The translations under genes and the position numbers were made by a program. From Microbulbifer sp. YPW16 (lineage in GTDB: Bacteria; Pseudomonadota; Gammaproteobacteria; Pseudomonadales; Cellvibrionaceae): a stretch of DNA of 64,000 nt. The stretch's first letter is position 1. The number at the start of each line of letters is the position of its first letter. Below, piece after piece: positions 1 through 64,000 of the stretch. Under the pieces are notes generated by a model. The model searched no databases and was not told the DNA's origin. It saw only the letters and a list, made by a program, of their open reading frames with translations. The stretch covers positions 3,242,001-3,306,000 of the forward strand of contig NZ_CP089928.1 in NCBI RefSeq assembly GCF_021290385.1, in the 5' to 3' direction.

Positions 1-612
1 TGTCACGGTTGAACCACTTCTATTCCATGTTTTGCCTCACCCGGCCGCAAGCCGGGGCTCGCGATTGGTCGGGCACGATTTCCGCGCGGTACATGCCGGC
101 GGAATTTCTCTCCCTGAAGTGTGGTTCGATTCTCAGTCCCTGACTGTGCCCGGAGGTTTTCAGTTCCGGTCGGCGCGATTTTTTGGCGGTGCAGTAAACC
201 ACAGCGCTGTTCGCGCAAGGCCCCTGCCACCTGTTGGCCGGTGTCACCGGGGCGTACTGATGAGTATAGTCAAGCGTCTCAAATCACCCGGTGAGGATGG
301 TAGAAGAAACTGCCGAGTCCTTTTACAGGCTATTACGCACAGTAGCACCGGGCCGGTTCAGTCGTCGTCGTATGGGATTTGCTGTGCGCCACAATTTCAA
401 GTTGATACCGGCGTCACTTCTGCAGCGAAGTGACCGCGGTTCTCAGCGTGGTCAGCTTGCGATGGTCGATCCTTTCCGGAAGACAGCTCTCCTATTAAAT
501 GACCGTTAACGCTCAAAGTTTTGCGCAGGTTGCTTGTTGGCAGCAAAGAGGGTTTGGATTCAATCTCGGCAGGGGCCATAATCGGCACAGCATTGATACA
601 GGAGGTCTCCCA
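1..612. other. Intergenic region upstream of ilvE
   Basis: About 600 bases with no convincing gene. Open frames here have no ribosome binding site and no recognisable protein. A short GC-rich hairpin (CCCGGC at 40-45, GCCGGG at 51-56) lies near the left edge but has no T-run on either strand, so it is not a clear terminator. The ilvE promoter must lie in the right-hand part, but I cannot place it. Confidence 0.5.
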
Positions 613-1680
613 GTGAGCATTTATATTGACCCGGCAGTGGCCAGCAGTCTGCGGGGGTTTGAAATGCCCGAGCGGCTCGGGTTTGGCACGGTGATGGCGC
701 CGGTAATGTTTCGTGCCGTCTGCCAGGACGGGTGCTGGAGCAGCGGTGAGCTGGTGCCCTATGCGCCGCTGGCGCTGGATCCGGCGGCCAAGGTGCTGCA
801 CTACGCCCAGTCCTGTTTTGAAGGGATGAAAGCCTATCGCACCGGCAACGGCGGGGTGAGCCTCTTCCGCCCCGGGCGCAATGCTGAGCGGATGGCGCAC
901 TCAGCGGAACGACTGTGCATGCCGCCGGTACCGGAGGCCCTTTTCATGGATGGTGTCCGTACTGTTGCCGCCTACTGCGCGAACCTGGTGCCGGCCAATA
1001 GCGGCGAGTCGCTGTACCTGCGCCCCTTCCTGATCGGTACGCAGCCCGACCTGAGCGTGTCGGCGAGCACCTCCTATGAATTTTATGTGATTGCCAGTCC
1101 CTCGGCGGCCTATCATGCCGGCCATATGCGCCTGTGGGTTGAGCGGGAGGATTCCCGCGCTGCCGTGGGTGGCACCGGCGATGCCAAGGTCGGGGGCAAT
1201 TACGCCGCATCGCTACTGAGTATCTCGCGGCTGAAAGCCCGCGGGTACGACCAGTCCCTGTGGCTCAACCCGGGCAACCGCCATACGGTGGACGAGCTGT
1301 CAGGCATGAACTTCTTTGCCGTCATGGAGGGAGAGCTGCACACACCGAAGCTCAATGGCTCGATTCTCGAGGGTGTTACCCGGGACTCCCTGATTGACCT
1401 GGCGCGATCCCAGGGCTACACCGTGCACGAGCGCGACATCGATATCGACGACCTGCTGGCGCTGGTCAGGTCCGGTACCTGCAGTGAGGCCTTCGCCTGT
1501 GGCACTGCAGCCATTATCAGCCCCATCAGCGTCTTCGGCGACGGTGACCAGCAGTATGAACTGGCGCAGGTACCGGGGCCTGTGTCCGAGCACCTGCGCC
1601 AGGCTTTGCTGGATATCCAGGAGGGCAGGGCGGATGACCGCTTTGGCTGGATGCAGCCGGTGTCCCCGGTTGAAGCCTGA
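613..1680 (+). CDS. ilvE: Branched-chain amino acid aminotransferase
   Basis: PLP-dependent fold-type IV enzyme that reversibly transfers the amino group between glutamate and the keto acids of leucine, isoleucine and valine. It is cytoplasmic. The 355-residue length and motifs match the longer (group II) BCAT family: a YAQSCFEGMKAY motif near residue 60, the PLP lysine at residue 192 in KVGGNYA, and the EAFACGTAA cofactor-binding segment near the C-terminus. The GTG start at 613 is chosen because AGGAGG at 600-605 sits 7 bases upstream. An in-frame extension to about 499 lacks a ribosome site and does not look like BCAT. The gene stands alone. Family assignment is firm. Confidence 0.95.
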   Translation: MSIYIDPAVASSLRGFEMPERLGFGTVMAPVMFRAVCQDGCWSSGELVPYAPLALDPAAKVLHYAQSCFEGMKAYRTGNGGVSLFRPGRNAERMAHSAERLCMPPVPEALFMDGVRTVAAYCANLVPANSGESLYLRPFLIGTQPDLSVSASTSYEFYVIASPSAAYHAGHMRLWVEREDSRAAVGGTGDAKVGGNYAASLLSISRLKARGYDQSLWLNPGNRHTVDELSGMNFFAVMEGELHTPKLNGSILEGVTRDSLIDLARSQGYTVHERDIDIDDLLALVRSGTCSEAFACGTAAIISPISVFGDGDQQYELAQVPGPVSEHLRQALLDIQEGRADDRFGWMQPVSPVEA

Positions 1681-2177
1681 AGCACGCGGCTGTCACCGCT
1701 GACAGTCCGCCCCCCCATGGCATGGCCCCGGTGGTGGAAGCTCCGGGGCTTCTCCTTCCTGCGCCAGTTTCCCTGTCGGCCCCCTGCCACATTCCACTAC
1801 CGACGGGGCCGGGTTGATTGGTAGCACAGTTGTCCGGGGCTGTTTCCTGAAGAAACGTCATCACAGCCGATTGCGCTTAATCCAGCACAGCCGTTGACTT
1901 GTATGCCGGTAGTGATACAACTGGACGTGAGAATAAAAACAAGCTGGAACTTAGGGAATGACCGCTGGTGGTATTCCTCACTTTGACAAGACGTATCCAG
2001 AGCAAATTGAGATCGGTCATCCCCGGCCGTCTTGTGTCCCGCGAAGCGGTCCCCCGGGGACCGCTGGCGGGGCGGCGCAATATGCCTTAAACACGCATAG
2101 ATCAGAGGAAGTAAAAGCAGTACTGAAGCAGTAGCGCCTTGGCGGACAGTTCCTTACGTTGAGTGAGGAGAAACGGG
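1681..2177. other. Intergenic region between ilvE and the Yip1 gene
   Basis: About 500 bases without a supportable gene. The only structured element I can point to is a possible promoter/operator at 1894-1921, listed separately. A GAAGC/GCTTC hairpin after ilvE near 1736-1752 has no clear T-run. Confidence 0.5.
1894..1921 (+). promoter_or_regulatory. Candidate promoter overlapped by an inverted repeat
   Basis: TTGACT at 1894-1899 and TACAAC at 1916-1921 are spaced by 16 bases, which is acceptable for a sigma-70 promoter. They overlap an inverted repeat, TTGTAT-N10-ATACAA (1899-1920), that could be an operator. It lies about 250 bases upstream of the Yip1 gene, so either the leader is long or a small unrecognised transcript lies between. 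Only the inverted repeat is directly seen; the promoter role is inferred. Confidence 0.35.
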
Positions 2178-2774
2178 ATGTTGAGCTACATGTTCGGAAT
2201 GCTGGTACACCCCCGGCAACAGTGGCAGCAAATCGGGAGCCTGTCTGAGAAAGGCCTGCGCCGGCATATTCCCTATGCCATTGTCCTGGCGCTGTTGCCG
2301 GCCCTGGCCTGGTTTTACGGCACCACCGAGATCGGCTGGAGTGTGGGCGGTGGCGAGCCGGTGCGGGTCACCAGCCAGAGCGCCCTGTCACTGGTAGGCG
2401 CCTTCTACCTGGCCATGGTACTGGGAGTGATCGGCGTCGGTTACTTCATTCACTGGATGGCCAAAACCTACGGTGCTGACACCTACCCCATGAAAGGGAT
2501 GGTCATTGCCGGGTTTACTGCCACACCCATCTTCATTGCCGGCCTGGCAGGTTTTTACCCCGTGCTGTGGCTGGATATCCTGATTGCGATGCTCGCGGTT
2601 GCCTATGCCGTGTACCTGCTCTATACCGGTCTCCCGATTGTCCTGGGGTTATCTGAAGAGCGCGGTTTCCTGTTTGCCAGCGCGGTGGTTACCGTATCGC
2701 TGGTGATGGCGGTGGTAGTGATGGTGGGGACGGTGCTGTTCTGGAGTTTCGTTTCCGCGCCGGTATTCCACTGA
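2178..2774 (+). CDS. Yip1 family inner-membrane protein
   Basis: A 198-residue multi-spanning membrane protein of the Yip1 family. The N-terminus has the family's hallmark, a short amphipathic segment with HPRQQW before the first membrane helix. About five hydrophobic segments follow, at roughly residues 30-50, 70-95, 108-125, 130-155 and 165-190. Bacterial Yip1 proteins have no established function; roles in membrane organisation have only been suggested. The ATG at 2178 is preferred over an upstream GTG at 2163 because GAGGAG at 2165-2170 lies 7 bases before it. It is monocistronic and ends at a terminator shared with the convergent gene. Confidence 0.8.
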   Translation: MLSYMFGMLVHPRQQWQQIGSLSEKGLRRHIPYAIVLALLPALAWFYGTTEIGWSVGGGEPVRVTSQSALSLVGAFYLAMVLGVIGVGYFIHWMAKTYGADTYPMKGMVIAGFTATPIFIAGLAGFYPVLWLDILIAMLAVAYAVYLLYTGLPIVLGLSEERGFLFASAVVTVSLVMAVVVMVGTVLFWSFVSAPVFH

Positions 2775-2811
2775 GTGGGACTGGCCCGGCTCCAAGTCGG
2801 GGGAGAAAAAG

Positions 2812-2838
2812 AAAACGGCGCCCCAGGGCGCCGTTTTT
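2812..2838. terminator. Bidirectional rho-independent terminator
   Basis: CGGCGCCC (2816-2823) pairs with GGGCGCCG (2826-2833), flanked by AAAA on the left and TTTTT on the right. It lies between two convergent genes and can serve both strands. Confidence 0.85.
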
Positions 2839-2840
2839 GG

Positions 2841-3398
2841 TTACTCGACTGCGTCCGGCAGATAGCTGTACTCGATACGGTAGCCGTTGGGCAGCAGCAG
2901 TTCCCGGGCTTCGGCGCTGTAGCGGTCCAGCTGGATTTCAACGAGGGACTTGATCACCGCGCGGGGTTCTGTATCCCGGCAGTGGATTTTCATAGCCTCG
3001 ATATTGCGGTTCTCGCTGACCACCCCGTGCTCCACGATCCGCAACAGGATCGTGTCCCGCCCCAGCTCCAGTTGGTAGCCGGGGCCGCTGGGCAGGGCCA
3101 TGCGGTACCTGACTGCCCCCCAGGGGCCATCGCACTTGATTGCCTGGTATTCCCGTACGGGGGCTTCCCGATCCAGAATTCCCGAAGCAAACTCCTGCTC
3201 CTTGCCGGTAACTTCCTGCTCAACCTCGAACGCATCCCCGGTTTCGGTCAGCAGCTTCAGTTGCAGTGTGCCGCTGGCATGGGCCTGGGTGCAGAGCAGC
3301 GTGAGAAGCAGGGTCAGGCGAATGGGGAAAGGGCTGTGCCCCACAGGGCTCACGGGACCGGGATCTGGTGGTGCGCCTGAAAGTAGTCGCAGTTTCAT
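2841..3398 (-). CDS. Secreted protein of unknown function
   Basis: A 185-residue protein with a long basic N-region, then a hydrophobic core (about residues 26-41, ending TQAHA), consistent with a Sec signal peptide cut near residue 41. The mature part is a compact mixed domain with two cysteines (in KCDG and HCRD) that could form a disulfide in the periplasm. I recognise no family. The ATG at 3398 is chosen because it places the hydrophobic stretch at the N-terminus; an upstream extension to 3458 adds nothing signal-like. It is convergent with the Yip1 gene. Confidence 0.6.
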   Translation of the reverse strand: MKLRLLSGAPPDPGPVSPVGHSPFPIRLTLLLTLLCTQAHASGTLQLKLLTETGDAFEVEQEVTGKEQEFASGILDREAPVREYQAIKCDGPWGAVRYRMALPSGPGYQLELGRDTILLRIVEHGVVSENRNIEAMKIHCRDTEPRAVIKSLVEIQLDRYSAEARELLLPNGYRIEYSYLPDAVE

Positions 3399-3546
3399 GG
3401 TGGCCGGCTCTTTCCGAGTGACTGTGCAGACGATACACAGCCCTTGATTGGGCGGCAAGGTCAGGGCCCGGACCTTATTGCCGTGATGTCCGCGAATGGG
3501 CTAGGATTGGCCTGTTTGTAGCCCCGCCAGTTACTGCGGTTGTTAG

Positions 3547-3564
3547 TTGGTACACGTGTACCAA
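3547..3564. promoter_or_regulatory. Perfect 18-bp palindrome, candidate operator
   Basis: TTGGTACACGTGTACCAA is a perfect palindrome about 94 bases upstream of the beta-helix lipoprotein start. The size and uninterrupted symmetry are typical of operators of dimeric repressors such as TetR-family proteins. No repressor gene is adjacent. Confidence 0.6.
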
Positions 3565-3657
3565 TTGCAGTGTGGCCGGGCTGGGGCCAGGCAGGAGCGC
3601 GGGCCCGGCATGCAGATAACTCGAATAACAGAAGAACCTGAATAAAAGGAAATTCAC

Positions 3658-4965
3658 ATGAAGACCACTGCCTACATGGGGCTGGCGCTGGCCGCAGTGC
3701 TGGCTGCTGCCTGTTCCCAGGACAAGAATCCCGCCGGGAATAACCCGGAAACAGCCGCGGCGTCAGCGAGCGCGGACTTCCAGAAGCAATTACTGAAACA
3801 ACTGATCTCAGCCAAGCCGGGGGATGTGATCGAGCTTCCGGCCGGGAACTTCGCCCTGAATCGCAGCCTGTCCCTGAATGTGGATGGCGTGACCATCCGT
3901 GGCGCCGGTATGGAGAAAACCGTCCTTTCCTTCAAGGACCAGATCCAGGGCGCCGAGGGCCTGCTGGTGAATGCCAGTGATTTCACCATCGAGGACCTGG
4001 CGATCGAGGACACCATCGGTGACGCACTGAAGGTCAATGAGGGTGAGAATATCGTTATCCGCAATGTCCGGGTGGAGTGGACCAATGGCCCCGCGACGGA
4101 AAACGGTGCCTATGGTATTTACCCGGTGCAGACTGAAAATACCCTGCTCGAGGGCAATGTGGCTATTGGTGCATCGGACGCTGGAATCTATGTGGGCCAG
4201 TCGCGCAATGTGATCGTGCGTAACAACCGCGCCGAGTTCAATGTTGCCGGAATCGAAATTGAAAACACCATCGGTGCCGATGTCTACGACAATATCGCCA
4301 CCAACAATACCGGCGGCATCCTGGTGTTCAACATGCCCAACCTGCCGCAGCCGGGACACAGCACCCGTGTCTACGACAACCGTGTGTTTGAGAACAATAC
4401 CGGAAACTTCGGCCACGAGGGCACCCCGGTAGCGGCAGTGCCGGCCGGATCCGGTATCGTGATCAACTCCAATGACAATGTGGAGATCTTCAACAACGAG
4501 ATCGCGGATAACGATACGGCGAATATTATCGTCAGCAGCTATTACACAGCCGGTTACTACTCCGATAAATCCACCCAGGAAGCGTTTGATCCCTATCCCG
4601 AGGGTATCTTTATTTATGACAACCAGTTTACCGGTGGTGGCACCTCGCCTGACCACATCGAGCTGAAGGCCCTGAAGCTGGCCAAGTTCGGCCTGGGTGG
4701 CAGCCTGCCGGATATCCTCTGGGATGGCGTGGTGAACAGTGACAAGCTGGTGGATGGCACATTGCCGGAATCCCTGAAGCTATGCATTGACAACGGTGAT
4801 GCCGGCATTATCAATATCGATGCCTCCAACGACTTTAAAAATATCTCCACTGATATTGCGCCGCACAAGTGTGCCCTGCAGAAGCTGCCCCAGGTGGTCC
4901 TGGAATTTGACCAGGCCGAGCCGGAAAAAACCGATATGGCAAAACTAGAGGCGGAAGATGCGTAA
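3658..4965 (+). CDS. Parallel beta-helix repeat lipoprotein (TIGR03805 type)
   Basis: A 435-residue lipoprotein. The signal peptide ends in the lipobox LAAAC (Cys at residue 19). The mature protein is a series of short repeats rich in N, G, V and I (for example NVIVRNNRAEFN, VYDNIATNNTGG, VEIFNNEIADND), the pattern of a right-handed parallel beta-helix as in pectate lyase-like folds. The family is known for being encoded beside a diheme cytochrome, exactly as here: the next gene starts inside this one's stop region (ATGCGTAA). No catalytic residues of polysaccharide lyases can be claimed. The ATG at 3658 has AAGGA 7 bases upstream. The protein is probably exported and anchored in the envelope; its substrate is unknown. 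Confidence 0.85.
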   Translation: MKTTAYMGLALAAVLAAACSQDKNPAGNNPETAAASASADFQKQLLKQLISAKPGDVIELPAGNFALNRSLSLNVDGVTIRGAGMEKTVLSFKDQIQGAEGLLVNASDFTIEDLAIEDTIGDALKVNEGENIVIRNVRVEWTNGPATENGAYGIYPVQTENTLLEGNVAIGASDAGIYVGQSRNVIVRNNRAEFNVAGIEIENTIGADVYDNIATNNTGGILVFNMPNLPQPGHSTRVYDNRVFENNTGNFGHEGTPVAAVPAGSGIVINSNDNVEIFNNEIADNDTANIIVSSYYTAGYYSDKSTQEAFDPYPEGIFIYDNQFTGGGTSPDHIELKALKLAKFGLGGSLPDILWDGVVNSDKLVDGTLPESLKLCIDNGDAGIINIDASNDFKNISTDIAPHKCALQKLPQVVLEFDQAEPEKTDMAKLEAEDA

Positions 4966-6109
4966 GCTGTTGTGGGGCGCGGTGCTGGCCCCGATTTTTG
5001 CAGCCGCCCTGGGCGGCTGTGAAGCACCGAGAGAGCCGGTGGCGGTTTTCGAGCGCGATGCAGTTCCGGACAAGCTCAGTGACTGGCATATTGTGGAAGC
5101 CATCGACGGTGAGTTACTGCCGAACGATGGCGTGCTTCCCTATGACCTGAATACTGCGCTCTTCACCGACTATGCCCACAAATTGCGTACGGTCTGGATG
5201 CCCCCGGGCAGCTCGGCGGAGTACGCGGACGAGCGTTTCGAATACCCGGTGGGGACGGTTCTGAGCAAGACCTTTTACTACCCACGGGATACCAGCGGCA
5301 TCCAGGACGCTGTGCTGCGCACCGATGACTACAGCCGTGATTACGTCGCCGGCCGGACCGGTGAGGCCCTGAACCTGGACAATGTGCGGCTGATGGAAAC
5401 CCGCCTGCTGGTAAAGCGCGCGGACGGCTGGCAGGCGCTGCCCTACGTATGGAACGCAGAGCAGACCGAAGCGGTGCTGGAAATAGCCGGAGACGCCAGT
5501 CGCCTGCAGCTGGTAAGCGGGGAAATCGAGGATGCGGGTTTTACTTATGTGGTGCCGGATGCGAACCAGTGTGCCGGCTGCCATGCGGACAACCATACCG
5601 ACAAGGCCATCATGCCGCTGGGGCCGCGCGCGCGTCACCTGAACAAGGACTACGCCTACGCGGACGGCGCGCGCAACCAGCTGCTGCACTGGCAGCAGGT
5701 GGGTTACCTTAGTGGTTTGCCGGAGATTACCGCGGTACCGCGCAACGTGGATTTCACGGATAGCAGCGAGCCGCTCGAGGCACGCGCCCGTTCCTACCTG
5801 GATATCAACTGTGGCCACTGCCACAACCCGGCGGGCGCCGCCGATACATCGGGGCTGATGCTGGATCACCAGGAGTCCGACCGGCGCAAGCTGGGCCTGT
5901 GCAAACCACCGGTGGCGGCGGGCACCGGCAGTGGCAACCGCCGGTTTGCCATCGTCCCGGGTGAGCCGGAGGAATCCATCCTCAACTTCCGGGTGGAGAC
6001 CACCAACCCCGGTGCCATGATGCCGGAACTGGGTCGAAGCCTGGAGCACGAGGAAGGTACGGCATTGCTGCGGGAGTGGGTGGCCTCGATGGGGGGCAGC
6101 TGCAGCTGA
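4958..6109 (+). CDS. Diheme c-type cytochrome lipoprotein, SO2930/HNE_0200 family (TIGR03806)
   Basis: A 383-residue lipoprotein with lipobox ALGGC (Cys 21) and two covalent heme motifs: CAGCH at residue 205 and CGHCH at residue 285. The conserved N-terminal half (LPYDLNTALFTDYAHKLRTVW) is the family signature. It overlaps the beta-helix gene by 8 bases, so the two are almost certainly co-translated and probably act together in the periplasm or on the outer membrane. Electron transfer is implied by the hemes; donor and acceptor are unknown. The late hemes and the C-terminal PGEPEES..MMPELG segment resemble c-type cytochrome domains of planctomycete-type proteins. Confidence 0.88.
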   Translation: MRKLLWGAVLAPIFAAALGGCEAPREPVAVFERDAVPDKLSDWHIVEAIDGELLPNDGVLPYDLNTALFTDYAHKLRTVWMPPGSSAEYADERFEYPVGTVLSKTFYYPRDTSGIQDAVLRTDDYSRDYVAGRTGEALNLDNVRLMETRLLVKRADGWQALPYVWNAEQTEAVLEIAGDASRLQLVSGEIEDAGFTYVVPDANQCAGCHADNHTDKAIMPLGPRARHLNKDYAYADGARNQLLHWQQVGYLSGLPEITAVPRNVDFTDSSEPLEARARSYLDINCGHCHNPAGAADTSGLMLDHQESDRRKLGLCKPPVAAGTGSGNRRFAIVPGEPEESILNFRVETTNPGAMMPELGRSLEHEEGTALLREWVASMGGSCS

Positions 6110-6145
6110 CAACCCCTGCCGGACCCATGTCGGGTGCCAACAATG

Positions 6146-6174
6146 AAGCCGGCGGTCATTCCGCCGGCTTTTTT
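6146..6174. terminator. Bidirectional rho-independent terminator
   Basis: AAGCCGGCGG (6146-6155), loop TCATT, CCGCCGGCTT (6161-6170), then TTTT. It is a perfect 10-bp stem between the convergent cytochrome and transglycosylase genes. Confidence 0.9.
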
Positions 6175-8662
6175 ACTGGGCGGGAACCTGTGCCACGCCT
6201 TCGCCTTTCGGCTCGCGACATTCGGCGATATGTGCCAGCCCGCCCAGGTGCGTGGTTAGCCAGAGTGGGAGAGCAGTGCAGCTAAGGGCCCCCACCTGCT
6301 GCTGCCGCTCGAATGCCTCCAGCAGGGCGGCATAGGTCCGGAATCGGGCGGCAATCTTGCGCACATAATCATAGGGTTCCCGGCCCCGGGCATAGCCATA
6401 TCGCGCCTTCTTGTAATACTTCTCCTGCGAGAGGAGCAGCATGGCTTTCTCGACGTTGTTGAACCACTCCTTGCGCTCCCAGCCTTTTTCCTCAGCCAGG
6501 TCCTGGGCATCATAGACATGGCCCAGGCCGGCGTTATAGGAGGCCAGGGTAAACCACATCTTGTTCTCGGGACTGATACCCTTGCCCTCGAACTTGCGGT
6601 ACAGCCACTGCAGGTATTTCAGGCCCGCACGCACACTGGTTTCCGGATCGAACAGTTTGGTCTCGCCTACCTGCTTGCCGGTATCCGGCATCACCTGCAT
6701 CAGGCCGCGCGCGCCTACCCAGGACTTGGCCCCGGGGTTGAAACTACTTTCCTGGAACATCTGTGCGACCACCAGGCGCCAGTCAAAGTCATACTCCTTG
6801 GCGTACCTCTTGACGATATTGTCGAACGGGGAGATTTCGCCCTTCTCGCTCAGCCCCTTGATTTCGTCACGGGTGCGCTTGGGCTCGTCGAAGTACTTGT
6901 GAAACAGGGTTTTTCGCAGCTTGGTAATTTCTTCATCGTTAAAGAACTGGTGTATCGTCTCCAGCAATTGCGGGTTGCTCTCCCGTACCGCCCAGGCGTA
7001 AACATTATCCTCCACGCGCAAGTCGATCAGGTTGTCCACATCGTCGCGCCAGTGGTGTTCCAGGCGCACGGTTATATCATCAGCAATTGTGAGGTCGTAA
7101 TCGCCCTCGGCAACCCGGTCGAGAATCTGGGGGATGGTGAGCTCCTCCGGGACCAGCTCCACCTCGATGTCCGGGTACTGGTCCAGGATTTCCACCAGGA
7201 CTTCATACTGGCTGCTGGATTCCAGAACATGGATAGTGCGCCCCTCCAGTTCACTAATATCCTCGATGGTTTCCCCTGACCGGCCGACGACACTGACTTT
7301 CTCTTCCATATAGGCGGGGCCAAAATCAACCCCGCTCTGCCGGCGTGCATCGGTAGCAGTCAGCAGGCTGGCTGTTAGATCGGCTTTACCTTCTTTCAGG
7401 TAATCCAGCAGGTCACTGTGCTTCGGCGCCACGATAATCTCGAGGCGCACGTCGAGATCCTTGGCAAATCTCTGCAGCATCTCGTATTCATAACCCATCA
7501 CCCGGCCTTTCCACATAAAGTAGGTGCCGGGATGGTTGCGGGTGACAGCCCGCAGTACACCGCGCTCCCTGATCTGGTCCAGGTCACCGACAAAGCGCTG
7601 GTCGGGGGTGGTCAGTTTGATATTACGGATGGCATCGTTGATAAACTTTTTAAGCTGCGGGGAGTTCTTGCGGATGCCCGCTGCCAGCTGGTCTTCCCGC
7701 TCGAAGACAATATTTTTCTTGAGGTTGTCACGGAACTGGCTTACCAGGCCAAATATCAATTCGTCGATAATGGTGAAATCGATATGCCCCATGGACACCT
7801 CCAGGGCCAGTTCGACGTAGTTGGTGTCGACAACTTCAACCTTGAGACCGGGATGCTTCTTTGCCAGTTCCCGGGCCCGCTGCTCAAATACTGTGCCCCT
7901 GGTTACCTGTAGGGTTTTGCCTTTTAGTGACTCACCTGCCTTGATATCAGGCATATCGGTCCGGGAGACCAGGGTGTCATGGGTGGACGCTATTGGAATG
8001 CTGAAATCAATCAGCTCGCGACGCTCGGAGGTTGGAACCATGTTGTTGGCGATAATGTCCCCCTTGCCCTCTATCAGCATGGGTATCAGCTGGTCGAAGC
8101 TTTCCGCGTAAAGCACAACCGGCTCCAGGCCCAGTATTTCCGCCTTTCGCTTGGCTCGCTCGATCTCAATGTCTTGTGGTGTGGCCGCCCGGTGGAGGGA
8201 GTCGGTATTGGTGATATCAACAAGGATACGCAGCTTGCCGCGCTTCCTGATGGCATCCAGGTCCCCGGTCTCTATGTAGTTGTCATAGGCGCCGATGGGG
8301 TATTCGCCGGTAGTCTCGGGTGACCAGGCGGCTTCCGGCCGCAGGTCGCCCTTGCCGGCCACCCGCTTTGCAAAGCGGTCCCACAGGCCTGCGACTTTCC
8401 CCTTTTTGCCGGCTTTTTTTTCACTCTCGCCAGATACAGCGTTTTCTGCAGGCTCTGGTGACTCCTGTACTGGTGGCGCCGTTCCCCCTTCCGCTTCGTC
8501 TGCTGTCGCCAACTCGCTCCCACTTTCCGCGGACTCCTGTCCGGTAGCCGGTTCTGTGGCTTCACCGGGCTGAGAGTGCTCGCGGTCGCCTCCACAGCCA
8601 ACGGCGAGCAGGAATGTTATGAAAAGAACACTGAACGAGAACCAGGGAAGAGTGAACCGCAT
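6173..8662 (-). CDS. MltF-like lytic transglycosylase lipoprotein with two solute-binding domains
   Basis: An 829-residue lipoprotein (lipobox LAVGC, Cys at residue 23). Order of parts: a low-complexity acidic linker (about 25-95), a first type-3 solute-binding domain (about 125-370), a second (about 375-600), then a C-terminal SLT transglycosylase domain. In the SLT domain the catalytic Glu is residue 638 (QESS), followed by the GARGLMQVMP signature. SLT enzymes cleave the MurNAc-GlcNAc bond of peptidoglycan, forming anhydroMurNAc. MltF normally has one regulatory binding domain and about 500 residues; this one has two. It follows a paralogue by 34 bases and its start has no evident Shine-Dalgarno, which suggests translational coupling or weak expression. 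Confidence 0.85.
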   Translation of the reverse strand: MRFTLPWFSFSVLFITFLLAVGCGGDREHSQPGEATEPATGQESAESGSELATADEAEGGTAPPVQESPEPAENAVSGESEKKAGKKGKVAGLWDRFAKRVAGKGDLRPEAAWSPETTGEYPIGAYDNYIETGDLDAIRKRGKLRILVDITNTDSLHRAATPQDIEIERAKRKAEILGLEPVVLYAESFDQLIPMLIEGKGDIIANNMVPTSERRELIDFSIPIASTHDTLVSRTDMPDIKAGESLKGKTLQVTRGTVFEQRARELAKKHPGLKVEVVDTNYVELALEVSMGHIDFTIIDELIFGLVSQFRDNLKKNIVFEREDQLAAGIRKNSPQLKKFINDAIRNIKLTTPDQRFVGDLDQIRERGVLRAVTRNHPGTYFMWKGRVMGYEYEMLQRFAKDLDVRLEIIVAPKHSDLLDYLKEGKADLTASLLTATDARRQSGVDFGPAYMEEKVSVVGRSGETIEDISELEGRTIHVLESSSQYEVLVEILDQYPDIEVELVPEELTIPQILDRVAEGDYDLTIADDITVRLEHHWRDDVDNLIDLRVEDNVYAWAVRESNPQLLETIHQFFNDEEITKLRKTLFHKYFDEPKRTRDEIKGLSEKGEISPFDNIVKRYAKEYDFDWRLVVAQMFQESSFNPGAKSWVGARGLMQVMPDTGKQVGETKLFDPETSVRAGLKYLQWLYRKFEGKGISPENKMWFTLASYNAGLGHVYDAQDLAEEKGWERKEWFNNVEKAMLLLSQEKYYKKARYGYARGREPYDYVRKIAARFRTYAALLEAFERQQQVGALSCTALPLWLTTHLGGLAHIAECREPKGEGVAQVPAQ

Positions 8663-8696
8663 TAAGTTTTATACCGGTCGATGCTTGCTTCGTTGA

Positions 8697-10943
8697 TTAC
8701 AGTCTAGTCAGGGGCAGCGCCGGGGCATTGTTGGCGCGATAGCGGACCCGGCTGGTGAAGAGGTATGTCCGTGGGTTTAACCGGGTGCCCTGTTTATTGC
8801 GGCGCTCCTGTGCCTCAAGGAGGGCGACGAATGAGCGAAAGCGCGCCTCGATCTTGCGCACGTAATCCACCGGCTCCTGTCCCCGGGCATAACCGTAACG
8901 AGCTTGTTTGAAATATTTTTCTTCCGACAACAGCAACATGGCGTTTTCCACACTGTCGAACCAGACCCTGCGATCCCAGCCTTTCTGCTCGGCCAGGTCC
9001 TGGGCGTCGTAGACATGACCCAGGCCGGCGTTGTAGGAGGCGAGGGTGAACCAGACCTGGTTCTCCTGGTTGATGCCCTTGTCGTCAAACTTGTCATGGA
9101 GCCAGCGCATATACCTGGTGCCGGCCCGGATACTGTTTTCAGGGGTGAAAAGGTCGGTCACGCCCACCTGCTTGCCGGTATTCGGCATCACCTGCATCAA
9201 CCCCCTGGCACCCACCCAGGATCTGGCGTCGGGGTCGAAATTGCTTTCCTGGTACATCTGCGCGACGATCAGTCGCCAGTCGAAGTCGAACTGCTCCGCG
9301 TAGCGGCGCACAATATCGTCAAAAGGGGATATCTGGCCGCTGCGATTGAATTCCTCGATTTCTACCCGCGTGCGCTTGGGGGAATTGAAGTAGCGCTCAT
9401 AGAGTTCCGGGATCCTGTCATCGGTGCTGGGCTCGGCGAAAAACTCGTTAATGGCCCGAAGTAACTGGGGGTTGGACTCCCGCACCATCCAGGCGTAGCG
9501 GTTTTCTTCCCGCGGCAGCCGCAGGGCGAATACGATATCCTCCCGCCAGGCCTGCTCGAGCCGTACGGAGATTTCATCCGCGATAGCCAGGTCGCATTCC
9601 CGGTCGACCACCTTGTCGATGACCTGCTGGATATCCAGCTCACCAGGGACCTCCTCGACTTTCATGTCCGGCACCTGCTGCTTGAGCTCTTCTGCCACCT
9701 GGTACTGGCTGCTGGCCCGGCGCACACACACCGTCTGACCGGCGAGGTCCTTGACTGCGGCCAGCTTTGCGCCGCTGCGGGCAGCGATACCGGTGGGGCT
9801 TGTCAGGTAGGGGTCGGAAAATGCCATGCCCTCCGCTTGCCGGCGCCTGGTGATGGCAAGCAGGCTGGCCGAGATATCCACATCGCCATTACGGAGCAGG
9901 CGCACAAAATCCTCGTGGTTCTCGGCCACGGTAATATCCAGCCGCACGCCGAGCGTTTTGGCGAAGTTCTCCAGCAGGCTGAATTCAAAACCCAGGATCT
10001 GCCCTTTCCACATAAAGTAAGTGCCCGGGTGGTTGCGGGTGACGGCACGAATCACCCCGCGCTCCCGGATCGCCTCCAGGTCACCGACAGAGCGCTCGCC
10101 GGGCCGGGTCAGGCGCACCAGCCGCACCTGCTCATTGATGGCCTCCAGCAGTCGCGGGGAGTCCTTGCGAATGGCCCAGGCAAGCTGGCGCTGGCCGGGA
10201 AATACACGATTGGCTTTCAGGTTATCGCGAAACTGTTGCACCAGGCCCAGCGCCTGGCGGTCGACAATGGTGAAGTCCGCGTCGCCGCTGGCCACCTCCA
10301 CCAGCAGGTCGATGTAATTGTCATCGCGTACCTGTACTTCCACCCGGGGGTGCTGTTGCGCGAAATCCTGCGCCTGGCGCTCGAATTCGGTGCCGGCGGT
10401 GACGACCAGGACTTTGCCCCTGAGGCTGCTCTGCCCATCAACATCCGCCGTGTCTGTTGCCGACACCAGGACGACCTCGGTCTCGGCGGTGGGGCTGGAA
10501 AAGTCGACTTGCTCTTGTCGGGCATCGGTGACCAGCAGGTTGTTGGCGATCAGGTCACCCTTGCCGGCATTGAGCATGGGGATCAGGTCACTGAACTGTG
10601 GCACCTCGAGAATCACCAGTTCCAGGCCCAGTCGACGTGCCATCAGGCGGGCCTGCTCGATTTCCACATCCTGTTGCGTCGCCTCCCGGTGCAGCGCGGC
10701 GGAACGACTGGGATCCACCAGCAGGCGGAGCTGGCCGCGCTTCTCAATCGCGGCCAGGTCGCCGGTCTCGGTGTAGTTGTCGTACAGGTCGATGGGGATG
10801 GTATCGAGATTGCCGGGCACAGGCGCCGCGGGGCCGCTGCCGGACCCGGGAGGCTGGTCAGTGTCCTGGCCGCTGCGCTCACAGCCGCTGTTCAGCAGCA
10901 GGGCGATGGCTATTGCGATCAGTAAGCGCCAGCTGGGTGTCAT
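8697..10943 (-). CDS. MltF-like lytic transglycosylase lipoprotein with two solute-binding domains (paralogue)
   Basis: A 748-residue lipoprotein (lipobox LNSGC) with the same layout as its downstream neighbour: two consecutive solute-binding domains, each opening with a GDLxAIxxRGxLRxLVD-like or GDLEAIRERGVIRAVTRN-like stretch, then an SLT domain with catalytic Glu 566 (QESN) and GARGLMQVMP. The N-terminal linker is much shorter than in the 829-residue copy. It is the first gene of the pair. The duplication inside each protein predates the duplication of the gene, because equivalent halves match better between paralogues than within one protein (judged by eye). The likely role is cell-wall remodelling that responds to a periplasmic ligand such as a muropeptide or amino acid; this is inference. 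Confidence 0.85.
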   Translation of the reverse strand: MTPSWRLLIAIAIALLLNSGCERSGQDTDQPPGSGSGPAAPVPGNLDTIPIDLYDNYTETGDLAAIEKRGQLRLLVDPSRSAALHREATQQDVEIEQARLMARRLGLELVILEVPQFSDLIPMLNAGKGDLIANNLLVTDARQEQVDFSSPTAETEVVLVSATDTADVDGQSSLRGKVLVVTAGTEFERQAQDFAQQHPRVEVQVRDDNYIDLLVEVASGDADFTIVDRQALGLVQQFRDNLKANRVFPGQRQLAWAIRKDSPRLLEAINEQVRLVRLTRPGERSVGDLEAIRERGVIRAVTRNHPGTYFMWKGQILGFEFSLLENFAKTLGVRLDITVAENHEDFVRLLRNGDVDISASLLAITRRRQAEGMAFSDPYLTSPTGIAARSGAKLAAVKDLAGQTVCVRRASSQYQVAEELKQQVPDMKVEEVPGELDIQQVIDKVVDRECDLAIADEISVRLEQAWREDIVFALRLPREENRYAWMVRESNPQLLRAINEFFAEPSTDDRIPELYERYFNSPKRTRVEIEEFNRSGQISPFDDIVRRYAEQFDFDWRLIVAQMYQESNFDPDARSWVGARGLMQVMPNTGKQVGVTDLFTPENSIRAGTRYMRWLHDKFDDKGINQENQVWFTLASYNAGLGHVYDAQDLAEQKGWDRRVWFDSVENAMLLLSEEKYFKQARYGYARGQEPVDYVRKIEARFRSFVALLEAQERRNKQGTRLNPRTYLFTSRVRYRANNAPALPLTRL

Positions 10944-11077
10944 GGCTAAATGGCACGTTTACAGAGTGTTACCTTGAGCCTAGCCGGCTGCGACGGTGGT
11001 GGGGGGAAGTCAGGTGAGCGGCCCCGCCGGGGCGGGGCGCCTTCAGGAAACTGGCTGGTCAGGTGGCCGCGGGGTGC

Positions 11078-11785
11078 TCAGTCGAGGGCGACCGGCTGGC
11101 TGGCGGTGGCCATGGCCGGGATCAGTCCCTTGATCATCATGGTGACGGTACGCTCGAGCAGTGGCGACTCGATATCCACCGCGCCGCAGAGGATCTGGTA
11201 TTCCAGGTTGAGGATAGTGCCCATGGTGATCTGGGCTGCGGCCTCGGAGTCGGCAACGTCGAGCAGCTGGAAGAACTCCTCGATCAGTGCCTGGTTGGCC
11301 TGGTTGGCCATGCGGATGGCCCGTGTCAGCTGCTCATTGCGCAGGGCCTCGTTGCGGAATGCCAGCTCGATCAGGCGGAAGTCGCGCTGGCTGGCCTGGG
11401 AGCGCACGTGGGTGAGGATAAAGCGGGTGAGCTGTTGGGTCAGCAGTTTTCGCCCGCCAGCAGAGGCGCGCTCCTCTTCCGACAGGGCCCGGGCGGCGGC
11501 GAAGCTGTCTTCCTGCAGCTGGCGCGTGTGCTCCAGCCCCTGTTCCACGAAATAGGTAAAGGCGTCGCTGATCAGGTCATTGAGGTCTTTGAAGTAGTAG
11601 GTGGTGGCGGCGAGCGGCACGGAGGCCTCGCGGGCAACGGCGCGGTGGCGGATACCGCGGATGCCCTCTTTGACGATCAGGCGCAGGGTCGCTTCCAGAA
11701 TCGCCTTGCGACGCTGGCGGCTGTCGGCGCGCTGGGCGCGGCGGCCGTGATATACGAGTTCAGACTTTCCACTGTCCATTGTCAT
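11078..11785 (-). CDS. TetR family transcriptional regulator
   Basis: A 235-residue regulator. The N-terminal helix-turn-helix is plain: RRKAILEATLRLIVKEG, then IRHRAVAREASVPLAATTYYF, matching the TetR consensus in which the recognition helix ends in Y-Y-F. The rest is an all-helical ligand and dimer domain with no recognised specificity. It lies 165 bases downstream of rsxE on the same strand but has its own leader with a 20-bp palindrome (11816-11835), so autoregulation is likely. A second in-frame ATG two codons later is an alternative start. The target genes are unknown. Confidence 0.85.
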   Translation of the reverse strand: MTMDSGKSELVYHGRRAQRADSRQRRKAILEATLRLIVKEGIRGIRHRAVAREASVPLAATTYYFKDLNDLISDAFTYFVEQGLEHTRQLQEDSFAAARALSEEERASAGGRKLLTQQLTRFILTHVRSQASQRDFRLIELAFRNEALRNEQLTRAIRMANQANQALIEEFFQLLDVADSEAAAQITMGTILNLEYQILCGAVDIESPLLERTVTMMIKGLIPAMATASQPVALD

Positions 11786-11815
11786 GGCTGTAATCCCTTT
11801 TTATTGTGTACATAT

Positions 11816-11835
11816 CCGATCATTCCCCTGATCGG
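11816..11835. promoter_or_regulatory. Candidate TetR autoregulatory operator
   Basis: CCGATCA (11816-11822), six bases, TGATCGG (11829-11835): a 7-bp perfect inverted repeat about 31 bases upstream of the TetR start codon, where an autoregulatory operator is expected. Confidence 0.5.
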
Positions 11836-11950
11836 GCGTACCATTCTAGCCAAATTGGGCCCCGTGACTAGCGCCATTTGGACGAATGTGGTGCCAACCA
11901 GCTTACAGTGTCTTACACCCCATGTGGCCGATGCTCGCTGCTGGTGCATC

Positions 11951-12664
11951 TCAGGAAATCTTGCCGGTAACGCGCACCCGTTTGGCTCCGGGGACGATCC
12001 TTACCTGCTGGCTGCGGCGGCGCTCGATGCCCGCGTCGATGGCATTCTTCGCCGCGATCAGCAGCCCGGCCACCAGGAAAGCGCCCGGCGGCAGTACCGC
12101 CACCAGGAAGCCCGGGTAGTCACTGCCCAGTACCGGGATGGCCCAGTCCCTGGCGACCGGTCCCAGTAACAGGTCCATGTCCGCGAACAGGGTACCCTGG
12201 CCCAGTATTTCGCGGATGGCCCCAATCGCAATCAGCACCGCCATAAAGCCCAGCCCCATCATGAAGCCGTCCACCACCGACGGCAGGACCGGGTTCTTGC
12301 TGGCGAAAGCATCGGCGCGGCCGAGAATTGCGCAGTTGGTGACAATCAGCGGGATAAAAATGCCCAGCACCAGGTAGAGCTCATAAGTGAACGCCTTCAT
12401 CAGCAGTTCAGCACAGGTCACAAAGGTGGCAATGATCATCACCGACACTGGCAGCCGCACGGTCTCCGGCATCTGCCGGCGCACGATGGACACTGCCAGG
12501 TTGGAGCAGGTCAGTACACCGATGGTGGCCAGGCCCAGGCCGATCGCATTGACCACCGTACCGGTAACCGCCAGCAGCGGGCACAGGCCCAGCAGTTGTA
12601 CCAGGGCCGGGTTATTGTTCCACAGGCCGTTGCGGCTGATCTCGCTATAGCCGGGTGTTGCCAT
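11951..12664 (-). CDS. rsxE: Electron transport complex subunit RsxE/RnfE
   Basis: A 237-residue integral membrane subunit of the Rnf/Rsx ion-translocating ferredoxin:NAD oxidoreductase-like complex. RsxA and RsxE are homologous, inversely oriented membrane subunits with about six helices each, which together hold an iron-sulfur centre; here the [14 protein letters not shown] and IVTNCAIL segments carry the conserved cysteines. The ATG at 12664 is chosen because AGGAGG lies just upstream and it begins one base after the rsxG stop. A longer in-frame start reading through rsxG is rejected. It is the last gene of the rsxABCDGE operon. Confidence 0.93.
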
Positions 12665-12665
12665 C

Positions 12666-13346
12666 TTACTGCTCCTCCTGGCCGGACTCGGTGGGCTGCT
12701 CAACTTCCACCGCACGCTCGGAAACGGGCGCGGAGAAAATTTCCTTGCGGTGTTCGGCGACGAAATCCAGCACCTCGCGCACCTGTGTCACCACGGCCCG
12801 CGGGGTGATGGTGGCGCCGGAGAACTGGTCGAAGGCTCCGCCGTCCTTCTGTACCTTCCACTGGCCCCGCGGTGGGTTACCCAGCGACTTGCCATTGAAG
12901 CCCAGGATCCAGTCGCTTTTCTTGACCTCGATCTTGTCGCCCAGGCCCGGGGTTTCACTGTGGCTGGTTACCCGTACCCCTGCAACAGTACCGTCCCGGT
13001 TGACGCCCACCAGCAGGTTGATGGGGCCGCCGTAACCATCCGGCGCGACTGTGGGAATAATGACTGCACTGATACGGCCTTCCTCGCGCGCCAGGTTGAT
13101 ATCGCCACCGTCCTTCAGGCCCAGGCGCGACCAGTACTGGCGCGGGATGGGATAGGTGTCCACCAGCATGTCGTTGCTGTGACGGTCCAGCGGGATGATT
13201 TCCAGCAGTGCCTTGGCCGAGGCTTCGCGAATGGCCCGCTCGATGGGCTCGCGGGTGGTGATCTGGGTTATTGCCAGGGTGCCCGCGGTCACCAGGGCGA
13301 ACAGCGCCAGGATAACCGCATTGCTGGCCATGGAGCGTTTCAGCAT
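12666..13346 (-). CDS. rsxG: Electron transport complex subunit RsxG/RnfG
   Basis: A 226-residue subunit with one N-terminal membrane anchor (about residues 8-28) and a periplasmic FMN-binding domain. The FMN is attached covalently to a threonine in the SGAT[IL]T motif, here FSGATIT near residue 180. It passes electrons between the RsxD flavin and the rest of the complex. It starts on the stop codon of rsxD and ends one base before rsxE, indicating tight translational coupling. The acidic C-terminal tail ([12 protein letters not shown]) is unremarkable. Confidence 0.93.
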
Positions 13347-14401
13347 TACTGCTCCTCCTCGCCTTCGGTGGCCTTGCGTGGAGCCTTGTGGCCGTAGGTG
13401 CGTGGCAGCGTGTAGTTGTCGATGGTGGGCGCGGCAAAGTTCATCAGTAGCACGGCAAATGCCACGGCGTCGGGGTAACTGCCCCAGGCCCGGATGATAA
13501 AGGTTATCAGGCCCACGCCCGCGCCGAACACCAGCCGGCCCTTGTTGCTGGTGGCGCCGCTCACGGGATCGGTGATGATGAAGAAAGCGCCCAGCATGGT
13601 GGCACCAGAGAACAGGTGCAGCGCGGGGGAGCCCTCGCTCAGCGAGCTGCCGCTGTCATAGAACAGCAGCGACAGCAGGGTCAGGGTGGCCAGCATCGCC
13701 ACCGGGGCGTGCCAGGTAATCACGCCGCGGTAAAGCAGGAACAGGCCCCCGAGCAGGAATCCCAGGTTGACGGTTTCCCAGCCAAGACCGGCCACCGTGC
13801 CCAGGTTCAGCATGGGCTCCATCTGGTAGAGCTGCTCGAGAAGGATCGAGTCGTTCAGCCGCACGATTTCCAGTGGGGTCGCACGGGTGAAGCCGTCGAC
13901 ATTGTAATTGCCGAACACCAGTGAAAAGGCCTCGCCGAGACCGGGGGTGCCCTGGATCAGCTCACCCGGCGCCACCCAGCGGGTCATCGCCAGCGGGAAG
14001 CTGATCAGCAGCACCACATAACCCACCATTGCCGGGTTAAACGGGTTGTAGCCCATGCCGCCATAGAGTTGTTTCGACAGCACGATCGCTACGGCACTGC
14101 CCACCACCGGCAGCCACCAGGCGCAGTAGGGTGGCAGGGCAATGCCCAGCAGCAGCGCGGTGACAAACGCGGTGTAATCCTTGAGGTAAAAGGCCACCGG
14201 GCGATTGCGCAGTTTCATGATCGCCGCCTCGCACGCGAGAGCCGTGACGGTGCACAGGGCGATATTAATCAGTACGCCGATACCGAAATACAGCACCAGG
14301 GCCAGCACGCCGGGGATGGTGGCTGCGGCGACCTGCAGCATCACACCGGCGGTACGGTCACCGGAGCGGGCATGGGGTGAGGACATGCGCATCAGTGACA
14401 T
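13346..14401 (-). CDS. rsxD: Electron transport complex subunit RsxD/RnfD
   Basis: A 351-residue polytopic membrane subunit homologous to NqrB, with about nine or ten hydrophobic segments. The covalent FMN site is the threonine in TRATPLE (about residue 180). It forms the membrane core through which electron flow is thought to drive cation transport. Its start codon overlaps the rsxC stop by one base (TAATG) and its stop overlaps the rsxG start. Confidence 0.93.
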   Translation of the reverse strand: MSLMRMSSPHARSGDRTAGVMLQVAAATIPGVLALVLYFGIGVLINIALCTVTALACEAAIMKLRNRPVAFYLKDYTAFVTALLLGIALPPYCAWWLPVVGSAVAIVLSKQLYGGMGYNPFNPAMVGYVVLLISFPLAMTRWVAPGELIQGTPGLGEAFSLVFGNYNVDGFTRATPLEIVRLNDSILLEQLYQMEPMLNLGTVAGLGWETVNLGFLLGGLFLLYRGVITWHAPVAMLATLTLLSLLFYDSGSSLSEGSPALHLFSGATMLGAFFIITDPVSGATSNKGRLVFGAGVGLITFIIRAWGSYPDAVAFAVLLMNFAAPTIDNYTLPRTYGHKAPRKATEGEEEQ

Positions 14402-16587
14402 TATTGATCCCCGCCCTGTTCCTGTTGTTGGCGCATTTTCTGGTCCAGTTTGTCCTGTAGTTTCTCCAGTGCGGTAGCAAAGGCATCGACGTTCTGGTCG
14501 TCTTCTTCCCGCGCCTTCTGTAATCGCGCCTCGGCTTTGGCCACGCGGGCCTTCAGGGCCTCGACCTCTGCGGCAAGCTTCTCTGCCGGATCCATGTTGG
14601 CCCGCGCCGCGGCGGCTGCCCTGGCCTTTTCAATTGCTTCCTGTGCCCTGGACCTTTCTCCCGGGGACGCATCCTTGTCGCTGTCACCGCTGCCCTTTGT
14701 CCCCGCCGCGGCGCTGCCGGCCTGCGCCTCTGCAGCGTCGGTGGCCGCCGAGGGGCTGGACTTGGCCTGGGCTTCGGCAAACTTGCGCCGGGCTTCCTGC
14801 AACTTGAGCTGTGCTTCCTTCAGCTGCGCCGCCAGCTGGTCGCGCTGGCCCTCGTCGGCGGCGTCGAGCTTTTTCTGCATGCGCTCGACACGGCTTTCGG
14901 CACTGGTCAGTGAGCGCCTGGCCCGGGCCAGCTGTTGCTCCGGCGACGATTGTTTCGCCTTCACCCGGGCCAGCGCCGCGGCCACCACATCGGCCTCCTC
15001 GTCGGCGGCCTTGTCCCCGCTGGATGCCGCTTCCTGCTCGCGCTGCTTGCGCGCCAGTTCTGCGGCTTCCCGGCGGGCCTTGCGCTTGGCTTCCTTTTCC
15101 CTCTCGGCTTTTTCCAGTCGCAGTTTGCGGAACTCGAAGCGCTCGCGGGCGCGATCGGACTTTTCCTTTTCCTCTTCGGCGATGCGGATATCGCCCTTGG
15201 CGGCGCGGTAATACTGCACCAGCGGTATCGTGCTGGGGCAGACATAGGAACAGGCGCCGCACTCGATGCAGTCGAACAGGTTATATGCCTGCAGTTTTTC
15301 GCGATCGTCCGCGCGCGCGTACCAGTACAGCTGCTGTGGCAGCAGAGAGGCCGGGCAGGCCTCGGCACAGAAGCCGCAGCGAATGCAGGCCTGGGCCGGA
15401 GGGGGGGGCGGCAATTCACTGTCGGTGGGTACCAGCAGGCAGGTGGTGGTCTTGATCACCGGCGTGCTGTCGTCCTCGATGGTGAAGCCCATCATGGGGC
15501 CGCCGTGGATGATCCGCTGCATCAGGCCGCGGTGCACACCGTGGTGCTTGAGAATATGGCGGATGGGGGTGCCCAGCGGCACCTCGATATTGCGGCTGCG
15601 CTCCAGGGCTTCGCCCACCACCGTCGTGACACGACTGACCATGGGTTCGCCGAAGCGCACCGCGCGGTAGACGGCCCTGGCAGTTCCGGTGTTCTGGCAG
15701 ATGACCCCCACGTTGGCCGGCAGGCCCCGGTTGGGGACCTCGCGGCCGGTAAGTATCTGGATCAGCTGTTTCTCGCCACCGGAGGGATACTTGGTGGGAT
15801 AGACGACGATATCGAAACGGGTGCCCTCGGCAGCCGCGCGCATGGCCTCGATTGCCTCGGGCTTGTTGTCCTCGATGCCGATCAGGACCTGGTCCGGCTC
15901 GTCGAGGATATACGCCATCATCTCCACGCCGGCGATGATCTCCCCGGCGCGTTCGCGCATCTGCATGTCATCGGCGGTAATGTAGGGCTCGCACTCGGTG
16001 CCGTTGATGATCAGGGTGTCGATCCCGGTGCCGCCGTGGGGATCCAGCTTTACCGCGGTGGGAAAGCCCGCACCGCCGAGGCCGGCAACGCCGCAGTCGC
16101 GAATTTTCTCCAGCAGTTCCACCGGTGCCAGCTTGCGGAAATCCTCGCAGGGATGCAGCTCGCACCAGCGGTCCTCGCCATCGGTGCGGATGGTAATCGT
16201 ATCCACCGTCATCCCGGATGGGTGCGGCATGGGGCCGGGCTCGATGGCCTCTACGGTGCCGGAGCTGGGGGCGTGGATATTGCCGCTGATCAGTCCGTCG
16301 GCCTCGGCGATCAGCTGGCCCTTCAGTACCCTGTCGCCCAGTTTCACCAGGGGGATGGCGGCGGCGCCGGTATGCTGGATCAGTGGGACCACCAGCTTTT
16401 CTGCCAGCGGAATCGTGCCGATGGGCTCGCCGGTGGACTGGTGCTTGTTCTCCGGCGGGTGGATGCCGCCGGGAAAGTCGTTTGGTTCCAGCGCGCGCTT
16501 TTCCTCGCGCGCGATCAGGCGTGCCTCGCGGGCGGCGCGACGTTCGTCGGCGGATTCGCGTGATGACTTCAACTGCTCTGGGCTCAC
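14401..16587 (-). CDS. rsxC: Electron transport complex subunit RsxC/RnfC with long C-terminal coiled coil
   Basis: A 728-residue peripheral subunit holding NADH- and FMN-binding regions and two 4Fe-4S clusters. [10 protein letters not shown] near residue 160 is part of the nucleotide/flavin domain, and the two cluster motifs are [12 protein letters not shown] and [12 protein letters not shown] (about residues 390-440). From about residue 465 to the end the protein is an Ala/Glu/Lys/Arg-rich coiled coil. A similar extension occurs in many gammaproteobacterial RsxC proteins but varies in length. The start overlaps the end of rsxB by 4 bases. Confidence 0.93.
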
Positions 16588-17174
16588 GCCACATCCCTCC
16601 TGTCGCTGGCAATCAGCTCCACACCATCAGCCGGCTTGGGCGGGTGCCAGTCCTGCAACGGGGTTTCCACCGGCACCATATCGATACAATCCACAGGGCA
16701 CGGCTCGACGCACAGGTCGCAGCCGGTGCACTCATCCTCGATAACGGTGTGCATGTACTTGGCCGCGCCGACAATGGCATCTACCGGACAGGCCTGGATG
16801 CACTTGGTGCAACCGATGCACTCCGCTTCGCGGATAAACGCCACTTTCTTGACGTCCTCAACGCCGTGCTCGGCGTCCAGGGGCAGAGGCTCCACATCCA
16901 GCAGGTTGGCCAGTTCGTTGATGGTGCCCTGGCCACCCGGCGGGCACTTGTTGATGCTGTCGCCGTGGACGATGGCCTCGGCATAGGGCCGGCAGCCAGG
17001 GTAGCCGCACTGGCCACACTGGGTCTGTGGCAACAGGGCGTCCACCTGCTCCACCAGCGGGTCGCCCTCGACCCGGAAGCGCACGGCGGCGAAGCCCAGC
17101 AGGGCGCCGAATACCAGCGACATGCCGCCAAGCACGAGCAGGGGAGTGGAAATTTCGGGTAACCAGTCCAGCAT
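16584..17174 (-). CDS. rsxB: Electron transport complex subunit RsxB/RnfB, ferredoxin-like
   Basis: A 196-residue iron-sulfur subunit with an N-terminal membrane anchor (about residues 10-30). Next comes a 4Fe-4S motif of the type [14 protein letters not shown] with a later CPPGG cysteine, then two ferredoxin clusters ([14 protein letters not shown] and [14 protein letters not shown]). It is the probable electron entry point on the cytoplasmic side. It sits 9 bases after rsxA and overlaps rsxC by 4 bases. Confidence 0.94.
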
Positions 17175-17183
17175 GCTGCCCCC

Positions 17184-17759
17184 CTATACCAGGCCGCTGA
17201 AGCCCATAAAGGCCAGCGACATAAGCCCGGCGGTGATCATGCCAATGGCAGCACCGCGGAACGGGGTGGGGACGTCCGCCGCGAACAGGCGTTCGCGCAT
17301 GGCGGAAAATAGGATCAGTACCAGCGAGAAGCCCACCGCGGCACCGAAGCCATAAAGGGTGGACTGCACGAAGTTGTGCGCTTTCATGGTGTTCTGCAGT
17401 GCCACGCCGAGCACTGCGCAGTTGGTGGTGATCAGGGGCAGGAAGACCCCCAGCACCCGGTGCATCAGCGGGCTGGTTTTCTCGATAAACATGCGCGCGA
17501 ACTGCACCACCACCGCGATAACCAGGATAAAGGAGATGGTACGCAGGTAGCCGATATCAAACGGCTCCAGCAGGTAGGTATTGACCAGGTAGGAGCAGAT
17601 GGACGCCAGCGTAAGCACAAAGGTGGTGGCGCCCGCCATGCCTACGGCGGTCTCCAGCTTGTTGGAGACGCCCATAAAAGGACACAGGCCGAGAAACTGC
17701 ACCAACACGTAGTTGTTGACCAGAATGGTGCTCAGCAGGATGACAGCAAATTCGGTCAT
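17184..17759 (-). CDS. rsxA: Electron transport complex subunit RsxA/RnfA
   Basis: A 191-residue membrane subunit with about six helices; the conserved [12 protein letters not shown] and [10 protein letters not shown] segments place its cluster-binding cysteines. It is the first gene of rsxABCDGE, the same order as in Escherichia coli and Pseudomonas. In E. coli the complex keeps SoxR reduced; in other bacteria Rnf makes reduced ferredoxin for biosynthesis. The start at 17759 follows a GGAGA ribosome site; an in-frame extension to 18032 is not conserved in character. Note that nth, often the last gene of this operon, is absent. Confidence 0.94.
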
Positions 17760-18172
17760 GGTTCTCCGGGATTGGCCTGGTGCTGGTTGTCGAAGCCCGG
17801 TGGTCCAATCGGAAAGTTCGGTAACAAAGGAGCATAGCCAAAGCGTCCAGGTCAAGGCGAGGAAGCGCAGGAATAGTGGTTCTATTTCAGGCTTTCTCAA
17901 CGCAGAGCCGGGCGTTCTGGCGAAGCGAACTGTTACATGACGTTCCGCCTGGGCCACTCGCACTGGTTTACCCCACTCCCGCGCACGGGGCCGCGTCGCG
18001 ACGAGGGCCGGGGGAGAGGGGTGCGGTGGCATACCGCGCAGGGGCGGTATTATGGGTGAGTCCTATGGGGGGTTCAACACGGGCTTGTCGACAGGCCCCG
18101 CGGCTGCTGGCTTTTGTCTCCACCACTGGCTTATTCTCACTCTGTATAACAATAACCTGCAAGGAGCACCCC
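17760..18172. other. Divergent intergenic region, rsxA and 961-residue protein gene
   Basis: About 410 bases between divergent start codons. It should hold both promoters. I see no gene, no clear inverted repeat and no terminator here. An open frame runs into it from the right-hand gene but has no start signal or protein-like composition. Confidence 0.5.
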
Positions 18173-21058
18173 ATGGATTTCCTCTCGCGCCGGTCCCCCG
18201 CCGGTGAGGTACTCGAAAGTCTTGGCCTGGATAAAGAGGTGGAGTTGCTGTTGGCCCTGGATGGCCTGCAACGCCACTGGCCGGACCTGCAGAGCGGCAC
18301 TGCCGCCAGCTCCCCCCTGGATTACCTGTTTACCCTGGAGGATGAGCTGGACTCCCAGCGCCCGCGGCTGGAACAGCTGGATATCGATCCGGCGCCCCTG
18401 GCGCAGCTGGCTGCCAGCCTGCGGGGCGCCTATGCCGACAGTGTGCCGGCACCGCTGCGCCGGCTATTGCGGCGGGTGGACAGTTTTGCCGATAGCGCAG
18501 GTGATGATCCGGGCCTGGTGCAACTGCAGCTGTTGGATAGCTCTGCCGCCACAGAAGCCGCGTTGCCGGCCGGAAGCCCAACACTGGCCGTGGGTGGAGA
18601 GGGCGGGGCGCAACTCGAGCTCGAGGCCTGCGACCGGCCGGAATTCATGCCGGTAGCTGCTGTCGGCGCGGGCGCCGGCCTGGAACCACTGCGGATCGGC
18701 CTGGCGGGCCAGTTGCACGCTCGGGGGCAGTTGGGCGGTGATGTGTCGGGTGGCGGTCCGACGGGCGGCATCGTGGCCCATGCCGACGGTGAAGCCCATG
18801 GCCGGCTCGATTACTGGTTCCATGTGCCCGCGGGCGCGCGCTTCGCTGCCGCCGCCGCCACCAGCCTGCGGCAGCTGCCATCCCCCTTCGATATAGAAGC
18901 AATTGCCGCCGCCGACGACCTGGCCGCACTGCACTGGCAGTCCGCCGGCCGCCTGGACGCCGGGCTGGAGCTGGAGTACAGCCTGCTGTCGGCCACCGGG
19001 GCGGTTGTGGCGGATGCGGGCCTGACTCTGTCTGCCAGTTACCGGGCAGAGCGGGAATTGCAACTTACCGCCTGGCCGGAAGGTGGGCGACTGGCGCTGC
19101 GGATCCGGCGCATCCGCGGCAGTGAAAGGAGTGGCAGTGCCGGGCTGGGTATCCAACTGGATATTTCCGGGCTGGTGGACCAGGTACGTGAGCGCCTGGT
19201 AGAGCCCTGTCTTCGCGACTACGAGTCGCTCTACCAGCGCTTTGGTGCGTACCTGAAGCCGGGCGACCTGCTGCAGACAGAGTACCGCGAGCTGCTGGAT
19301 GCTGTGGTGGCCAACGTGACGACGGACCCGGACCTGCAGACCCTGTTGCGCCTGGCCGGCGGTGCCGAAACGGACCAGGATAGCCTGCGGCAATCGGTGG
19401 CGGAGCAACTGGTGCGCTGGCTGGACAGTGGCCCGGGGGTTTTCAGTCGCGCCACGGAACCGGCGCTGGCCCGCGAGGGGGCGGCCGCCGTTATCGAGGC
19501 CCTGCCTGCCGGGGTACCCCCGCAGTTGCGCGGGCGTATTGCCGACGAGGTTCATGGATTGCTGGATTCGCTGCAGGGCAAGCTGGCGGAAACGGTTGAG
19601 GAGCAGGCGGCGGATGCCGCCGGGGCCCTGGTGGATGAGCTGGCCGGACTGGGCGGCAGTGTCGCCAGCGCAGTAGAGTCCGCCTCCGGTCAGCTGGACG
19701 CGGCACTGGCCGGTGTCCGCGCGGCACTGGAGAAAATCGACGCGCGTATTCGCGCACTGGCCGCGAAGATCGAGGCCGTGGCACGGCGCAGGATCGAATT
19801 AACAGTCCTCGGGCGGGAACAGCGATTGCGCCGGCAGGAAGCGGAAATCGAGCTGCGCCTGGAACCGGGCTCTGCAGCCGGTTCCGAGCTCTATCGCCGG
19901 CTGCTCTCTGGTGACCTGGAGGCGCTGGCCGCGCTGGTGGACGGGACTGCGGAGTCCCTGCCGGGCCTGGAACTGGTTGCCGGCAGTGCCAGCGACCTGC
20001 TGGAGCGCCGGGAAACCCGCGGCAGTGAGATGGCGTTGCTGGGGTTGTCCCTCGGTAGCCTGTCGATCGTCGACAGTCGTGTGCAGGTGGAGCAGGACCT
20101 GGCGGGTAATGTTGCCATCCAGTCGCGGCTGGAAGTGCAGCGGGCACTGGACGGTATCCGTGAACAGCAATCAGCGGGCTTCCTGTCCCTGCTCAATATA
20201 CGTCGCGGTGGGCAGCGCAGCCTGCCCCTTAATCTCACCGTCACCCAGCGTGATGAGCGACTGCAGCTCGATGAGCTGGAAATGTTTGTCGATACCCTGG
20301 TAACGAGCGGCCTGCTGTCGCCGGAAGCGGGCCGGCTTGCCGTACAGGGCTACTGCCAGTGGCAGGAACGTGCGGGTAGCGGGTTTATCAATGCACGGAT
20401 TGAGGCCCGGCTTGCGCTGGAGGGAGAGGCGCTGGAATCCCTGCTGAACTATGCGGATCCGGGAAATACCTCTGATACCCAGCTGCTATCTGATGTATTA
20501 CAGGCGCTGCGGGACTTTGACGTGATCAGTGAAAACCGCCAGGCAATTGCCTGCCGGGCAGTGCGGCAATTGCACCGACGCTATCGCCATTATGAGGGGG
20601 CCATCGGCCTCTTCACTGAATTCAATGCCGGCCCGCGGAGTGAGGACCGGCCCCTGGCGGGCCGCGATGATTTCTTTGCGGCGCCGTTTGCCAATTGCCT
20701 GGAAAACCCCCAGGTGCGGAGCCTGGACTCCCGTGGCCTGCGGGATGCCCGCCGCATGCATCTGTTTGCCAAGAGCTGGGCATTGATACTGCGCAAACTG
20801 CACCAGCACTACCACGCTGGTAATGGCATCGGGGACGGGACGGGGCTTGACCGGGACAACCGCCTGCTGGCGTTCTGCCTGCACCGCTGGTTGCGGGTAA
20901 AACAGCATTTCCTGTTCCACCCTGCCGACAGTATGTCAAAACAGACCATGGCATTTGTCGGCCTGCTGGCGCGGGCTGCGGGAATGGATGGCGATCCACC
21001 CCTCGCGATTGTGATGGAACTGGAGGGAGAGCCACAGTCCCTGCGGCTCTATAGCTGA
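18173..21058 (+). CDS. Large protein of unknown function
   Basis: A 961-residue protein that I do not recognise. It has no signal peptide or membrane segment. Residues 1-130 look helical. About 130-340 is rich in Gly, Ala and alternating hydrophobic residues and may be beta-rich. About 460-565 is an Ala/Glu/Arg-rich coiled coil (containing ALEKIDARIRALAAKIEAV). The C-terminal 250 residues are a mixed domain with several Arg/His/Trp-rich helices (for example LHRRYRHYEGAIGLF). Start: ATG at 18173 with AAGGAG 6 bases upstream; the longer open frame to 17876 lacks a start signal. It converges on a class 3 lipase 55 bases away. A scaffold or lipase-partner role is possible but unproven. Confidence 0.7.
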   Translation: MDFLSRRSPAGEVLESLGLDKEVELLLALDGLQRHWPDLQSGTAASSPLDYLFTLEDELDSQRPRLEQLDIDPAPLAQLAASLRGAYADSVPAPLRRLLRRVDSFADSAGDDPGLVQLQLLDSSAATEAALPAGSPTLAVGGEGGAQLELEACDRPEFMPVAAVGAGAGLEPLRIGLAGQLHARGQLGGDVSGGGPTGGIVAHADGEAHGRLDYWFHVPAGARFAAAAATSLRQLPSPFDIEAIAAADDLAALHWQSAGRLDAGLELEYSLLSATGAVVADAGLTLSASYRAERELQLTAWPEGGRLALRIRRIRGSERSGSAGLGIQLDISGLVDQVRERLVEPCLRDYESLYQRFGAYLKPGDLLQTEYRELLDAVVANVTTDPDLQTLLRLAGGAETDQDSLRQSVAEQLVRWLDSGPGVFSRATEPALAREGAAAVIEALPAGVPPQLRGRIADEVHGLLDSLQGKLAETVEEQAADAAGALVDELAGLGGSVASAVESASGQLDAALAGVRAALEKIDARIRALAAKIEAVARRRIELTVLGREQRLRRQEAEIELRLEPGSAAGSELYRRLLSGDLEALAALVDGTAESLPGLELVAGSASDLLERRETRGSEMALLGLSLGSLSIVDSRVQVEQDLAGNVAIQSRLEVQRALDGIREQQSAGFLSLLNIRRGGQRSLPLNLTVTQRDERLQLDELEMFVDTLVTSGLLSPEAGRLAVQGYCQWQERAGSGFINARIEARLALEGEALESLLNYADPGNTSDTQLLSDVLQALRDFDVISENRQAIACRAVRQLHRRYRHYEGAIGLFTEFNAGPRSEDRPLAGRDDFFAAPFANCLENPQVRSLDSRGLRDARRMHLFAKSWALILRKLHQHYHAGNGIGDGTGLDRDNRLLAFCLHRWLRVKQHFLFHPADSMSKQTMAFVGLLARAAGMDGDPPLAIVMELEGEPQSLRLYS

Positions 21059-21113
21059 ACATTGCCCGATTGGCTGGGAGCGGAATTGCCGGTGATTAAG
21101 CGGTAGTTCCGGC

Positions 21114-22418
21114 TCAGTCCTCGGTCTCGCTTTCAGTCTCCTTACTTCGCGCCGGTTGCTTGCGCGGTGCCGGCGACTTGCCGGAGGTTGCAGTCCTGCG
21201 TTTACGCGTGGTTGTGGCCTTCTTCGCCGGTGCCTTGCCTGCGGTGGTCTTTTTCCGGGCGCTGTCCGCCGGGCCAGAATCTACCGGGGCGGCGGTTTCC
21301 CGGGTGGCTTCCTCCACCGGCACGGTTTCCGGTGAACTTGTGGGCACGGCTGCGGACCGCAGCAGGTTGAGGTTGCGGCGCAGCATATGGGCCTGCAGCA
21401 TATCGCTGTAAAGCCGGATGGAGTGGAAACCGGCCACACCCTTTACGTCGGGCAGGGTGCTGAGCCAGGCGCGCCAGATACTCTGCATGCGCCAGAAGAT
21501 ATTCGCCGAGAAATCCACACGCATTTTGCGGAAACCGAAATTGTTCTCATCGGGATCGTTGGGCGCATGCTTGATAAACACCCGGAATCCCGTGTGGTAA
21601 TAGCCCAGCACCTTCTGGCGCAGCCAGCGGGCCAGGTGCAAGGTACCGTTCAGTGGGATAAGGCGCAGCAGGGCGAGCACAGCACCAAACCCGTAACCGA
21701 ACGGAACCATCGGCACAGGGTCGCCGCCCATCTCGAGTCGGTAGATGGGTGTTTTCACCCGGCGAAAGTAAGGCTGGTCACCGGTGCGGGGGCAGCCGTA
21801 GACATAGGTGGCACCGTCACCGTCCGGGTTCAGCTCCCTGGTGCAGATAAGCGCCAGCGCGCCGCCGAGGCTGTGGCCGAAAATGTACAGGGGCAACTGC
21901 GCCCTTTTCAGCAGGTCATTTTCAATCTGGGCGCGGACATTCTCGAAAGCCCGCTTGAAACCGGTATGAACCCGCCCCTGGTTGCCGGCCGGCATCAGTG
22001 GGAAACGCAGGTCGGTGATGATGTCCCAGGCATTCAATTCTGTGCCGCGGAAGCACAGCACCAGTACTTTATGGCCTCCGCCGCCATCCATTTGTGCCAG
22101 CAGTGCCTGGGTCTCTGACACATCATAAAAATTGATCGGCTCAAAGTTGTTGTCCTGCAGAATATGGCGGATATCCGGTTCGAGCCCACAGCTATTGCTG
22201 TGCAGGTGGCTGCTCCAGGCGGCCAGGACTTCCCGGCGCTCGGTATCATTGCTGCATTTGCCCAGCTTGTGCAGCAGGCCAGTCAGGTCAGCATCGGGTG
22301 TAAAAGGCTCGTAGACCAGCCTGGACAGCTCGGCACCGATATAGGCCATGCGATCGCTGTAGGCGGCGCGGCCCATGGGCAGGCCCGGCAGGCGTTTCAT
22401 TCCCTCGAAGTAATCCAC
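21114..22418 (-). CDS. Class 3 lipase family protein with basic C-terminal tail
   Basis: A 434-residue protein of the fungal-lipase (class 3) alpha/beta-hydrolase family, which hydrolyses ester bonds of acylglycerols or phospholipids. The nucleophile elbow is GHSLGGA with Ser 183; the oxyanion region is LCFRGTE (about 121-127), and GDPVPMVP after it probably supplies the catalytic Asp. The hydrolase ends near residue 355. It is followed by about 80 residues rich in Lys, Arg, Ala, Thr and Ser (AKKATTTRKRR), resembling histone H1-like tails. There is no signal peptide, so it is cytoplasmic or exported by a non-Sec route. The gene faces the 961-residue protein gene. Confidence 0.85.
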   Translation of the reverse strand: MDYFEGMKRLPGLPMGRAAYSDRMAYIGAELSRLVYEPFTPDADLTGLLHKLGKCSNDTERREVLAAWSSHLHSNSCGLEPDIRHILQDNNFEPINFYDVSETQALLAQMDGGGGHKVLVLCFRGTELNAWDIITDLRFPLMPAGNQGRVHTGFKRAFENVRAQIENDLLKRAQLPLYIFGHSLGGALALICTRELNPDGDGATYVYGCPRTGDQPYFRRVKTPIYRLEMGGDPVPMVPFGYGFGAVLALLRLIPLNGTLHLARWLRQKVLGYYHTGFRVFIKHAPNDPDENNFGFRKMRVDFSANIFWRMQSIWRAWLSTLPDVKGVAGFHSIRLYSDMLQAHMLRRNLNLLRSAAVPTSSPETVPVEEATRETAAPVDSGPADSARKKTTAGKAPAKKATTTRKRRTATSGKSPAPRKQPARSKETESETED

Positions 22419-22677
22419 GGCTATTCTCCTTGATTATCATCTGCTCCCGGCACGGGGGCTGCAGTGGCAGCACGTATTATTGTGGCAGTGGCCAGCAGGT
22501 TAGCTGAGTTTAACCGGTTTACGTCGTGGTTAAAGTGCCGCCTGGCTGGTTATCGCCACAGAACATTATCCAGCCCTTCAGGAAAGCAGGGTAAGTTGTT
22601 GAATTCTTTTAGGCATGCATACTTGCCAGGCTGGAAAAAATTATTGAATGGCCTGCCGCTTACAGGGACAGCAATCC

Positions 22678-23223
22678 ATGATCCGAAACGTCGATAATGC
22701 CGATGCCCGGCCAATTGCAGATATCTATAACCACTACATCTCCAGTAGCTTTGCCACATTCGAAGAGAAGCCAGTTTCGGAGCAGGCGATGCGGGAGCGG
22801 TTCGCCGGCATCGCCGCACAGGACCTCCCCTGGCTGGTGGCCGAGAACGACAGTGATGATTTGGTTGGCTACGCCTATGCCACCGGCTGGAGAGCCCGTT
22901 CCGCCTACCGCCACTCGGTGGAGATTACCGTTTATGTTGCGCACACCGAGCTGTCCTGTGGCTGGGGCAGGCGCCTCTACGATGCCCTGTTCAGGAGGCT
23001 GGAGATTCTCCAGGTACATTGTGTAATCGCTGGCATCACGCTGCCCAATCCGGCCAGTGTGTCCCTGCATGAGCACTTTGGTATGAAAAAGGTGGCCCAC
23101 TTCGAGCAGGTGGGCAGGAAATTCGGCCAGTGGGTCGATGTGGGATACTGGCAGCGGTTACTGGATATCGCTGGAATCGAGAGCCTGCAGCCTTCGCATG
23201 GGTTGCCAGATCCTGCTGGTTGA
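22678..23223 (+). CDS. GNAT acetyltransferase, phosphinothricin/amino-acid acetyltransferase type
   Basis: A 181-residue GNAT enzyme. The N-terminus (IRNVDNADARPIADIYNHYI..FATFEE) is characteristic of the PAT/YncA group, which N-acetylates phosphinothricin, methionine sulfoximine or related amino acids using acetyl-CoA. The acetyl-CoA site covers VYVAHTELSCGWGRRLYDAL, although the usual R/Q-GxG-x-G/A loop is degenerate, and NPASVSLHEHFGM is the family's C-terminal motif. ATG 22678 is chosen for the fit to the family N-terminus. The gene is divergent from the lipase. Confidence 0.85.
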   Translation: MIRNVDNADARPIADIYNHYISSSFATFEEKPVSEQAMRERFAGIAAQDLPWLVAENDSDDLVGYAYATGWRARSAYRHSVEITVYVAHTELSCGWGRRLYDALFRRLEILQVHCVIAGITLPNPASVSLHEHFGMKKVAHFEQVGRKFGQWVDVGYWQRLLDIAGIESLQPSHGLPDPAG

Positions 23224-23392
23224 TTGCGGGTTTCCGTAAAGAAGCGTCATTTCGGTTGCCCGCTTGCCGTTGGCCCTTGAAGGTCTGTTTGCCGACCCGC
23301 ACCGTAGATATCCCGGCCAGCTTTCGACAACCGGCGAGGCGGCCAACCGGACTGTCGAATCCGTCCGCAATCCATTCACAGGAGTAAAGAGT

Positions 23393-24268
23393 ATGTCCGA
23401 CACCACCTACACCCCGCCCAGAGTCTGGAAATGGGATGCCGGTAGCGGGGGCAGGTTTGCCAATATCAATCGCCCCGTGGCCGGCCCCACGCACGAGCGC
23501 GAGTTGCCGGTGGGTGAGCATCCCCTGCAGCTCTATTCACTTGCGACACCAAACGGCGTCAAGGTAACCGTGATGCTGGAGGAACTGCTGGCCGCGGGTT
23601 TCGAGGGGGCCGAGTACGACGCCCACCTGGTCAATATCCTTGAGGGCGACCAGTTCGGCAGCGGCTTCGTGGACATCAACCCGAACTCCAAGATCCCCGC
23701 CCTGGTGGATCACAGCAGCGACCCGGCAATCCGGGTATTCGAGTCCGGCTCTATCCTTCTCTACCTGGCGGAGAAGTTCGATGCTTTCCTGCCCGCGGAC
23801 GCAGCGGGACGCACGGAGACCCTCAACTGGTTGTTCTGGCAGATGGGCACCGCCCCGCTGTTGGGCGGCGGCTTCGGGCACTTCTACGCGTATGCGCCGG
23901 AAAAGTATGAGTACCCGATCAATCGCTACACCATGGAAGTGAAGCGGCAGTTGGATGTGCTCGACCGGCGCCTGGCCGATCACCGCTATGTGGCCGGTAG
24001 TGGCTACACCATTGCCGATATGGCCATCTGGCCGTGGTTTGCAGCGGTGGTGCGCAACGAGGCCTACGACGCTGCTGAGTTCCTCGAGGCGCACACCTAT
24101 AGCAACGTAAATCGCTGGGTAGATGAGATTGGCGAGCGCCCGGCAGTGCAGCGGGGCAAGATGGTCAACCGCACCTGGGGCGAACCCAGTGGGCAATTGC
24201 GGGAACGGCACGATGCCGCTGATTTTGCCACCCGCACCCAGGACAAGCTGGCCGAAGAAGAGGCCTGA
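23393..24268 (+). CDS. yghU: Glutathione-dependent disulfide-bond oxidoreductase, YghU type (copy 1)
   Basis: A 291-residue glutathione transferase-like protein of the nu class (E. coli YghU/YfcG), which reduces disulfides and organic peroxides with glutathione rather than conjugating it. The family N-terminus (TYTPPRVWKWD..GGRFANINRPVAGPTHE) is present. The thioredoxin-like domain with NGVKVTVMLEEL lies at about residues 45-135 and the helical C-terminal domain (YTIADMAIWPW) follows. ATG 23393 has an AGGAG site upstream. A close paralogue lies 2 kb downstream at 26307. Confidence 0.88.
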   Translation: MSDTTYTPPRVWKWDAGSGGRFANINRPVAGPTHERELPVGEHPLQLYSLATPNGVKVTVMLEELLAAGFEGAEYDAHLVNILEGDQFGSGFVDINPNSKIPALVDHSSDPAIRVFESGSILLYLAEKFDAFLPADAAGRTETLNWLFWQMGTAPLLGGGFGHFYAYAPEKYEYPINRYTMEVKRQLDVLDRRLADHRYVAGSGYTIADMAIWPWFAAVVRNEAYDAAEFLEAHTYSNVNRWVDEIGERPAVQRGKMVNRTWGEPSGQLRERHDAADFATRTQDKLAEEEA

Positions 24269-24446
24269 TTCCTGCCCCAACCGGCGGCGCGGCCACCCCG
24301 GCCCGCCGCCTTTGCCAGGGCAAGCTCCTACCGCTTTTTCCTGGTCCCAATTCTGCCCCGGCCTCGATGGCCGCTTTATTCTCCCGCCGGCGAGACTACA
24401 GTTAGGACACAAGTAACCGGACATTGAACTGGCTGGAGAGGGGCTT

Positions 24447-25301
24447 GTGAGCGACTTTACAATCCGCAATATGCACCCGTCAGAACTCTGCCTCGCACTG
24501 GACTGGGCCCAGCGGGAGGGCTGGAACCCGGGGCTACATGACGCTGCCTGTTTTTATGCGGCCGACCCGCGCGGCTTCTTTATCGGCCTTGAGGACGACA
24601 AGCCGGTGGGCTGCATCTCAGCGGTGCGCTATGGCGAGGACTTCGGTTTTCTCGGGCTGTATATCGTTGATCCGGCGCGCCGCGGCTGCGGCTACGGCGA
24701 GCGCCTGGCTGCGGCCGGGATGGACTACCTTGCGGGTCGTACCATGGGCCTGGACGGCGTGGTGGCCCAGCAGGAAAACTATCGCCAGGCCGGGTTTGGC
24801 CTGGCCCACCGCAATATGCGCTACCTGGGCCTGACCGGACAGGGGACCGCTGGAGCGCAGGATACTCACGCCGTGGTGCCTCTCTCCTGGGTCCCGTTCG
24901 CGGAGGTCGCCACCTATGACCACCAGTTATTCCCCGCCCCGCATGAGCATTTCCTGCATGCCTGGATCTCCCAGCCGGACTCGGTGGCACTGGGAGCGGT
25001 GGAAAATGACGAATTACACGGATACGGCGTGATGCGGACCTGTCGCGAGGGCTACAAGATAGGCCCGTTATTCGCCGACGACGCGGACCTGGCCGAACGC
25101 CTTTTTTTGGCCCTGACGGCCAGTGTGCCCACCGGGCGCCCCGTCTACCTGGATATTCCCGAGGTGAACCCCCAGGCGCAGAAACTGGTAGAGCGTCACA
25201 GGATGGAGATGGTGTTTGAGACTGCCCGTATGTACTCCGGGCCACCGCCGCAGTTGCCCCTGGAGCGGGTTTTCGGAATAACCTCCTTTGAACTGGGATA
25301 G
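24447..25301 (+). CDS. GNAT acetyltransferase with a second C-terminal acetyltransferase-like domain
   Basis: A 284-residue protein. The N-terminal half is a GNAT domain with an acetyl-CoA loop (VDPARRGCGYGERL). The C-terminal half (about 150-284) looks like the Acetyltransf_18 domain found after GNAT domains in this architecture. The substrate is unknown. The GTG start at 24447 follows a GGAGAGG site. It is co-directional with the flanking yghU genes, but the gaps (178 and 321 bases) do not prove one operon. Confidence 0.8.
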   Translation: MSDFTIRNMHPSELCLALDWAQREGWNPGLHDAACFYAADPRGFFIGLEDDKPVGCISAVRYGEDFGFLGLYIVDPARRGCGYGERLAAAGMDYLAGRTMGLDGVVAQQENYRQAGFGLAHRNMRYLGLTGQGTAGAQDTHAVVPLSWVPFAEVATYDHQLFPAPHEHFLHAWISQPDSVALGAVENDELHGYGVMRTCREGYKIGPLFADDADLAERLFLALTASVPTGRPVYLDIPEVNPQAQKLVERHRMEMVFETARMYSGPPPQLPLERVFGITSFELG

Positions 25302-25339
25302 ACCGCCCGGGCTGGCTGGCCGGCGCCATTTCCGACGTC

Positions 25340-25388
25340 AATGCCGCGTGAGCCCCACTTTAGTGGTCTTTGCTGGCAGTGCGGCATT
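25340..25388. repeat. Inverted repeat with nested hairpin
   Basis: AATGCCGC (25340-25347) is matched by GCGGCATT (25381-25388). Between them CCAC (25354-25357) pairs with GTGG (25362-25365). No T-run follows, so it is not a standard terminator. It could be a folded RNA 3' end, a small RNA or a protein site. Confidence 0.4.
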
Positions 25389-25565
25389 GCAATACCCGCG
25401 GCACCTGTGATGTTATCAGTTAATCAAAATTATTAAGTTTCTGCGGGTGCGTGGGCCTACGTTGCGTACTTACCCCGCTGACATAAATCATAAAACGATA
25501 AGAACTATGCCCCGCAGTCAGGGGCCTTGTGTCCCGACCATCCTCTTGCACACGGCAGTATCAGC

Positions 25566-25607
25566 CAGCGTAAAACGCTGCAAATCGTTGCAATAAGAGA
25601 GTATTGC
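25566..25607 (+). promoter_or_regulatory. Two consecutive hairpins in the leader of the DUF4440 gene
   Basis: CAGCG-TAAAA-CGCTG (25566-25580), then GCAATA-AGAGAG-TATTGC (25590-25607), ending 1 base before the AGGAGG ribosome site (25609-25614). The second could modulate ribosome access. Structure is seen; function is inferred. Confidence 0.4.
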
Positions 25608-25622
25608 CAGGAGGCATGATTA

Positions 25623-26093
25623 ATGAAATTTCCCAGAGTCCCCTTGTTTGTAATTTTTCTGGCATTCGTTGCCGTCGGCTGCGAAGCACCTGAGGAAAAC
25701 GATAATGGCACTGTCCGTGCCGGCATTGAGGCCGCCAACGCAAAATGGATGCATGCCCTTGAACAGGGCGATGCCGAAGAGCTGGCAGCCATCTATACCA
25801 CGGACACCCAGCTGTTGCCGCCCAATAGCGGGATGCTGAGTGGTCGCGACGCCGTCCGTAAAGTATTCCAGGGCATGATGGATGCCGGCATCCAGATAAA
25901 GCTGCAGACCGTCGAGGTGGAAAGCCTCGGGGGCACGGCAGTAGAGATTGGCAATGCGACGGTGATCGGGCCAGACGGCCAGACCCTGGACAGTGGTAAG
26001 TACCTGGTAACCTGGAAGAAGGTCGGGAAAGACTGGAAAATGCACCGGGACATCTGGAACAGTAGCCTGCCACAGCCGGGAGCAGGCAGTTAA
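25623..26093 (+). CDS. DUF4440/SnoaL-like lipoprotein
   Basis: A 156-residue lipoprotein (lipobox AVGC, Cys about 20) with a cone-shaped NTF2/SnoaL-like domain of the DUF4440 (YybH/SgcJ) type: NAKWMHALEQGDAEELAAIYTTDTQLLPPNS, then WKKVGKDWKMHRDIWNSS. Such domains bind small hydrophobic ligands; no enzymatic activity can be read from the sequence. The ATG at 25623 is 8 bases after AGGAGG. It lies between the two GST paralogues, all on the plus strand. Confidence 0.85.
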   Translation: MKFPRVPLFVIFLAFVAVGCEAPEENDNGTVRAGIEAANAKWMHALEQGDAEELAAIYTTDTQLLPPNSGMLSGRDAVRKVFQGMMDAGIQIKLQTVEVESLGGTAVEIGNATVIGPDGQTLDSGKYLVTWKKVGKDWKMHRDIWNSSLPQPGAGS

Positions 26094-26306
26094 GGGCGAC
26101 TGACGGCCGCGGTCGCGATTCGGGATCTGCACACTATCCTTCCTGCAGAATGCAGCCCTGTTAACCAAGTGCCGGGCCTGTCTTATCGCCGCACGGCATA
26201 AGCCGTGAATCCGGGGCCAGCTGCCGATCATAATAAGATTGGGGTGGTCCTGTTTCGCAGTCCCTGTGGCGCTTTTTCCCGACAGGCTCCGGCGGGAGTC
26301 GCACAG

Positions 26307-27188
26307 ATGGCCGACGATACCTACACCCCGCCGAAGGTCTGGAAATGGGATCAGGACAGCGGCGGCAAGTTTTCCAATATCAACCGTCCCGTCGCCGGTC
26401 CCACCCACGAGAAAGCCCTGCCCCGGGGCGAGCATCCCCTGCAGCTGTACTCGCTGGCCACACCCAATGGAGTCAAGGTCACTATCATGCTGGAGGAACT
26501 GCTGGCGCTGGGCTTTGATGGGGCGGAATACGATGCCTTCCTGATCGATATAACCGAGGGCGACCAGTTCAGCAGTGGTTTTGTCGACGTAAATCCCAAC
26601 TCCAAGATACCGGCCCTGCTTGACCAGAGCATGCATCCACCGATCCGGGTATTCGAGAGCGGATCCATCCTGCTCTACCTGGCGGAAAAATTCAGTGCCT
26701 TCCTGCCGCATACCCCGGCGCAGCGCACCGAGGCCCTGAACTGGCTGTTCTGGCAGATGGGTGCCGGCCCGCTGCTGGGGGGGGGCTTCGGGCACTTCTA
26801 TGCCTACGCGCCCGAGCCCTACGAATACCCGATCAACCGCTACACGATGGAAGTGAAACGCCAGCTGGATGTGCTCGACCGCCAGCTGGCGGAACACCCG
26901 TATATCGCCGGAAGTGAATACACCATTGCCGACATGGCGATCTGGCCCTGGTATGGCGCGCTGGTGAAGGGCAGGGTATACGATGCCGCGGAATTCCTGC
27001 AGGCGCACACCTATCGCAATGTGCTCCGCTGGACCGATGAAATTGCCCGGCGGCCCGCGGTGCAGCGAGGACGTATGGTTAACCGCACCTGGGGCGAGCC
27101 GGAGGAACAGCTGCACGAGCGGCATGATGCAAGCGATTTCGAAAACCGGACCCAGGACAAGATCGGTGATGGTAACGGCGACGAGTGA
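26307..27188 (+). CDS. yghU: Glutathione-dependent disulfide-bond oxidoreductase, YghU type (copy 2)
   Basis: A 293-residue paralogue of the protein at 23393. The two share long identical stretches, for example the NGVKVT..MLEELLA region, SGFVDVNPNSKIPAL and RYTMEVKRQLDVLDR. The function is the same as for copy 1: glutathione-dependent reduction of disulfides or peroxides in the cytoplasm. The ATG at 26307 has GGGAG 8 bases upstream and aligns with the start of copy 1. It is followed after 18 bases by a small secreted protein gene and may be co-transcribed with it. Confidence 0.88.
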   Translation: MADDTYTPPKVWKWDQDSGGKFSNINRPVAGPTHEKALPRGEHPLQLYSLATPNGVKVTIMLEELLALGFDGAEYDAFLIDITEGDQFSSGFVDVNPNSKIPALLDQSMHPPIRVFESGSILLYLAEKFSAFLPHTPAQRTEALNWLFWQMGAGPLLGGGFGHFYAYAPEPYEYPINRYTMEVKRQLDVLDRQLAEHPYIAGSEYTIADMAIWPWYGALVKGRVYDAAEFLQAHTYRNVLRWTDEIARRPAVQRGRMVNRTWGEPEEQLHERHDASDFENRTQDKIGDGNGDE

Positions 27189-27206
27189 CGGCTCGGGAGG
27201 TTGCAG

Positions 27207-27536
27207 ATGTTCAGGGCAGGCGTGCTAGCGGCTTTTCTTATCGCGTTGTCAGTTTCCAGCGGCAGCCTGGCGCAGGATTTTACCTGTGTACTCGGGGATC
27301 GTGAGCGCCGGATCGATGTGGTTTTTGCCGATCCGCCACGCAAGGTGCCCTGTGAGGTGCGTTACACCAAGGCGGGTCAGGTGCAGTCCCTGTGGAGCGC
27401 GCAGCACCGCGCCGGCTATTGCGAGTCCCGGGCGCGGGAATTTGCCGACCGCCATCGCAGCTGGGGCTGGGAATGCCGCGAGGACACCGCTGATGGCGCT
27501 GACGCGGGCGGGAAGCTGGACAACCCTGTGCAATGA
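27207..27536 (+). CDS. Small secreted protein of unknown function
   Basis: A 109-residue protein with a Sec signal peptide (MFRAGVLAAFLIALSVSSGSLAQ, cut near residue 23). The mature part has four cysteines (FTCVL, VPCEV, GYCES, WECRE), enough for two disulfides, which suits a stable periplasmic protein. Start: ATG 27207 is 6 bases after GGGAGG; the TTG at 27201 would be too close to it. It follows yghU copy 2 closely and may share its transcript. It matches the general form of small DUF-type periplasmic proteins, but I cannot name a family. Confidence 0.65.
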   Translation: MFRAGVLAAFLIALSVSSGSLAQDFTCVLGDRERRIDVVFADPPRKVPCEVRYTKAGQVQSLWSAQHRAGYCESRAREFADRHRSWGWECREDTADGADAGGKLDNPVQ

Positions 27537-27548
27537 CAGTGCCGGTTT

Positions 27549-28433
27549 TCAGAGCTGTGCCAGCGTGGCATCCAGGGTTTCGCCGATACGCGCACTGAGT
27601 TTGAGGTCGATGATATCGTCTGCCCGGGTGCGGCCCAGGTTCAGGGAGGCGATGGGCTTGTTCCACTCCCGCGCATAGCGGCAGAAGCGGAACCCGGAAT
27701 ACACCATCAGTGACGAGCCCACCACCAGCAACCCGTCGCTGGCCTGCAGGGCATCCAGTGCAGACCGGACCCGGTTACGCGGCACATTATCCCCAAAAAA
27801 CACCACGTCCGGCTTGAGGATGCCACCGCAGTCCGGGCAGTCGGCAATGCGAAAGCCACTGAAATCCACCTCCAGGTCCGCATCGCCATCCGGCGCGGTG
27901 TTGGCCTGGTACTGGTGGAATCCCGGATTGAGCGCAAAGCAGCGATCGTGCACCAGCTGCCGGTCACAGCGGTAGCCGCAGTCCATGCAGATGATCTGGT
28001 CGGCCCGCCCGTGCAGGTCGATTACATTCCGGCTACCCGCCCGCTGGTGCAGCCGGTCCACATTCTGCGTAACCAGTAGCTCACTGCAGTTCCGCAGCTC
28101 CAGCTCCGCCAGGTGCCGGTGGGCGGGATTTGGCTGCGACTGCCGGATGACCGGCCAGCCGATCAGGCTGCGGCCCCAGTAGCGCTGGCGGGTCTCGAAA
28201 CTGCGCATGAAATCCTGGTGCTGCACCGGCTGCTTGCGCTTCCAGGCGCCGTCTTCATCGCGGTAGTCGGGAATGCCGGAATCCGTGCTGACGCCGGCAC
28301 CGGTAAGGACCAGCAGGCGCGGGTTGCGACGGATAAAAGCTGCCAGTTTACGGCCGGCTTCTTCAACCTCGATCGGAGGGATGGGCGTTACTGGCCGCGG
28401 ATCTGGGGGCACTGTCTGCTTGGTCGTAGTCAT
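27549..28433 (-). CDS. Sir2 family NAD-dependent protein deacylase
   Basis: A 294-residue sirtuin that removes acyl groups from lysine using NAD+, giving nicotinamide and O-acyl-ADP-ribose. Motifs in order: GAGVSTDSGIPDYR (NAD binding), TQNVDRLHQRAG, the catalytic His in DLHGR, a zinc site formed by CMDC and CPDC, then LVVGSSL. The spacing and DYRDE..W text resemble class II (SIRT4-like) sirtuins of proteobacteria, which may act as lipoamidases or ADP-ribosyltransferases as well as deacetylases. It ends 13 bases from the convergent small secreted protein gene. Confidence 0.92.
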   Translation of the reverse strand: MTTTKQTVPPDPRPVTPIPPIEVEEAGRKLAAFIRRNPRLLVLTGAGVSTDSGIPDYRDEDGAWKRKQPVQHQDFMRSFETRQRYWGRSLIGWPVIRQSQPNPAHRHLAELELRNCSELLVTQNVDRLHQRAGSRNVIDLHGRADQIICMDCGYRCDRQLVHDRCFALNPGFHQYQANTAPDGDADLEVDFSGFRIADCPDCGGILKPDVVFFGDNVPRNRVRSALDALQASDGLLVVGSSLMVYSGFRFCRYAREWNKPIASLNLGRTRADDIIDLKLSARIGETLDATLAQL

Positions 28434-28842
28434 TTTATATCTGGGTAAAAACTTCCTCAGTTAACTCTAATTGAATGGCCCCGCAGCGGGAAGGATAGAA
28501 AGACAATTCTGCCAACATGCGGATAGTAGAGAGGAGCGCTTTTGAATTGGTGCGCCGGGCAAGCCCGTGAGCTGGCGGCGGGCCGCCGCTGCCGGGTGCC
28601 CCCCTCGAACCGGGCCTGGCTGCTCCCGAGGATGTCGCTCCCCGGGCTGGAAAGCCGGCACCCTGCGAGATTTCACAATACTCGAAATTATTTGTATAAC
28701 GTTTTGGCATAAAAAAAGAGGTCCAGGCGTCATTTATTACAGGACCTTACATCAGGTTTCCCGCGGGTGGTTTGGCCTATTTATGCCCTGTAGCATCGGG
28801 TATCGAGAAGTGCTCACACTTATCAAATTACAGGGAGTTGTG
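28434..28842. other. Intergenic region with abrupt composition change
   Basis: About 400 bases between divergent genes. Positions 28560-28640 are very GC-rich while 28675-28840 is AT-rich, with no recognisable gene in either. The AT-rich part probably holds the promoter of the next gene. A frame that extends the next gene upstream through this region has no protein character. Confidence 0.5.
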
Positions 28843-29946
28843 ATGACTATGATCAGGAAAATGGGTTTTTCCCTTGCGCTTATCGCAAGCACTGCAGTGT
28901 TCGCCGGGGAAAAAAACGATGAAAAATCCTTCCCCGACAGCCTTTTCGAGCCCATGGAGCCGTTCACCGGTGAGGAAATAATTGGTGACTGGTTTTACGA
29001 TGCGTCTGTCGCTGACGTGTTCGAAATAACCGGAAAGGTCGACGAGGAAAAGATCATCATTCGGTCCGGGGATGCTACACCCGGCGACGTTGGACTGATG
29101 AAGAAAAAGATTGAAGCGGCCCCCTATCATGACAAGCGCATCATGCTTGTGGTTGATTACAAGCCGACAGGTGTCGAGGAATCGGTAGCCATTTATTTTG
29201 GGGCCGTCGATCAGCAGGATGACCAGGCGAAGTACCTCACCTGGGATAGCACGTTTTATTCACCAATCCGTGGAAGCAGTGACTGGAAGGCCAAAAAAAT
29301 GGTCCTGCAAATCCCGGATGAGGCTGATTATATTGCCTATGGTGTCGGTATTGCGGGCAAGGGAATGGTCGAGGTCGGCGAGGTGAGGATTGAGGAGGTC
29401 GATGCCTCGGTGGCGGTGACGGATACCGAGGATATGATCCGCCTGTTCCGTGAGAGGAAATTTGAGGAATTCCTGGCCGAGCAGGGAAAGATCGATTTCG
29501 GCGGCAAGGAATCCCCTCGCTTCGTCAGCCTCAGCCTGACAAGGTATAAAGCACTTAAAGAGCTTGACCGGGATGAGGAAGCCGGTGAACTCCTGGCACA
29601 GCTGGTGTCACTGGTGGAGTCTGGCAGCTGGCAGGACGCCAATAGTTCGCTGTGGGCGGAGTTGCTGACCGCGGATGTACAATATCTTGCCGACCGGATC
29701 ACCAAAAAATCCTACCTGGAAAAGATGCGCTCGACGGAGTTCCCCAAAGAAGACGGTCACAAGGAGAATATGAAGTCAACTTACACAAATATCGGTTTCA
29801 AGGAGCGGGTAAACGGTAACTATGTCGCAGCCAGGGATGCCTACGAAAAGGCAGCTTCACGGGAGTGGGGCACCGATCGGGACTATCAACTGGTTGACCG
29901 TTACGTGAAAGAAATGAAGCAGGCTGTGCTGGCAATGGATGATTGA
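28843..29946 (+). CDS. Secreted protein of unknown function
   Basis: A 367-residue protein with a Sec signal peptide (MTMIRKMGFSLALIASTAVFAGE, cut near residue 22). The first half (about 40-190) looks like a beta-rich domain with WFYDASVADVFEI and VAIYFGAVDQQDDQ segments. The second half is helical, with tetratricopeptide-like character (RYKALKELDRDEEAGELLAQLVSL, GNYVAARDAYEKAAS). The codon and base usage is more AT-rich than its neighbours, hinting at a different origin. No family recognised. GGGAG lies about 7 bases before the ATG. It ends with a strong terminator. Confidence 0.65.
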   Translation: MTMIRKMGFSLALIASTAVFAGEKNDEKSFPDSLFEPMEPFTGEEIIGDWFYDASVADVFEITGKVDEEKIIIRSGDATPGDVGLMKKKIEAAPYHDKRIMLVVDYKPTGVEESVAIYFGAVDQQDDQAKYLTWDSTFYSPIRGSSDWKAKKMVLQIPDEADYIAYGVGIAGKGMVEVGEVRIEEVDASVAVTDTEDMIRLFRERKFEEFLAEQGKIDFGGKESPRFVSLSLTRYKALKELDRDEEAGELLAQLVSLVESGSWQDANSSLWAELLTADVQYLADRITKKSYLEKMRSTEFPKEDGHKENMKSTYTNIGFKERVNGNYVAARDAYEKAASREWGTDRDYQLVDRYVKEMKQAVLAMDD

Positions 29947-29971
29947 GATTCTCACCTGTCCAGGCAGCTGC

Positions 29972-29998
29972 AAGGGGCCGTTATCCGGCCCCTTTTTT
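29972..29998 (+). terminator. Rho-independent terminator
   Basis: AAGGGGCCG (29972-29980), loop TTATC, CGGCCCC (29986-29992), then TTTTTT. It lies 25 bases after the stop codon of the gene at 28843. Confidence 0.88.
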
Positions 29999-30077
29999 AT
30001 TGTCCCGGGGGTGCGGCGGTTGTTCCCCTGGCTGCTATCCGGCGTCCGCTGGCCTGCAGTACCAGGCCAGGCTGCGC

Positions 30078-30320
30078 CTAAAAGGCCCGCCAGGTCAGGT
30101 AAAGCCGCAGAAGCTGGTTGGAGGTGGGGGAATGAAAGAACCGCTGGGCAATAAAGCCCGCTACAGCTGCCGCGCCCATTGCCAGTGGCAAGGGAATGCG
30201 TCTGGCCCGTTGGTCAATAGCGCCTTTTTGGGCGTCAACCAGGGATACAATGGCGTCACGCTGGCGATCCATTTCCCGGCAGCATTCCGCAACGCGGTTA
30301 TTTAAGTGTTTCAAGGACAT
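30078..30320 (-). CDS. Small membrane-associated protein, YqjK-like position
   Basis: An 80-residue protein with a helical polar N-terminus (LNNRVAECCREMDRQRDAI) and one hydrophobic segment (about 45-60, PLPLAMGAAAVAGFIAQRFF). It overlaps the end of the upstream holin-like gene by 23 bases. In E. coli the yqjD-yqjE-yqjK genes form such a trio; this protein occupies the yqjK place but its sequence similarity is not certain. Possibly part of a membrane stress module. Confidence 0.55.
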   Translation of the reverse strand: MSLKHLNNRVAECCREMDRQRDAIVSLVDAQKGAIDQRARRIPLPLAMGAAAVAGFIAQRFFHSPTSNQLLRLYLTWRAF

Positions 30321-30777
30321 TGTCCATAGCCTCCCGGGCCTGCTTGCGCGTCTCGCTGAAGCCGAGCAGGGCGCGGAGTTTTTTCATGTACAGCATCATT
30401 GCCGTGAGCAGTACCAGCTGGGCCAGCACAAAAGCGGTGAAGCCGATATACACCGACTGTGAGAAGTAATAGGCAAGTAGGCCGACGCCGGCACAGAGAC
30501 TCAGTAGGAAGGCGATGCCCAGTGGCAGCAGTACGAGCTGTATGGCCAGCATGCGCCGACCGGCCTCTATCGTACGGTCAAGTTCCAGCCTGAACAGTGT
30601 CTGCAGATTGTTGAGCCACGCGGACACCAGTGTCATTGTTGCTTCAACCTGTGCCAGCGGGCTGGGCTCCCGGGGCTCCGGCTTCTCCTGTGATGAATCA
30701 AAAGAAGTCCGGCCGCGTTCCTGCGCGGCCGGTTCGGAATCTCTGTTGTCCGGTGCTGGATCTTGATCTTTCTGCAT
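30298..30777 (-). CDS. Phage holin family / YqjE-like membrane protein
   Basis: A 159-residue inner-membrane protein. A polar, charged N-terminal region (residues 1-45, rich in D, E, P, S) precedes an amphipathic stretch and two hydrophobic segments at about 72-95 and 103-125, the layout of the YqjE/DUF1469 'phage holin family'. Despite the name there is no lysis cassette nearby. YqjD/YqjE proteins in E. coli are associated with the membrane in stationary phase. It probably forms an operon with the DUF883 gene upstream and the small gene that overlaps its end. Confidence 0.75.
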   Translation of the reverse strand: MQKDQDPAPDNRDSEPAAQERGRTSFDSSQEKPEPREPSPLAQVEATMTLVSAWLNNLQTLFRLELDRTIEAGRRMLAIQLVLLPLGIAFLLSLCAGVGLLAYYFSQSVYIGFTAFVLAQLVLLTAMMLYMKKLRALLGFSETRKQAREAMDNVLETLK

Positions 30778-30849
30778 CAGTATCGGGTTCCCGGAACCTT
30801 GTATCAGTTGCCTGGAAAGAGTGAACGGGCGAGCGGGGCTCGCGCGGTA

Positions 30850-31098
30850 TCACTTCAGTAGTTTTGCAATAACCCAGCCGACGGCGAATGCACAACCCAC
30901 GCTGGCAACCGGATGCTTCCTGATTGAGGACTCGAAGCGCTGCTCCAGGTCGGTGGCGCGGCGCTTGCTGTTCTCGACCGAGGAGCGTGCGCGTTCACGC
31001 AGGTGTGCAGCCTGGTCAGAAGCTGCCTCACCGGCAAGGTGGTAGGCCTGCCTCAGTTTTTCCTGGCTGGAACTGTTGGGGGCTTTTGCAGTAGCCAT
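30850..31098 (-). CDS. DUF883/ElaB/YqjD-like protein
   Basis: An 82-residue protein with a helical, charged body (AGEAASDQAAHLRERARSSVENSKRR) and a single C-terminal hydrophobic segment (HPVASVGCAFAVGWVIAKLL). This is the layout of the ElaB/YqjD/YgaM family of C-tail-anchored inner-membrane proteins, of which YqjD binds ribosomes in stationary-phase E. coli. ATG 31098 has a TGAGGA site upstream; a longer in-frame extension is rejected. First gene of the three-gene cluster. Confidence 0.8.
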   Translation of the reverse strand: MATAKAPNSSSQEKLRQAYHLAGEAASDQAAHLRERARSSVENSKRRATDLEQRFESSIRKHPVASVGCAFAVGWVIAKLLK

Positions 31099-31393
31099 AA
31101 GAAATTTCCTCACGTCAGGGTTCTGTCTATGAATCGTAGAGTCGCCATCGGAAATTGGTATGCGGGACCGCGAATTAGGCTGACCGCTAATCCACAGCTT
31201 TGCAGCGCTGTTACTGCACCGGCCCTCCGGGACGCACGGCAGCGGGAAGGCGGTCCGGTAACCGGATGCCGGAATCTGGCACTGAGTGAGGTGACTGTGT
31301 GCAGGCCCCTGGTCGCAGTGGGCCACGCCGCCTGTGCGGCAGGCGATGGTCAGCGGGAAGTGATCGCCGGGCGCGTGCCGCCCGGGTGGTGAC

Positions 31394-32338
31394 TCAGGCG
31401 GATCGGCGCCATTCCCCAATGTTGGCTACCACACCATCCAGCAGCCGCTGGCGGCTCTCGCGGCTGATCCAGGCGTTGTGCGGGGTGATGATGAGGTTGG
31501 GGATATCGCCCGCCAGCAGCGGGTGATCGGCCGGTGGTGGTTCCACGCTCAGCACATCCAGTGCTGCGCCGCCGAGATGGCCGTTCTCAAGGGCTTCTGC
31601 CAGCGCCGCTTCGTCCACCAGCCCGCCGCGGGCGGTGTTTACCAGCAGGGCGCCGGCCTTCATGGCGGCAAGGAATTCCCTGTCGACCAGTTTGTCGGTC
31701 TCGTCTGTCAGCGGGCAGTGCAGGCTGATGACATCGGCCTCCGCCAGCAGTTGCCCGAGAGGAGTGCGTCCGGCCTTCTTTTCGCCGGTAAAGGACTCGG
31801 CCACCAGGATTTCCATACCCAGCGCGCGACCCAGTTCGGCGGTTTTCCGGCCGAGGTCACCGTAGCCGATGATGCCCAGTTTCTTGCCGGCCAGTTCCAT
31901 CACCGGGTAATCCAGCATGGTGAACACGGGGGATTCACTCCAGCGCCCGGCCACAACGTCACTGTGGTATTGATGCCAGCGAGTGGCGAGGGCCAGGATC
32001 AAGGCCAGGGCATGCTGTGGTACTGATGCCTGGGCATAGCCGGCCACATTGCGCACCGGGATGCCCCGTTCTTCCGCAGCTTCGTGGTCGATATTGTTGG
32101 TGCCGGTGGCACAGACACAGATCAGTTTCAGGCGGGCGGCGTTTTCGATCAGCTCGCGATCCAGTACCACCTTGTTGGTGATGACCACGTCGGCGCCGGC
32201 GATGCGATCCGCTACCTGTTCGGGGGCGGTGGATTCATACAGGTCCCAGTGCTCGAGGCTCGCTTCCAGGCCGGAGGTGTCCAGCTCTTCGAGTTTCATG
32301 GTGAGGGTGTCGAGGAAGACGCCGCGCATTCTGGCCAT
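31394..32338 (-). CDS. D-2-hydroxyacid dehydrogenase (glycerate dehydrogenase/hydroxypyruvate reductase type)
   Basis: A 314-residue NAD(P)-dependent dehydrogenase of the D-isomer family. The Rossmann glycine motif is GIIGYGDLGRKTAELG (about 150-165). The catalytic Arg lies in NTARGGLVDE, the Glu in SVEPPP and the His in ITPHNAW. It most resembles HprA-type glycerate dehydrogenases, which interconvert hydroxypyruvate and D-glycerate. Two starts are possible, ATG at 32338 or three codons later. It is separated from metG by a REP-like inverted repeat. Confidence 0.88.
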   Translation of the reverse strand: MARMRGVFLDTLTMKLEELDTSGLEASLEHWDLYESTAPEQVADRIAGADVVITNKVVLDRELIENAARLKLICVCATGTNNIDHEAAEERGIPVRNVAGYAQASVPQHALALILALATRWHQYHSDVVAGRWSESPVFTMLDYPVMELAGKKLGIIGYGDLGRKTAELGRALGMEILVAESFTGEKKAGRTPLGQLLAEADVISLHCPLTDETDKLVDREFLAAMKAGALLVNTARGGLVDEAALAEALENGHLGGAALDVLSVEPPPADHPLLAGDIPNLIITPHNAWISRESRQRLLDGVVANIGEWRRSA

Positions 32339-32360
32339 CCCTGTAAGTTGAAGAGTTTTC

Positions 32361-32435
32361 GTAGGAGCGGCCGCTGGCCGCGATCGAGGGCGAAATATAA
32401 TCTCAACCCGGATCGCGGCCAGCGGCCGCTCCTAC
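32361..32435. repeat. REP-like element: 25-bp perfect inverted repeat
   Basis: Positions 32361-32385 begin GTAGGAGCGGCCGCTGGCC and are the exact reverse complement of 32411-32435; the spacer is 25 bases. The head sequence GTAGGAGCGG followed by a short GGCC-type hairpin is typical of repetitive extragenic palindromes of pseudomonads, xanthomonads and relatives. It lies between two co-directional genes, a usual REP location. Confidence 0.85.
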
Positions 32436-32440
32436 AGGGT

Positions 32441-34468
32441 TTACATCACACGCATGCCCGGCTGGGCGCCCGCGTGGGGCTCGAGGATCCACAGGTCCTT
32501 GCCGCCGGGCCCGGCGGCCAGCACCATGCCCTCGCTCACACCGAAGCGCATCTTGCGCGGGGCCAGGTTGGCTACCATCACGGTGTGCTTGCCCACCAGG
32601 TCCTCGGGCTTGTAGGCGCTCTTGATGCCGGCGAACACCTGCCGGGTCTCGCCGCCCAGGTCCAGGGTCAGCTTGAGCAGTTTGCCCGCGCCTTCCACAT
32701 GCTCGGCATTGGCAATCAGGGCAATGCGCAGGTCCACTTTGGCGAAGTCATCGAACTGGATCTCGTCGGCGATGGGATCGTCCGCCAGCGGGCCGCTGAG
32801 CGGTTTTGTTTCCGCCTGTAGCTGGGCCAGGGACTCCTTCGCCGCTTCCAGTACCGCATCCACCTGCTTCTGCTCGATCCGCTGCATCAGCGGCTTGAAC
32901 TTGTTGATGGTATGACCGGACAGCGGTGTGGTGGCGGCGTGCCAGTCCAGCTCCGCGCCCAGGAAAGCCTCGGCCTTTTTCGCGGTTTCCGGCAGCACTG
33001 GCGCCAGCCAGGTGATCAGTGCGCGGAACATGTTGACGCCCTGGGAGCAGATGGCCAGTACCTCGGCTTCCCTGTCTTCCTCTTTCGCCAGTGACCAGGG
33101 CGCCTTGTCGGCAATCCAGGCATTGGCGGCATCCGCCAGCGCCATGATCTCGCGCATGGCGCGGGCGTATTCACGGCTTTCGTAAAATTCGGCGATACGG
33201 GGCGCCGCCTCCACAAACTGGTTCCAGAGCGCCTCGTCCGCCAGCTGGTCGGCCAGCACGCCGCCGGACTTGCTCACAAACTTGGCGGTGCGCGAGGCAA
33301 TGTTGACCACCTTGCCCACCAGGTCGGAATTCACCCGGGCAATAAAGTCTTCCAGGTTCAGGTCCAGGTCGTCGACACCGCCAGTCAGCTTGGCGGCAAA
33401 GTAGTACCGCAGGTATTCCGGGTGCAGGTGGTCCAGGTAATTGCGCGCATTGATAAAGGTGCCGCGGGACTTGGACATCTTCTTGCCGTTTACGGTCAGG
33501 AAACCGTGTACGCAGACCTTGGTCGGGGTGCGGAAATCGGCGGAGTCGAGCATGGAGGGCCAGAACAGCGCGTGGAAATTGACGATATCCTTGCCGATAA
33601 AATGGTACACCTCGGCATCGCTGTCTTTTTTCCAGTAGTCCTGCCAGTCCAGGCCCTTTGTGTCGCAATAGTTTTTCAGGCTGGCCATGTAGCCGATGGG
33701 GGCGTCGAGCCAGACATAAAAATACTTGCCGGGGGCGTCGGGGATCTCGAAGCCGAAGTAGGGTGCGTCGCGGGAGATATCCCATTGCTGCAGGCCTTCA
33801 TCGAGCCACTCGGACAGTTTGTTGGCCACCTCGTCCTGCAGGGTGCCGGAGCGGGTCCACTGCTTCAGGAAGTCGGTGAACTCCGGCAGGGTGAAGAAGA
33901 AGTGCTCGGACTCCTTCTCCACCGGCGTTGCGCCTGAAATGGCGGATACCGGGTCGATCAGTTCGGTGGGGCTGTAGGTGGCACCACAGGCCTCGCAGTT
34001 GTCACCATACTGGTCCGGCGTCTTGCAGCGCGGGCAGGTGCCCTTGATGTAGCGGTCGGCCAGGAACAGGTTTTTTTCCGGGTCGAACGCCTGGGTAATG
34101 GTGCGGGTAGCGATATGGCCGTTGTCGCGCAGCCGCTTGTAGATCATCGCTGACAGCTCGCGGTTCTCGTCCGAGTGGGTGGAATGGTAGTTGTCCACGC
34201 CGATCAGGAAGTCGGCGAAATCCCTCTCGTGCTCCGCCTGCATATTGGCGATGTGCTGTTCCGGGGTCAGGCCAAGTTGCTCGGCTTTCAGCATGATGGC
34301 GGTGCCGTGGGCATCGTCGGCGCACATGTACAGGCAGTCGTGGCCACGCGCGCGCTGGAAACGCGCCCAGATGTCGGTCTGGATGTATTCCAGGATATGG
34401 CCCAGGTGCAGGGAGCCATTGGCGTAGGGCAGGGCGCTGGTAACAAGGATGTTGCGCTTGTCGGACAT
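32441..34468 (-). CDS. metG: Methionine--tRNA ligase
   Basis: A 675-residue class I synthetase that charges tRNA-Met. Visible features: HLGH signature at residues 21-24, a four-cysteine zinc knuckle (CPRC..CEAC, about 145-162), the KMSKS loop (about 330-334), and a C-terminal tRNA-binding/dimerisation domain (about 570-675, [24 protein letters not shown]). The length matches the 677 residues of the E. coli enzyme. ATG 34468 is preferred; an in-frame ATG four codons upstream is possible. It is divergent from apbC, as in E. coli and Pseudomonas. Confidence 0.96.
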
Positions 34469-34691
34469 CGGTTCTTCCATCTGCTGGTTCGCTGATTCGC
34501 GCCGATTCCCTGGTGAAATCGGCGGATTCCGGCCACAGGGTTGCGGCCACGGTAAAAAGACCGGCGAATATAGCAGATCTGCGGCCTTGCTGGGAGGGCG
34601 GCGGGGCCTGCTGCCCCCGGGGCGGCTAGAATTGGGCGGACCCATCGGACACAATGCACGCACCGAACGATACCCACCGGAAAGAGGGATG

Positions 34692-35846
34692 ATGGTGAGC
34701 GAACACGACCACGAACACGAAGACCTGCCGGCCGATGTACAGGCAGAGCTGGAGCGGCTGGCGGAGTGCCTGGGCAGCCTGCATGATCCGGGCACCGGGC
34801 GGATACTGGATGAGCTGGAGGCGGATATCGAGGTGGGCTACGAGGACGGTACCGTCTTTGTGGGCATTACCCTGGGATACCCCTGCTCCAGCCAGGAAGG
34901 CGAGTGGCGTGAGCGGATCCGGGAGGCCTGTATGCCCTCGCTGCGTGGCGGGCCGCTGGGGGACGCGGGGCTGCAGTTCGAGCTGTTCACCGATATCCCC
35001 ACCACCGATGCCGGGGAGGTGCCCGTGCACATGCGTGGTGTGAAGAACATTATCGCCGTGGCCTCCGGCAAGGGCGGGGTGGGCAAGTCCACCACTGCCG
35101 TCAACCTGGCGCTGGCACTGGTGGCAGAAGGCGCCAGCGTGGGCCTGCTGGATGCCGATATCTACGGCCCCAGCCTGCCTACCATGCTGGGCACCGAGGA
35201 CGCCCGGCCGGAAGTGCGGGAACAGAAGTTCTTCCTGCCGGTGGAGGCCCTGGGCCTCAAGACCATGTCTATCGGCTACCTCCTGACCGAGGATACCCCG
35301 GCCGTCTGGCGCGGACCCATGGCCAGCGGTGCCCTCAACCAGATCCTGACCCAGACCCTCTGGTGCCAGGGGGATGAGGAACTCGACTACCTGGTGGTCG
35401 ATATGCCCCCGGGCACCGGCGACATCCAGCTGACCCTGGCCCAGAAAGCCACCCTGGCGGGCGCGGTGATCGTTACCACGCCCCAGGACCTGGCCCTCAA
35501 GGATGCCATCAAGGGGGTGGAGATGTTCCGCAAGGTCGATGTGCCGGTGCTCGGGATAGTCGAGAACATGTCACTGCACACCTGCTCCAACTGCGGCCAT
35601 ACCGAACCGGTATTCGGTGCCGGTGGCGGCGAGCGCATCGCGGCCGACTACGACACCGGCCTGCTGGGCAAGCTGCCACTGGCCATGTCGATCCGCGAGG
35701 GCACCGACAGCGGCCGGCCCAGTGTGGTGGCGGAGCCGGACGGCGAGGTGGCGCGCCACTACCGCGAGATCGCCCGGCGTGCGGGAGCGGAGCTGTGGTT
35801 GCGCAGTGGCGAGGGGGAAGGAATGCCGGAGATAGAAATCGACTGA
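34692..35846 (+). CDS. apbC: Iron-sulfur cluster carrier protein ApbC (Mrp)
   Basis: A 384-residue P-loop ATPase of the Mrp/NBP35 family that binds and transfers 4Fe-4S clusters. The deviant Walker A is GKGGVGKST (about residues 125-133), followed by the [16 protein letters not shown] switch and [15 protein letters not shown]. The bridging cluster site is CSNC (about 298-301). The N-terminal 100 residues are a MIP18/DUF59-like domain. Start choice is uncertain: ATG 34689, ATG 34692 and GTG 34695 are adjacent in frame; the GAGG site at 34684-34687 favours the later ones. Confidence 0.93.
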
Positions 35847-35871
35847 CGATCCTGCGGGGTGGTTAACCAAA

Positions 35872-35906
35872 AAGGCCGGCCCGGATGCACCGGGCCGGCC
35901 TTTTTT
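35872..35906. terminator. Bidirectional rho-independent terminator
   Basis: AAGGCCGGCCCG (35872-35883) pairs with CGGGCCGGCCTT (35891-35902), followed by TTTT and preceded by AAAA. A 12-bp perfect stem between the convergent apbC and trhO genes. Confidence 0.92.
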
Positions 35907-35934
35907 GTCCCGGCGGAACATGGGAGCTTCCCGC

Positions 35935-36948
35935 TCAGGCGCGCTGGCTGCGCAGTTCTTCCTGCTTTGCCTGCTCCGCCTGCTGCCGGCGCAATGCCTG
36001 CTTGCGGCGGCGGCGCTCGGCGGTGGTCTCGCGGGCATCGTGGCCGATATGCTCCTCGCCGCGCTGTTTGGCCAGCTGGATTTGCTTCTCCCGTTCGCGG
36101 AAACGCGCGCGATCGGCGTCCGAGACCTTGTCAAAACAGTGCGGGCAGCTGACGCCCTGCTCAAACTGCGGTGACTGCATTTCCTCTTCTGTGACCGGCA
36201 TGCGGCAGGCATTGCACTGCTGGTACTCGCCGCGCTCGAGGTCGTGGTTCACGGTCACGCGGTCATCGAAGACGAAGCACTCGCCATGCCACTTGGTTTC
36301 TTCCTTGGGGACTTCCTCCAGGTACTTCAGGATGCCCCCCTGCAGGTGGTACACCTCCTCGAAACCCTGCTCCTTCAGGTACGCAGTGGACTTCTCACAG
36401 CGGATACCGCCGGTGCAGAACATGGCCACTTTCTTGTGCTTCTGTGGGTCCAGGTTGTCTTTCACATACTGGGGGAATTCCCGGAAGCTTTCGGTATTGG
36501 GGTTGACCGCCTTCTCGAAGGTGCCCACCTGGTACTCGTAGTCGTTGCGGGTATCGATCAGCACCACCTCGGGGTCGCTGATCAGCGCATTCCAGTCTGC
36601 CGGCTTTACATAGGTGCCCACGGTCTGGCGCGGGTCGATACCCTCGACGCCCATGGTGACAATCTCGCGCTTGAGCTTCACCTTGCTGCGCCGGAAGGGG
36701 GCGGAATCGGTGTAGGACTCCTTGTAATCCAGTTCCGCCAGCCGCGGGTCGCTTTTCAGGTAGGCGAGCAGGGTGTCGATGGCCTCGCGGGAGCCGGCGA
36801 CAGTGCCATTGATGCCCTCCCGGGCGAGCAGCAGGGTGCCGCGCACGCGGTGTTCCAGCATGACTTCAAGGAGGGGCTCGCGGAGGGATTCGAAGTCGTC
36901 CAGGGTGACGAACTTGTAGAGCGCACAGACTACGTACTGGTGGGACAT
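35935..36948 (-). CDS. trhO: tRNA uridine 34 hydroxylase, rhodanese-fold (TrhO/YceA)
   Basis: A 337-residue enzyme that hydroxylates U34 of certain tRNAs at C5, a step toward the cmo5U/mo5U wobble modifications. The N-terminal ferredoxin-like domain (about 1-95) precedes a rhodanese domain with the active loop [11 protein letters not shown] (Cys about 178 and 184). After it comes a CNAC..CPHC zinc-binding segment (about 262-285) and a basic Arg/Gln-rich tail. Length and domain order match the family. Stand-alone gene with a terminator. Confidence 0.93.
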
Positions 36949-37188
36949 GGGTTTTCCTCGTTGCGGGCCGGAGCGTAAATCCGGGGCAAAACATTCCCGG
37001 CCTGGACCTGGCCAGGGCGGGGCTAAAAATCGCCGCGCATTTTAACGCACACCGGGACGTTTGTCGTACATTTAATGGGCAGTTTCGCAGCCCTGGCTCG
37101 CGATCCCGCGACAGATTTTGATTGACCGGCCGGCCGCATCTTGTCACAGTGCTGCGACCCCAGTGACCGGCCCGAAGTGAGGCACCCC

Positions 37189-37443
37189 ATGGAAGATGAA
37201 TTTGAACCCCGCGAATCCGAGCTGAGCCAGGCCTACAGCGAGGATGGGCTGAACGTCCATATCGATATTTACGAGGATGGCGAGGGTGGCTGGTTGCTGG
37301 AAATTGTCGACGAGAATGACAATTCCACCGTCTGGGAGGATGCCTTCGAAACGGAGCGTGAGGCCCTCGAGGAGGCCCTGGATGCCCTGCGCGAGGAGGG
37401 TATAGCCACCTTTGTCGGACCGGTGGAAGAACAGGAGAGCTGA
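37189..37443 (+). CDS. Small acidic protein of unknown function
   Basis: An 84-residue, strongly acidic protein (about a third Asp/Glu). The pattern (LNVHIDIYEDGEGGWLLEIVDENDNSTVWEDAF, then EREALEEALDALREEG) suggests a small beta-beta-alpha domain of a type common in gammaproteobacteria and usually annotated as hypothetical. There is no signal peptide. ATG 37189 is chosen because the conserved-looking part starts here; a frame extension to 37141 is unlikely. No operon partner; the gap to trhO is divergent. Confidence 0.65.
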   Translation: MEDEFEPRESELSQAYSEDGLNVHIDIYEDGEGGWLLEIVDENDNSTVWEDAFETEREALEEALDALREEGIATFVGPVEEQES

Positions 37444-37624
37444 AACCAGCCTTTCCTCCCGCCCGCTCCCCAACCACCACTTCCCGAATTCCCTGCTATC
37501 GTTTTAATTGGCAGGGATTCGCGACAGTGTGACAGCGCACTACCCAATCACGGGGCACCGCGAAGCTCTACGGAAAGAATGCTTCCGGTGACCCACCCGG
37601 TGACTGAGAGCGGTGCCCCTGTCG

Positions 37625-38191
37625 ATGTCCGCAATAAAACCCCTGCTTGTATTGCTTTCCCCCCTCCTGTTGTCCCTGGCTTGCGGGTCAGTGTATGCAG
37701 TGGACGTGCGCCTGCCCGGTGACCGCCTGCTTGAGACTCACCTGGCGGAGGCCCGGCTGGTAGCCGAGCTCGATGGTTATGCGGTGATTGCGGGACGCAG
37801 CTGTATCGACTGCGATGAAAACACCTCAATCTATATCCAGCGGGTACCCCGCGGCAGGCCGGGAGAGGGCCACGGCGACAACCGTGAAACAGAGGTATCG
37901 ATTTCCAGTGACCGCTTTACTTACCCGGGTCAGTACCGCGATTACCTCAGTAAGGAACTGGTGGAGAGAACCCGGCTTTTTTACGGTCGCTGCTACGAGG
38001 GCGAGCAGGCACTGCTCTGGCTGACCGAGTTCCGCACAGGTGGTCAGTGGAAAAAGGAGGAGTACCTGATTGTGTTCCGTGAGGATGGCCCACGATTCCG
38101 CTATAACCGGGATCGCCAGCCGGGTCGCTTCCATACCAGCCACGAAAAATGCCGAGAGCTCCCGGGAATCGACGCGGAAACCGAACCCTGA
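37625..38191 (+). CDS. Secreted protein of unknown function
   Basis: A 188-residue protein with a signal peptide (MSAIKPLLVLLSPLLLSLACGSVYAVDV). LSLAC could be read as a lipobox, but the sequence after it favours cleavage after VYA. The mature part has cysteines in SCIDCDENT (a CxxC pair), GRCYEG and HEKCRE, suggesting disulfides or metal binding in the periplasm. Start is uncertain: ATG 37625 is reported, while GTG 37613 in frame would add MPLS. Neither has a good ribosome site. A heptamer tandem repeat begins right after the stop codon. Confidence 0.6.
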   Translation: MSAIKPLLVLLSPLLLSLACGSVYAVDVRLPGDRLLETHLAEARLVAELDGYAVIAGRSCIDCDENTSIYIQRVPRGRPGEGHGDNRETEVSISSDRFTYPGQYRDYLSKELVERTRLFYGRCYEGEQALLWLTEFRTGGQWKKEEYLIVFREDGPRFRYNRDRQPGRFHTSHEKCRELPGIDAETEP

Positions 38192-38193
38192 AA

Positions 38194-38228
38194 TCCGGGT
38201 TCCGGGTTCCGGGTTCCGGGTTCCGGGT
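38194..38228. repeat. Heptanucleotide tandem repeat (TCCGGGT x5)
   Basis: Five perfect, uninterrupted copies of TCCGGGT start two bases after the stop codon of the gene at 37625. Such perfect short arrays change copy number by slippage. It is outside the coding region and upstream of a terminator read from the other strand. Confidence 0.95.
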
Positions 38229-38255
38229 TGAAGTGCCGGCTATTTTTTCGCAGGC

Positions 38256-38280
38256 AAAAAAAAGCCCCGCGGGGCGGGGC
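38256..38280 (-). terminator. Rho-independent terminator of the 3D-domain gene
   Basis: GCCCCGC (38264-38270) pairs with GCGGGGC (38274-38280); on the minus strand the stem is followed by eight Ts (the A-run at 38256-38263). It lies about 60 bases after the stop codon of the gene at 38342. Confidence 0.85.
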
Positions 38281-38341
38281 GTTTGAGGCCGCGGTGATAG
38301 CCGCGGTCAGTTACTGTTGTTAGTTAGTGTGAATTGTTGGC

Positions 38342-38752
38342 TTACTTGACCGGTTGATACACGATCTTCAGCTTTTTCTTGCCCCACTTGCGGGCTTTCT
38401 TGATGTCTTTCTCCATCCACACATCGATACGGTTCTTGAAGCGCTTGTTCATCCGGTCGCGCACGGTATAGGTGCCGGGCAGGCCCTCGATCTTCACCTT
38501 GGCGCCGTTGGTCAGTCCATGCTTTTCGAGGTCACGGGACACTGCGATCACTTTCTGGCCGGGACGCAGGCGGTTGTTCCACGCCGCTACCCAGGGATCG
38601 TCGTCCGTCTGGCCGGGCACCGAGTTGTAAGCGGTGGCGTCTACAACCATGGTTTTTTCTTTCTTAACGGCGGCAGATGCATTCAGGCTCACAGAGGCCG
38701 CAAGGACGGCGGTCATAAGAAATACAAAATTGCGCAGAGTCTGTTTCAGCAT
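38342..38752 (-). CDS. 3D domain-containing secreted protein
   Basis: A 136-residue protein with a signal peptide (cut after LNASA, about residue 27) and a single 3D domain, named for three conserved aspartates; here DATAYNS, TVRDRMN and RIDVWM. The fold is the double-psi beta-barrel of the MltA/Stationary-phase survival (Sps) group, suggesting peptidoglycan binding or cleavage, although catalysis is unproven for stand-alone forms. The C-terminus is Lys-rich (KKARKWGKKKLK), which would help bind acidic cell wall. ATG 38752 has GGAGG upstream. It has an unusual leader with two palindromes. Confidence 0.85.
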   Translation of the reverse strand: MLKQTLRNFVFLMTAVLAASVSLNASAAVKKEKTMVVDATAYNSVPGQTDDDPWVAAWNNRLRPGQKVIAVSRDLEKHGLTNGAKVKIEGLPGTYTVRDRMNKRFKNRIDVWMEKDIKKARKWGKKKLKIVYQPVK

Positions 38753-38804
38753 TTTCCCGTTACCTCCAGGAATCAGTTGGTCACCGGCCCGGGGGCCCAG
38801 TGAC

Positions 38805-38848
38805 ATTTCCAAGTTAGTTTGGAAATAACTGATTAATAATTAATCAGT
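38805..38848 (-). promoter_or_regulatory. Two adjacent palindromes in the 3D gene leader
   Basis: ATTTCCAA-N6-TTGGAAAT (38805-38826) and ACTGATTA-N5-TAATCAGT (38828-38848) lie side by side, both with perfect 8-bp arms. They are just downstream of the predicted promoter, so they would be two stem-loops at the 5' end of the mRNA or two protein-binding sites. Confidence 0.6.
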
Positions 38849-38855
38849 GGTGGCT

Positions 38856-38883
38856 ATATTACGGGTTGGGTCCGGTTAATCAA
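38856..38883 (-). promoter_or_regulatory. Predicted sigma-70 promoter of the 3D gene
   Basis: Read on the minus strand, TTGATT (38883-38878) and TAATAT (38861-38856) are 16 bases apart, giving a start near 38849 and a leader of about 97 bases. Confidence 0.5.
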
Positions 38884-39236
38884 ATCCTTCTGTGCATTTT
38901 TTAAACAGCGCCCGCCGGTATCAATGTCAGCGCTGCCATTGATGCATTAATTCCAGAAATCATGTTTTTTGAGAACTTCATTCTTTCAAATGAATTTCTG
39001 GTGAATATGTGACTGAAAAAAATAGTTTGTACTAGCACATGGTTGCAGTGCTTTGTCGGCGCGGTGACAGCGATGTCATCTTCGGGTGTGGTTAAAAACC
39101 GAACGAAACACTCCTCCTAATCGGGAATCCGCCGGAGAAAATTCTGCAGTAAATTATTTGTGACCGCTGGTCCGAAGCGGCCGAAAACCGTCGGATTGGC
39201 GGGGCGGTGGGGTGTTGATGGGTGCTGGCCGCCTGG
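38884..39236. other. AT-rich intergenic region
   Basis: About 350 bases between two minus-strand genes, much richer in A and T than the rest of the window (especially 38880-39030). I see no gene, terminator or repeat that I can support. It may contain 3' sequences of the TPR gene transcript. Confidence 0.4.
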
Positions 39237-39917
39237 TCACAGGGCGGTTGCGCTGGCCCGGGCCGGGGGGTTGACCTGCTCACGCAGGGCATAGAGGTAG
39301 GCGCGGTCCTCTTCCAGGTCCGGGAATCCGTGGCGTGCGTCCAGCGCCACGGCCTTTTCCAGCCACTCGATGGCTTCCTCCAGGTTGCCCTGCCATTCGC
39401 ATACCTGGCCCAGGTTGAAGTAGGTAATGGCCAGATTGTGCCACTCCTGTTCCCGGGCCAGGCCCGAAGCCGCGTCGTTGTACAGGAGGTAGGCCCGGCG
39501 CAGCATCTGCGACTGGTGCAGGGGGCTGCGGGCATAGGGGGCCTGCTGGTGGAGGGTGTGCGCCAGGGCAGAGCTGACGCGGGCCGCCGAATGCTCCAGC
39601 TCACCGCCCTCACCAAGGTAGTCGAGTACGGCGGAGAACTGGGCCCGCGCCAGTGGATAAAAGGTATCGGGATCCTCCCGTGCCCCCAGGGCATTGAGCA
39701 CGATGCCGTAGCGATAGCGCAACGCGTGCTGCCGGGCCGGTTCATCGCCCAGGCCTGCAATGGCGCGCTCATACAGGGGCAGGGCGGCGTCGAAGTCCCC
39801 TTCCAGCGCCCGGGCCTCGGCGGATTCCACCAGGCTGGTGACCGGCGGGGTGGCCTCCGCCAGGGCATTGCCTGCCAACAGGCCGGCCAGCAACAGGGGT
39901 GTCAGCAGTCGATACAT
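39237..39917 (-). CDS. Secreted tetratricopeptide repeat protein
   Basis: A 226-residue protein with a signal peptide (MYRLLTPLLLAGLLAGNALA). The mature part is helical and contains at least two TPR units, one near residues 30-60 (AEARALEGDFDAALPLYERAIAGL) and one near 165-200 (AITYFNLGQVCEWQGNLEEAIEWLEKAVALD). TPR domains mediate protein-protein contacts; the partner is unknown. It lies 69 bases downstream of the ydiJ-type gene on the same strand and could be co-transcribed with it. Confidence 0.75.
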   Translation of the reverse strand: MYRLLTPLLLAGLLAGNALAEATPPVTSLVESAEARALEGDFDAALPLYERAIAGLGDEPARQHALRYRYGIVLNALGAREDPDTFYPLARAQFSAVLDYLGEGGELEHSAARVSSALAHTLHQQAPYARSPLHQSQMLRRAYLLYNDAASGLAREQEWHNLAITYFNLGQVCEWQGNLEEAIEWLEKAVALDARHGFPDLEEDRAYLYALREQVNPPARASATAL

Positions 39918-39986
39918 CGCGGTCGCTTCCCGGTTCTTGGAGTAACTGGGCCCGATTCCCGGGCTCATCTCCCCCCTAGTAAACGC

Positions 39987-42900
39987 TTAATTTTGTAATT
40001 GTGCCAGCAGTCCCTGCAGTGGGTGGCGCAGGCTTACTCCCGCAAAGCGCTTGGCCTGGCAGCGGCAGGAATAGCCACTGGCCAGCAGCTGGCCGGTCTC
40101 GCCGGTCAGGCGCGGCGCCCAGGACTGCTGGAAAATTACCCGCGAAGTCTCCTTGTGGGCGGTTTCGTGGCCATAGGTACCGGCCATCCCACAGCAGCCC
40201 AGGCTTTCGCTCTCCAGCTGCAGGCCCAGTGCAGCAAATACATCCTTCCAGTCCTGCAGTGAAGCGGCTGCATTGGTCTGCTCGCTGCAGTGGGGCAGCA
40301 GCTGGAAAGTGGCAGGGCGGAGGCGGGAGCGCTGCTGCTCCAGGTGTTCGCGCTGGCTCGCCATCCACTCCTGCAGCAACTTTACCTGCGGCGCACGATC
40401 CCCCAGCAGTTTGCGGTATTCGGCGCGGTAGGTCAGGGTCATGGACGGGTCCACACCCACCAGCGGCACGCCGCTATCCGCCAGTTCTTCGAGCATCTCG
40501 CTGTTGGCCACCGCCACCCGGCGGAACTGGCGCAGGAAACCATGTACATGCATGGGCTTGCCATTGGCCCTGAACGGCGCCACCAGCGGGAAGAAATCCA
40601 GCTGGCGCAGCAGCCGCAGCGCATCGGCCACCATATCGGCGTCGAAGTAGCTGGTGAAGGCGTCTTGCACAATGATCACGGCGCGCTTGCGCTGGGCCGG
40701 CCCCAGCGCCTCCAGGGTGGCGCGGCTGGCGTAGGGCACGCCCAGTTCCGCCATGGATTTCTCCAGGCCCTTGCGGGACAGCGCGGGGCTGTCGGACAGG
40801 CCCAGGCCCCGTTCCAGCAGCCAGCGCACCGGTGCCAGTTGCAGCGGCCGGTTGTACAGTCCCGGTACCCGGGCCAGGTGCGGCATCACGAACTCAAGGC
40901 TGCCGACAAAATAGTCTTTCAGCGGCCGCAGGTAGCGGCTGTAATAGAGCTCCAGGAACTTGGAGCGGAACTCCGGCACATCCACCTTGATCGGACACTG
41001 GCCCACGCAGGATTTGCACCCCAGGCATCCCTGCATGGCCTCGTTGACCTCGTGGTTGAAGTCATACTCTCCCCGGGCCCTGGCCAGGCTGTTCTTGATC
41101 CGCCCCGGCAGCCCGACAAAAAAGGACTGTTCGCGGAATTTCTGCGCCGCTTCCACCGCATCCACATCCCGTGCACTGAGCAGCCGCAGCCATTCCCGCA
41201 TCAGCGATGCGCGGCCCTTGGGGGAGTGAATACGCTCGCGGGTGGCCTTGTAAGACGGGCACATGGCGGAGTCCGGGTCCCAGTTGAAGCAGGCCCCATT
41301 GCCGTTGCAGTGGACGCCCTCGCTGTAGCCCTCCCATACCTGCACCGGGATCTGCCGGTCGCGCTCGCCGCGGGTTTGCACCGCATCGATTTTCAGCAGG
41401 CCTGACGCGCGGCTGGGGGTGGCAATCTTGCCCGGGTTGAGCTGGTTGCGGGGGTCGAACGCGGCCTTGATATGTTGCAGTTCGCCGTAGAGTTCACCGA
41501 AGAACTCCGGTGCGTATTCGGAGCGCACCCCCTTGCCGTGCTCGCCCCACAGCAGGCCGTGGTACTTCTGCGTCAGTGCCACCACCCGGTCGGTGATGGG
41601 GCGGATCTGCGCGGCCTGCTGCGGGTCTTTCATATCGATGGCCGGGCGCACGTGCAGTACCCCGGCATCCACGTGGCCGAACATGCCGTAATCCAGGCCG
41701 GCCTCATCCAGCACGGCGCGGAACTCGGCGATAAAGTCCGCCAGGTGTTCCGGCGGCACGCAGGTGTCCTCCACAAACGGGATGGGCCGTTTTTCCCCGC
41801 TGACATTGCCCAGCAGGCCCACGGCCCGCTTGCGCATGGCCCAGATCCGGTTGACCTCGCTGTGTCCGCGGGCAATGGAGTAGCCAAAACTCTTGCCGGT
41901 CTCACCGATGGCGTTGTCTACCTGGGCGGTAAAGCGCGCCAGGGCCCGCTCCAGTTCCTCTTCCGAGTCGGCGGTGTACTCCACCAGGTTGATGCCCTGC
42001 ACCGGGCGATCATCGCTGGGGAAAAACTCGCTGACGCTGTGCCAGACAATATCCTCCATCGCCAGCTGCAGTACCTTGCTGTCCACGGTCTCGATCGAGG
42101 TGGGGCCGGCGCCCATCAGGTCGCCGGCATCGCGCAGGGCGTCCTGGAAGTTGTCGTACTTGAGGTTGACCAGTGCCACACAGCGGGGGATTGGCAGGAC
42201 ATTGAGCTTTGCCTCGGCGATAAAGCCCAGGGTGCCCTCGGAACCACAGAGGACGCTGTTGATATTGAAGTCGCCGCTGTCACCGTCGCGCAGGTGGGCC
42301 AGGTCATAGCCGGTAAGGCAGCGGTTGAGCCGGGGAAACTTTTCCTCGATCAGCGCGGCCTTGTCCCGGGCGATATCGTCGCAGGTGCGGTGCACCGTCC
42401 CGATGCGGTCGTCCCGCTCGCGCAGTTGTCCCAGCCCGTCGCTGTCCACCGGCGCGGAGTGCAGCAACTCGCCGCCCATCAAAACGGTCGACAGTTCCAG
42501 CACATGGTCGCGGGTCTTGCCGTACACGCAGGAGCCCTGGCCGGATGCGTCGGTATTGATCATGCCGCCGATAGTGGCGCGGTTGCTGGTGGAGAGTTCC
42601 GGGGCAAAGAACAGGCCGTGGGGGGCCAGGGCGGCGTTGAGCTGGTCCTTGACCACGCCGGCCTGCACCCGCACCCAGCCCTCGTCCGGGTTGATCTCCA
42701 GGATGCGGTTCATATGCCGCGAAATATCCACCACGATGCCGTCAGTGAGTGACTGGCCATTGGTACCGGTACCGCCGCCACGGGGTGACAGCACCACCTG
42801 GTGGAACTCTTCGCGGTCCGCCAGCCGGGCCAGCAATTGCAGGTCGTGGGTGTCGCGGGGATACACCACTGCCTGTGGCAGCACCTGGTAAATGGAGTTA

Positions 42901-43031
42901 TCGGTGGCCAGTACCGTGCGGCTGGCATAACTGGGGCTGGAATCGCCGCGGAAGCCGGCCTCCGCCAGTGCTTGCAGGAATTGCAGGTAGAGCGACTGTA
43001 CCTCGTCGATTTCGCGCAGTGCTGGGATCAT
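39987..43031 (-). CDS. ydiJ: D-2-hydroxyacid dehydrogenase, FAD and Fe-S protein (YdiJ type)
   Basis: A 1014-residue flavoprotein. The N-terminal FAD domain (about 40-480) has the PCMH-type signature PRGGGTGTNGQSLTDGIVVD and a C-terminal FAD-linked oxidase cap. The C-terminal half has a CNGNGACF segment (about 574), a 4Fe-4S ferredoxin motif CLGCKSCVGQCP (about 667-678) and CCG-type domains (GVDPSMTLTYRAEYR, SLGCCGMAGTYGHE). E. coli YdiJ (1018 residues) oxidises D-2-hydroxyglutarate, probably passing electrons to the quinone pool. ATG 43031 is chosen over an in-frame extension to 43091. It is divergent from the light-response operon. Confidence 0.9.
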   Translation of the reverse strand: MIPALREIDEVQSLYLQFLQALAEAGFRGDSSPSYASRTVLATDNSIYQVLPQAVVYPRDTHDLQLLARLADREEFHQVVLSPRGGGTGTNGQSLTDGIVVDISRHMNRILEINPDEGWVRVQAGVVKDQLNAALAPHGLFFAPELSTSNRATIGGMINTDASGQGSCVYGKTRDHVLELSTVLMGGELLHSAPVDSDGLGQLRERDDRIGTVHRTCDDIARDKAALIEEKFPRLNRCLTGYDLAHLRDGDSGDFNINSVLCGSEGTLGFIAEAKLNVLPIPRCVALVNLKYDNFQDALRDAGDLMGAGPTSIETVDSKVLQLAMEDIVWHSVSEFFPSDDRPVQGINLVEYTADSEEELERALARFTAQVDNAIGETGKSFGYSIARGHSEVNRIWAMRKRAVGLLGNVSGEKRPIPFVEDTCVPPEHLADFIAEFRAVLDEAGLDYGMFGHVDAGVLHVRPAIDMKDPQQAAQIRPITDRVVALTQKYHGLLWGEHGKGVRSEYAPEFFGELYGELQHIKAAFDPRNQLNPGKIATPSRASGLLKIDAVQTRGERDRQIPVQVWEGYSEGVHCNGNGACFNWDPDSAMCPSYKATRERIHSPKGRASLMREWLRLLSARDVDAVEAAQKFREQSFFVGLPGRIKNSLARARGEYDFNHEVNEAMQGCLGCKSCVGQCPIKVDVPEFRSKFLELYYSRYLRPLKDYFVGSLEFVMPHLARVPGLYNRPLQLAPVRWLLERGLGLSDSPALSRKGLEKSMAELGVPYASRATLEALGPAQRKRAVIIVQDAFTSYFDADMVADALRLLRQLDFFPLVAPFRANGKPMHVHGFLRQFRRVAVANSEMLEELADSGVPLVGVDPSMTLTYRAEYRKLLGDRAPQVKLLQEWMASQREHLEQQRSRLRPATFQLLPHCSEQTNAAASLQDWKDVFAALGLQLESESLGCCGMAGTYGHETAHKETSRVIFQQSWAPRLTGETGQLLASGYSCRCQAKRFAGVSLRHPLQGLLAQLQN

Positions 43032-43108
43032 CACTTCATCCGTGGCTCTCGGCAGGGTCTGGCATTGTAGCTGTGACACCTGACAGCGCAAGCGTCTGCC
43101 GGACCCTG

Positions 43109-43180
43109 TTGTACAAAAAATATTGTTGTACAGGCTGGGTTTTCACGCTATAAACCTTGTACACATTTAAAAAGTGTATA
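43109..43180. promoter_or_regulatory. Four TGTACA-type half-sites, candidate MerR/LitR operators
   Basis: TGTACA occurs at 43110-43115, 43127-43132 and 43158-43163, and TGTATA at 43175-43180. They form two pairs with an 11-base gap each. The first pair abuts the predicted -35 box and the second lies just downstream of the -10 box. The pattern resembles reported LitR-class operators of the form TGTACA-N-TGTA(C/T)A, and a LitR-like regulator is encoded in the operon. Confidence 0.6.
43126..43154 (+). promoter_or_regulatory. Predicted sigma-70 promoter of the photolyase operon
   Basis: TTGTAC (43126-43131) and TATAAA (43149-43154) are separated by 17 bases. The -35 box is embedded in the second TGTACA half-site. 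Confidence 0.6.
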
Positions 43181-43187
43181 GGTAGAT

Positions 43188-44165
43188 ATGAATATCCAGC
43201 TGCTGACCCAGAAGATTCCCGTTGGCATCAGCCAGTGCGTGATGGGTGACCCGGTGCGGTATAACGCCGGGCACAAGCACAGCCGAGTCTGCACCCAGTT
43301 GCTGGGGCACTGTTTCGACTATGTGCCCCTGTGTCCCGAGGTGGCCATTGGGCTGGGGGTGCCGCGGGACCCCATCCGCCTGGTCAAGAGCGATCCCGCG
43401 CCGGATGCCGAAGTCCGCGTTATCGGGGTAGTGGACCCGGACCTGGATGTGACACAGCCCCTGCGGGACTATGCGGACAGTGTGGCGCCGGAGCTGCAGC
43501 GGGTGCGCGGCTATATCTTTATGCAGAACTCACCCAGCTGTGGCCTGAAAGGGGTGCGCCGCTACCTGCCCAACGGCCACGGGCACGATAGTGACGGCGT
43601 GGGGATGTTTGCCGCGCGAATACGCGAGCACTTCCCGCACCTGCCGATGGAGGAGACCGGGCGCCTCAACAACAGCGAGATACGCGAGAACTTCCTGACC
43701 CGGGTGTTCGCCTATGACGCCTGGTTCCGCTATGTGGAGGAAGACCCGCGGCCCGCCCGGATCATCGAGTTCTATACCGCCTACAAATACCTGCTGCTCG
43801 CCCACCACCAGGTGAAGACCCGCGAGCTGGGGCGCTTCATCGCCGACGCCAGGTCCCATGACGCCGAAACCTTTGCCTTCGAGGTGCGCGGCCGATTGAT
43901 GGAAATCCTCGCCCACATGGCTACCCGCAAGGACCGCACCAACGCCCTGATGCACGTGCAGGGGCACCTGAAGGAATTCCTCAGCAGGGAAGAGAAGGCC
44001 GAGCTGACCCAGTTGATCGAGGATTACCGGCTGGGCCTGAAGCCGGTGTCGGCGGTGCTGACCCTGCTGCGCCACTACCTGCCGCGCAGCCCGCACCACT
44101 TTATCCACAGCCAGCTGCTGCTGGCGACCGAACCGGCCGAGATGGGCCTGTGTGATTTTCACTGA
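43188..44165 (+). CDS. DUF523 and DUF1722 domain protein (YbgA-like)
   Basis: A 325-residue two-domain protein. The DUF523 part (about 1-155) has conserved cysteines in SQCVMGD, PLCPE and NSPSCG, probably a metal or Fe-S site. The DUF1722 part (about 195-315, HHQVKTRELGRFIADA) matches E. coli YbgA. The gene is typically found next to photolyase genes, as here, and belongs to the photolyase/light regulon in several proteobacteria. Its biochemical role is not established; tRNA thiouridine desulfidase activity has been reported for some DUF523 proteins. First gene of a three-gene operon, 14 bases before the regulator. Confidence 0.88.
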   Translation: MNIQLLTQKIPVGISQCVMGDPVRYNAGHKHSRVCTQLLGHCFDYVPLCPEVAIGLGVPRDPIRLVKSDPAPDAEVRVIGVVDPDLDVTQPLRDYADSVAPELQRVRGYIFMQNSPSCGLKGVRRYLPNGHGHDSDGVGMFAARIREHFPHLPMEETGRLNNSEIRENFLTRVFAYDAWFRYVEEDPRPARIIEFYTAYKYLLLAHHQVKTRELGRFIADARSHDAETFAFEVRGRLMEILAHMATRKDRTNALMHVQGHLKEFLSREEKAELTQLIEDYRLGLKPVSAVLTLLRHYLPRSPHHFIHSQLLLATEPAEMGLCDFH

Positions 44166-44179
44166 GGGCCCGGGCCCCA

Positions 44180-45175
44180 ATGACCGAGAGCGGTACCAAG
44201 CCGATGAGTGTGACTGACGCCAATAAAACAGAAGTCCCCGGGACTGAATCCGGCGCACCGGCCGGCCAGCACGCGATGCTACCGATCCGCGATATCGCCC
44301 AGCGCACCGGGGTCAACCCGGTCACCCTGCGCGCCTGGGAGCGGCGCTACGGCCTGCTGGTACCCGCGCGCACCGGCAAGGGCCACAGGTTATACAGCGA
44401 GGCGGACGTGCAGCGGGTGCGGGAAATCCAGGCGTGGCTGGCACGCGGTGTTCCCATCGGCAAGGTGCGGCCATTACTGGAGCGGGGCGATGACGGCGAG
44501 CGAACCGCTGGCGAACAGGAACAGGGGGATACCTGGGCGCGTTCGGTGCAGGAAACTATCGATGTGGCATTGCGGTTCCAGCCCGCCGCCCTGCAGCAGC
44601 ACCTGGAGCAGCTGCTGTCGGCTTATCCTCCGGCACTTTTACTGGATTGCTGGCTGGCGCCACTGCACCGCGACCTGAGCCGCCGTACCCGGTTCGGCAG
44701 CAGCGTGCTGCGGTCTTATTTCTGGGAGCAATTGAACGGGCAGCTTGCGTTGATGCTGCGCAGCGGCCAGCGCAACCTGTCCGGCCAGGCGGGGAGCGGG
44801 CGGCTGTTGCTGGTGAGTTTTCCCGGTGCCGAGCAGCAGGCTTTTGCCGCCCTGTTCGGGGCCGGCCTGCTGGCGGCGGGCATCGACATATTACACCTGG
44901 GGCCGGTAGACGAGATGCCGGAATTGCCTTACGCCGTGGAGAAGTTACAGGCGCGGGGCGTGATCTGTTTCAGCCATAACGCCCTGCCCATGGCGGCGTT
45001 TGGCAGTGGCGCGGAGCGCGCCCTGCGCAACATGCGCGCGCCGGTATGGTTTGCCGGCGGGATCGTCGAATTACAGAAGCGCGACCTCGTGCGGCTGGCG
45101 GAGGCGGGCAGGGGGCGCCTGTTGCCCGCCAGCGGCGCGCAGGCTATCGAAGAACTCCGGGAGGACCTGTCATGA
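44180..45175 (+). CDS. MerR family regulator, class II LitR-like
   Basis: A 331-residue regulator. The MerR winged helix lies at about residues 36-105 (RDIAQRTGVNPVTLRAWERRYGL..TGKGHRLYSEADVQRV). The C-terminal region (about 120-325) resembles the B12-binding/SRPBCC-like sensor part of CarH/LitR proteins but I see no cobalamin-binding DxHxxG motif, as in class II LitR of pseudomonads. Those proteins work with a cobalamin-dependent partner. Two in-frame ATGs follow the first, so the start (44180) is provisional. It overlaps phr by 4 bases. Confidence 0.82.
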   Translation: MTESGTKPMSVTDANKTEVPGTESGAPAGQHAMLPIRDIAQRTGVNPVTLRAWERRYGLLVPARTGKGHRLYSEADVQRVREIQAWLARGVPIGKVRPLLERGDDGERTAGEQEQGDTWARSVQETIDVALRFQPAALQQHLEQLLSAYPPALLLDCWLAPLHRDLSRRTRFGSSVLRSYFWEQLNGQLALMLRSGQRNLSGQAGSGRLLLVSFPGAEQQAFAALFGAGLLAAGIDILHLGPVDEMPELPYAVEKLQARGVICFSHNALPMAAFGSGAERALRNMRAPVWFAGGIVELQKRDLVRLAEAGRGRLLPASGAQAIEELREDLS

Positions 45176-46635
45176 GTGGCAAGGCAGCCTTCGAACGCGG
45201 CCTGGTGTGGCTGCGCAACGATCTCCGCGTGCACGACAATACCGCCCTGCATCGCGCGGCCGGGAGTTGCAGCGAAGTTGCGGCGATTTTTATCGCCTGC
45301 CCGAAAACCTGGCAGGGCCAGGATGAGGGCGATCCACTGGTTTCGTTTCGCATGGCCTGCCTGCGGGAAGTGCAGGAGGGCCTGGCCCAGCGCAATATAC
45401 CGCTGTACTTCCTCGAGTTGCGGGAGTTTGGGCAGGTGCCGGCGGCATTGTCCCAGGTAGTGGAAAAACTGGGTGCCGATGCCCTGTTCGCCAATGCAGA
45501 GTACCCGCTCAACGAGCAGCGGCGTGACAATGCAGTGCGGGAGGCACTGAAGAAAATTAATGTGCCAGTGGAATACTGCACCGACCGCACCCTGGTGCCG
45601 CCGGGCTCGGTAACCACTGGCAGCGGCGAGGCCTACAAGGTCTTTACGCCGTTCAAGCGGGCGTTTATCAGCCAGTTCGGCGGCGACAGCTACCAGCCCC
45701 TGCCGGCGCCCCGCAAGCGCAGTGCGGATGTGGACTGGCCCGCCTGGCTCGAAGTGGAGGGCAGTAACAACCTGGTGCAGACGATTCCCGGGTCCCTGGA
45801 GGGATACCCGCTGGAAGTGGATAAACGCGGTACCGTAAAGGGCTGGCAACCGGGGGAGAAGGCGGCGATGCGCCGCCTGAAGTCGTTCAGTGAGATCATT
45901 GACGGCTATGAGGACGAGCGGGATTTCCCCGCGATTGACGCCACGTCGCGACTGTCCCCTTACCTGAACAGTGGTGCCATCTCGGTGCGCCAGTGTGCGC
46001 ACATGGCGCTGGAGTGCAACAGGGATCGCTGGAGCGGCGGCAGCGATGGCATCGCCTGCTGGCTGGGGGAGTTGATCTGGCGCGAGTTCTACACCCACCT
46101 GGTGGCGGCCCATCCCCGCCTGTGCAAGCACAAGCCGTTCAAGCCCGAGACCGAGGGAGTCGAGTGGTCCGGGGATGAAGTGTCGTTCCGCCGCTGGACC
46201 CTCGGCAAGACCGGTGTGCCGATTGTGGATGCGGCCATGCGCCAGCTGGAGCAGACCGGCTGGATGCACAATCGCCTGCGCATGGTGGTGGCGTCCTTCC
46301 TGACCAAGAACCTGCTGATCGACTGGCGCTGGGGCGAGCGCTATTTCATGAACAAGCTGGTGGATGCGGATTTTGCCTCGAATAACGGGGGCTGGCAGTG
46401 GGCGGCCTCCACGGGTACCGACGCCGCTCCTTACTTCCGTGTGTTCAATCCATATAGCCAGTCAAAGAAATTTGATCGGGACGGGGACTTTATCCGCCGT
46501 TTTGTGCCGGAATTGCAGAGTGTGCGCGGCGATGAAATCCATTGCCCGCCACGTATGTCGGACTACCCGCCGCCGATCTGCGATGTAAAGGAAACCCGCA
46601 AGCGGGCGATCGAGGCCTTTGCAGACCTGAAATGA
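45172..46635 (+). CDS. phrB: Deoxyribodipyrimidine photolyase
   Basis: A 487-residue CPD photolyase that splits UV-induced cyclobutane dimers using FADH- and light. The N-terminal antenna domain (VWLRNDLRVHDNTAL) precedes the helical FAD domain with SRLSPYLNSGAIS, ELIWREFY, and the signature WGERYFMNKLVDAD followed by FASNNGGWQWAASTGTD. The length is right for a class I enzyme. It begins in the stop region of the MerR gene (ATGA), so the two are translationally coupled. Last gene of the operon. Confidence 0.95.
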   Translation: MSGKAAFERGLVWLRNDLRVHDNTALHRAAGSCSEVAAIFIACPKTWQGQDEGDPLVSFRMACLREVQEGLAQRNIPLYFLELREFGQVPAALSQVVEKLGADALFANAEYPLNEQRRDNAVREALKKINVPVEYCTDRTLVPPGSVTTGSGEAYKVFTPFKRAFISQFGGDSYQPLPAPRKRSADVDWPAWLEVEGSNNLVQTIPGSLEGYPLEVDKRGTVKGWQPGEKAAMRRLKSFSEIIDGYEDERDFPAIDATSRLSPYLNSGAISVRQCAHMALECNRDRWSGGSDGIACWLGELIWREFYTHLVAAHPRLCKHKPFKPETEGVEWSGDEVSFRRWTLGKTGVPIVDAAMRQLEQTGWMHNRLRMVVASFLTKNLLIDWRWGERYFMNKLVDADFASNNGGWQWAASTGTDAAPYFRVFNPYSQSKKFDRDGDFIRRFVPELQSVRGDEIHCPPRMSDYPPPICDVKETRKRAIEAFADLK

Positions 46636-46806
46636 ACCACCGGCGGCGAACGGCCGGCAAACTGCCGTGGATTAACAGGAATTGATCGCGCCGTCCCGGG
46701 ATTGTGGCGAGGCGTGTCTATACTTGGCCCATCGCGACCACCGCCAACATAACAGCGCAAAGGCGTGCGGCACATGTAAGCCCGCGTACAAGCAAAGGAG
46801 TGCGAC

Positions 46807-48990
46807 ATGGGATTCACCGCGAAATCCATCAGCCTGGCCGTGGCACTGGCAGCAGCATCGGCCAGCTTTGCCGACGAGAATGTCACCGAGGACCTCTACA
46901 GTAATTTTTATGTCTTCGGTGACAGCCTGTCCGACAGCGGCAATGCCGGCATATTTACCAGCCCCGACCCGGGTGGGGAAACTCCGCGCCAGCCGGCCAT
47001 CAGCTTTACCGCCCAGCGCTTCGGCCTCCCCATGCTGACGCCGTCCTGTTTCGGCCTGGGGCCGGATTTCGGTGGCGCCATTCCCTGTGCGCCGGCCCCG
47101 GGCACGCCGGCAGAGCAGGTGGCACAGATCTCGCAATCTCTGCTGGCCAACGGTAATAACTGGGCAGTGGGCGGTAACCGGGCCGCCGATGTGTTGCTCG
47201 ACGTGGTGGGTCCGCAGCGCTTTCTCGAGCTGTTTCCCGATACCACCGTCGCCGACCACAACAGCCTGACTACCATCCTGCCGGATTCCACCCGCTGCGG
47301 CCCCGACGGCATCTGCGATCCTGCCGCCGGTGAGAGCCCCTACCTGCCTCCGGCGGAGGTGGCAGCCGCCGTGGCCGCGTTTGGTGACCCGGTGGCACTA
47401 CAGGCGCTGGTAAACGATCCCGGCAATGGTATCGGGCTGACCGGTGTACCCAACGCCAGTGGGCAGGGGTTCCTGCAGCGCAACAGTATCGATTCCCATG
47501 CGCTCTATTACCTGAACGGGGGTGGCAACGACATCATTGCCGGCACCCTGGCCGGAACCATCAGCCCGGAAAGTATGGAGCGGGCGGCCGGGTTTCTCAC
47601 TTTCGCGGTCGCCGAGCTGAGCACGGCGGGAGCGGACTATGTGGTGGTATCGAACGTACCGCGGGTGGGTAATACGCCGCTGATGAATGATATCGGCCCG
47701 GGTGCGGTGAGTACTGCCAATATCGGCACGTCGCTGTATAACGAGGCGCTGCGTTCGCAGTTGGTGCTGCTGGGGGCCAATGTGCTGATCCTCGATTCTG
47801 CTGGGCTTGCCGCGCTGGCACTGGACAGGCCGGGATTGTTTGGCTTTGCCGATATCGACCAGGCTGCCACCTGTTATATGGCGGGTGCCTGTGCCAACCC
47901 GGACCCGGTGTTCAGTGAAAACGGCAGTGCGCCCAATGCGGACCGCCTGTATTTCAACGATGGCGTGCACCCGACCCTGGCAGCGCAGGAAGTGCTCGGT
48001 GATTATTATTATTCGGTACTGAGCGCACCGGTGGGCTTCGGCTTACTGCCCGACCTGGGTTACCAGAATTACCGCACGCACCAGACCAATATCGACCATC
48101 ACCTGGTGGCCCAGCGTTTCCGCGAGCCCACCACCACCATTTTCTTCGGCGGTGCGTGGCAGCGGACCGAGCTGGGCGGCGGACCGGCCCAGTATTACGA
48201 CGACAGCGCCTGGAATGGCCTGTTTGGCTTCAGCTTCAATGCCGCCGAGAATTTCGAGTGGTCCCTGTCGCTTTCCTATGGCAGCACCGAGTACACGCCG
48301 GACAACCTGTGGCTGGAGGCGGACAACCTGAATTTCAGCTGGTTTGCCCGCTGGAACGACGAGCGCTGGTTTGTTGATGGTGGCTTTACCTACAGTGATA
48401 TCGATTATGACGAAGTGGATCGCCGTATCCACCTGGGCCAGTCGTTCCGGACCCGGGTCCAGGCGGGCACCGAGGGTGATGCCTCCGGTGTGTTCCTGCG
48501 CGGCGGTTACGATACCGCTCCGGCACTGCCCTGCCAGCTGGGCCCGTTCGTATCGGTGGAGTGGACCGAGGTAGAGGTCGACCGCTTCCGCGAGCGCACC
48601 GATCCAGATCTCCGCTATGTCAGCAGTGTCACCGGCGAGACCCTCGACCCGATCGGGCTCAAGGTGAAGGGCCAGGACCGGGAATACCTGCGCTACCGTG
48701 CTGGCTTTTTCTACAACGCGCCGGAAAATGCCGAATGGCGCTGGTTCGGGGAAGTCTGGGTGGAAGGCAATGACGGTGACGATACCGCCGATGTCCGCGT
48801 CGGTCTCAAGTCGATTCGTGGCAACAGTGCGTACCTGAGGGCCTATGACAGCGACGGGCGCGGTTTCTTCCAGAACGGCGCCGGTGCCATGGTGGGGCTG
48901 AATGTCACCGAAAAACTGCAGGTGAGCGGCAATATCATGCTGCGCCCGGAGGATGAGATCGGTGGCCTGAACATCAATTACCGCTTCTGA
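46807..48990 (+). CDS. GDSL esterase autotransporter (EstA type)
   Basis: A 727-residue autotransporter. A signal peptide (cut after SASFA, about residue 22) leads to an SGNH/GDSL esterase passenger: block I GDSLSDSGN with nucleophile Ser 40, block III GGGND (about 237), and block V DGVHPT (about 385) with catalytic Asp and His. From about residue 445 to the end is a 12-strand-type autotransporter barrel ending in the C-terminal Phe (INYRF). It is expected to display the esterase on the outer surface, as EstA of Pseudomonas does. AAAGGAG precedes the ATG. Monocistronic. Confidence 0.92.
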   Translation: MGFTAKSISLAVALAAASASFADENVTEDLYSNFYVFGDSLSDSGNAGIFTSPDPGGETPRQPAISFTAQRFGLPMLTPSCFGLGPDFGGAIPCAPAPGTPAEQVAQISQSLLANGNNWAVGGNRAADVLLDVVGPQRFLELFPDTTVADHNSLTTILPDSTRCGPDGICDPAAGESPYLPPAEVAAAVAAFGDPVALQALVNDPGNGIGLTGVPNASGQGFLQRNSIDSHALYYLNGGGNDIIAGTLAGTISPESMERAAGFLTFAVAELSTAGADYVVVSNVPRVGNTPLMNDIGPGAVSTANIGTSLYNEALRSQLVLLGANVLILDSAGLAALALDRPGLFGFADIDQAATCYMAGACANPDPVFSENGSAPNADRLYFNDGVHPTLAAQEVLGDYYYSVLSAPVGFGLLPDLGYQNYRTHQTNIDHHLVAQRFREPTTTIFFGGAWQRTELGGGPAQYYDDSAWNGLFGFSFNAAENFEWSLSLSYGSTEYTPDNLWLEADNLNFSWFARWNDERWFVDGGFTYSDIDYDEVDRRIHLGQSFRTRVQAGTEGDASGVFLRGGYDTAPALPCQLGPFVSVEWTEVEVDRFRERTDPDLRYVSSVTGETLDPIGLKVKGQDREYLRYRAGFFYNAPENAEWRWFGEVWVEGNDGDDTADVRVGLKSIRGNSAYLRAYDSDGRGFFQNGAGAMVGLNVTEKLQVSGNIMLRPEDEIGGLNINYRF

Positions 48991-49121
48991 GGCTGCAGTC
49001 AGAGGGTGGGTATCCGCTTGACCAGGAACGGAGTACGGTCACCGAATTTTCTGCGGCAAAGGCGCCCAAAATGGCGCGGGAATGCGAAAAGCACCGCGCT
49101 TTAGCGCCATCGATTACCCGC

Positions 49122-49156
49122 CCGGTTGTTAACGTAGAAGTATCGATAACAACCGG
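49122..49156. promoter_or_regulatory. 10-bp perfect inverted repeat upstream of the aminotransferase
   Basis: CCGGTTGTTA (49122-49131) and TAACAACCGG (49147-49156) are perfect reverse complements with a 15-base spacer, ending 9 bases before the ATG. The right arm abuts the ribosome site. It may be an operator for the Lrp-type regulator encoded downstream or a stem-loop in the leader. Confidence 0.55.
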
Positions 49157-49165
49157 ACAGGAACG

Positions 49166-50359
49166 ATGTACAAGCCACATTTCAGTAACGCCAGCGAGCG
49201 ACTCAACCAGGCGGATGCCAATGTCTGGGCGGTCAGTGACCGGGCCCACGAACTGGCCGACAAAGGCGAGGACGTGATATTCCTGTGTGTGGGCGACCCC
49301 AACTTCGATACCCCGGAGCCGATCCTCGATTACACCCGCGCGCGCCTGGGTGTCGGCCGTACCCACTATTCCCCCGATGCCGGCGAGCCGATGCTGCGAA
49401 GTGCCATCGCCGCGATCGAGAGCAAGGTGTCGCCGCACCCGTGCAGCCCGGACGATGTAGTGGTGTTCCCCGGTGGTACCAACGCCATTTACGCCGTGCT
49501 CGCCTGCCTGCTGAACCCCGGCGAGAAAGTGCTGATCCCGGAGCCGATGTATATCGGCTATGTGCCCATCTGCAACGCACTGGGCCTGGAGATGCAGAAA
49601 GTCGCCTGCCCGGCGGAGGACAACTTCGCCTTTGACGTGGAGGCGATCAAGGCGGCGATCACCGACGACATCCGCGTGGTGATGATCAATACCCCGGTGA
49701 ATCCCACCGGCGCCATGGCCACCCCGGAGCAGCTGCGCGAGCTGGCCGCCTACTGCCGCGAGCGCGATATCTGGCTGATCAGCGACGAGATGTACTCGAT
49801 GATCACCTTTGCCCGCCGTCATACCTCCCTGCGCACCGCCGCCGAGGAGCTGGACAACGTGGTAGTGATTGACGGCCTGAGCAAGTCCCACGCCATGAGT
49901 GGCTGGCGCCTGGGCTGGGCGGTGGCCAGGGGCGAGCTGACCGAGCGGCTGGCCCAGTTCGCCGGCGCCACCATCTTCGGTTGCCCCCAGTTTATCCAGG
50001 AGGCGGCGGCCTTTGCGCTGGAGTTCGACTCCTATTTCGTCAGCCAGATGCGCGATGCCTACCAGCAGCGCCGTGACCTGATTGTCGAGCGGATTGCCGG
50101 GATCCCGGGGCTCAGCTGTGCCACGCCGGACGCCGGCATGTTCGTGATGGTGGATGTGTCGAAGGTGGCGGAATCCGGCGAGGCCTTTGCCGAGGCGCTG
50201 CTGGACGCGGAGCACGTGTCGGTCCTGCCGGGTGCGCCGTTCGGCGCCAGTGCGGTGAACCACGTGCGCCTGACCCTGGCCGCCGATGACGGGGACCTGC
50301 GCCGCGCGCTGGACCGTATCGAGCGCTTCGTCACCAGTGGTAACCGCCAGGCGGGTTGA
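49166..50359 (+). CDS. PLP-dependent aminotransferase class I/II, AruH-like
   Basis: A 397-residue fold-type I aminotransferase. Motifs: NTPVNPTGA (Asn for PLP), SDEMYS (Asp), the PLP lysine in DGLSKSHAMSGWRLGW (about residue 240), and PDAGMFVMVDV near the end with the substrate-binding Arg in NHVRLTLA. The text is closest in memory to arginine:pyruvate transaminase AruH of Pseudomonas, but substrate specificity in this group cannot be read from sequence. It is followed by an Lrp-family regulator, an arrangement common for amino-acid catabolic aminotransferases. Start is ATG 49166. Confidence 0.85.
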   Translation: MYKPHFSNASERLNQADANVWAVSDRAHELADKGEDVIFLCVGDPNFDTPEPILDYTRARLGVGRTHYSPDAGEPMLRSAIAAIESKVSPHPCSPDDVVVFPGGTNAIYAVLACLLNPGEKVLIPEPMYIGYVPICNALGLEMQKVACPAEDNFAFDVEAIKAAITDDIRVVMINTPVNPTGAMATPEQLRELAAYCRERDIWLISDEMYSMITFARRHTSLRTAAEELDNVVVIDGLSKSHAMSGWRLGWAVARGELTERLAQFAGATIFGCPQFIQEAAAFALEFDSYFVSQMRDAYQQRRDLIVERIAGIPGLSCATPDAGMFVMVDVSKVAESGEAFAEALLDAEHVSVLPGAPFGASAVNHVRLTLAADDGDLRRALDRIERFVTSGNRQAG

Positions 50360-50456
50360 TTGAGGCGGCGGGCCAGTGGCCCGCCCGACCCGATGTTTCG
50401 GCCCGGCACGAATGCCGGTATCCTTGGCCCCTCCGTGGTAGAAGATCAACAACACC

Positions 50457-50933
50457 GTGAAAATCGACCGGCATAACCTGAAAATCCTGCAGGCACTGCA
50501 GACCAACGCGCGTATCAGCAACCTGAACCTGAGTGAAGAGATCGGCCTGTCCGAGAGCGCCTGCCTGGCGCGGGTCAAGCGGCTCACCAGTGAGCGCTAC
50601 ATCCGCGAGTTCCTCGCGGAGGTCAACCTGGACAAGGTCCGCCACGCAGAGTTCTACGTCAATGTGGCCCTGAAACGCCAGGATGCCCGCACCAGCGAGA
50701 GCTTCCGGCGCGCCATCAACGATATCCCGCAGATCGTTTCCTGCGTGAAGATGTCGGGAGAGTTCGATTACATGCTGCGCTTTATCTGCCCGGACGCGGC
50801 GGACTTCAACCGGGTGTCCGAGCAGTTGCTGGCCAACGAGGATGCGGCCATTTCGCGCATGACCTCGCACCTGGTGATCGAGAAGACCAAGCCGTTCAAG
50901 GGTTACCCCCTGGAACTGTTGTTCCAGGACTGA
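50457..50933 (+). CDS. Lrp/AsnC family transcriptional regulator
   Basis: A 158-residue regulator with the N-terminal helix-turn-helix (LKILQALQTNARISNLNLSEEIGLSESACLARVKRL) and the C-terminal RAM ligand-binding/oligomerisation domain (about 70-150). Lrp proteins sense amino acids; its placement 97 bases after the aminotransferase suggests it controls that gene. The GTG start at 50457 gives the typical IDRHNLKILQAL N-terminus. Confidence 0.9.
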   Translation: MKIDRHNLKILQALQTNARISNLNLSEEIGLSESACLARVKRLTSERYIREFLAEVNLDKVRHAEFYVNVALKRQDARTSESFRRAINDIPQIVSCVKMSGEFDYMLRFICPDAADFNRVSEQLLANEDAAISRMTSHLVIEKTKPFKGYPLELLFQD

Positions 50934-50976
50934 TCTGTCCCTTTCCGGGCCGGCGATGGCCGGCCCCCGCCCCGGT

Positions 50977-52017
50977 TCAGACCAGCATCATTGCCAGGGT
51001 GCGATCCACCAGCCACCAGGCTGCCAGGCCGCCCACCACATAGGAAACCGGGGTCGCCACCAGTGCGCTGGCGGGCGCACTGGTCCGGGCCTCCCACAGT
51101 TGCACCGATGGCAACCGCCGGCCCAGCCAGTACAACGCGGCCAGCGCGCCAATAAAGGCCAGTTGTCCCGCCTCCACGCCGATATTGAACACTGCCAGCG
51201 ACAGCGGGATCGCGTGCCCGGGTACGCCAATTTCCGCCAGCGCCCCGGCGAATCCCAGCCCGTGTAGCAGCCCGAAGGCAAAAGCCACCAGCCAGGGTCG
51301 CTGGATCGCGATGGTCGAGCGGCCGCGCTGTTTCTGCAGAATCTCGCTGGCGACAAACACGATGCTGAGGGCAATGATCGCCTCCACCGGCGCCTGCGGC
51401 ACGGCGACCCAGCCGAGCACTGCGGCGGCCAGGGTCAGGCTGTGGGCAAGGGTGAAAGCTGTGATGGTGATCACCAGTTGCCGCCAGCCACTGACCAGCA
51501 GCACCAGTGCCAGCACAAACAGCAGGTGGTCGATACCCAGCAGGATATGCTCCACACCCAGCACGAAATAGGTCGCGGCAACCTGGGCGCCACTGGCCCT
51601 GGTATCCACCACCATTCCGGTTTTGTCCGGTAACAGGCGCGCCACCTGTTCGCGCCCGTCCTGCCACTGGATGCGCACCAGTGCGTCGGTCATGGTCTGG
51701 CTCAGCCCATCAATGGATACCTGTGCACCGGCCAGTTTTTCCGGGTGGCGGATATCCCAGGACTCGGTGTAGAAGCCATTGGCGAAGCTGGCGCGCGGTG
51801 TGCCGGTGGGCACCACGCTGTCGTCGAAGCGCGCGTTGATGGCCAGCCGCAGGTCGCCGCGGGCCGGTACCCGCCAGGTTACCCTGAAGGACTCTTCCGC
51901 GGTCTGCCGGACCTGCAGGTAGGCCGGGCGCAGTTCGTGGGAGCTGGCCTGGAATGACAGCAGCAGGGCCAGGAGGGCAAAGATCATTGTAATCTGGAGC
52001 AGCGACAGGCGATTCAT
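50977..52017 (-). CDS. HupE/UreJ family membrane protein
   Basis: A 346-residue protein with a signal peptide (cut after QASS or ASSHE region), a periplasmic N-terminal domain (about 26-165) and about six membrane helices in the C-terminal half. Conserved His motifs (GVEHILLGIDHLLF, FTLAHSLTL, FGLLHGLGFAG) are those of the HupE/UreJ_2 family, whose members transport Ni2+ or Co2+; this longer form has no proven metal. It overlaps the upstream PPIase gene by 4 bases, so the two are co-translated. No hydrogenase or urease genes are in the window. Confidence 0.85.
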   Translation of the reverse strand: MNRLSLLQITMIFALLALLLSFQASSHELRPAYLQVRQTAEESFRVTWRVPARGDLRLAINARFDDSVVPTGTPRASFANGFYTESWDIRHPEKLAGAQVSIDGLSQTMTDALVRIQWQDGREQVARLLPDKTGMVVDTRASGAQVAATYFVLGVEHILLGIDHLLFVLALVLLVSGWRQLVITITAFTLAHSLTLAAAVLGWVAVPQAPVEAIIALSIVFVASEILQKQRGRSTIAIQRPWLVAFAFGLLHGLGFAGALAEIGVPGHAIPLSLAVFNIGVEAGQLAFIGALAALYWLGRRLPSVQLWEARTSAPASALVATPVSYVVGGLAAWWLVDRTLAMMLV

Positions 52018-52868
52018 TGCATGGCCACCCCGTCAGTTTCGCGCCCCGGGAATTCGTCGATACGCACCCTGTAGGCCGTGCGATAATTTTCGTACTGCGC
52101 TTCGAGTACCTGTTGCTTTTCGCTGCGCTGCCAGTCGCGCAGAACCTCTGCACGCACCTCGTCAAAACCTGCCACCCGCCGGGGCTGGCGGGCCTCGATA
52201 AAAACCAGGTGCAGCCCGTACGCTGACTCCACCGGACCGCTCCACTGCCCCCGGGGCAGGTCGAGCAGCTTCGCGGCAAATCCCCCGCCGAAAACCCGCT
52301 CCAGCCGCTCGCTGCTCTCGTCACGGTAGTGGGCCTGCAGCAGGCTGCTGTCACCCAGCTCCGCCTCCGGTACCCCTTCCCCGAGCAGTGCCCGGGCGGT
52401 CTCGACAGCCGATTCCGGGTTTTCGTGGGCCGCGCGGTCGAAATAGACCTGCCGGAAACTCATGCGTGCCGGCCTCCGGTATTGTTCGGCATTGGCGGCG
52501 TGGAAATCCCGCAGGGTTTTTTCGCCGGGATCGACGGCATCGACCAGGTCCCGGGCCAGGAACTCCATCTTCATGCGCAGGCGCCGCCTGATGACCGTGT
52601 CATCCCTGTCCAGGCCCAGGTTCATTGCCTCGCGGTAAAGCACTTCCTCGCGGATAAAGTTTTCCACGAGGTCATGTAGTTCCTGCTCAGAGGGCGGGCG
52701 CTGCCAGCGCCGCTCGAACACGGCGGCGAGATGATCGATACGGTCGCGGCTTACGACGATTTCATCCAAACTTTCATCTCTATCCGTAAATACAGCGTTG
52801 ATGCCGAACAGCAGCGCCCCGATCAGGGCAAAGTGCACCAGCGGTTCACGCAAGTACGAATTACGCAT
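52014..52868 (-). CDS. Membrane-anchored peptidylprolyl isomerase (PpiC/parvulin-like)
   Basis: A 284-residue protein with a single N-terminal membrane segment (about residues 10-26), a SurA-N/PpiD-like helical region (about 40-120), and a parvulin-type domain (about 130-235; QVYFDRAAHENPES, PRGQWSGPVESAYGLHLVFIEARQP). It probably aids folding of periplasmic proteins, perhaps its co-translated partner, the HupE-like protein. The ATG at 52868 is chosen because the upstream frame extension lacks membrane or family features. Confidence 0.82.
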   Translation of the reverse strand: MRNSYLREPLVHFALIGALLFGINAVFTDRDESLDEIVVSRDRIDHLAAVFERRWQRPPSEQELHDLVENFIREEVLYREAMNLGLDRDDTVIRRRLRMKMEFLARDLVDAVDPGEKTLRDFHAANAEQYRRPARMSFRQVYFDRAAHENPESAVETARALLGEGVPEAELGDSSLLQAHYRDESSERLERVFGGGFAAKLLDLPRGQWSGPVESAYGLHLVFIEARQPRRVAGFDEVRAEVLRDWQRSEKQQVLEAQYENYRTAYRVRIDEFPGRETDGVAMQ

Positions 52869-53160
52869 ACTGACGTCCTTTCCATTATTGTTGGGCCTGT
52901 AGTTCCCGGGGCTGTTAGAGCCGGGGTCATGCCAGTCGGGGGGAGGAGATGCGGGGCGCCTGCCACGGCTCCCCCACGGCGATTGCAATGACGCTCGATC
53001 GGATAGTAGTCCGGAGTGCTTCCGGTCGTGGCCGCCTGGCAGGTAAAACCGCATCCGGTACGCAAATTTCATCGACAGGGGCGGAAAGCTGGCCCGTCGG
53101 GGAGTGTGGGGCCAGACTTCAAGGGTCTTATGGGCGAACCGCTTGTAAAGGAGGCAGGCT

Positions 53161-53562
53161 GTGAGAAACAGCGGAACGATTTACCTGATTCTGAATGCGT
53201 TGGTGTTCGCGATCATCGGTGTGATGGCCTTTGCCAATCCAGCGGCTTTCGCCAAGACGATCGACTTTGCGTTGCTGGCACCCTCGGCCATGCCGGAGTT
53301 CCTGGCCACATTTGGCGGGTTGATGCTGGCGATCGCCGCAGCGATCGCGTTGGCCCTGGTGTTCCGGCGCCATCGACCCACCGCATTCCTCCTGCTGGCA
53401 ATGGCCTATGCCGGGTTTGGTGGCGGGCGCCTGGTGGGCATGCTGGCCCACAGTGGTTTTGACTGGCGCAATGGGTTGTTCTTTGCCACCGAGGTGCTGC
53501 TAATACTGTGGGGCGTTGCCTGTTACCTTCACGGGCGTGACAAGCGCCCCCAGGCTTCCTGA
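53161..53562 (+). CDS. DUF4345-like membrane protein
   Basis: A 133-residue protein with four hydrophobic segments (about 7-25, 45-65, 72-90 and 102-120), the layout of the DUF4345 family; function unknown. The GTG start at 53161 is 6 bases after a strong AAGGAGG (53148-53154). Stand-alone, convergent with the desaturase. Confidence 0.75.
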   Translation: MRNSGTIYLILNALVFAIIGVMAFANPAAFAKTIDFALLAPSAMPEFLATFGGLMLAIAAAIALALVFRRHRPTAFLLLAMAYAGFGGGRLVGMLAHSGFDWRNGLFFATEVLLILWGVACYLHGRDKRPQAS

Positions 53563-53565
53563 AAC

Positions 53566-53611
53566 AAAAATGCGTGGCACCGGACGCCCTGTAACGGGTG
53601 CCGGGCCACGC
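53566..53611 (-). terminator. Terminator of the sterol desaturase-like gene
   Basis: GCGTGGC (53572-53578) pairs with GCCACGC (53605-53611) around an inner GCCC/GGGT stem. On the minus strand the stem is followed by ATTTTTG (A-run at 53566-53570). Confidence 0.7.
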
Positions 53612-53651
53612 GAGCTTGCGGACTTCATTGCCGATCAGCCGCAATCCGGTG

Positions 53652-54464
53652 TCAGGCGGTCACCTGCAAATCTTCTCTCCCGTCGTCATCGCCGTTATTC
53701 CCGGCAGCGGCACGGCGGAACTCGTCCTTGTAGTTCTTAAACTCGGTGCCCATCCAGCGGTCCCACCAGGTGAAGTAGAAGCCGTAGTTGCCCTGGAATT
53801 TCTGGTGATGCAGGTCGTGATGCGTAGTGGTGGTCATAAAGTCCAGCGGGCCATCGACCCAGCTGCGCGGATGGAATTCGCAGCCGGCGTGCAGCATCGC
53901 GTTGCGAAAGATCATTACGAAAATAAACGCCAGCCACACCAGCACATGCAGGGGCATCAGGGTCAGGATCAGGGGGGAGAAGACCGCCATCAGCACACCC
54001 TCGCCCACCGAAAAACTGTAGGCCGCCCATGGCGTGGGGGTGCGGGACAGGTGGTGTACCCGATGGAAGTGCCGGAACAGGCGGGGATGATGCATGGCCC
54101 GGTGGGTCCAGTAGAAGTAGGCATCGTGGACCAGGATGACCACCGGCAGGCTCAGGACAGCCCACCACAATGGATAGTCCCCCCACTCCCAGTAGAGCTT
54201 CACCAGCCCCCAGTCGCGCAGCACGCTGGTGATGATGCCCACGGTGGCAAAAATCCCCAGGGTCAGCATGGAGAAGCTGACTTCCCGGCGGATATCCCGC
54301 CAGCGGGCACGGCGCTTCTGGATCCGCCGGCGCTCCATCCAGCCCCGGAACAGCCAGCTGACGGACAGGCTCACTGCGGTAGCAGCCATCAGGTAGCGAA
54401 ACAGGTCAGTCCTGAAATGCGACAGCCATGCCTGGGCCATCTCCGCGAGAAACGCCACTTCCAT
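53652..54464 (-). CDS. Sterol desaturase/fatty acid hydroxylase superfamily protein
   Basis: A 270-residue membrane di-iron enzyme. The histidine clusters are present in order: HDAYFYWTHRAMHH, HRVHHLS and HHDLHHQ, which bind the diiron centre. About four membrane segments lie between about 18 and 190. The family hydroxylates or desaturates sterols, fatty acids, carotenoids or other lipids; the substrate here is unknown. It lies downstream of a membrane AraC regulator on the same strand with a 162-base gap. Confidence 0.9.
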   Translation of the reverse strand: MEVAFLAEMAQAWLSHFRTDLFRYLMAATAVSLSVSWLFRGWMERRRIQKRRARWRDIRREVSFSMLTLGIFATVGIITSVLRDWGLVKLYWEWGDYPLWWAVLSLPVVILVHDAYFYWTHRAMHHPRLFRHFHRVHHLSRTPTPWAAYSFSVGEGVLMAVFSPLILTLMPLHVLVWLAFIFVMIFRNAMLHAGCEFHPRSWVDGPLDFMTTTTHHDLHHQKFQGNYGFYFTWWDRWMGTEFKNYKDEFRRAAAGNNGDDDGREDLQVTA

Positions 54465-54626
54465 AGGTTCACCTGCTTATTCTTCTTCCGATGTTTTTTA
54501 TGGTGGCCGCAGGGCCGGACACAAGGTCCGCCCCCACAGTGAATCAGGGAAGAGTCTGGCGGAAAGTGCGGGTGGACGCTTACGGAAAACGAAAAAACAG
54601 CTGACGGATTCCGGAATTATGCCGAT

Positions 54627-55694
54627 TCAGGCGGGCAGCCTTTCGCGTCGGTACTCGGTGGGTGTCTGCTGGTGGCGGCGCTTGAAAGCGGCATTGAAGG
54701 GGCTCAGGGAGCGATAGCCAATATCCAGCGCGATGGTCAGCACCGGCAGGTGGGCCTGCCCCGGATCCGCCAGCCGGGTGCTGGCCTCGTCGATACGGTA
54801 CTGGTTCAGGAATTCGTTGAAGTTGCGGTAGCCCAGGTGGCGGTTGATCAGGGCGCGCAGGATATGTTCGCGGGCCCCCAGTTCCTCCGCCAGTTCGCGG
54901 ATGGTGAGGCCGGTGCGGCGGTAGCCGCCGGCCTGCATGTGGGCCTCGAGCTTTCCTGCCAGTTGCCGCTGGCTGTCATCCATGGGCGACGGGGGGCGGG
55001 GCGTGGCCTCGGTGGTAACCGCTTCCTCATTGTCCCTGGGCAGGGATTCCGCCAGTGCACCGGGGGCCGGGGCCAGCAGCCAGAGGCATGCTGACAGCGA
55101 CAGCAGGCTGGCCAGCACTGCATGCAGGGCCGGGATGCCGGCGGGGGCGGGCCGGTAGGTGAACAGGAATTCGGCCATGACAACCAGCAGCATATAGCCG
55201 CCGACAGCGATCATCAGGACCAGCCGCAGGTTGCGGCGGGCTTCCACCAGATCCGACTGGTAGTGGCGCAGCAGCGTAATCACCCCGGCGGACAGCAGCC
55301 CCAGCTTGAGCGGCTGGGCAAGGATATAGGTGGCATTATCCAGCGCCTGCCAGTTGTCGCGGAGCAGGCTGCTACTGGACAGGCTGTTGATCACCACGTC
55401 GAGGCCGATGAGCGCCCAGCCCCAGCGCGGGAAAGGGTCACAGTCGTGGCAGAGGGTGTGGGCGAACAGCCAGAAAGCACCGGGTACCAGGATCGACGGG
55501 AATACCACCAGGAAATCCAGTGGCGGCGGTGCTTCGGGAAGGGCGTGGCGCAGCAGGTAGAAAAATACGCCGGTGATCACCAGCAGCAGCCAGCGTGCGG
55601 CGTCGAGTCCCCGGTAATGGGTTGCCAGCTTGGCGGCGGCCAGTAGCAGCAGGCTGCAGGCGGCGCCGGTGAAGAAGATGAACGCGGTACTCAC
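54627..55694 (-). CDS. AraC family regulator with N-terminal membrane domain
   Basis: A 355-residue protein. The first 220 residues contain about seven hydrophobic segments, forming a membrane sensor region. The last 120 residues are an AraC DNA-binding domain with both helix-turn-helices (LTIRELAEELGAREHILRALIN and VLTIALDIGYRSLSPFNAAFKRRHQQTPTEYR). Regulators of this layout often sit next to and control membrane-lipid or desaturase genes, as the next gene suggests. The signal is unknown. Confidence 0.88.
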   Translation of the reverse strand: MSTAFIFFTGAACSLLLLAAAKLATHYRGLDAARWLLLVITGVFFYLLRHALPEAPPPLDFLVVFPSILVPGAFWLFAHTLCHDCDPFPRWGWALIGLDVVINSLSSSSLLRDNWQALDNATYILAQPLKLGLLSAGVITLLRHYQSDLVEARRNLRLVLMIAVGGYMLLVVMAEFLFTYRPAPAGIPALHAVLASLLSLSACLWLLAPAPGALAESLPRDNEEAVTTEATPRPPSPMDDSQRQLAGKLEAHMQAGGYRRTGLTIRELAEELGAREHILRALINRHLGYRNFNEFLNQYRIDEASTRLADPGQAHLPVLTIALDIGYRSLSPFNAAFKRRHQQTPTEYRRERLPA

Positions 55695-55728
55695 TGCCTG
55701 TCCCCTGTACCCGTGCCGCAGACTGCCA

Positions 55729-56295
55729 TCAGCGCCAGCGCTCCGCCCAGGCGTCCAGTACCTTGCTGCTGTAGGTGTGTCGGCCGTAACTGCCGTTGTA
55801 GTAGGCCAGGGCGTTGGCCAGGTTGCCCCTGGCCTTGCCGATATAGTGCTTGAGGATGGTACAGCCGTAGCGCAGGTTGGTGTCCATATCGATCAGGTTG
55901 TCCGTGGGGCTGCCGATTTCGTTCTTCCAGAACGGCATCACCTGCATCATGCCCTGGGCACCCACGCGGGACACCGCGTAGGGGTTGAAGGCGCTCTCGA
56001 TCTGGATCACCGCCAGGACGATCTCGGGGCTGAGCCCGGCCAGGGTGGCTTCCCGGTGGATCGCCTTGAGCACGTGCATACGTTCATCCGGGTCCTTGAT
56101 GTAGCGCGCCAGCGGCTGGGACTTGGCCATCAGCCATACCTCCGCGTCAAAGCGGTCGGCAAAGCTGTCGGCCTGCCCGATGGCATTGCGCAGCGCTGCA
56201 CGCTCCTCCGGCGCCAGCTCGGGGATGCGCACCTGGGCATTGGCGCCGGCGGTAAACAGCATGAGCAGCAGTGCAATAAGGCTTGTTCTTATCAT
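55729..56295 (-). CDS. Small periplasmic lytic transglycosylase (SLT domain)
   Basis: A 188-residue protein with a signal peptide (cut after ANA) and one SLT domain: the catalytic Glu is in IQIESAFNPYAVS and is followed by GAQGMMQVMPF, with the ALAYYNGSYGR motif near the C-terminus. It cleaves peptidoglycan glycan strands. No other domains. It lies 34 bases upstream of the AraC gene on the same strand. Confidence 0.9.
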   Translation of the reverse strand: MIRTSLIALLLMLFTAGANAQVRIPELAPEERAALRNAIGQADSFADRFDAEVWLMAKSQPLARYIKDPDERMHVLKAIHREATLAGLSPEIVLAVIQIESAFNPYAVSRVGAQGMMQVMPFWKNEIGSPTDNLIDMDTNLRYGCTILKHYIGKARGNLANALAYYNGSYGRHTYSSKVLDAWAERWR

Positions 56296-56381
56296 GGCAA
56301 CCGATTTTACGAGAAGGTGCGGGGAAAGGGCAGGGGGTAGTTCATGGTGACACGGCCGGGGCCGGTTGTGGGGGCGCGCGA

Positions 56382-56403
56382 TCGGGAGCCAGCCGGCTCC
56401 CGA
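56382..56403. repeat. Perfect hairpin downstream of proS
   Basis: TCGGGAGCC-AGCC-GGCTCCCGA (9-bp stem) lies 18 bases after the proS stop. No T-run follows on the minus strand, so it may stabilise the 3' end rather than terminate transcription. Confidence 0.55.
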
Positions 56404-56420
56404 CCCCTATCGTAGAGCGG

Positions 56421-58148
56421 TTAACCGCCCAGTTTTTCCAGCAGGACTTCGACCAGCTGGGACTCGGCGAAGTCCTGGCTCTCCGCGTCGCGGCGGCCCT
56501 TGTATTCCACTACGCCTTTCTCCAGGCCGCGGTCACCCACCACAATGCGGTGCGGAATGCCCATCAGTTCGACGTCGGCCAGCATGGCCCCCAGGCGCGC
56601 CTTGGGTTCGTCCATCAGCAGTACATCGACGCCGGCCTCGCGCAGGGTCTCGTAGAGGTGGTCGCACTTCTCCCGTACCAGCTCGCTCTTGTGCATGTTG
56701 ATGGGCACGATGGCCAGCTGGAAGGGTGCGATGGCCTCCGGCCAGATGATGCCGGCATCATCGTGGTTCTGCTCGATGGCGGCAGCGACGATGCGCGAAA
56801 CGCCGATACCGTAACAGCCCATGGCCATGGTCTGCTCCTTGCCGTTCTCATCCAGCACGGTGGCGTTCATTGCACGGCTGTACTTGTCGCCCAGCTGGAA
56901 GATGTGGCCAACCTCGATACCACGCTTGATTTCCAGGGTGCCCTTACCATCAGGGCTGGCATCGCCGGCCACCACGTTGCGCAGGTCCTCGACCCGCGCC
57001 AGCTGCACATCCCGTTCCCAGTTGACGCCGGTCAGGTGGTAATCGTCGCGGTTGGCGCCGCAGGTGAAGTCGGCCAGGTGCGCGGCGGCGCGGTCCACGA
57101 TAACCTCGATTCCCAGGCCCACCGGTCCCAGTGAGCCGATACCGCAGCCCAGCTCGGCGCTGATGCGCTCCTCGGGCGCGAATTGCAGCGGGCTGGCGAC
57201 TCCGGCCAGCTTTTCCGCCTTGAGCTCGTTCAGTTCGTGGTCGCCGCGCAGTACCAGGGCCACCAGGGGGGCGGTTTCGCCCTCTTCTGCCTCCCCCAGT
57301 ACGATCAGGGTCTTGACCGATTGGGACGGCTCGCTACCCAGGAACTGGCTCACCGCGTCGATGGTTTTCTGGCCCGGGGTGTGTACCTCGGCCATGTCGG
57401 CCGCGGGTGCCGGGCGCTCGCCAGCCGGGGCCACGGCTTCGGCCAGCTCCACGTTGGCGGCGTAGCGACTGTCGGTGGCGAAGGCAATGTCGTCTTCTCC
57501 GCTCTCGGCCAGTACGTGGAACTCATGCGAGCTGGAGCCGCCGATGGCGCCGGTGTCCGCCAGTACCGGGCGGTAGTCCAGGCCGATGCGATCAAAGATG
57601 CGGCAGTAGGCGCCGTGCATGATGTCGTAGGTCTCCTGCAGCGAGTCGGCACCCAGGTGGAAGGAGTAGGCATCCTTCATGGTGAACTCGCGCGCCCGCA
57701 TCACGCCGAAGCGCGGGCGGATTTCGTCGCGGAACTTGGTCTGTACCTGGTAGAAATTGGCCGGCAGCTGCTTGTAGCTGCTGATCTCGTTGCGGATCAG
57801 GTCGGTGATCACTTCCTCGTGGGTGGGACCCAGGCAGAAGGGGTTGTGATGGCGGTCCTCGACCCGCAGCAGTTCCGGCCCGTACTGTTGCCAGCGACCG
57901 GATTCCTCCCACAGTTCGGCCGGCTGGACCACTGGCATCAGCACCTCCAGGGCGCCGGCGCGGTCCATTTCCTCGCGCACAATACGCTCCACCTTGCGCA
58001 GCACGCGCAGTCCGGTGGGCAGCCAGGTATACAGTCCCGAGGACAGGCGACGGATCATGCCCGCGCGCAGCATCAGCTGGTGGCTGATGACCACAGCGTC
58101 ATTCGGGGTTTCTTTCTGGGTGGCGATCAGGTAGCGGGATGCGCGCAT
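56421..58148 (-). CDS. proS: Proline--tRNA ligase
   Basis: A 575-residue class II synthetase, bacterial type, with catalytic core motifs ([41 protein letters not shown]) and an internal editing (YbaK-like) domain (about 225-400) that clears mischarged Ala-tRNA-Pro. The C-terminal anticodon domain carries the [18 protein letters not shown] segment. Monocistronic. Confidence 0.96.
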
Positions 58149-58283
58149 AAATCGAGTCTTGTCCGGTTGGTTTTACTGGTAATTGGGTCTGGCTTTCTGG
58201 GCGGGTATTTTACGCCGGGGCGGGCTGGGGATGGTAGGGGCGCGCGGGGGCAGTTTTCCCTGCCGGGCCGGGGCCCCAGACAG

Positions 58284-58305
58284 AAAACCCCGCCGGGGGC
58301 GGGGT
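58284..58305 (-). terminator. Terminator of the HU gene
   Basis: ACCCCGCC (58287-58294) pairs with GGCGGGGT (58298-58305); read on the minus strand it is followed by TTTT. It lies 27 bases after the HU stop codon. Confidence 0.65.
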
Positions 58306-58331
58306 CTGGCGTCCGGAATCGGCGGGTATTC

Positions 58332-58760
58332 TTACTCGGCCATTTCCTTCAGCTTCTTCAGCGGGCGTACCTTGACGGTAGTGCTGGCGGGCTTGGCCTT
58401 GAATACGGTCTCTTCGCCTGTGAACGGGTTGATACCCTTGCGGGCCTTCTTGGCCGGCTTCTTCACGGTGGTGATCTTCATCAGGCCGGGCAGGGCGAAT
58501 TCACCCACCGCGCGCTTCTTGATGTGACCCTCGATGATGTCGGACAACTCGTCCAGTACAGACTGGACCTGCTTGCGGGTCAGCTCGGTGTTCTCGGAGA
58601 TCTGGTTCAGGATCTGGGTCTTGGTGTACTTTTCCTTGATCGCAGTAACCTTCTTGGCCTTCGGGGCGGCTTTCTTGGCCGGAGCCTTCTTAGCCGCGGT
58701 TTTCTTCGCTGCGGTCTTCTTAGCGGGTGCTTTCTTGGCTGATGCTTTGCGTGCGGCCAT
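58332..58760 (-). CDS. HU family DNA-binding protein with lysine/alanine-rich N-terminal tail
   Basis: A 142-residue nucleoid protein. The first 40 residues are KKA/KKT/KKAP repeats (APAKKTAAKK..), like the tails of histone H1-like and AlgP-type proteins. From about residue 45 there is a divergent HU domain (KTQILNQISENTELTRKQVQSVLDEL), with the DNA-binding arm GINPFTGEE. Tailed HU proteins of this type occur in several gammaproteobacteria and pack DNA more tightly. ATG 58760 has AAGGAAG upstream. Confidence 0.88.
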   Translation of the reverse strand: MAARKASAKKAPAKKTAAKKTAAKKAPAKKAAPKAKKVTAIKEKYTKTQILNQISENTELTRKQVQSVLDELSDIIEGHIKKRAVGEFALPGLMKITTVKKPAKKARKGINPFTGEETVFKAKPASTTVKVRPLKKLKEMAE

Positions 58761-59039
58761 GAGTAGCTTCCTTTTGAGTTGTGTTTTTCCGATAAAAATG
58801 TGTTCGTACAGCGTGGTACTGCCCCGAAGTATATATAGTTTTTTTTCACGCGCACGGGGTTGAGCGGGAAAAATAGTGCTTTTTTTCACGATTTTGGCCC
58901 CCGGACTGCTGCGCCGTGCTCATTTTGGTGGGCATTGCACCCTGCGGGGGCGGCTGCGGTGGAGCGGCCTCTGCCTGCTTCTTCCCTCGCGGGGCGTCAT
59001 GTATAATCTGCGCCCCTTAATGTATCGGGTACTGAATCC

Positions 59040-59300
59040 ATGCCGATCTATGAATATCAGTGCAGTGCCTGCGGTCACCAGATGGAGGCCCTGCAGCGTA
59101 TCAGTGATGCGCCCCTGACCGACTGCCCCGAGTGCAAACAGGCCGAGCTTCGCAAGAAGATCTCGGCCGCCGGCTTCCGTCTCAAGGGCGGCGGCTGGTA
59201 CGAGACCGACTTCAAGACCGGGAACAAGAAGAACCTGGCCGGGGATGCGGCCAAGCCCAGGGCGGACAAGCCCGCCGGGGACAAGGCCAAGGCCAGCTGA
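59040..59300 (+). CDS. FmdB family zinc ribbon protein
   Basis: An 86-residue protein. Its N-terminus [19 protein letters not shown] with a later DCPEC forms the four-cysteine zinc ribbon of the FmdB family. The tail is Lys/Ala-rich. FmdB proteins are typically encoded directly upstream of aspS in gammaproteobacteria, as here (gap 74 bases). Function unknown; a regulatory role was proposed for the formamidase operon. Confidence 0.9.
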
Positions 59301-59374
59301 CCGGGGCCTGGCCGGAGCCAATCGGGCGGCACCTGCCGCCCAGCCAATCACTATCGACAACGGGAATTGTATTC

Positions 59375-61156
59375 ATGCGCAGCGACTACTGTGGCGCCCT
59401 TCGTTCTGCGGACATCGACCGCGAAGTTACCCTGTGCGGCTGGGTGGACCGCCGCCGCGATCACGGCGGTGTGATCTTCATCGACCTGCGCGACCGCGAC
59501 GGTATCGCGCAGGTGGTGTTTGACCCGGACGCGGCGGAGTACTTCGAGCTGGCCGACCGGGTGCGCAGTGAGTACGTCCTCAAGGTTACCGGACGTGTTC
59601 GCGCCCGTGCGCCCGAGGCGGTTAACCCGAATATGGCCACCGGCGAGATCGAGGTCTACGGCACTGCCCTGGAGATCCTCAATACGGCGGAGACTGTCCC
59701 GTTCCAGCTCGACGAGCACACCGATGTCGGTGAAGACGTGCGTCTCAAGTACCGCTACCTGGACCTGCGTCGCCGCGAGATGCAGCACAACCTGCGCTTC
59801 CGCTCCAGGCTGACCACGGCCATCCGCAATTACCTCGATGGCGAGGGCTTCTTGGATATCGAGACCCCGATCCTGACCCGCGCGACGCCGGAGGGGGCTC
59901 GTGACTACCTGGTGCCGAGCCGCACCCACGACGGCAAGTTCTTCGCCCTGCCGCAGTCGCCGCAGCTGTTCAAGCAGCTGCTGATGGTGTCCGGCTTCGA
60001 TCGCTATTACCAGATTGCGAAGTGTTTCCGCGATGAAGACCTGCGGGCGGATCGCCAGCCGGAATTTACCCAGATCGATATCGAGACCGCCTTCCTCGAC
60101 GAAGACGCCATCATGGCGATTACCGAGGCCATGGTGCGCAGCCTGTTCAGCGAACTGAAAGGTGTCGAGCTGGGTGACTTCCCGCGCATGAGCTATTACG
60201 AGGCCATGCTGCGCTTCGGTTCCGACAAGCCGGACCTGCGTATCCCGCTGGAGATGGTGGAGATCAAGGACCTGATGACCGAGGTGGAGTTCAAGGTCTT
60301 CTCCGGCCCGGCCAATGACCCCAAGGGTCGCGTGGCGGCGCTGAAGGTTCCGGGCGGCAACGACAAGCTGACCCGTAAGCAGATCGATGATTACGGCAAG
60401 TTTGTGGGTATTTACGGGGCCAAGGGCCTGGCCTACATCAAGGTCAACGACAAGGATGACCTCGAGGGCGGCCTCCAGTCACCGATTACCAAGTTCCTGC
60501 CCATCGAGACCCGCGCGGCGATCCTGGAGCGCATGCAGGCCGAAAACGGCGACCTGATTTTCTTTGGTGCCGACAAGGCCAAGATCGTCTCCGAGGCACT
60601 GGGCGCCCTGCGCTGCAAGCTGGGCGAGGACCTGGACCTGTACACCGCCGAGTGGGCACCGCTCTGGGTAGTGGACTTCCCCATGTTCGAGGAGGAGGAC
60701 GACGGCAGCCTGACCTCGCTGCACCACCCGTTTACCGCTCCCTCCTGTTCACCGGAAGAGCTGGAAAAGAACCCGCTGGAAGCGCTGTCGCGGGCCTACG
60801 ACATGGTCCTGAACGGCACCGAGCTGGGTGGTGGCTCGATCCGCATCCACAACCAGGACATGCAGCAGGCGGTGTTCCGCACGCTGGGGATCGACGAGCG
60901 CGAGCAGCGCGAGAAGTTCGGCTTCCTGCTCGACGCGCTCAAGTACGGCGCGCCGCCCCACGGTGGCCTGGCCTTCGGCCTCGATCGCCTGGTGATGCTG
61001 ATGACCGACAGCGACTCAATCCGCGATGTGATCGCCTTCCCGAAAACCCAGAGCGCGGCCTGTGTCATGACCGATGCCCCGGGCACCGTGGATTCGCGGC
61101 AGCTGCGCGAGCTGAATATCCGCCTGCGCCAGAAGAAGGAAGAGCAGGTCAGTTAA
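59375..61156 (+). CDS. aspS: Aspartate--tRNA ligase
   Basis: A 593-residue class II synthetase, bacterial type with the GAD insertion domain (about 290-410). N-terminal OB-fold anticodon-binding domain: [22 protein letters not shown]. Motif 2 is [20 protein letters not shown] and motif 3 is [13 protein letters not shown]. The enzyme may also charge tRNA-Asn in bacteria lacking asparaginyl-tRNA synthetase. ATG 59375 gives the expected MRSDYCG start; the longer frame reading into fmdB is rejected. It starts the aspS-yebC-ruvCAB block. Confidence 0.96.
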
Positions 61157-61269
61157 CAGTTGCGTCCCCTGCCGGCGCTGGCCGGCAACCAGTGCCATCC
61201 GGGTCCCGGCTGGCACCGGGGTGACGACAGGTTTGCAAAAGCCACGACGGAGAATTACCGGAGAGAGTA

Positions 61270-62013
61270 ATGGCTGGACACAGTAAATGGGCCAATATCA
61301 AGCACCGCAAGGCGGCCCAGGATGCCAAGCGCGGCAAAGTTTTCACCAAGATCATTCGCGAGCTGACCGTCGCTGCGAAGAGCGGTCCCAACCCGGATGA
61401 CAACCCGGCCCTGCGCGCTGCTGTCGACAAGGCGCTGGGTGCCAACATGAAAAAGGACACCATCGACAAGGCGATTGCGCGCGGCGCGGGCAATGCCGAG
61501 GGTGATAACTACGAGGCGGTGACCTACGAGGGCTACGGTGTCGGCGGTGTTGCGGTCCTGGTGGAGTGCCTGACCGATAACCGCAACCGCACCGTTGCCG
61601 AGGTTCGCCATGCCTTTACCAAGCGCGGCGGTAACCTGGGAACCGATGGCTCGGTAGCCTATCTCTTCACCCGCAAGGGCCAGATGTATTACGAGCCCGG
61701 CACCGATGAGGATGCCCTGATGGAGGCGGCCCTGGAGGCCGGGGCCGAGGACATCGAGACCAACGATGACGGCAGTATCGAGCTCACCACCGAGTTCCAG
61801 GACTACATGCCGGTAAAAGACGCACTGACTGAGGCGGGCTTCAAGCCGGACGGTGCCGAAATAGCCATGATCCCGTCCACCACCATCCCGCTGGAAAAGG
61901 ATGGTGCGGAAAAGGTGCTGGCACTGGTGGATATGCTGGAAGACCTGGATGACGTGCAGAACGTCTATACCAATGCCGATATCCCCGAAGAGGTCATGGC
62001 CGAGCTCGGCTGA
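61270..62013 (+). CDS. yebC: YebC/PmpR family transcriptional regulator
   Basis: A 247-residue protein with the family N-terminus [22 protein letters not shown]. YebC proteins bind DNA and, in some bacteria, act on translation of proline-rich stretches. The conserved aspS-yebC-ruvC order matches Pseudomonas and relatives. GAGAG precedes the ATG. Confidence 0.95.
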
Positions 62014-62124
62014 CCCGGGAGGGTGGGCCGCCCGGCCCGCCCTGCCTCCCTTGACGCCTCCCGCCCGCCTTGGGACACTTCTTACCTTTCGCCATTACTA
62101 TATAAACATACAGGAAGGCGCCCT

Positions 62125-62655
62125 TTGACCCGAATCCTGGGGATCGATCCCGGCTCGCGCAAGACCGGATACGGCCTGATCGACGTGGAGCGCGGCAAGG
62201 CCCGCTATGTGGCCAGTGGTGTGATCCGCCTGCCCGACGCGGAGCTGCCCGAGCGCCTCAAGCTGATCTTCGATGCCGTGAGCCAGATCGCCGGCCAATA
62301 CCAGCCGGCGCAGATGGCGATCGAGAACGTATTCATGTCCAAGAGCGCAGGCTCCGCGCTGAAGCTGGGCCAGGCCCGCGGCGCCGCCATCGTGGCGGCC
62401 ACCCACGCCGACCTGCCGGTGGCGGAATACGAGGCGCGCAAGGTCAAGCAGGCCATCGTCGGCAGTGGCGCGGCGGACAAGCTGCAGGTGCAGCATATGG
62501 TGAAGACCCTGTTATCCCTGCCGGCCGCGCCGCAGGAGGACGCCGCCGATGCCCTGGCCGTGGCGCTGTGCCATATGCACACCATGCAGACCCTGGTGCA
62601 TACCGCGGGCAGTGGCCGGGGCCGCTTCCGACGCGGTCGTCTCACGGTTTCCTAG
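62125..62655 (+). CDS. ruvC: Holliday junction resolvase RuvC
   Basis: A 176-residue endonuclease that cuts Holliday junctions. RNase H-like active-site residues are visible: Asp in [14 protein letters not shown], Glu in [11 protein letters not shown], and the C-terminal [12 protein letters not shown] Asp pair. The TTG start at 62125 lies 6 bases after AGGAAGG; an upstream in-frame start to 62023 is rejected. Acts with RuvA and RuvB, encoded next. Confidence 0.93.
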
Positions 62656-62729
62656 CGGGCGGTGGCAGCCGGGAAGGTTGCACGGGAACATATATAAAGA
62701 AGTAAAACCACACAGAGAACCGGATAACG

Positions 62730-63341
62730 ATGATCGGAAGACTGAGCGGCAGCCTCGCCGCAGTACAGCCGCCGCACCTGCTGGTGGATGTGCAGGGGGT
62801 GGGCTATGAAGTGCTGGCCCCGATGACCACCATTTTTGAACTGCCGCCGGCAGGGCAGCCGGTGGTGCTGCATACCCACCTGGCGGTGTCCGAGACTGCG
62901 CAGCAGCTGTACGGCTTTATCCGTGAGGCGGACCGCGCACTGTTCCGTACCCTGATCAAGGTCAATGGCGTCGGCCCCAAGATGGCGCTGGCGATCCTGT
63001 CCGGCCTCGACGGCGCTGCGCTGTCGCGCTGCGTGTCGGAGGATAACGTGGCGGCGCTGGTGAAGGTGCCCGGGGTGGGCAAGAAAACCGCCGAGCGCCT
63101 GATCATCGAGCTGCGCGACAAACTCGCGCCGCAGTTCGGTGACAGCAACGATATCCCGCTGATGGCCACTGCGGCGGAGCCGAAAGTCGACCATGCCGGG
63201 GAGGCGGAAAGCGCCCTGGCGGCACTGGGTTACAAGCCCACCGAGGCCACGAAGATGGTGGCGCGGGCGACGAAGGAGCAGCCCGATGCAGACAGTGCCA
63301 CCCTGATTCGTCTGGCACTCAAGAGCATGGTGCCGGCATGA
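62730..63341 (+). CDS. ruvA: Holliday junction branch migration protein RuvA
   Basis: A 203-residue subunit that binds four-way junctions as a tetramer and loads RuvB. An N-terminal OB fold (IGRLSGSLAAVQPPHLLVDVQGVGYEV) is followed by two helix-hairpin-helix motifs (VNGVGPKMALAILSGL and VPGVGKKTAERLIIEL) and a C-terminal RuvB-contact domain. Lies 74 bases after ruvC. Confidence 0.96.
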   Translation: MIGRLSGSLAAVQPPHLLVDVQGVGYEVLAPMTTIFELPPAGQPVVLHTHLAVSETAQQLYGFIREADRALFRTLIKVNGVGPKMALAILSGLDGAALSRCVSEDNVAALVKVPGVGKKTAERLIIELRDKLAPQFGDSNDIPLMATAAEPKVDHAGEAESALAALGYKPTEATKMVARATKEQPDADSATLIRLALKSMVPA

Positions 63342-63371
63342 ACGGTGTCTGGCCAGCTAATGGTGTCGTAG

Positions 63372-63423
63372 GGGCGGGCATCGTGGCCGCCCGTCCGGAA
63401 TTGGGCGAACACGAGGTTCGCCC
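63372..63423. repeat. REP-like element between ruvA and ruvB
   Basis: Starts GTAGGGGCGG (63369-63378), close to the head of the repeat at 32361. Two hairpins follow: GGGCGG/CCGCCC (63372-63377 and 63387-63392), and GGGCGAAC-ACGAG-GTTCGCCC (63403-63423). Likely a second, diverged member of the same repeat class. Confidence 0.55.
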
Positions 63424-63455
63424 TTGCGGTTGTGATTATGCTGGCGGAGGAAGCC

Positions 63456-64000
63456 ATGATCGAAGCTGACCGACTGATTGCGCCCGAGCCCATTGGCCCC
63501 TCCGGCCAGGAAGATCAGCACGATCGCGCCGTGCGGCCCAAGAGTCTCGCCGATTATGTGGGCCAGCCGGTGGTGCGCGAGCAGATGGAGATCTTTATCC
63601 AGGCTGCCCGCCTGCGCGGCGATGCCCTGGACCACACGCTGGTGTTCGGCCCGCCGGGGCTGGGCAAGACCACGCTGGCCAATATCATCGCCACGGAAAT
63701 GGGTGTCGCCATCAAGACCACCTCGGGACCGGTGCTGGAGAAGGCCGGCGACCTGGCAGCACTGATGACCAATCTGGAGCCGGGTGACGTCCTCTTTATC
63801 GATGAAATCCACCGCCTCAGCCCGCACGTGGAGGAGGTGCTATACCCGGCTATGGAGGACTACCAGCTCGATATCATGATCGGTGAGGGGCCGGCCGCGC
63901 GCTCCATCAAGCTGGACCTGCCTCCATTTACCCTGGTCGGCGCGACCACCCGTGCGGGCCTGCTGACCTCGCCGCTGCGCGACCGTTTCGGCATTGTGCA
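63456..64000 (+). CDS. ruvB: Holliday junction branch migration ATPase RuvB (cut by window end)
   Basis: The first 181 codons of an AAA+ helicase of about 340-350 residues that drives branch migration with RuvA. Walker A is GPPGLGKTT (about 66-74), Walker B DEIHRL and sensor I GATTRAG are visible. The ATG at 63456 is preferred over 63438 because GGAGG (63446-63450) sits 5 bases upstream. The gene continues past 64000. Confidence 0.95.

Follow-up and report, generated by a model that had tools for sequence, protein, structure and literature searches.

Lipases that act with accessory proteins include those served by the Lif foldase, by colipase and by lipid-droplet proteins such as MLDS. Each of these systems joins a lipase to a dedicated non-catalytic partner, the same kind of arrangement that we propose for a locus in Microbulbifer sp. 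YPW16, contained in the 64,000-nucleotide stretch of contig NZ_CP089928.1 that was analysed (the window). Unlike those systems, the two genes here are convergent instead of forming an operon, the lipase is also found on its own, and the putative partner has no significant family match. The lipase shares family and catalytic motifs with the class 3 lipases (PF01764; PDB lipases such as 1dt3 and 3tgl), but differs from them in having no signal peptide by reading, an N-terminal region, about 110 residues long, that is conserved, and a variable basic tail. Type VI secretion effectors of the Lipase_3 type are also known.

Outer-membrane beta-barrels (TonB-dependent transporters, OmpG, LptD) share long antiparallel amphipathic strands with the structure predicted for the large protein (VIA-align Z about 9-12), but by reading the large protein lacks a signal peptide; it also has big helical parts interleaved and matches no family. 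Apolipoprotein B-100 (apoB) and the large lipid transfer proteins, like the predicted large protein, alternate helical and amphipathic-strand parts. The predicted helix-beta-helix-beta-helix order resembles the pentapartite scheme of apoB given in PMC3090388. In contrast to apoB, the large protein has no secretion signal and is about a fifth as long, there is no significant sequence relation between them, and its structural score for apoB is tied with those for outer-membrane barrels. We take the likeness to apoB as one of working principle at most.

The gene pair and its lipase

The large-protein gene occupies positions 18173..21058 on the + strand, beginning with ATG behind an AAGGAG ribosome-binding site read directly, and encodes 961 aa of an unnamed family. 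The class 3 lipase gene lies on the - strand at 21114..22418, running from a GTG at 22418 to the stop at 21114, and encodes 434 aa (Lipase_3, E 2.4e-18). The stop codons are separated by 55 bp (21059-21113), and the coordinates bear out the original prediction of a 961-residue protein convergent with a class 3 lipase 55 bases away. Between the genes, and extending into the end of the lipase gene, lies a strong hairpin at 21072..21118 (assigned to no strand) that is terminator-like without a T run. Strand folding gave it -28.9 kcal/mol and z -3.36, with 1 of 200 shuffles equally stable, and the terminator scan did not call it. The large gene is more than a chance reading frame, as its dN/dS is 0.21-0.44 in the 10 pairs among the five Microbulbifer copies, indicating purifying selection, and full-length relatives occur in two classes.

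The lipase (P0002) scored 66.8 bits against Pfam Lipase_3, above the curated cut-off of 22. The motifs GHSLGG, GGDPVP and H(T/A)GF were kept in all nine orthologues, as were GxSxG and residues S183, D233 and H275, which we presume to form the catalytic triad of the Lipase_3 family. The start matches that of the orthologues and no signal peptide was found by reading, in line with what had been claimed. The 80-residue basic C-terminal tail that was also predicted (residues 355-434; 21117..21356, - strand) is real in the window, but a long tail is present in only three of nine orthologues (G000, G011 and G027), and being tailed is not a defining trait of this lipase. Orthologue-level matches were confined to Microbulbifer among 58 genomes. 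In a tally of the 48 Microbulbifer genomes less the 10 numbered G058-G067, nine carried the lipase. The large gene was absent from four of these nine and no remnant of it was found near the lipase, so the lipase does not need the large gene.

The large-protein family and its genomic neighbours

Genome searches recovered a family of 18 members (two read in part) spread over two classes of Proteobacteria; because the first pass scores few candidates per genome, divergent members may be missed from this count. Matches in G148, G383, G387 and G398 (E 0.001-0.01, over stretches of 44-96 profile positions) and five further matches at E 0.05-0.4 were left out. The large gene was present in 5 of 48 Microbulbifer genomes, with 45-77% protein identity among the copies, and a single scan of genome contigs gave one relative, in Microbulbifer sediminum TT37.

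The 961-aa protein matched no Pfam family at E 1, nothing significant in NCBIfam (best 0.12) or PHROGs (best 0.25) and, like the lipase, no PADLOC model at E 1 or less. PDB sequences also gave nothing significant, the best match of a 9-row profile (0.023) being to a coiled-coil protein. Nothing significant was found by tblastn of the 961-aa protein against plasmids and phages, by tblastn of four relatives against plasmids only, or in viral contigs searched with a 5-row alignment and with the G374 relative. The earlier statement that the protein has no recognisable domain was thus upheld, and no known unrelated family claimed it. The protein is not an orphan and, judged by these searches, appears to belong to a family without a name in the libraries searched.

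Among the 18 members, Pfam Apolipoprotein matched six (best E 0.00098; 18.4 and 15.2 bits where shown, against a cut-off of 90 bits) and ApoLp-III matched one (0.089), with no other lipid-transfer model among the 16 Pfam families listed at E 0.1. GvpQ, the strongest weak family match (2/18 members, best 9e-05), was dropped as touching too few members. Mbov_0729_Cterm (2/18, 0.01), MCE (2/18, 0.016), BshC and others, and in Pfam DUF6987 (1/18, 0.0041), DUF885 and others, were dropped because they touched one or two members. None of the 16 complete members showed, by reading, a signal-like start within its first 30 residues. The top 19-residue hydropathy was 1.06-1.69 in 17 of 18 members, the exception being the partial reading G1445 with a peak of 2.24 close to the C-terminus. 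By hydropathy and reading the large protein appears to have neither a signal peptide nor a membrane helix.

In all five Microbulbifer copies the large gene was convergent with the lipase gene, and in G027 the two genes and an acetyltransferase gene sit jointly at the opposite end of the interval. Outside Microbulbifer the convergent neighbour was an alpha/beta-hydrolase of another kind in three of nine contexts, namely G992, where the two genes overlap by 4 bp, G374 and the genus g484, the last two assignments (2 of 4 hydrolase contexts) resting on motifs or a sub-threshold Pfam score. The g484 hydrolase and the adjacent G374 piece had no Pfam match even at E 10. In g484 the adjacency held in all four genomes that have the gene, and their outer flanking genes were partly different (two pairs compared by BLASTP). 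Upstream of the large gene or its relative, reading of the 10 contexts showed no alpha/beta-hydrolase. In 6 of 10 contexts the neighbour was something else: a glycosyltransferase, DUF6942, VOC, NUDIX, ClpP or beta-rich protein, with the glycosyltransferase, VOC and beta-rich calls made by reading. A FadL-type gene adjoins the pair in G1517.

Genome context thus supports the hypothesis of a lipase-partner pair. Of the co-occurrence looked for in relatives, one half stood, as every Microbulbifer large gene is paired with a lipase, and the other did not, as the lipase also stands alone. Some relatives adjoin an enzyme of the same broad class as well, which suggests joint work on lipids inside the cell. 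In the reading to which we give a probability of about 40%, the large protein would be soluble and cytoplasmic, would bind lipid or membranes and would serve intracellular hydrolases as a partner, the hydrolase in this case being the class 3 lipase. Since the lipase persists without it, the partner would be an accessory and not a required foldase or an antidote.

It is possible, though doubtful, that the genes have no functional link, both being independent passengers of an insertion hot spot, and that distant relatives have hydrolases next to them by coincidence, as alpha/beta-hydrolases are common. Such passengers would fit an interval that accepts many kinds of cargo, the four lipase genomes without the large gene and the six contexts without a hydrolase. 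They would also fit gene histories that appear in part different: G013 and G068 share 77% identity in the large protein and 67% in the lipase core, and the lipase of G068 groups with that of G016. Independent passage accounts poorly for adjacency kept in 5/5 copies at such protein divergence, even at the opposite interval end in G027, or for the 4/4 adjacency in g484 despite partly differing outer flanks. Also against it are the hydrolases in 4 of 10 contexts, if 1-2% of all genes are assumed to encode alpha/beta-hydrolases.

Predicted architecture of the large protein

AlphaFold2 on the 18-row alignment (mean pLDDT 71, pTM 0.60) predicted helical and beta parts in alternation with long amphipathic strands. 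The N-terminal helical part, residues 1-105 (18173..18487, + strand), had block pLDDT mostly of 57-84, with residues 1-10 below 50. The first beta module, residues 115-330 (18515..19162, +), reached 86-92 over 201-270 and 281-320 and was lower elsewhere. It comprises six predicted strands of 16-25 residues (137-152, 170-191, 198-219, 250-274, 279-303 and 306-330), and family-averaged hydrophobic/polar alternation was found in all six (each p 0.0105 or less), although ordinary soluble strands alternate too. In the window sequence alone, four of the six reached p <0.05. A helical part with long central helices was predicted at low confidence in residues 332-537 (19166..19783, +; block pLDDT 37-69), agreeing with the central coiled coil of the original prediction; the helices spanned 450-490 and 508-537 in this model and 450-552 in an earlier 5-row model. 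The second beta module, residues 540-749 (19790..20419, +; block pLDDT 65-88), has seven strands, of which two (540-563 and 739-749) alternated at p <0.05 in the family average. Alternation was weak in the other five, and the window sequence by itself showed it in three of seven. A test by hhalign detected no sequence relation between the beta modules, and neither module was found to be an internal duplicate of the other. The C-terminal part, residues 751-961 (20423..21055, +), was predicted to be mainly helical, with 821-825, 828-848 and 912-918 below 50.

The 5-row model was poor (pLDDT 51) and was kept out of the fold search; a tubular lipid-binding (TULIP) reading came up from it. Foldseek with the 18-row model gave no match to PDB or viral models at E 0.001 or less. 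Among the viral models, Levi-like virus proteins ranked first (best E 0.039, rmsd 39); we took them as noise. In a structural second look with VIA-align, apoB stood in the first row (Z 12.4, 229 aligned, rmsd 7.0), tied with the unrelated outer-membrane transporters FecA (12.2), PiuA and PhuR (both 11.9), with OmpG at about 9. Foldseek gave E 0.41 for the apolipoprotein / large lipid transfer protein fold.

If the large protein is a cytoplasmic lipid-binding partner, its long amphipathic beta strands would bind a lipid or membrane surface and it would work with the adjoining intracellular alpha/beta-hydrolase, here the class 3 lipase. It might present lipid to the lipase, hold the lipase on a lipid surface or restrain it; lipid binding, physical interaction and direction of effect are all what we infer. 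A broader version is unlikely, in which an undescribed soluble family scattered through Proteobacteria would coat or carry cytoplasmic lipid through alternating helical and amphipathic beta modules, as apoB does, and would have formed pairs with different alpha/beta-hydrolases on repeated, independent occasions, such pairs being the bacterial equivalent of a lipoprotein particle and a lipase. Were the lipid-scaffold reading true, bacteria would have evolved apoB-like lipid handling beside lipases. Among the literature matches listed for Microbulbifer and storage lipids, none named Microbulbifer.

The predicted strands and the barrel-like VIA-align rows would also suit a membrane-inserting barrel or pore former that acts together with the lipase on membranes, be they those of competitors, of predators or of the cell itself, and a GH108 muramidase gene lies on the same strand two genes upstream of the G1226 relative. 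We consider this decidedly unlikely. The VIA-align rows may reflect a common arrangement only, reading of the members' first 30 residues and of their hydropathy revealed no signal peptide such as an outer-membrane barrel would have, no delivery gene was recognised alongside, no family matched significantly, and the lipase is retained without the large protein. What was a hypothetical protein of one genus has become an 18-member family in two classes, whose predicted architecture and recurring type of enzyme neighbour give it a function that can be tested.

The metG-rsxA interval

The suspicion that the metG-rsxA interval is a hot spot proved right, and the interval takes many kinds of cargo. 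In 45 of the 48 Microbulbifer genomes metG and rsxC lay between 2.7 and 31.5 kb apart, and of 17 genomes read, 6 carried CRISPR-Cas on the rsxA side of the interval (Cas7 confirmed). The names rsxA-D and metG were assigned by reading, and the one rsx gene scanned, at 11954-12715, was Rnf-Nqr in Pfam.

This CRISPR-Cas cargo in other species, together with the patchy distribution of the large gene, would accord with an anti-phage pair in which the large protein is a sensor or regulator and the hydrolase the effector. EcoRII-type and GmrSD_C nuclease genes occur near the G374 relative, as do, by reading, Tn3-like transposase genes, and an AriA/HEC-01-like ATPase is encoded about 5 kb away in the G1037 stretch. 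An anti-phage role is nevertheless very unlikely given that no PADLOC model matched, that the hydrolase persists without the large gene (4/9), unlike a toxic effector, and that no defence genes were recognised near relatives in the remaining contexts read.

The original prediction also drew on type VI cargo in this interval of Pseudomonas aeruginosa PAO1, where metG and rsxA flank the PA3484-PA3488 cluster. The gene content of the cluster agreed, with Tse3 (PA3484), Tsi3 (PA3485), VgrG4b (PA3486), PldA (PA3487) and Tli5a (PA3488) named in PMC4899435. PMC12388028 reports type VI proteins from some Microbulbifer. As first noted, the window showed no VgrG in the stretch from rsxA to metG, the small interval genes being judged by reading alone; no VgrG, PAAR or adaptor family was found among the window interval proteins given to Pfam, and no VgrG was recognised in the pair loci. 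Unlike a periplasm-sent immunity protein, the neighbour of the lipase shows by hydropathy neither a signal-like start nor a stretch resembling a membrane helix, and it is missing from four of nine lipase genomes. That the lipase is a type VI effector, with the large protein serving it as immunity protein, adaptor or carrier, is thus extremely unlikely and not supported, even with the interval shared with PAO1 and Lipase_3-type effectors known elsewhere. Gene exchange has left a natural record in the interval, where CRISPR-Cas and the gene pair occupy the same side in different species.

Gene order and the large-protein family

In the single-contig genome of Microbulbifer sp. YPW16 (G000; 4.19 Mb) the gene for the 961-residue protein (18173-21058, + strand) is the first from the rsx side in the interval bounded by the rsx (rnf) operon and metG. 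It is followed by the class 3 lipase gene (21114-22418, - strand) and a GNAT acetyltransferase gene (22648-23223, + strand). Beyond these lie a first glutathione transferase-like gene (23264-24268), a second acetyltransferase gene, a DUF4440 gene, a second glutathione transferase-like gene (26205-27188, assigned by likeness to the first), a Sir2 gene and, at the metG end, smaller genes, a 2-hydroxyacid dehydrogenase gene (by reading) and metG. The stop codons of the large gene and the lipase gene are 55 bp apart. When folded, this gap with the adjoining end of the lipase gene gave a strong hairpin (-28.9 kcal/mol, z -3.36), nothing exceptional for convergent genes.

A close relative is present in Microbulbifer sediminum TT37 (G011; NZ_JAJSAP010000004.1), a genome within the 48-genome genus set. 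Further relatives were sought using a profile of the five Microbulbifer copies. A search of 390 genomes yielded one full-length relative, from another family of the order (G374, E 1.7e-57), a phylum sample (398 genomes) yielded G992 and G1037, the latter from another class, and a search at family level (144 genomes) yielded G1226. Of 178 genomes in the order to which G992 belongs, 10 had a member, and nine of these were new. Profile search of a class sample of 369 genomes gave no new relative, and 190 genomes from the class of G1037 gave nothing new. The family totals 18 members, of which 16 were read whole (886-979 aa). In G1445 the gene is broken across two frames, and from G1470 a piece of 648 aa was read close to the start of a contig. 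Members outside the genus share 16-23% identity with the window protein. Library scans of all 18 gave weak or scattered matches at most, the best being Apolipoprotein in Pfam (0.00098, in six members) and GvpQ in NCBIfam (9e-05, in two). The view in the original prediction that the protein lacks a recognisable domain apart from a central coiled coil was borne out by the libraries, but the protein is no orphan. The family appears to be undescribed in the libraries searched; literature searches could not target an unnamed family directly. Across 10 pairs of the five Microbulbifer copies dN/dS was 0.21-0.44 for the large gene and 0.10-0.32 for the lipase, with synonymous sites partly saturated. 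Judged from sequence comparison, the large gene is genuine and ancient.

Association with the lipase and other hydrolases

The large gene was found in 5 of 48 Microbulbifer genomes and was convergent with the lipase gene in all five. The pair adjoins rsxA in four; in G027 it lies with one acetyltransferase gene at the dehydrogenase-metG end instead (L031 7406-12819), which we read as a local rearrangement or a separate insertion. Lipase orthologues were present in 8 of 37 genus members searched, plus G068 by reading of its locus (9 of 38 examined). The co-occurrence that the original prediction proposed to test held for every Microbulbifer copy of the large gene but not for the lipase: four of the nine lipase genomes (G012, G016, G021 and G035) had no large gene anywhere at E 1. 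Using tblastn, the 18 family members were compared with 24 gene-less stretches, drawn from the four lone-lipase genomes and from the set of 17 genomes described below for their intervals (G016 belongs to both), and no remnant was found near the lone lipases. The sole match (E 0.021) was within the RsxC gene of G012, and the positive-control stretch (L030) gave nine match lines.

When 30 of the 48 genomes were placed on an RsxC tree, the pair and the solitary lipase were scattered through one side of 20 genomes, so losses or transfers were frequent. G030, on that tree the sister of G000 and G011, has neither gene, and its acetyltransferase gene is 65 bp from rsxA. For L033 6686-8083 and L030 8371-9507, the G068 lipase grouped with that of G016 (91/88), although the RsxC and large protein of G068 were near those of G013; exchange of the lipase alone is possible in G068. 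Dependence was one-sided in the genomes searched, with the large gene found only with the lipase and the lipase also found alone, which counts against both a toxin with its antidote and an obligatory foldase. The basic lipase tail (residues 355-434) is present in three of nine orthologues and absent from two of the five pair genomes (G013 and G068), and it cannot be essential to pairing.

By our own count the 18 members represent 10 contexts: Microbulbifer, G374, G992, the genera g484 (four genomes) and g805 (two), G1037, G1226, G1426, G1445 and G1460. At least one sampled g484 genome (G1153) has no member. A convergent alpha/beta-hydrolase gene adjoins the member in four contexts. The neighbour is Lipase_3 in Microbulbifer and Abhydrolase_1 (88 bits) in G992, where the genes overlap by 4 bp. 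All four g484 members adjoin a gene for a 277-aa protein that carries HGMG, CHSLG and a His late in the sequence; one of these genes has an in-frame stop, and the three proteins tested had no Pfam match at E 10. The G374 hydrolase is in two pieces with a Tn3-like transposase gene between them, the far piece matching Abhydrolase_6 (E 3.6e-5, 25.0 bits against a cut-off of 26.3) and the near piece having a GHSNG motif only. BLASTP showed no likeness of the g484 protein to the far G374 piece (best E 0.025 over 49 residues) or to the window lipase (best E 3.0). In the remaining six the neighbours are a glycosyltransferase, DUF6942, VOC, NUDIX, ClpP and a beta-rich protein (some names by reading), the NUDIX gene being in tandem rather than convergent. 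On the upstream side no alpha/beta-hydrolase was seen by reading in the ten contexts, that side of G1470 being cut by the contig end. Against an assumed background of 1-2% alpha/beta-hydrolases among genes the excess is suggestive, with two of the four assignments weak.

Other neighbours were also recorded. The G374 relative is apparently on an island (L039 1-20000) that carries, by reading, two Tn3-like transposase genes and a Vsr-like gene, together with EcoRII-type and GmrSD_C nuclease genes, a DUF1353 gene and a metallo-beta-lactamase-fold gene. In G1226 (L099 6744-11658) the relative is closely preceded on its own strand by genes for a GH108 muramidase and a hydrophobic protein of 367 aa, with gaps of about 16 and 39 bp, an operon-like arrangement. 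In G1517 (L118 8955-14019) the hydrolase next to the relative is followed by a gene for a FadL/TodX-type outer-membrane protein, and in G1037 (L097 3178-4569) about 5 kb separate the relative from an AriA/HEC-01-like ATPase gene.

Predicted architecture and a possible role

An AlphaFold2 model from an 18-row alignment (mean pLDDT 71.1, pTM 0.60) predicted helices (2-105), a beta module (115-330), helices (332-537), a second beta module (540-749) and helices (751-935). The first module has six strands of 16-25 residues, with block pLDDT of 86-92 over 201-270 and 281-320 and lower values before. Measured against shuffles, rather than ordinary soluble strands, family-averaged hydrophobic/polar alternation was elevated in all six long strands of the first module (p 0.0000-0.0105) and in two of seven in the second (p < 0.05); with the window sequence alone the counts were 4/6 and 3/7. 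Net charge of the members ranged from -2 to -40. By hydropathy they showed neither a signal peptide nor a membrane helix, the exception being the partial reading of G1445, with a peak of 2.24. Foldseek gave no match at E 0.001. Apolipoprotein B-100 headed the VIA-align rows (Z 12.4 over 229 residues, rmsd 7.0), with TonB-dependent transporters tied to it; we read the likeness as a shared layout of long amphipathic strands in the model rather than homology. A pentapartite scheme of helical and amphipathic-strand parts is described for apoB-100 (PMC3090388), and the modeled order of such parts in the large protein recalls it.

Our main reading, tentatively held at a probability of roughly 0.4, is that the large protein is a cytoplasmic lipid- or membrane-binding protein with a signal-less hydrolase as partner. 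The amphipathic sheets would either hold lipid or lie against a lipid surface; we infer both the lipid binding and the interaction with the hydrolase.

The metG-rsxA interval

Each of the 48 genomes yielded relatives of MetG and RsxC, which were separated by 2.7-31.5 kb in 45, on different contigs in two and far apart in one (G067). Intervals were read in one set of 17 genomes (G017 incompletely), and in six of these CRISPR-Cas follows rsxA, ahead of the glutathione transferase gene or lipase, with Cas7 of type I-C in G016 (L027) and G017 (L073) and type I-E in G005 (L074), G022 (L084), G033 (L083) and G059 (L081). CRISPR-Cas was not noticed in the eight intervals read outside this set, among them that of the window. 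The original prediction was right in its suggestion that the interval is an insertion hot spot; for the type VI secretion cargo that it names in Pseudomonas aeruginosa PAO1 no counterpart was recognised in the intervals here. The two glutathione transferase-like genes are closely related; judged by best match, most of the intervals read contain the second, and few contain the first. CRISPR-Cas occurs on the rsxA side repeatedly in Microbulbifer species without the 961-aa gene, and in G016 the lipase and CRISPR-Cas are side by side.
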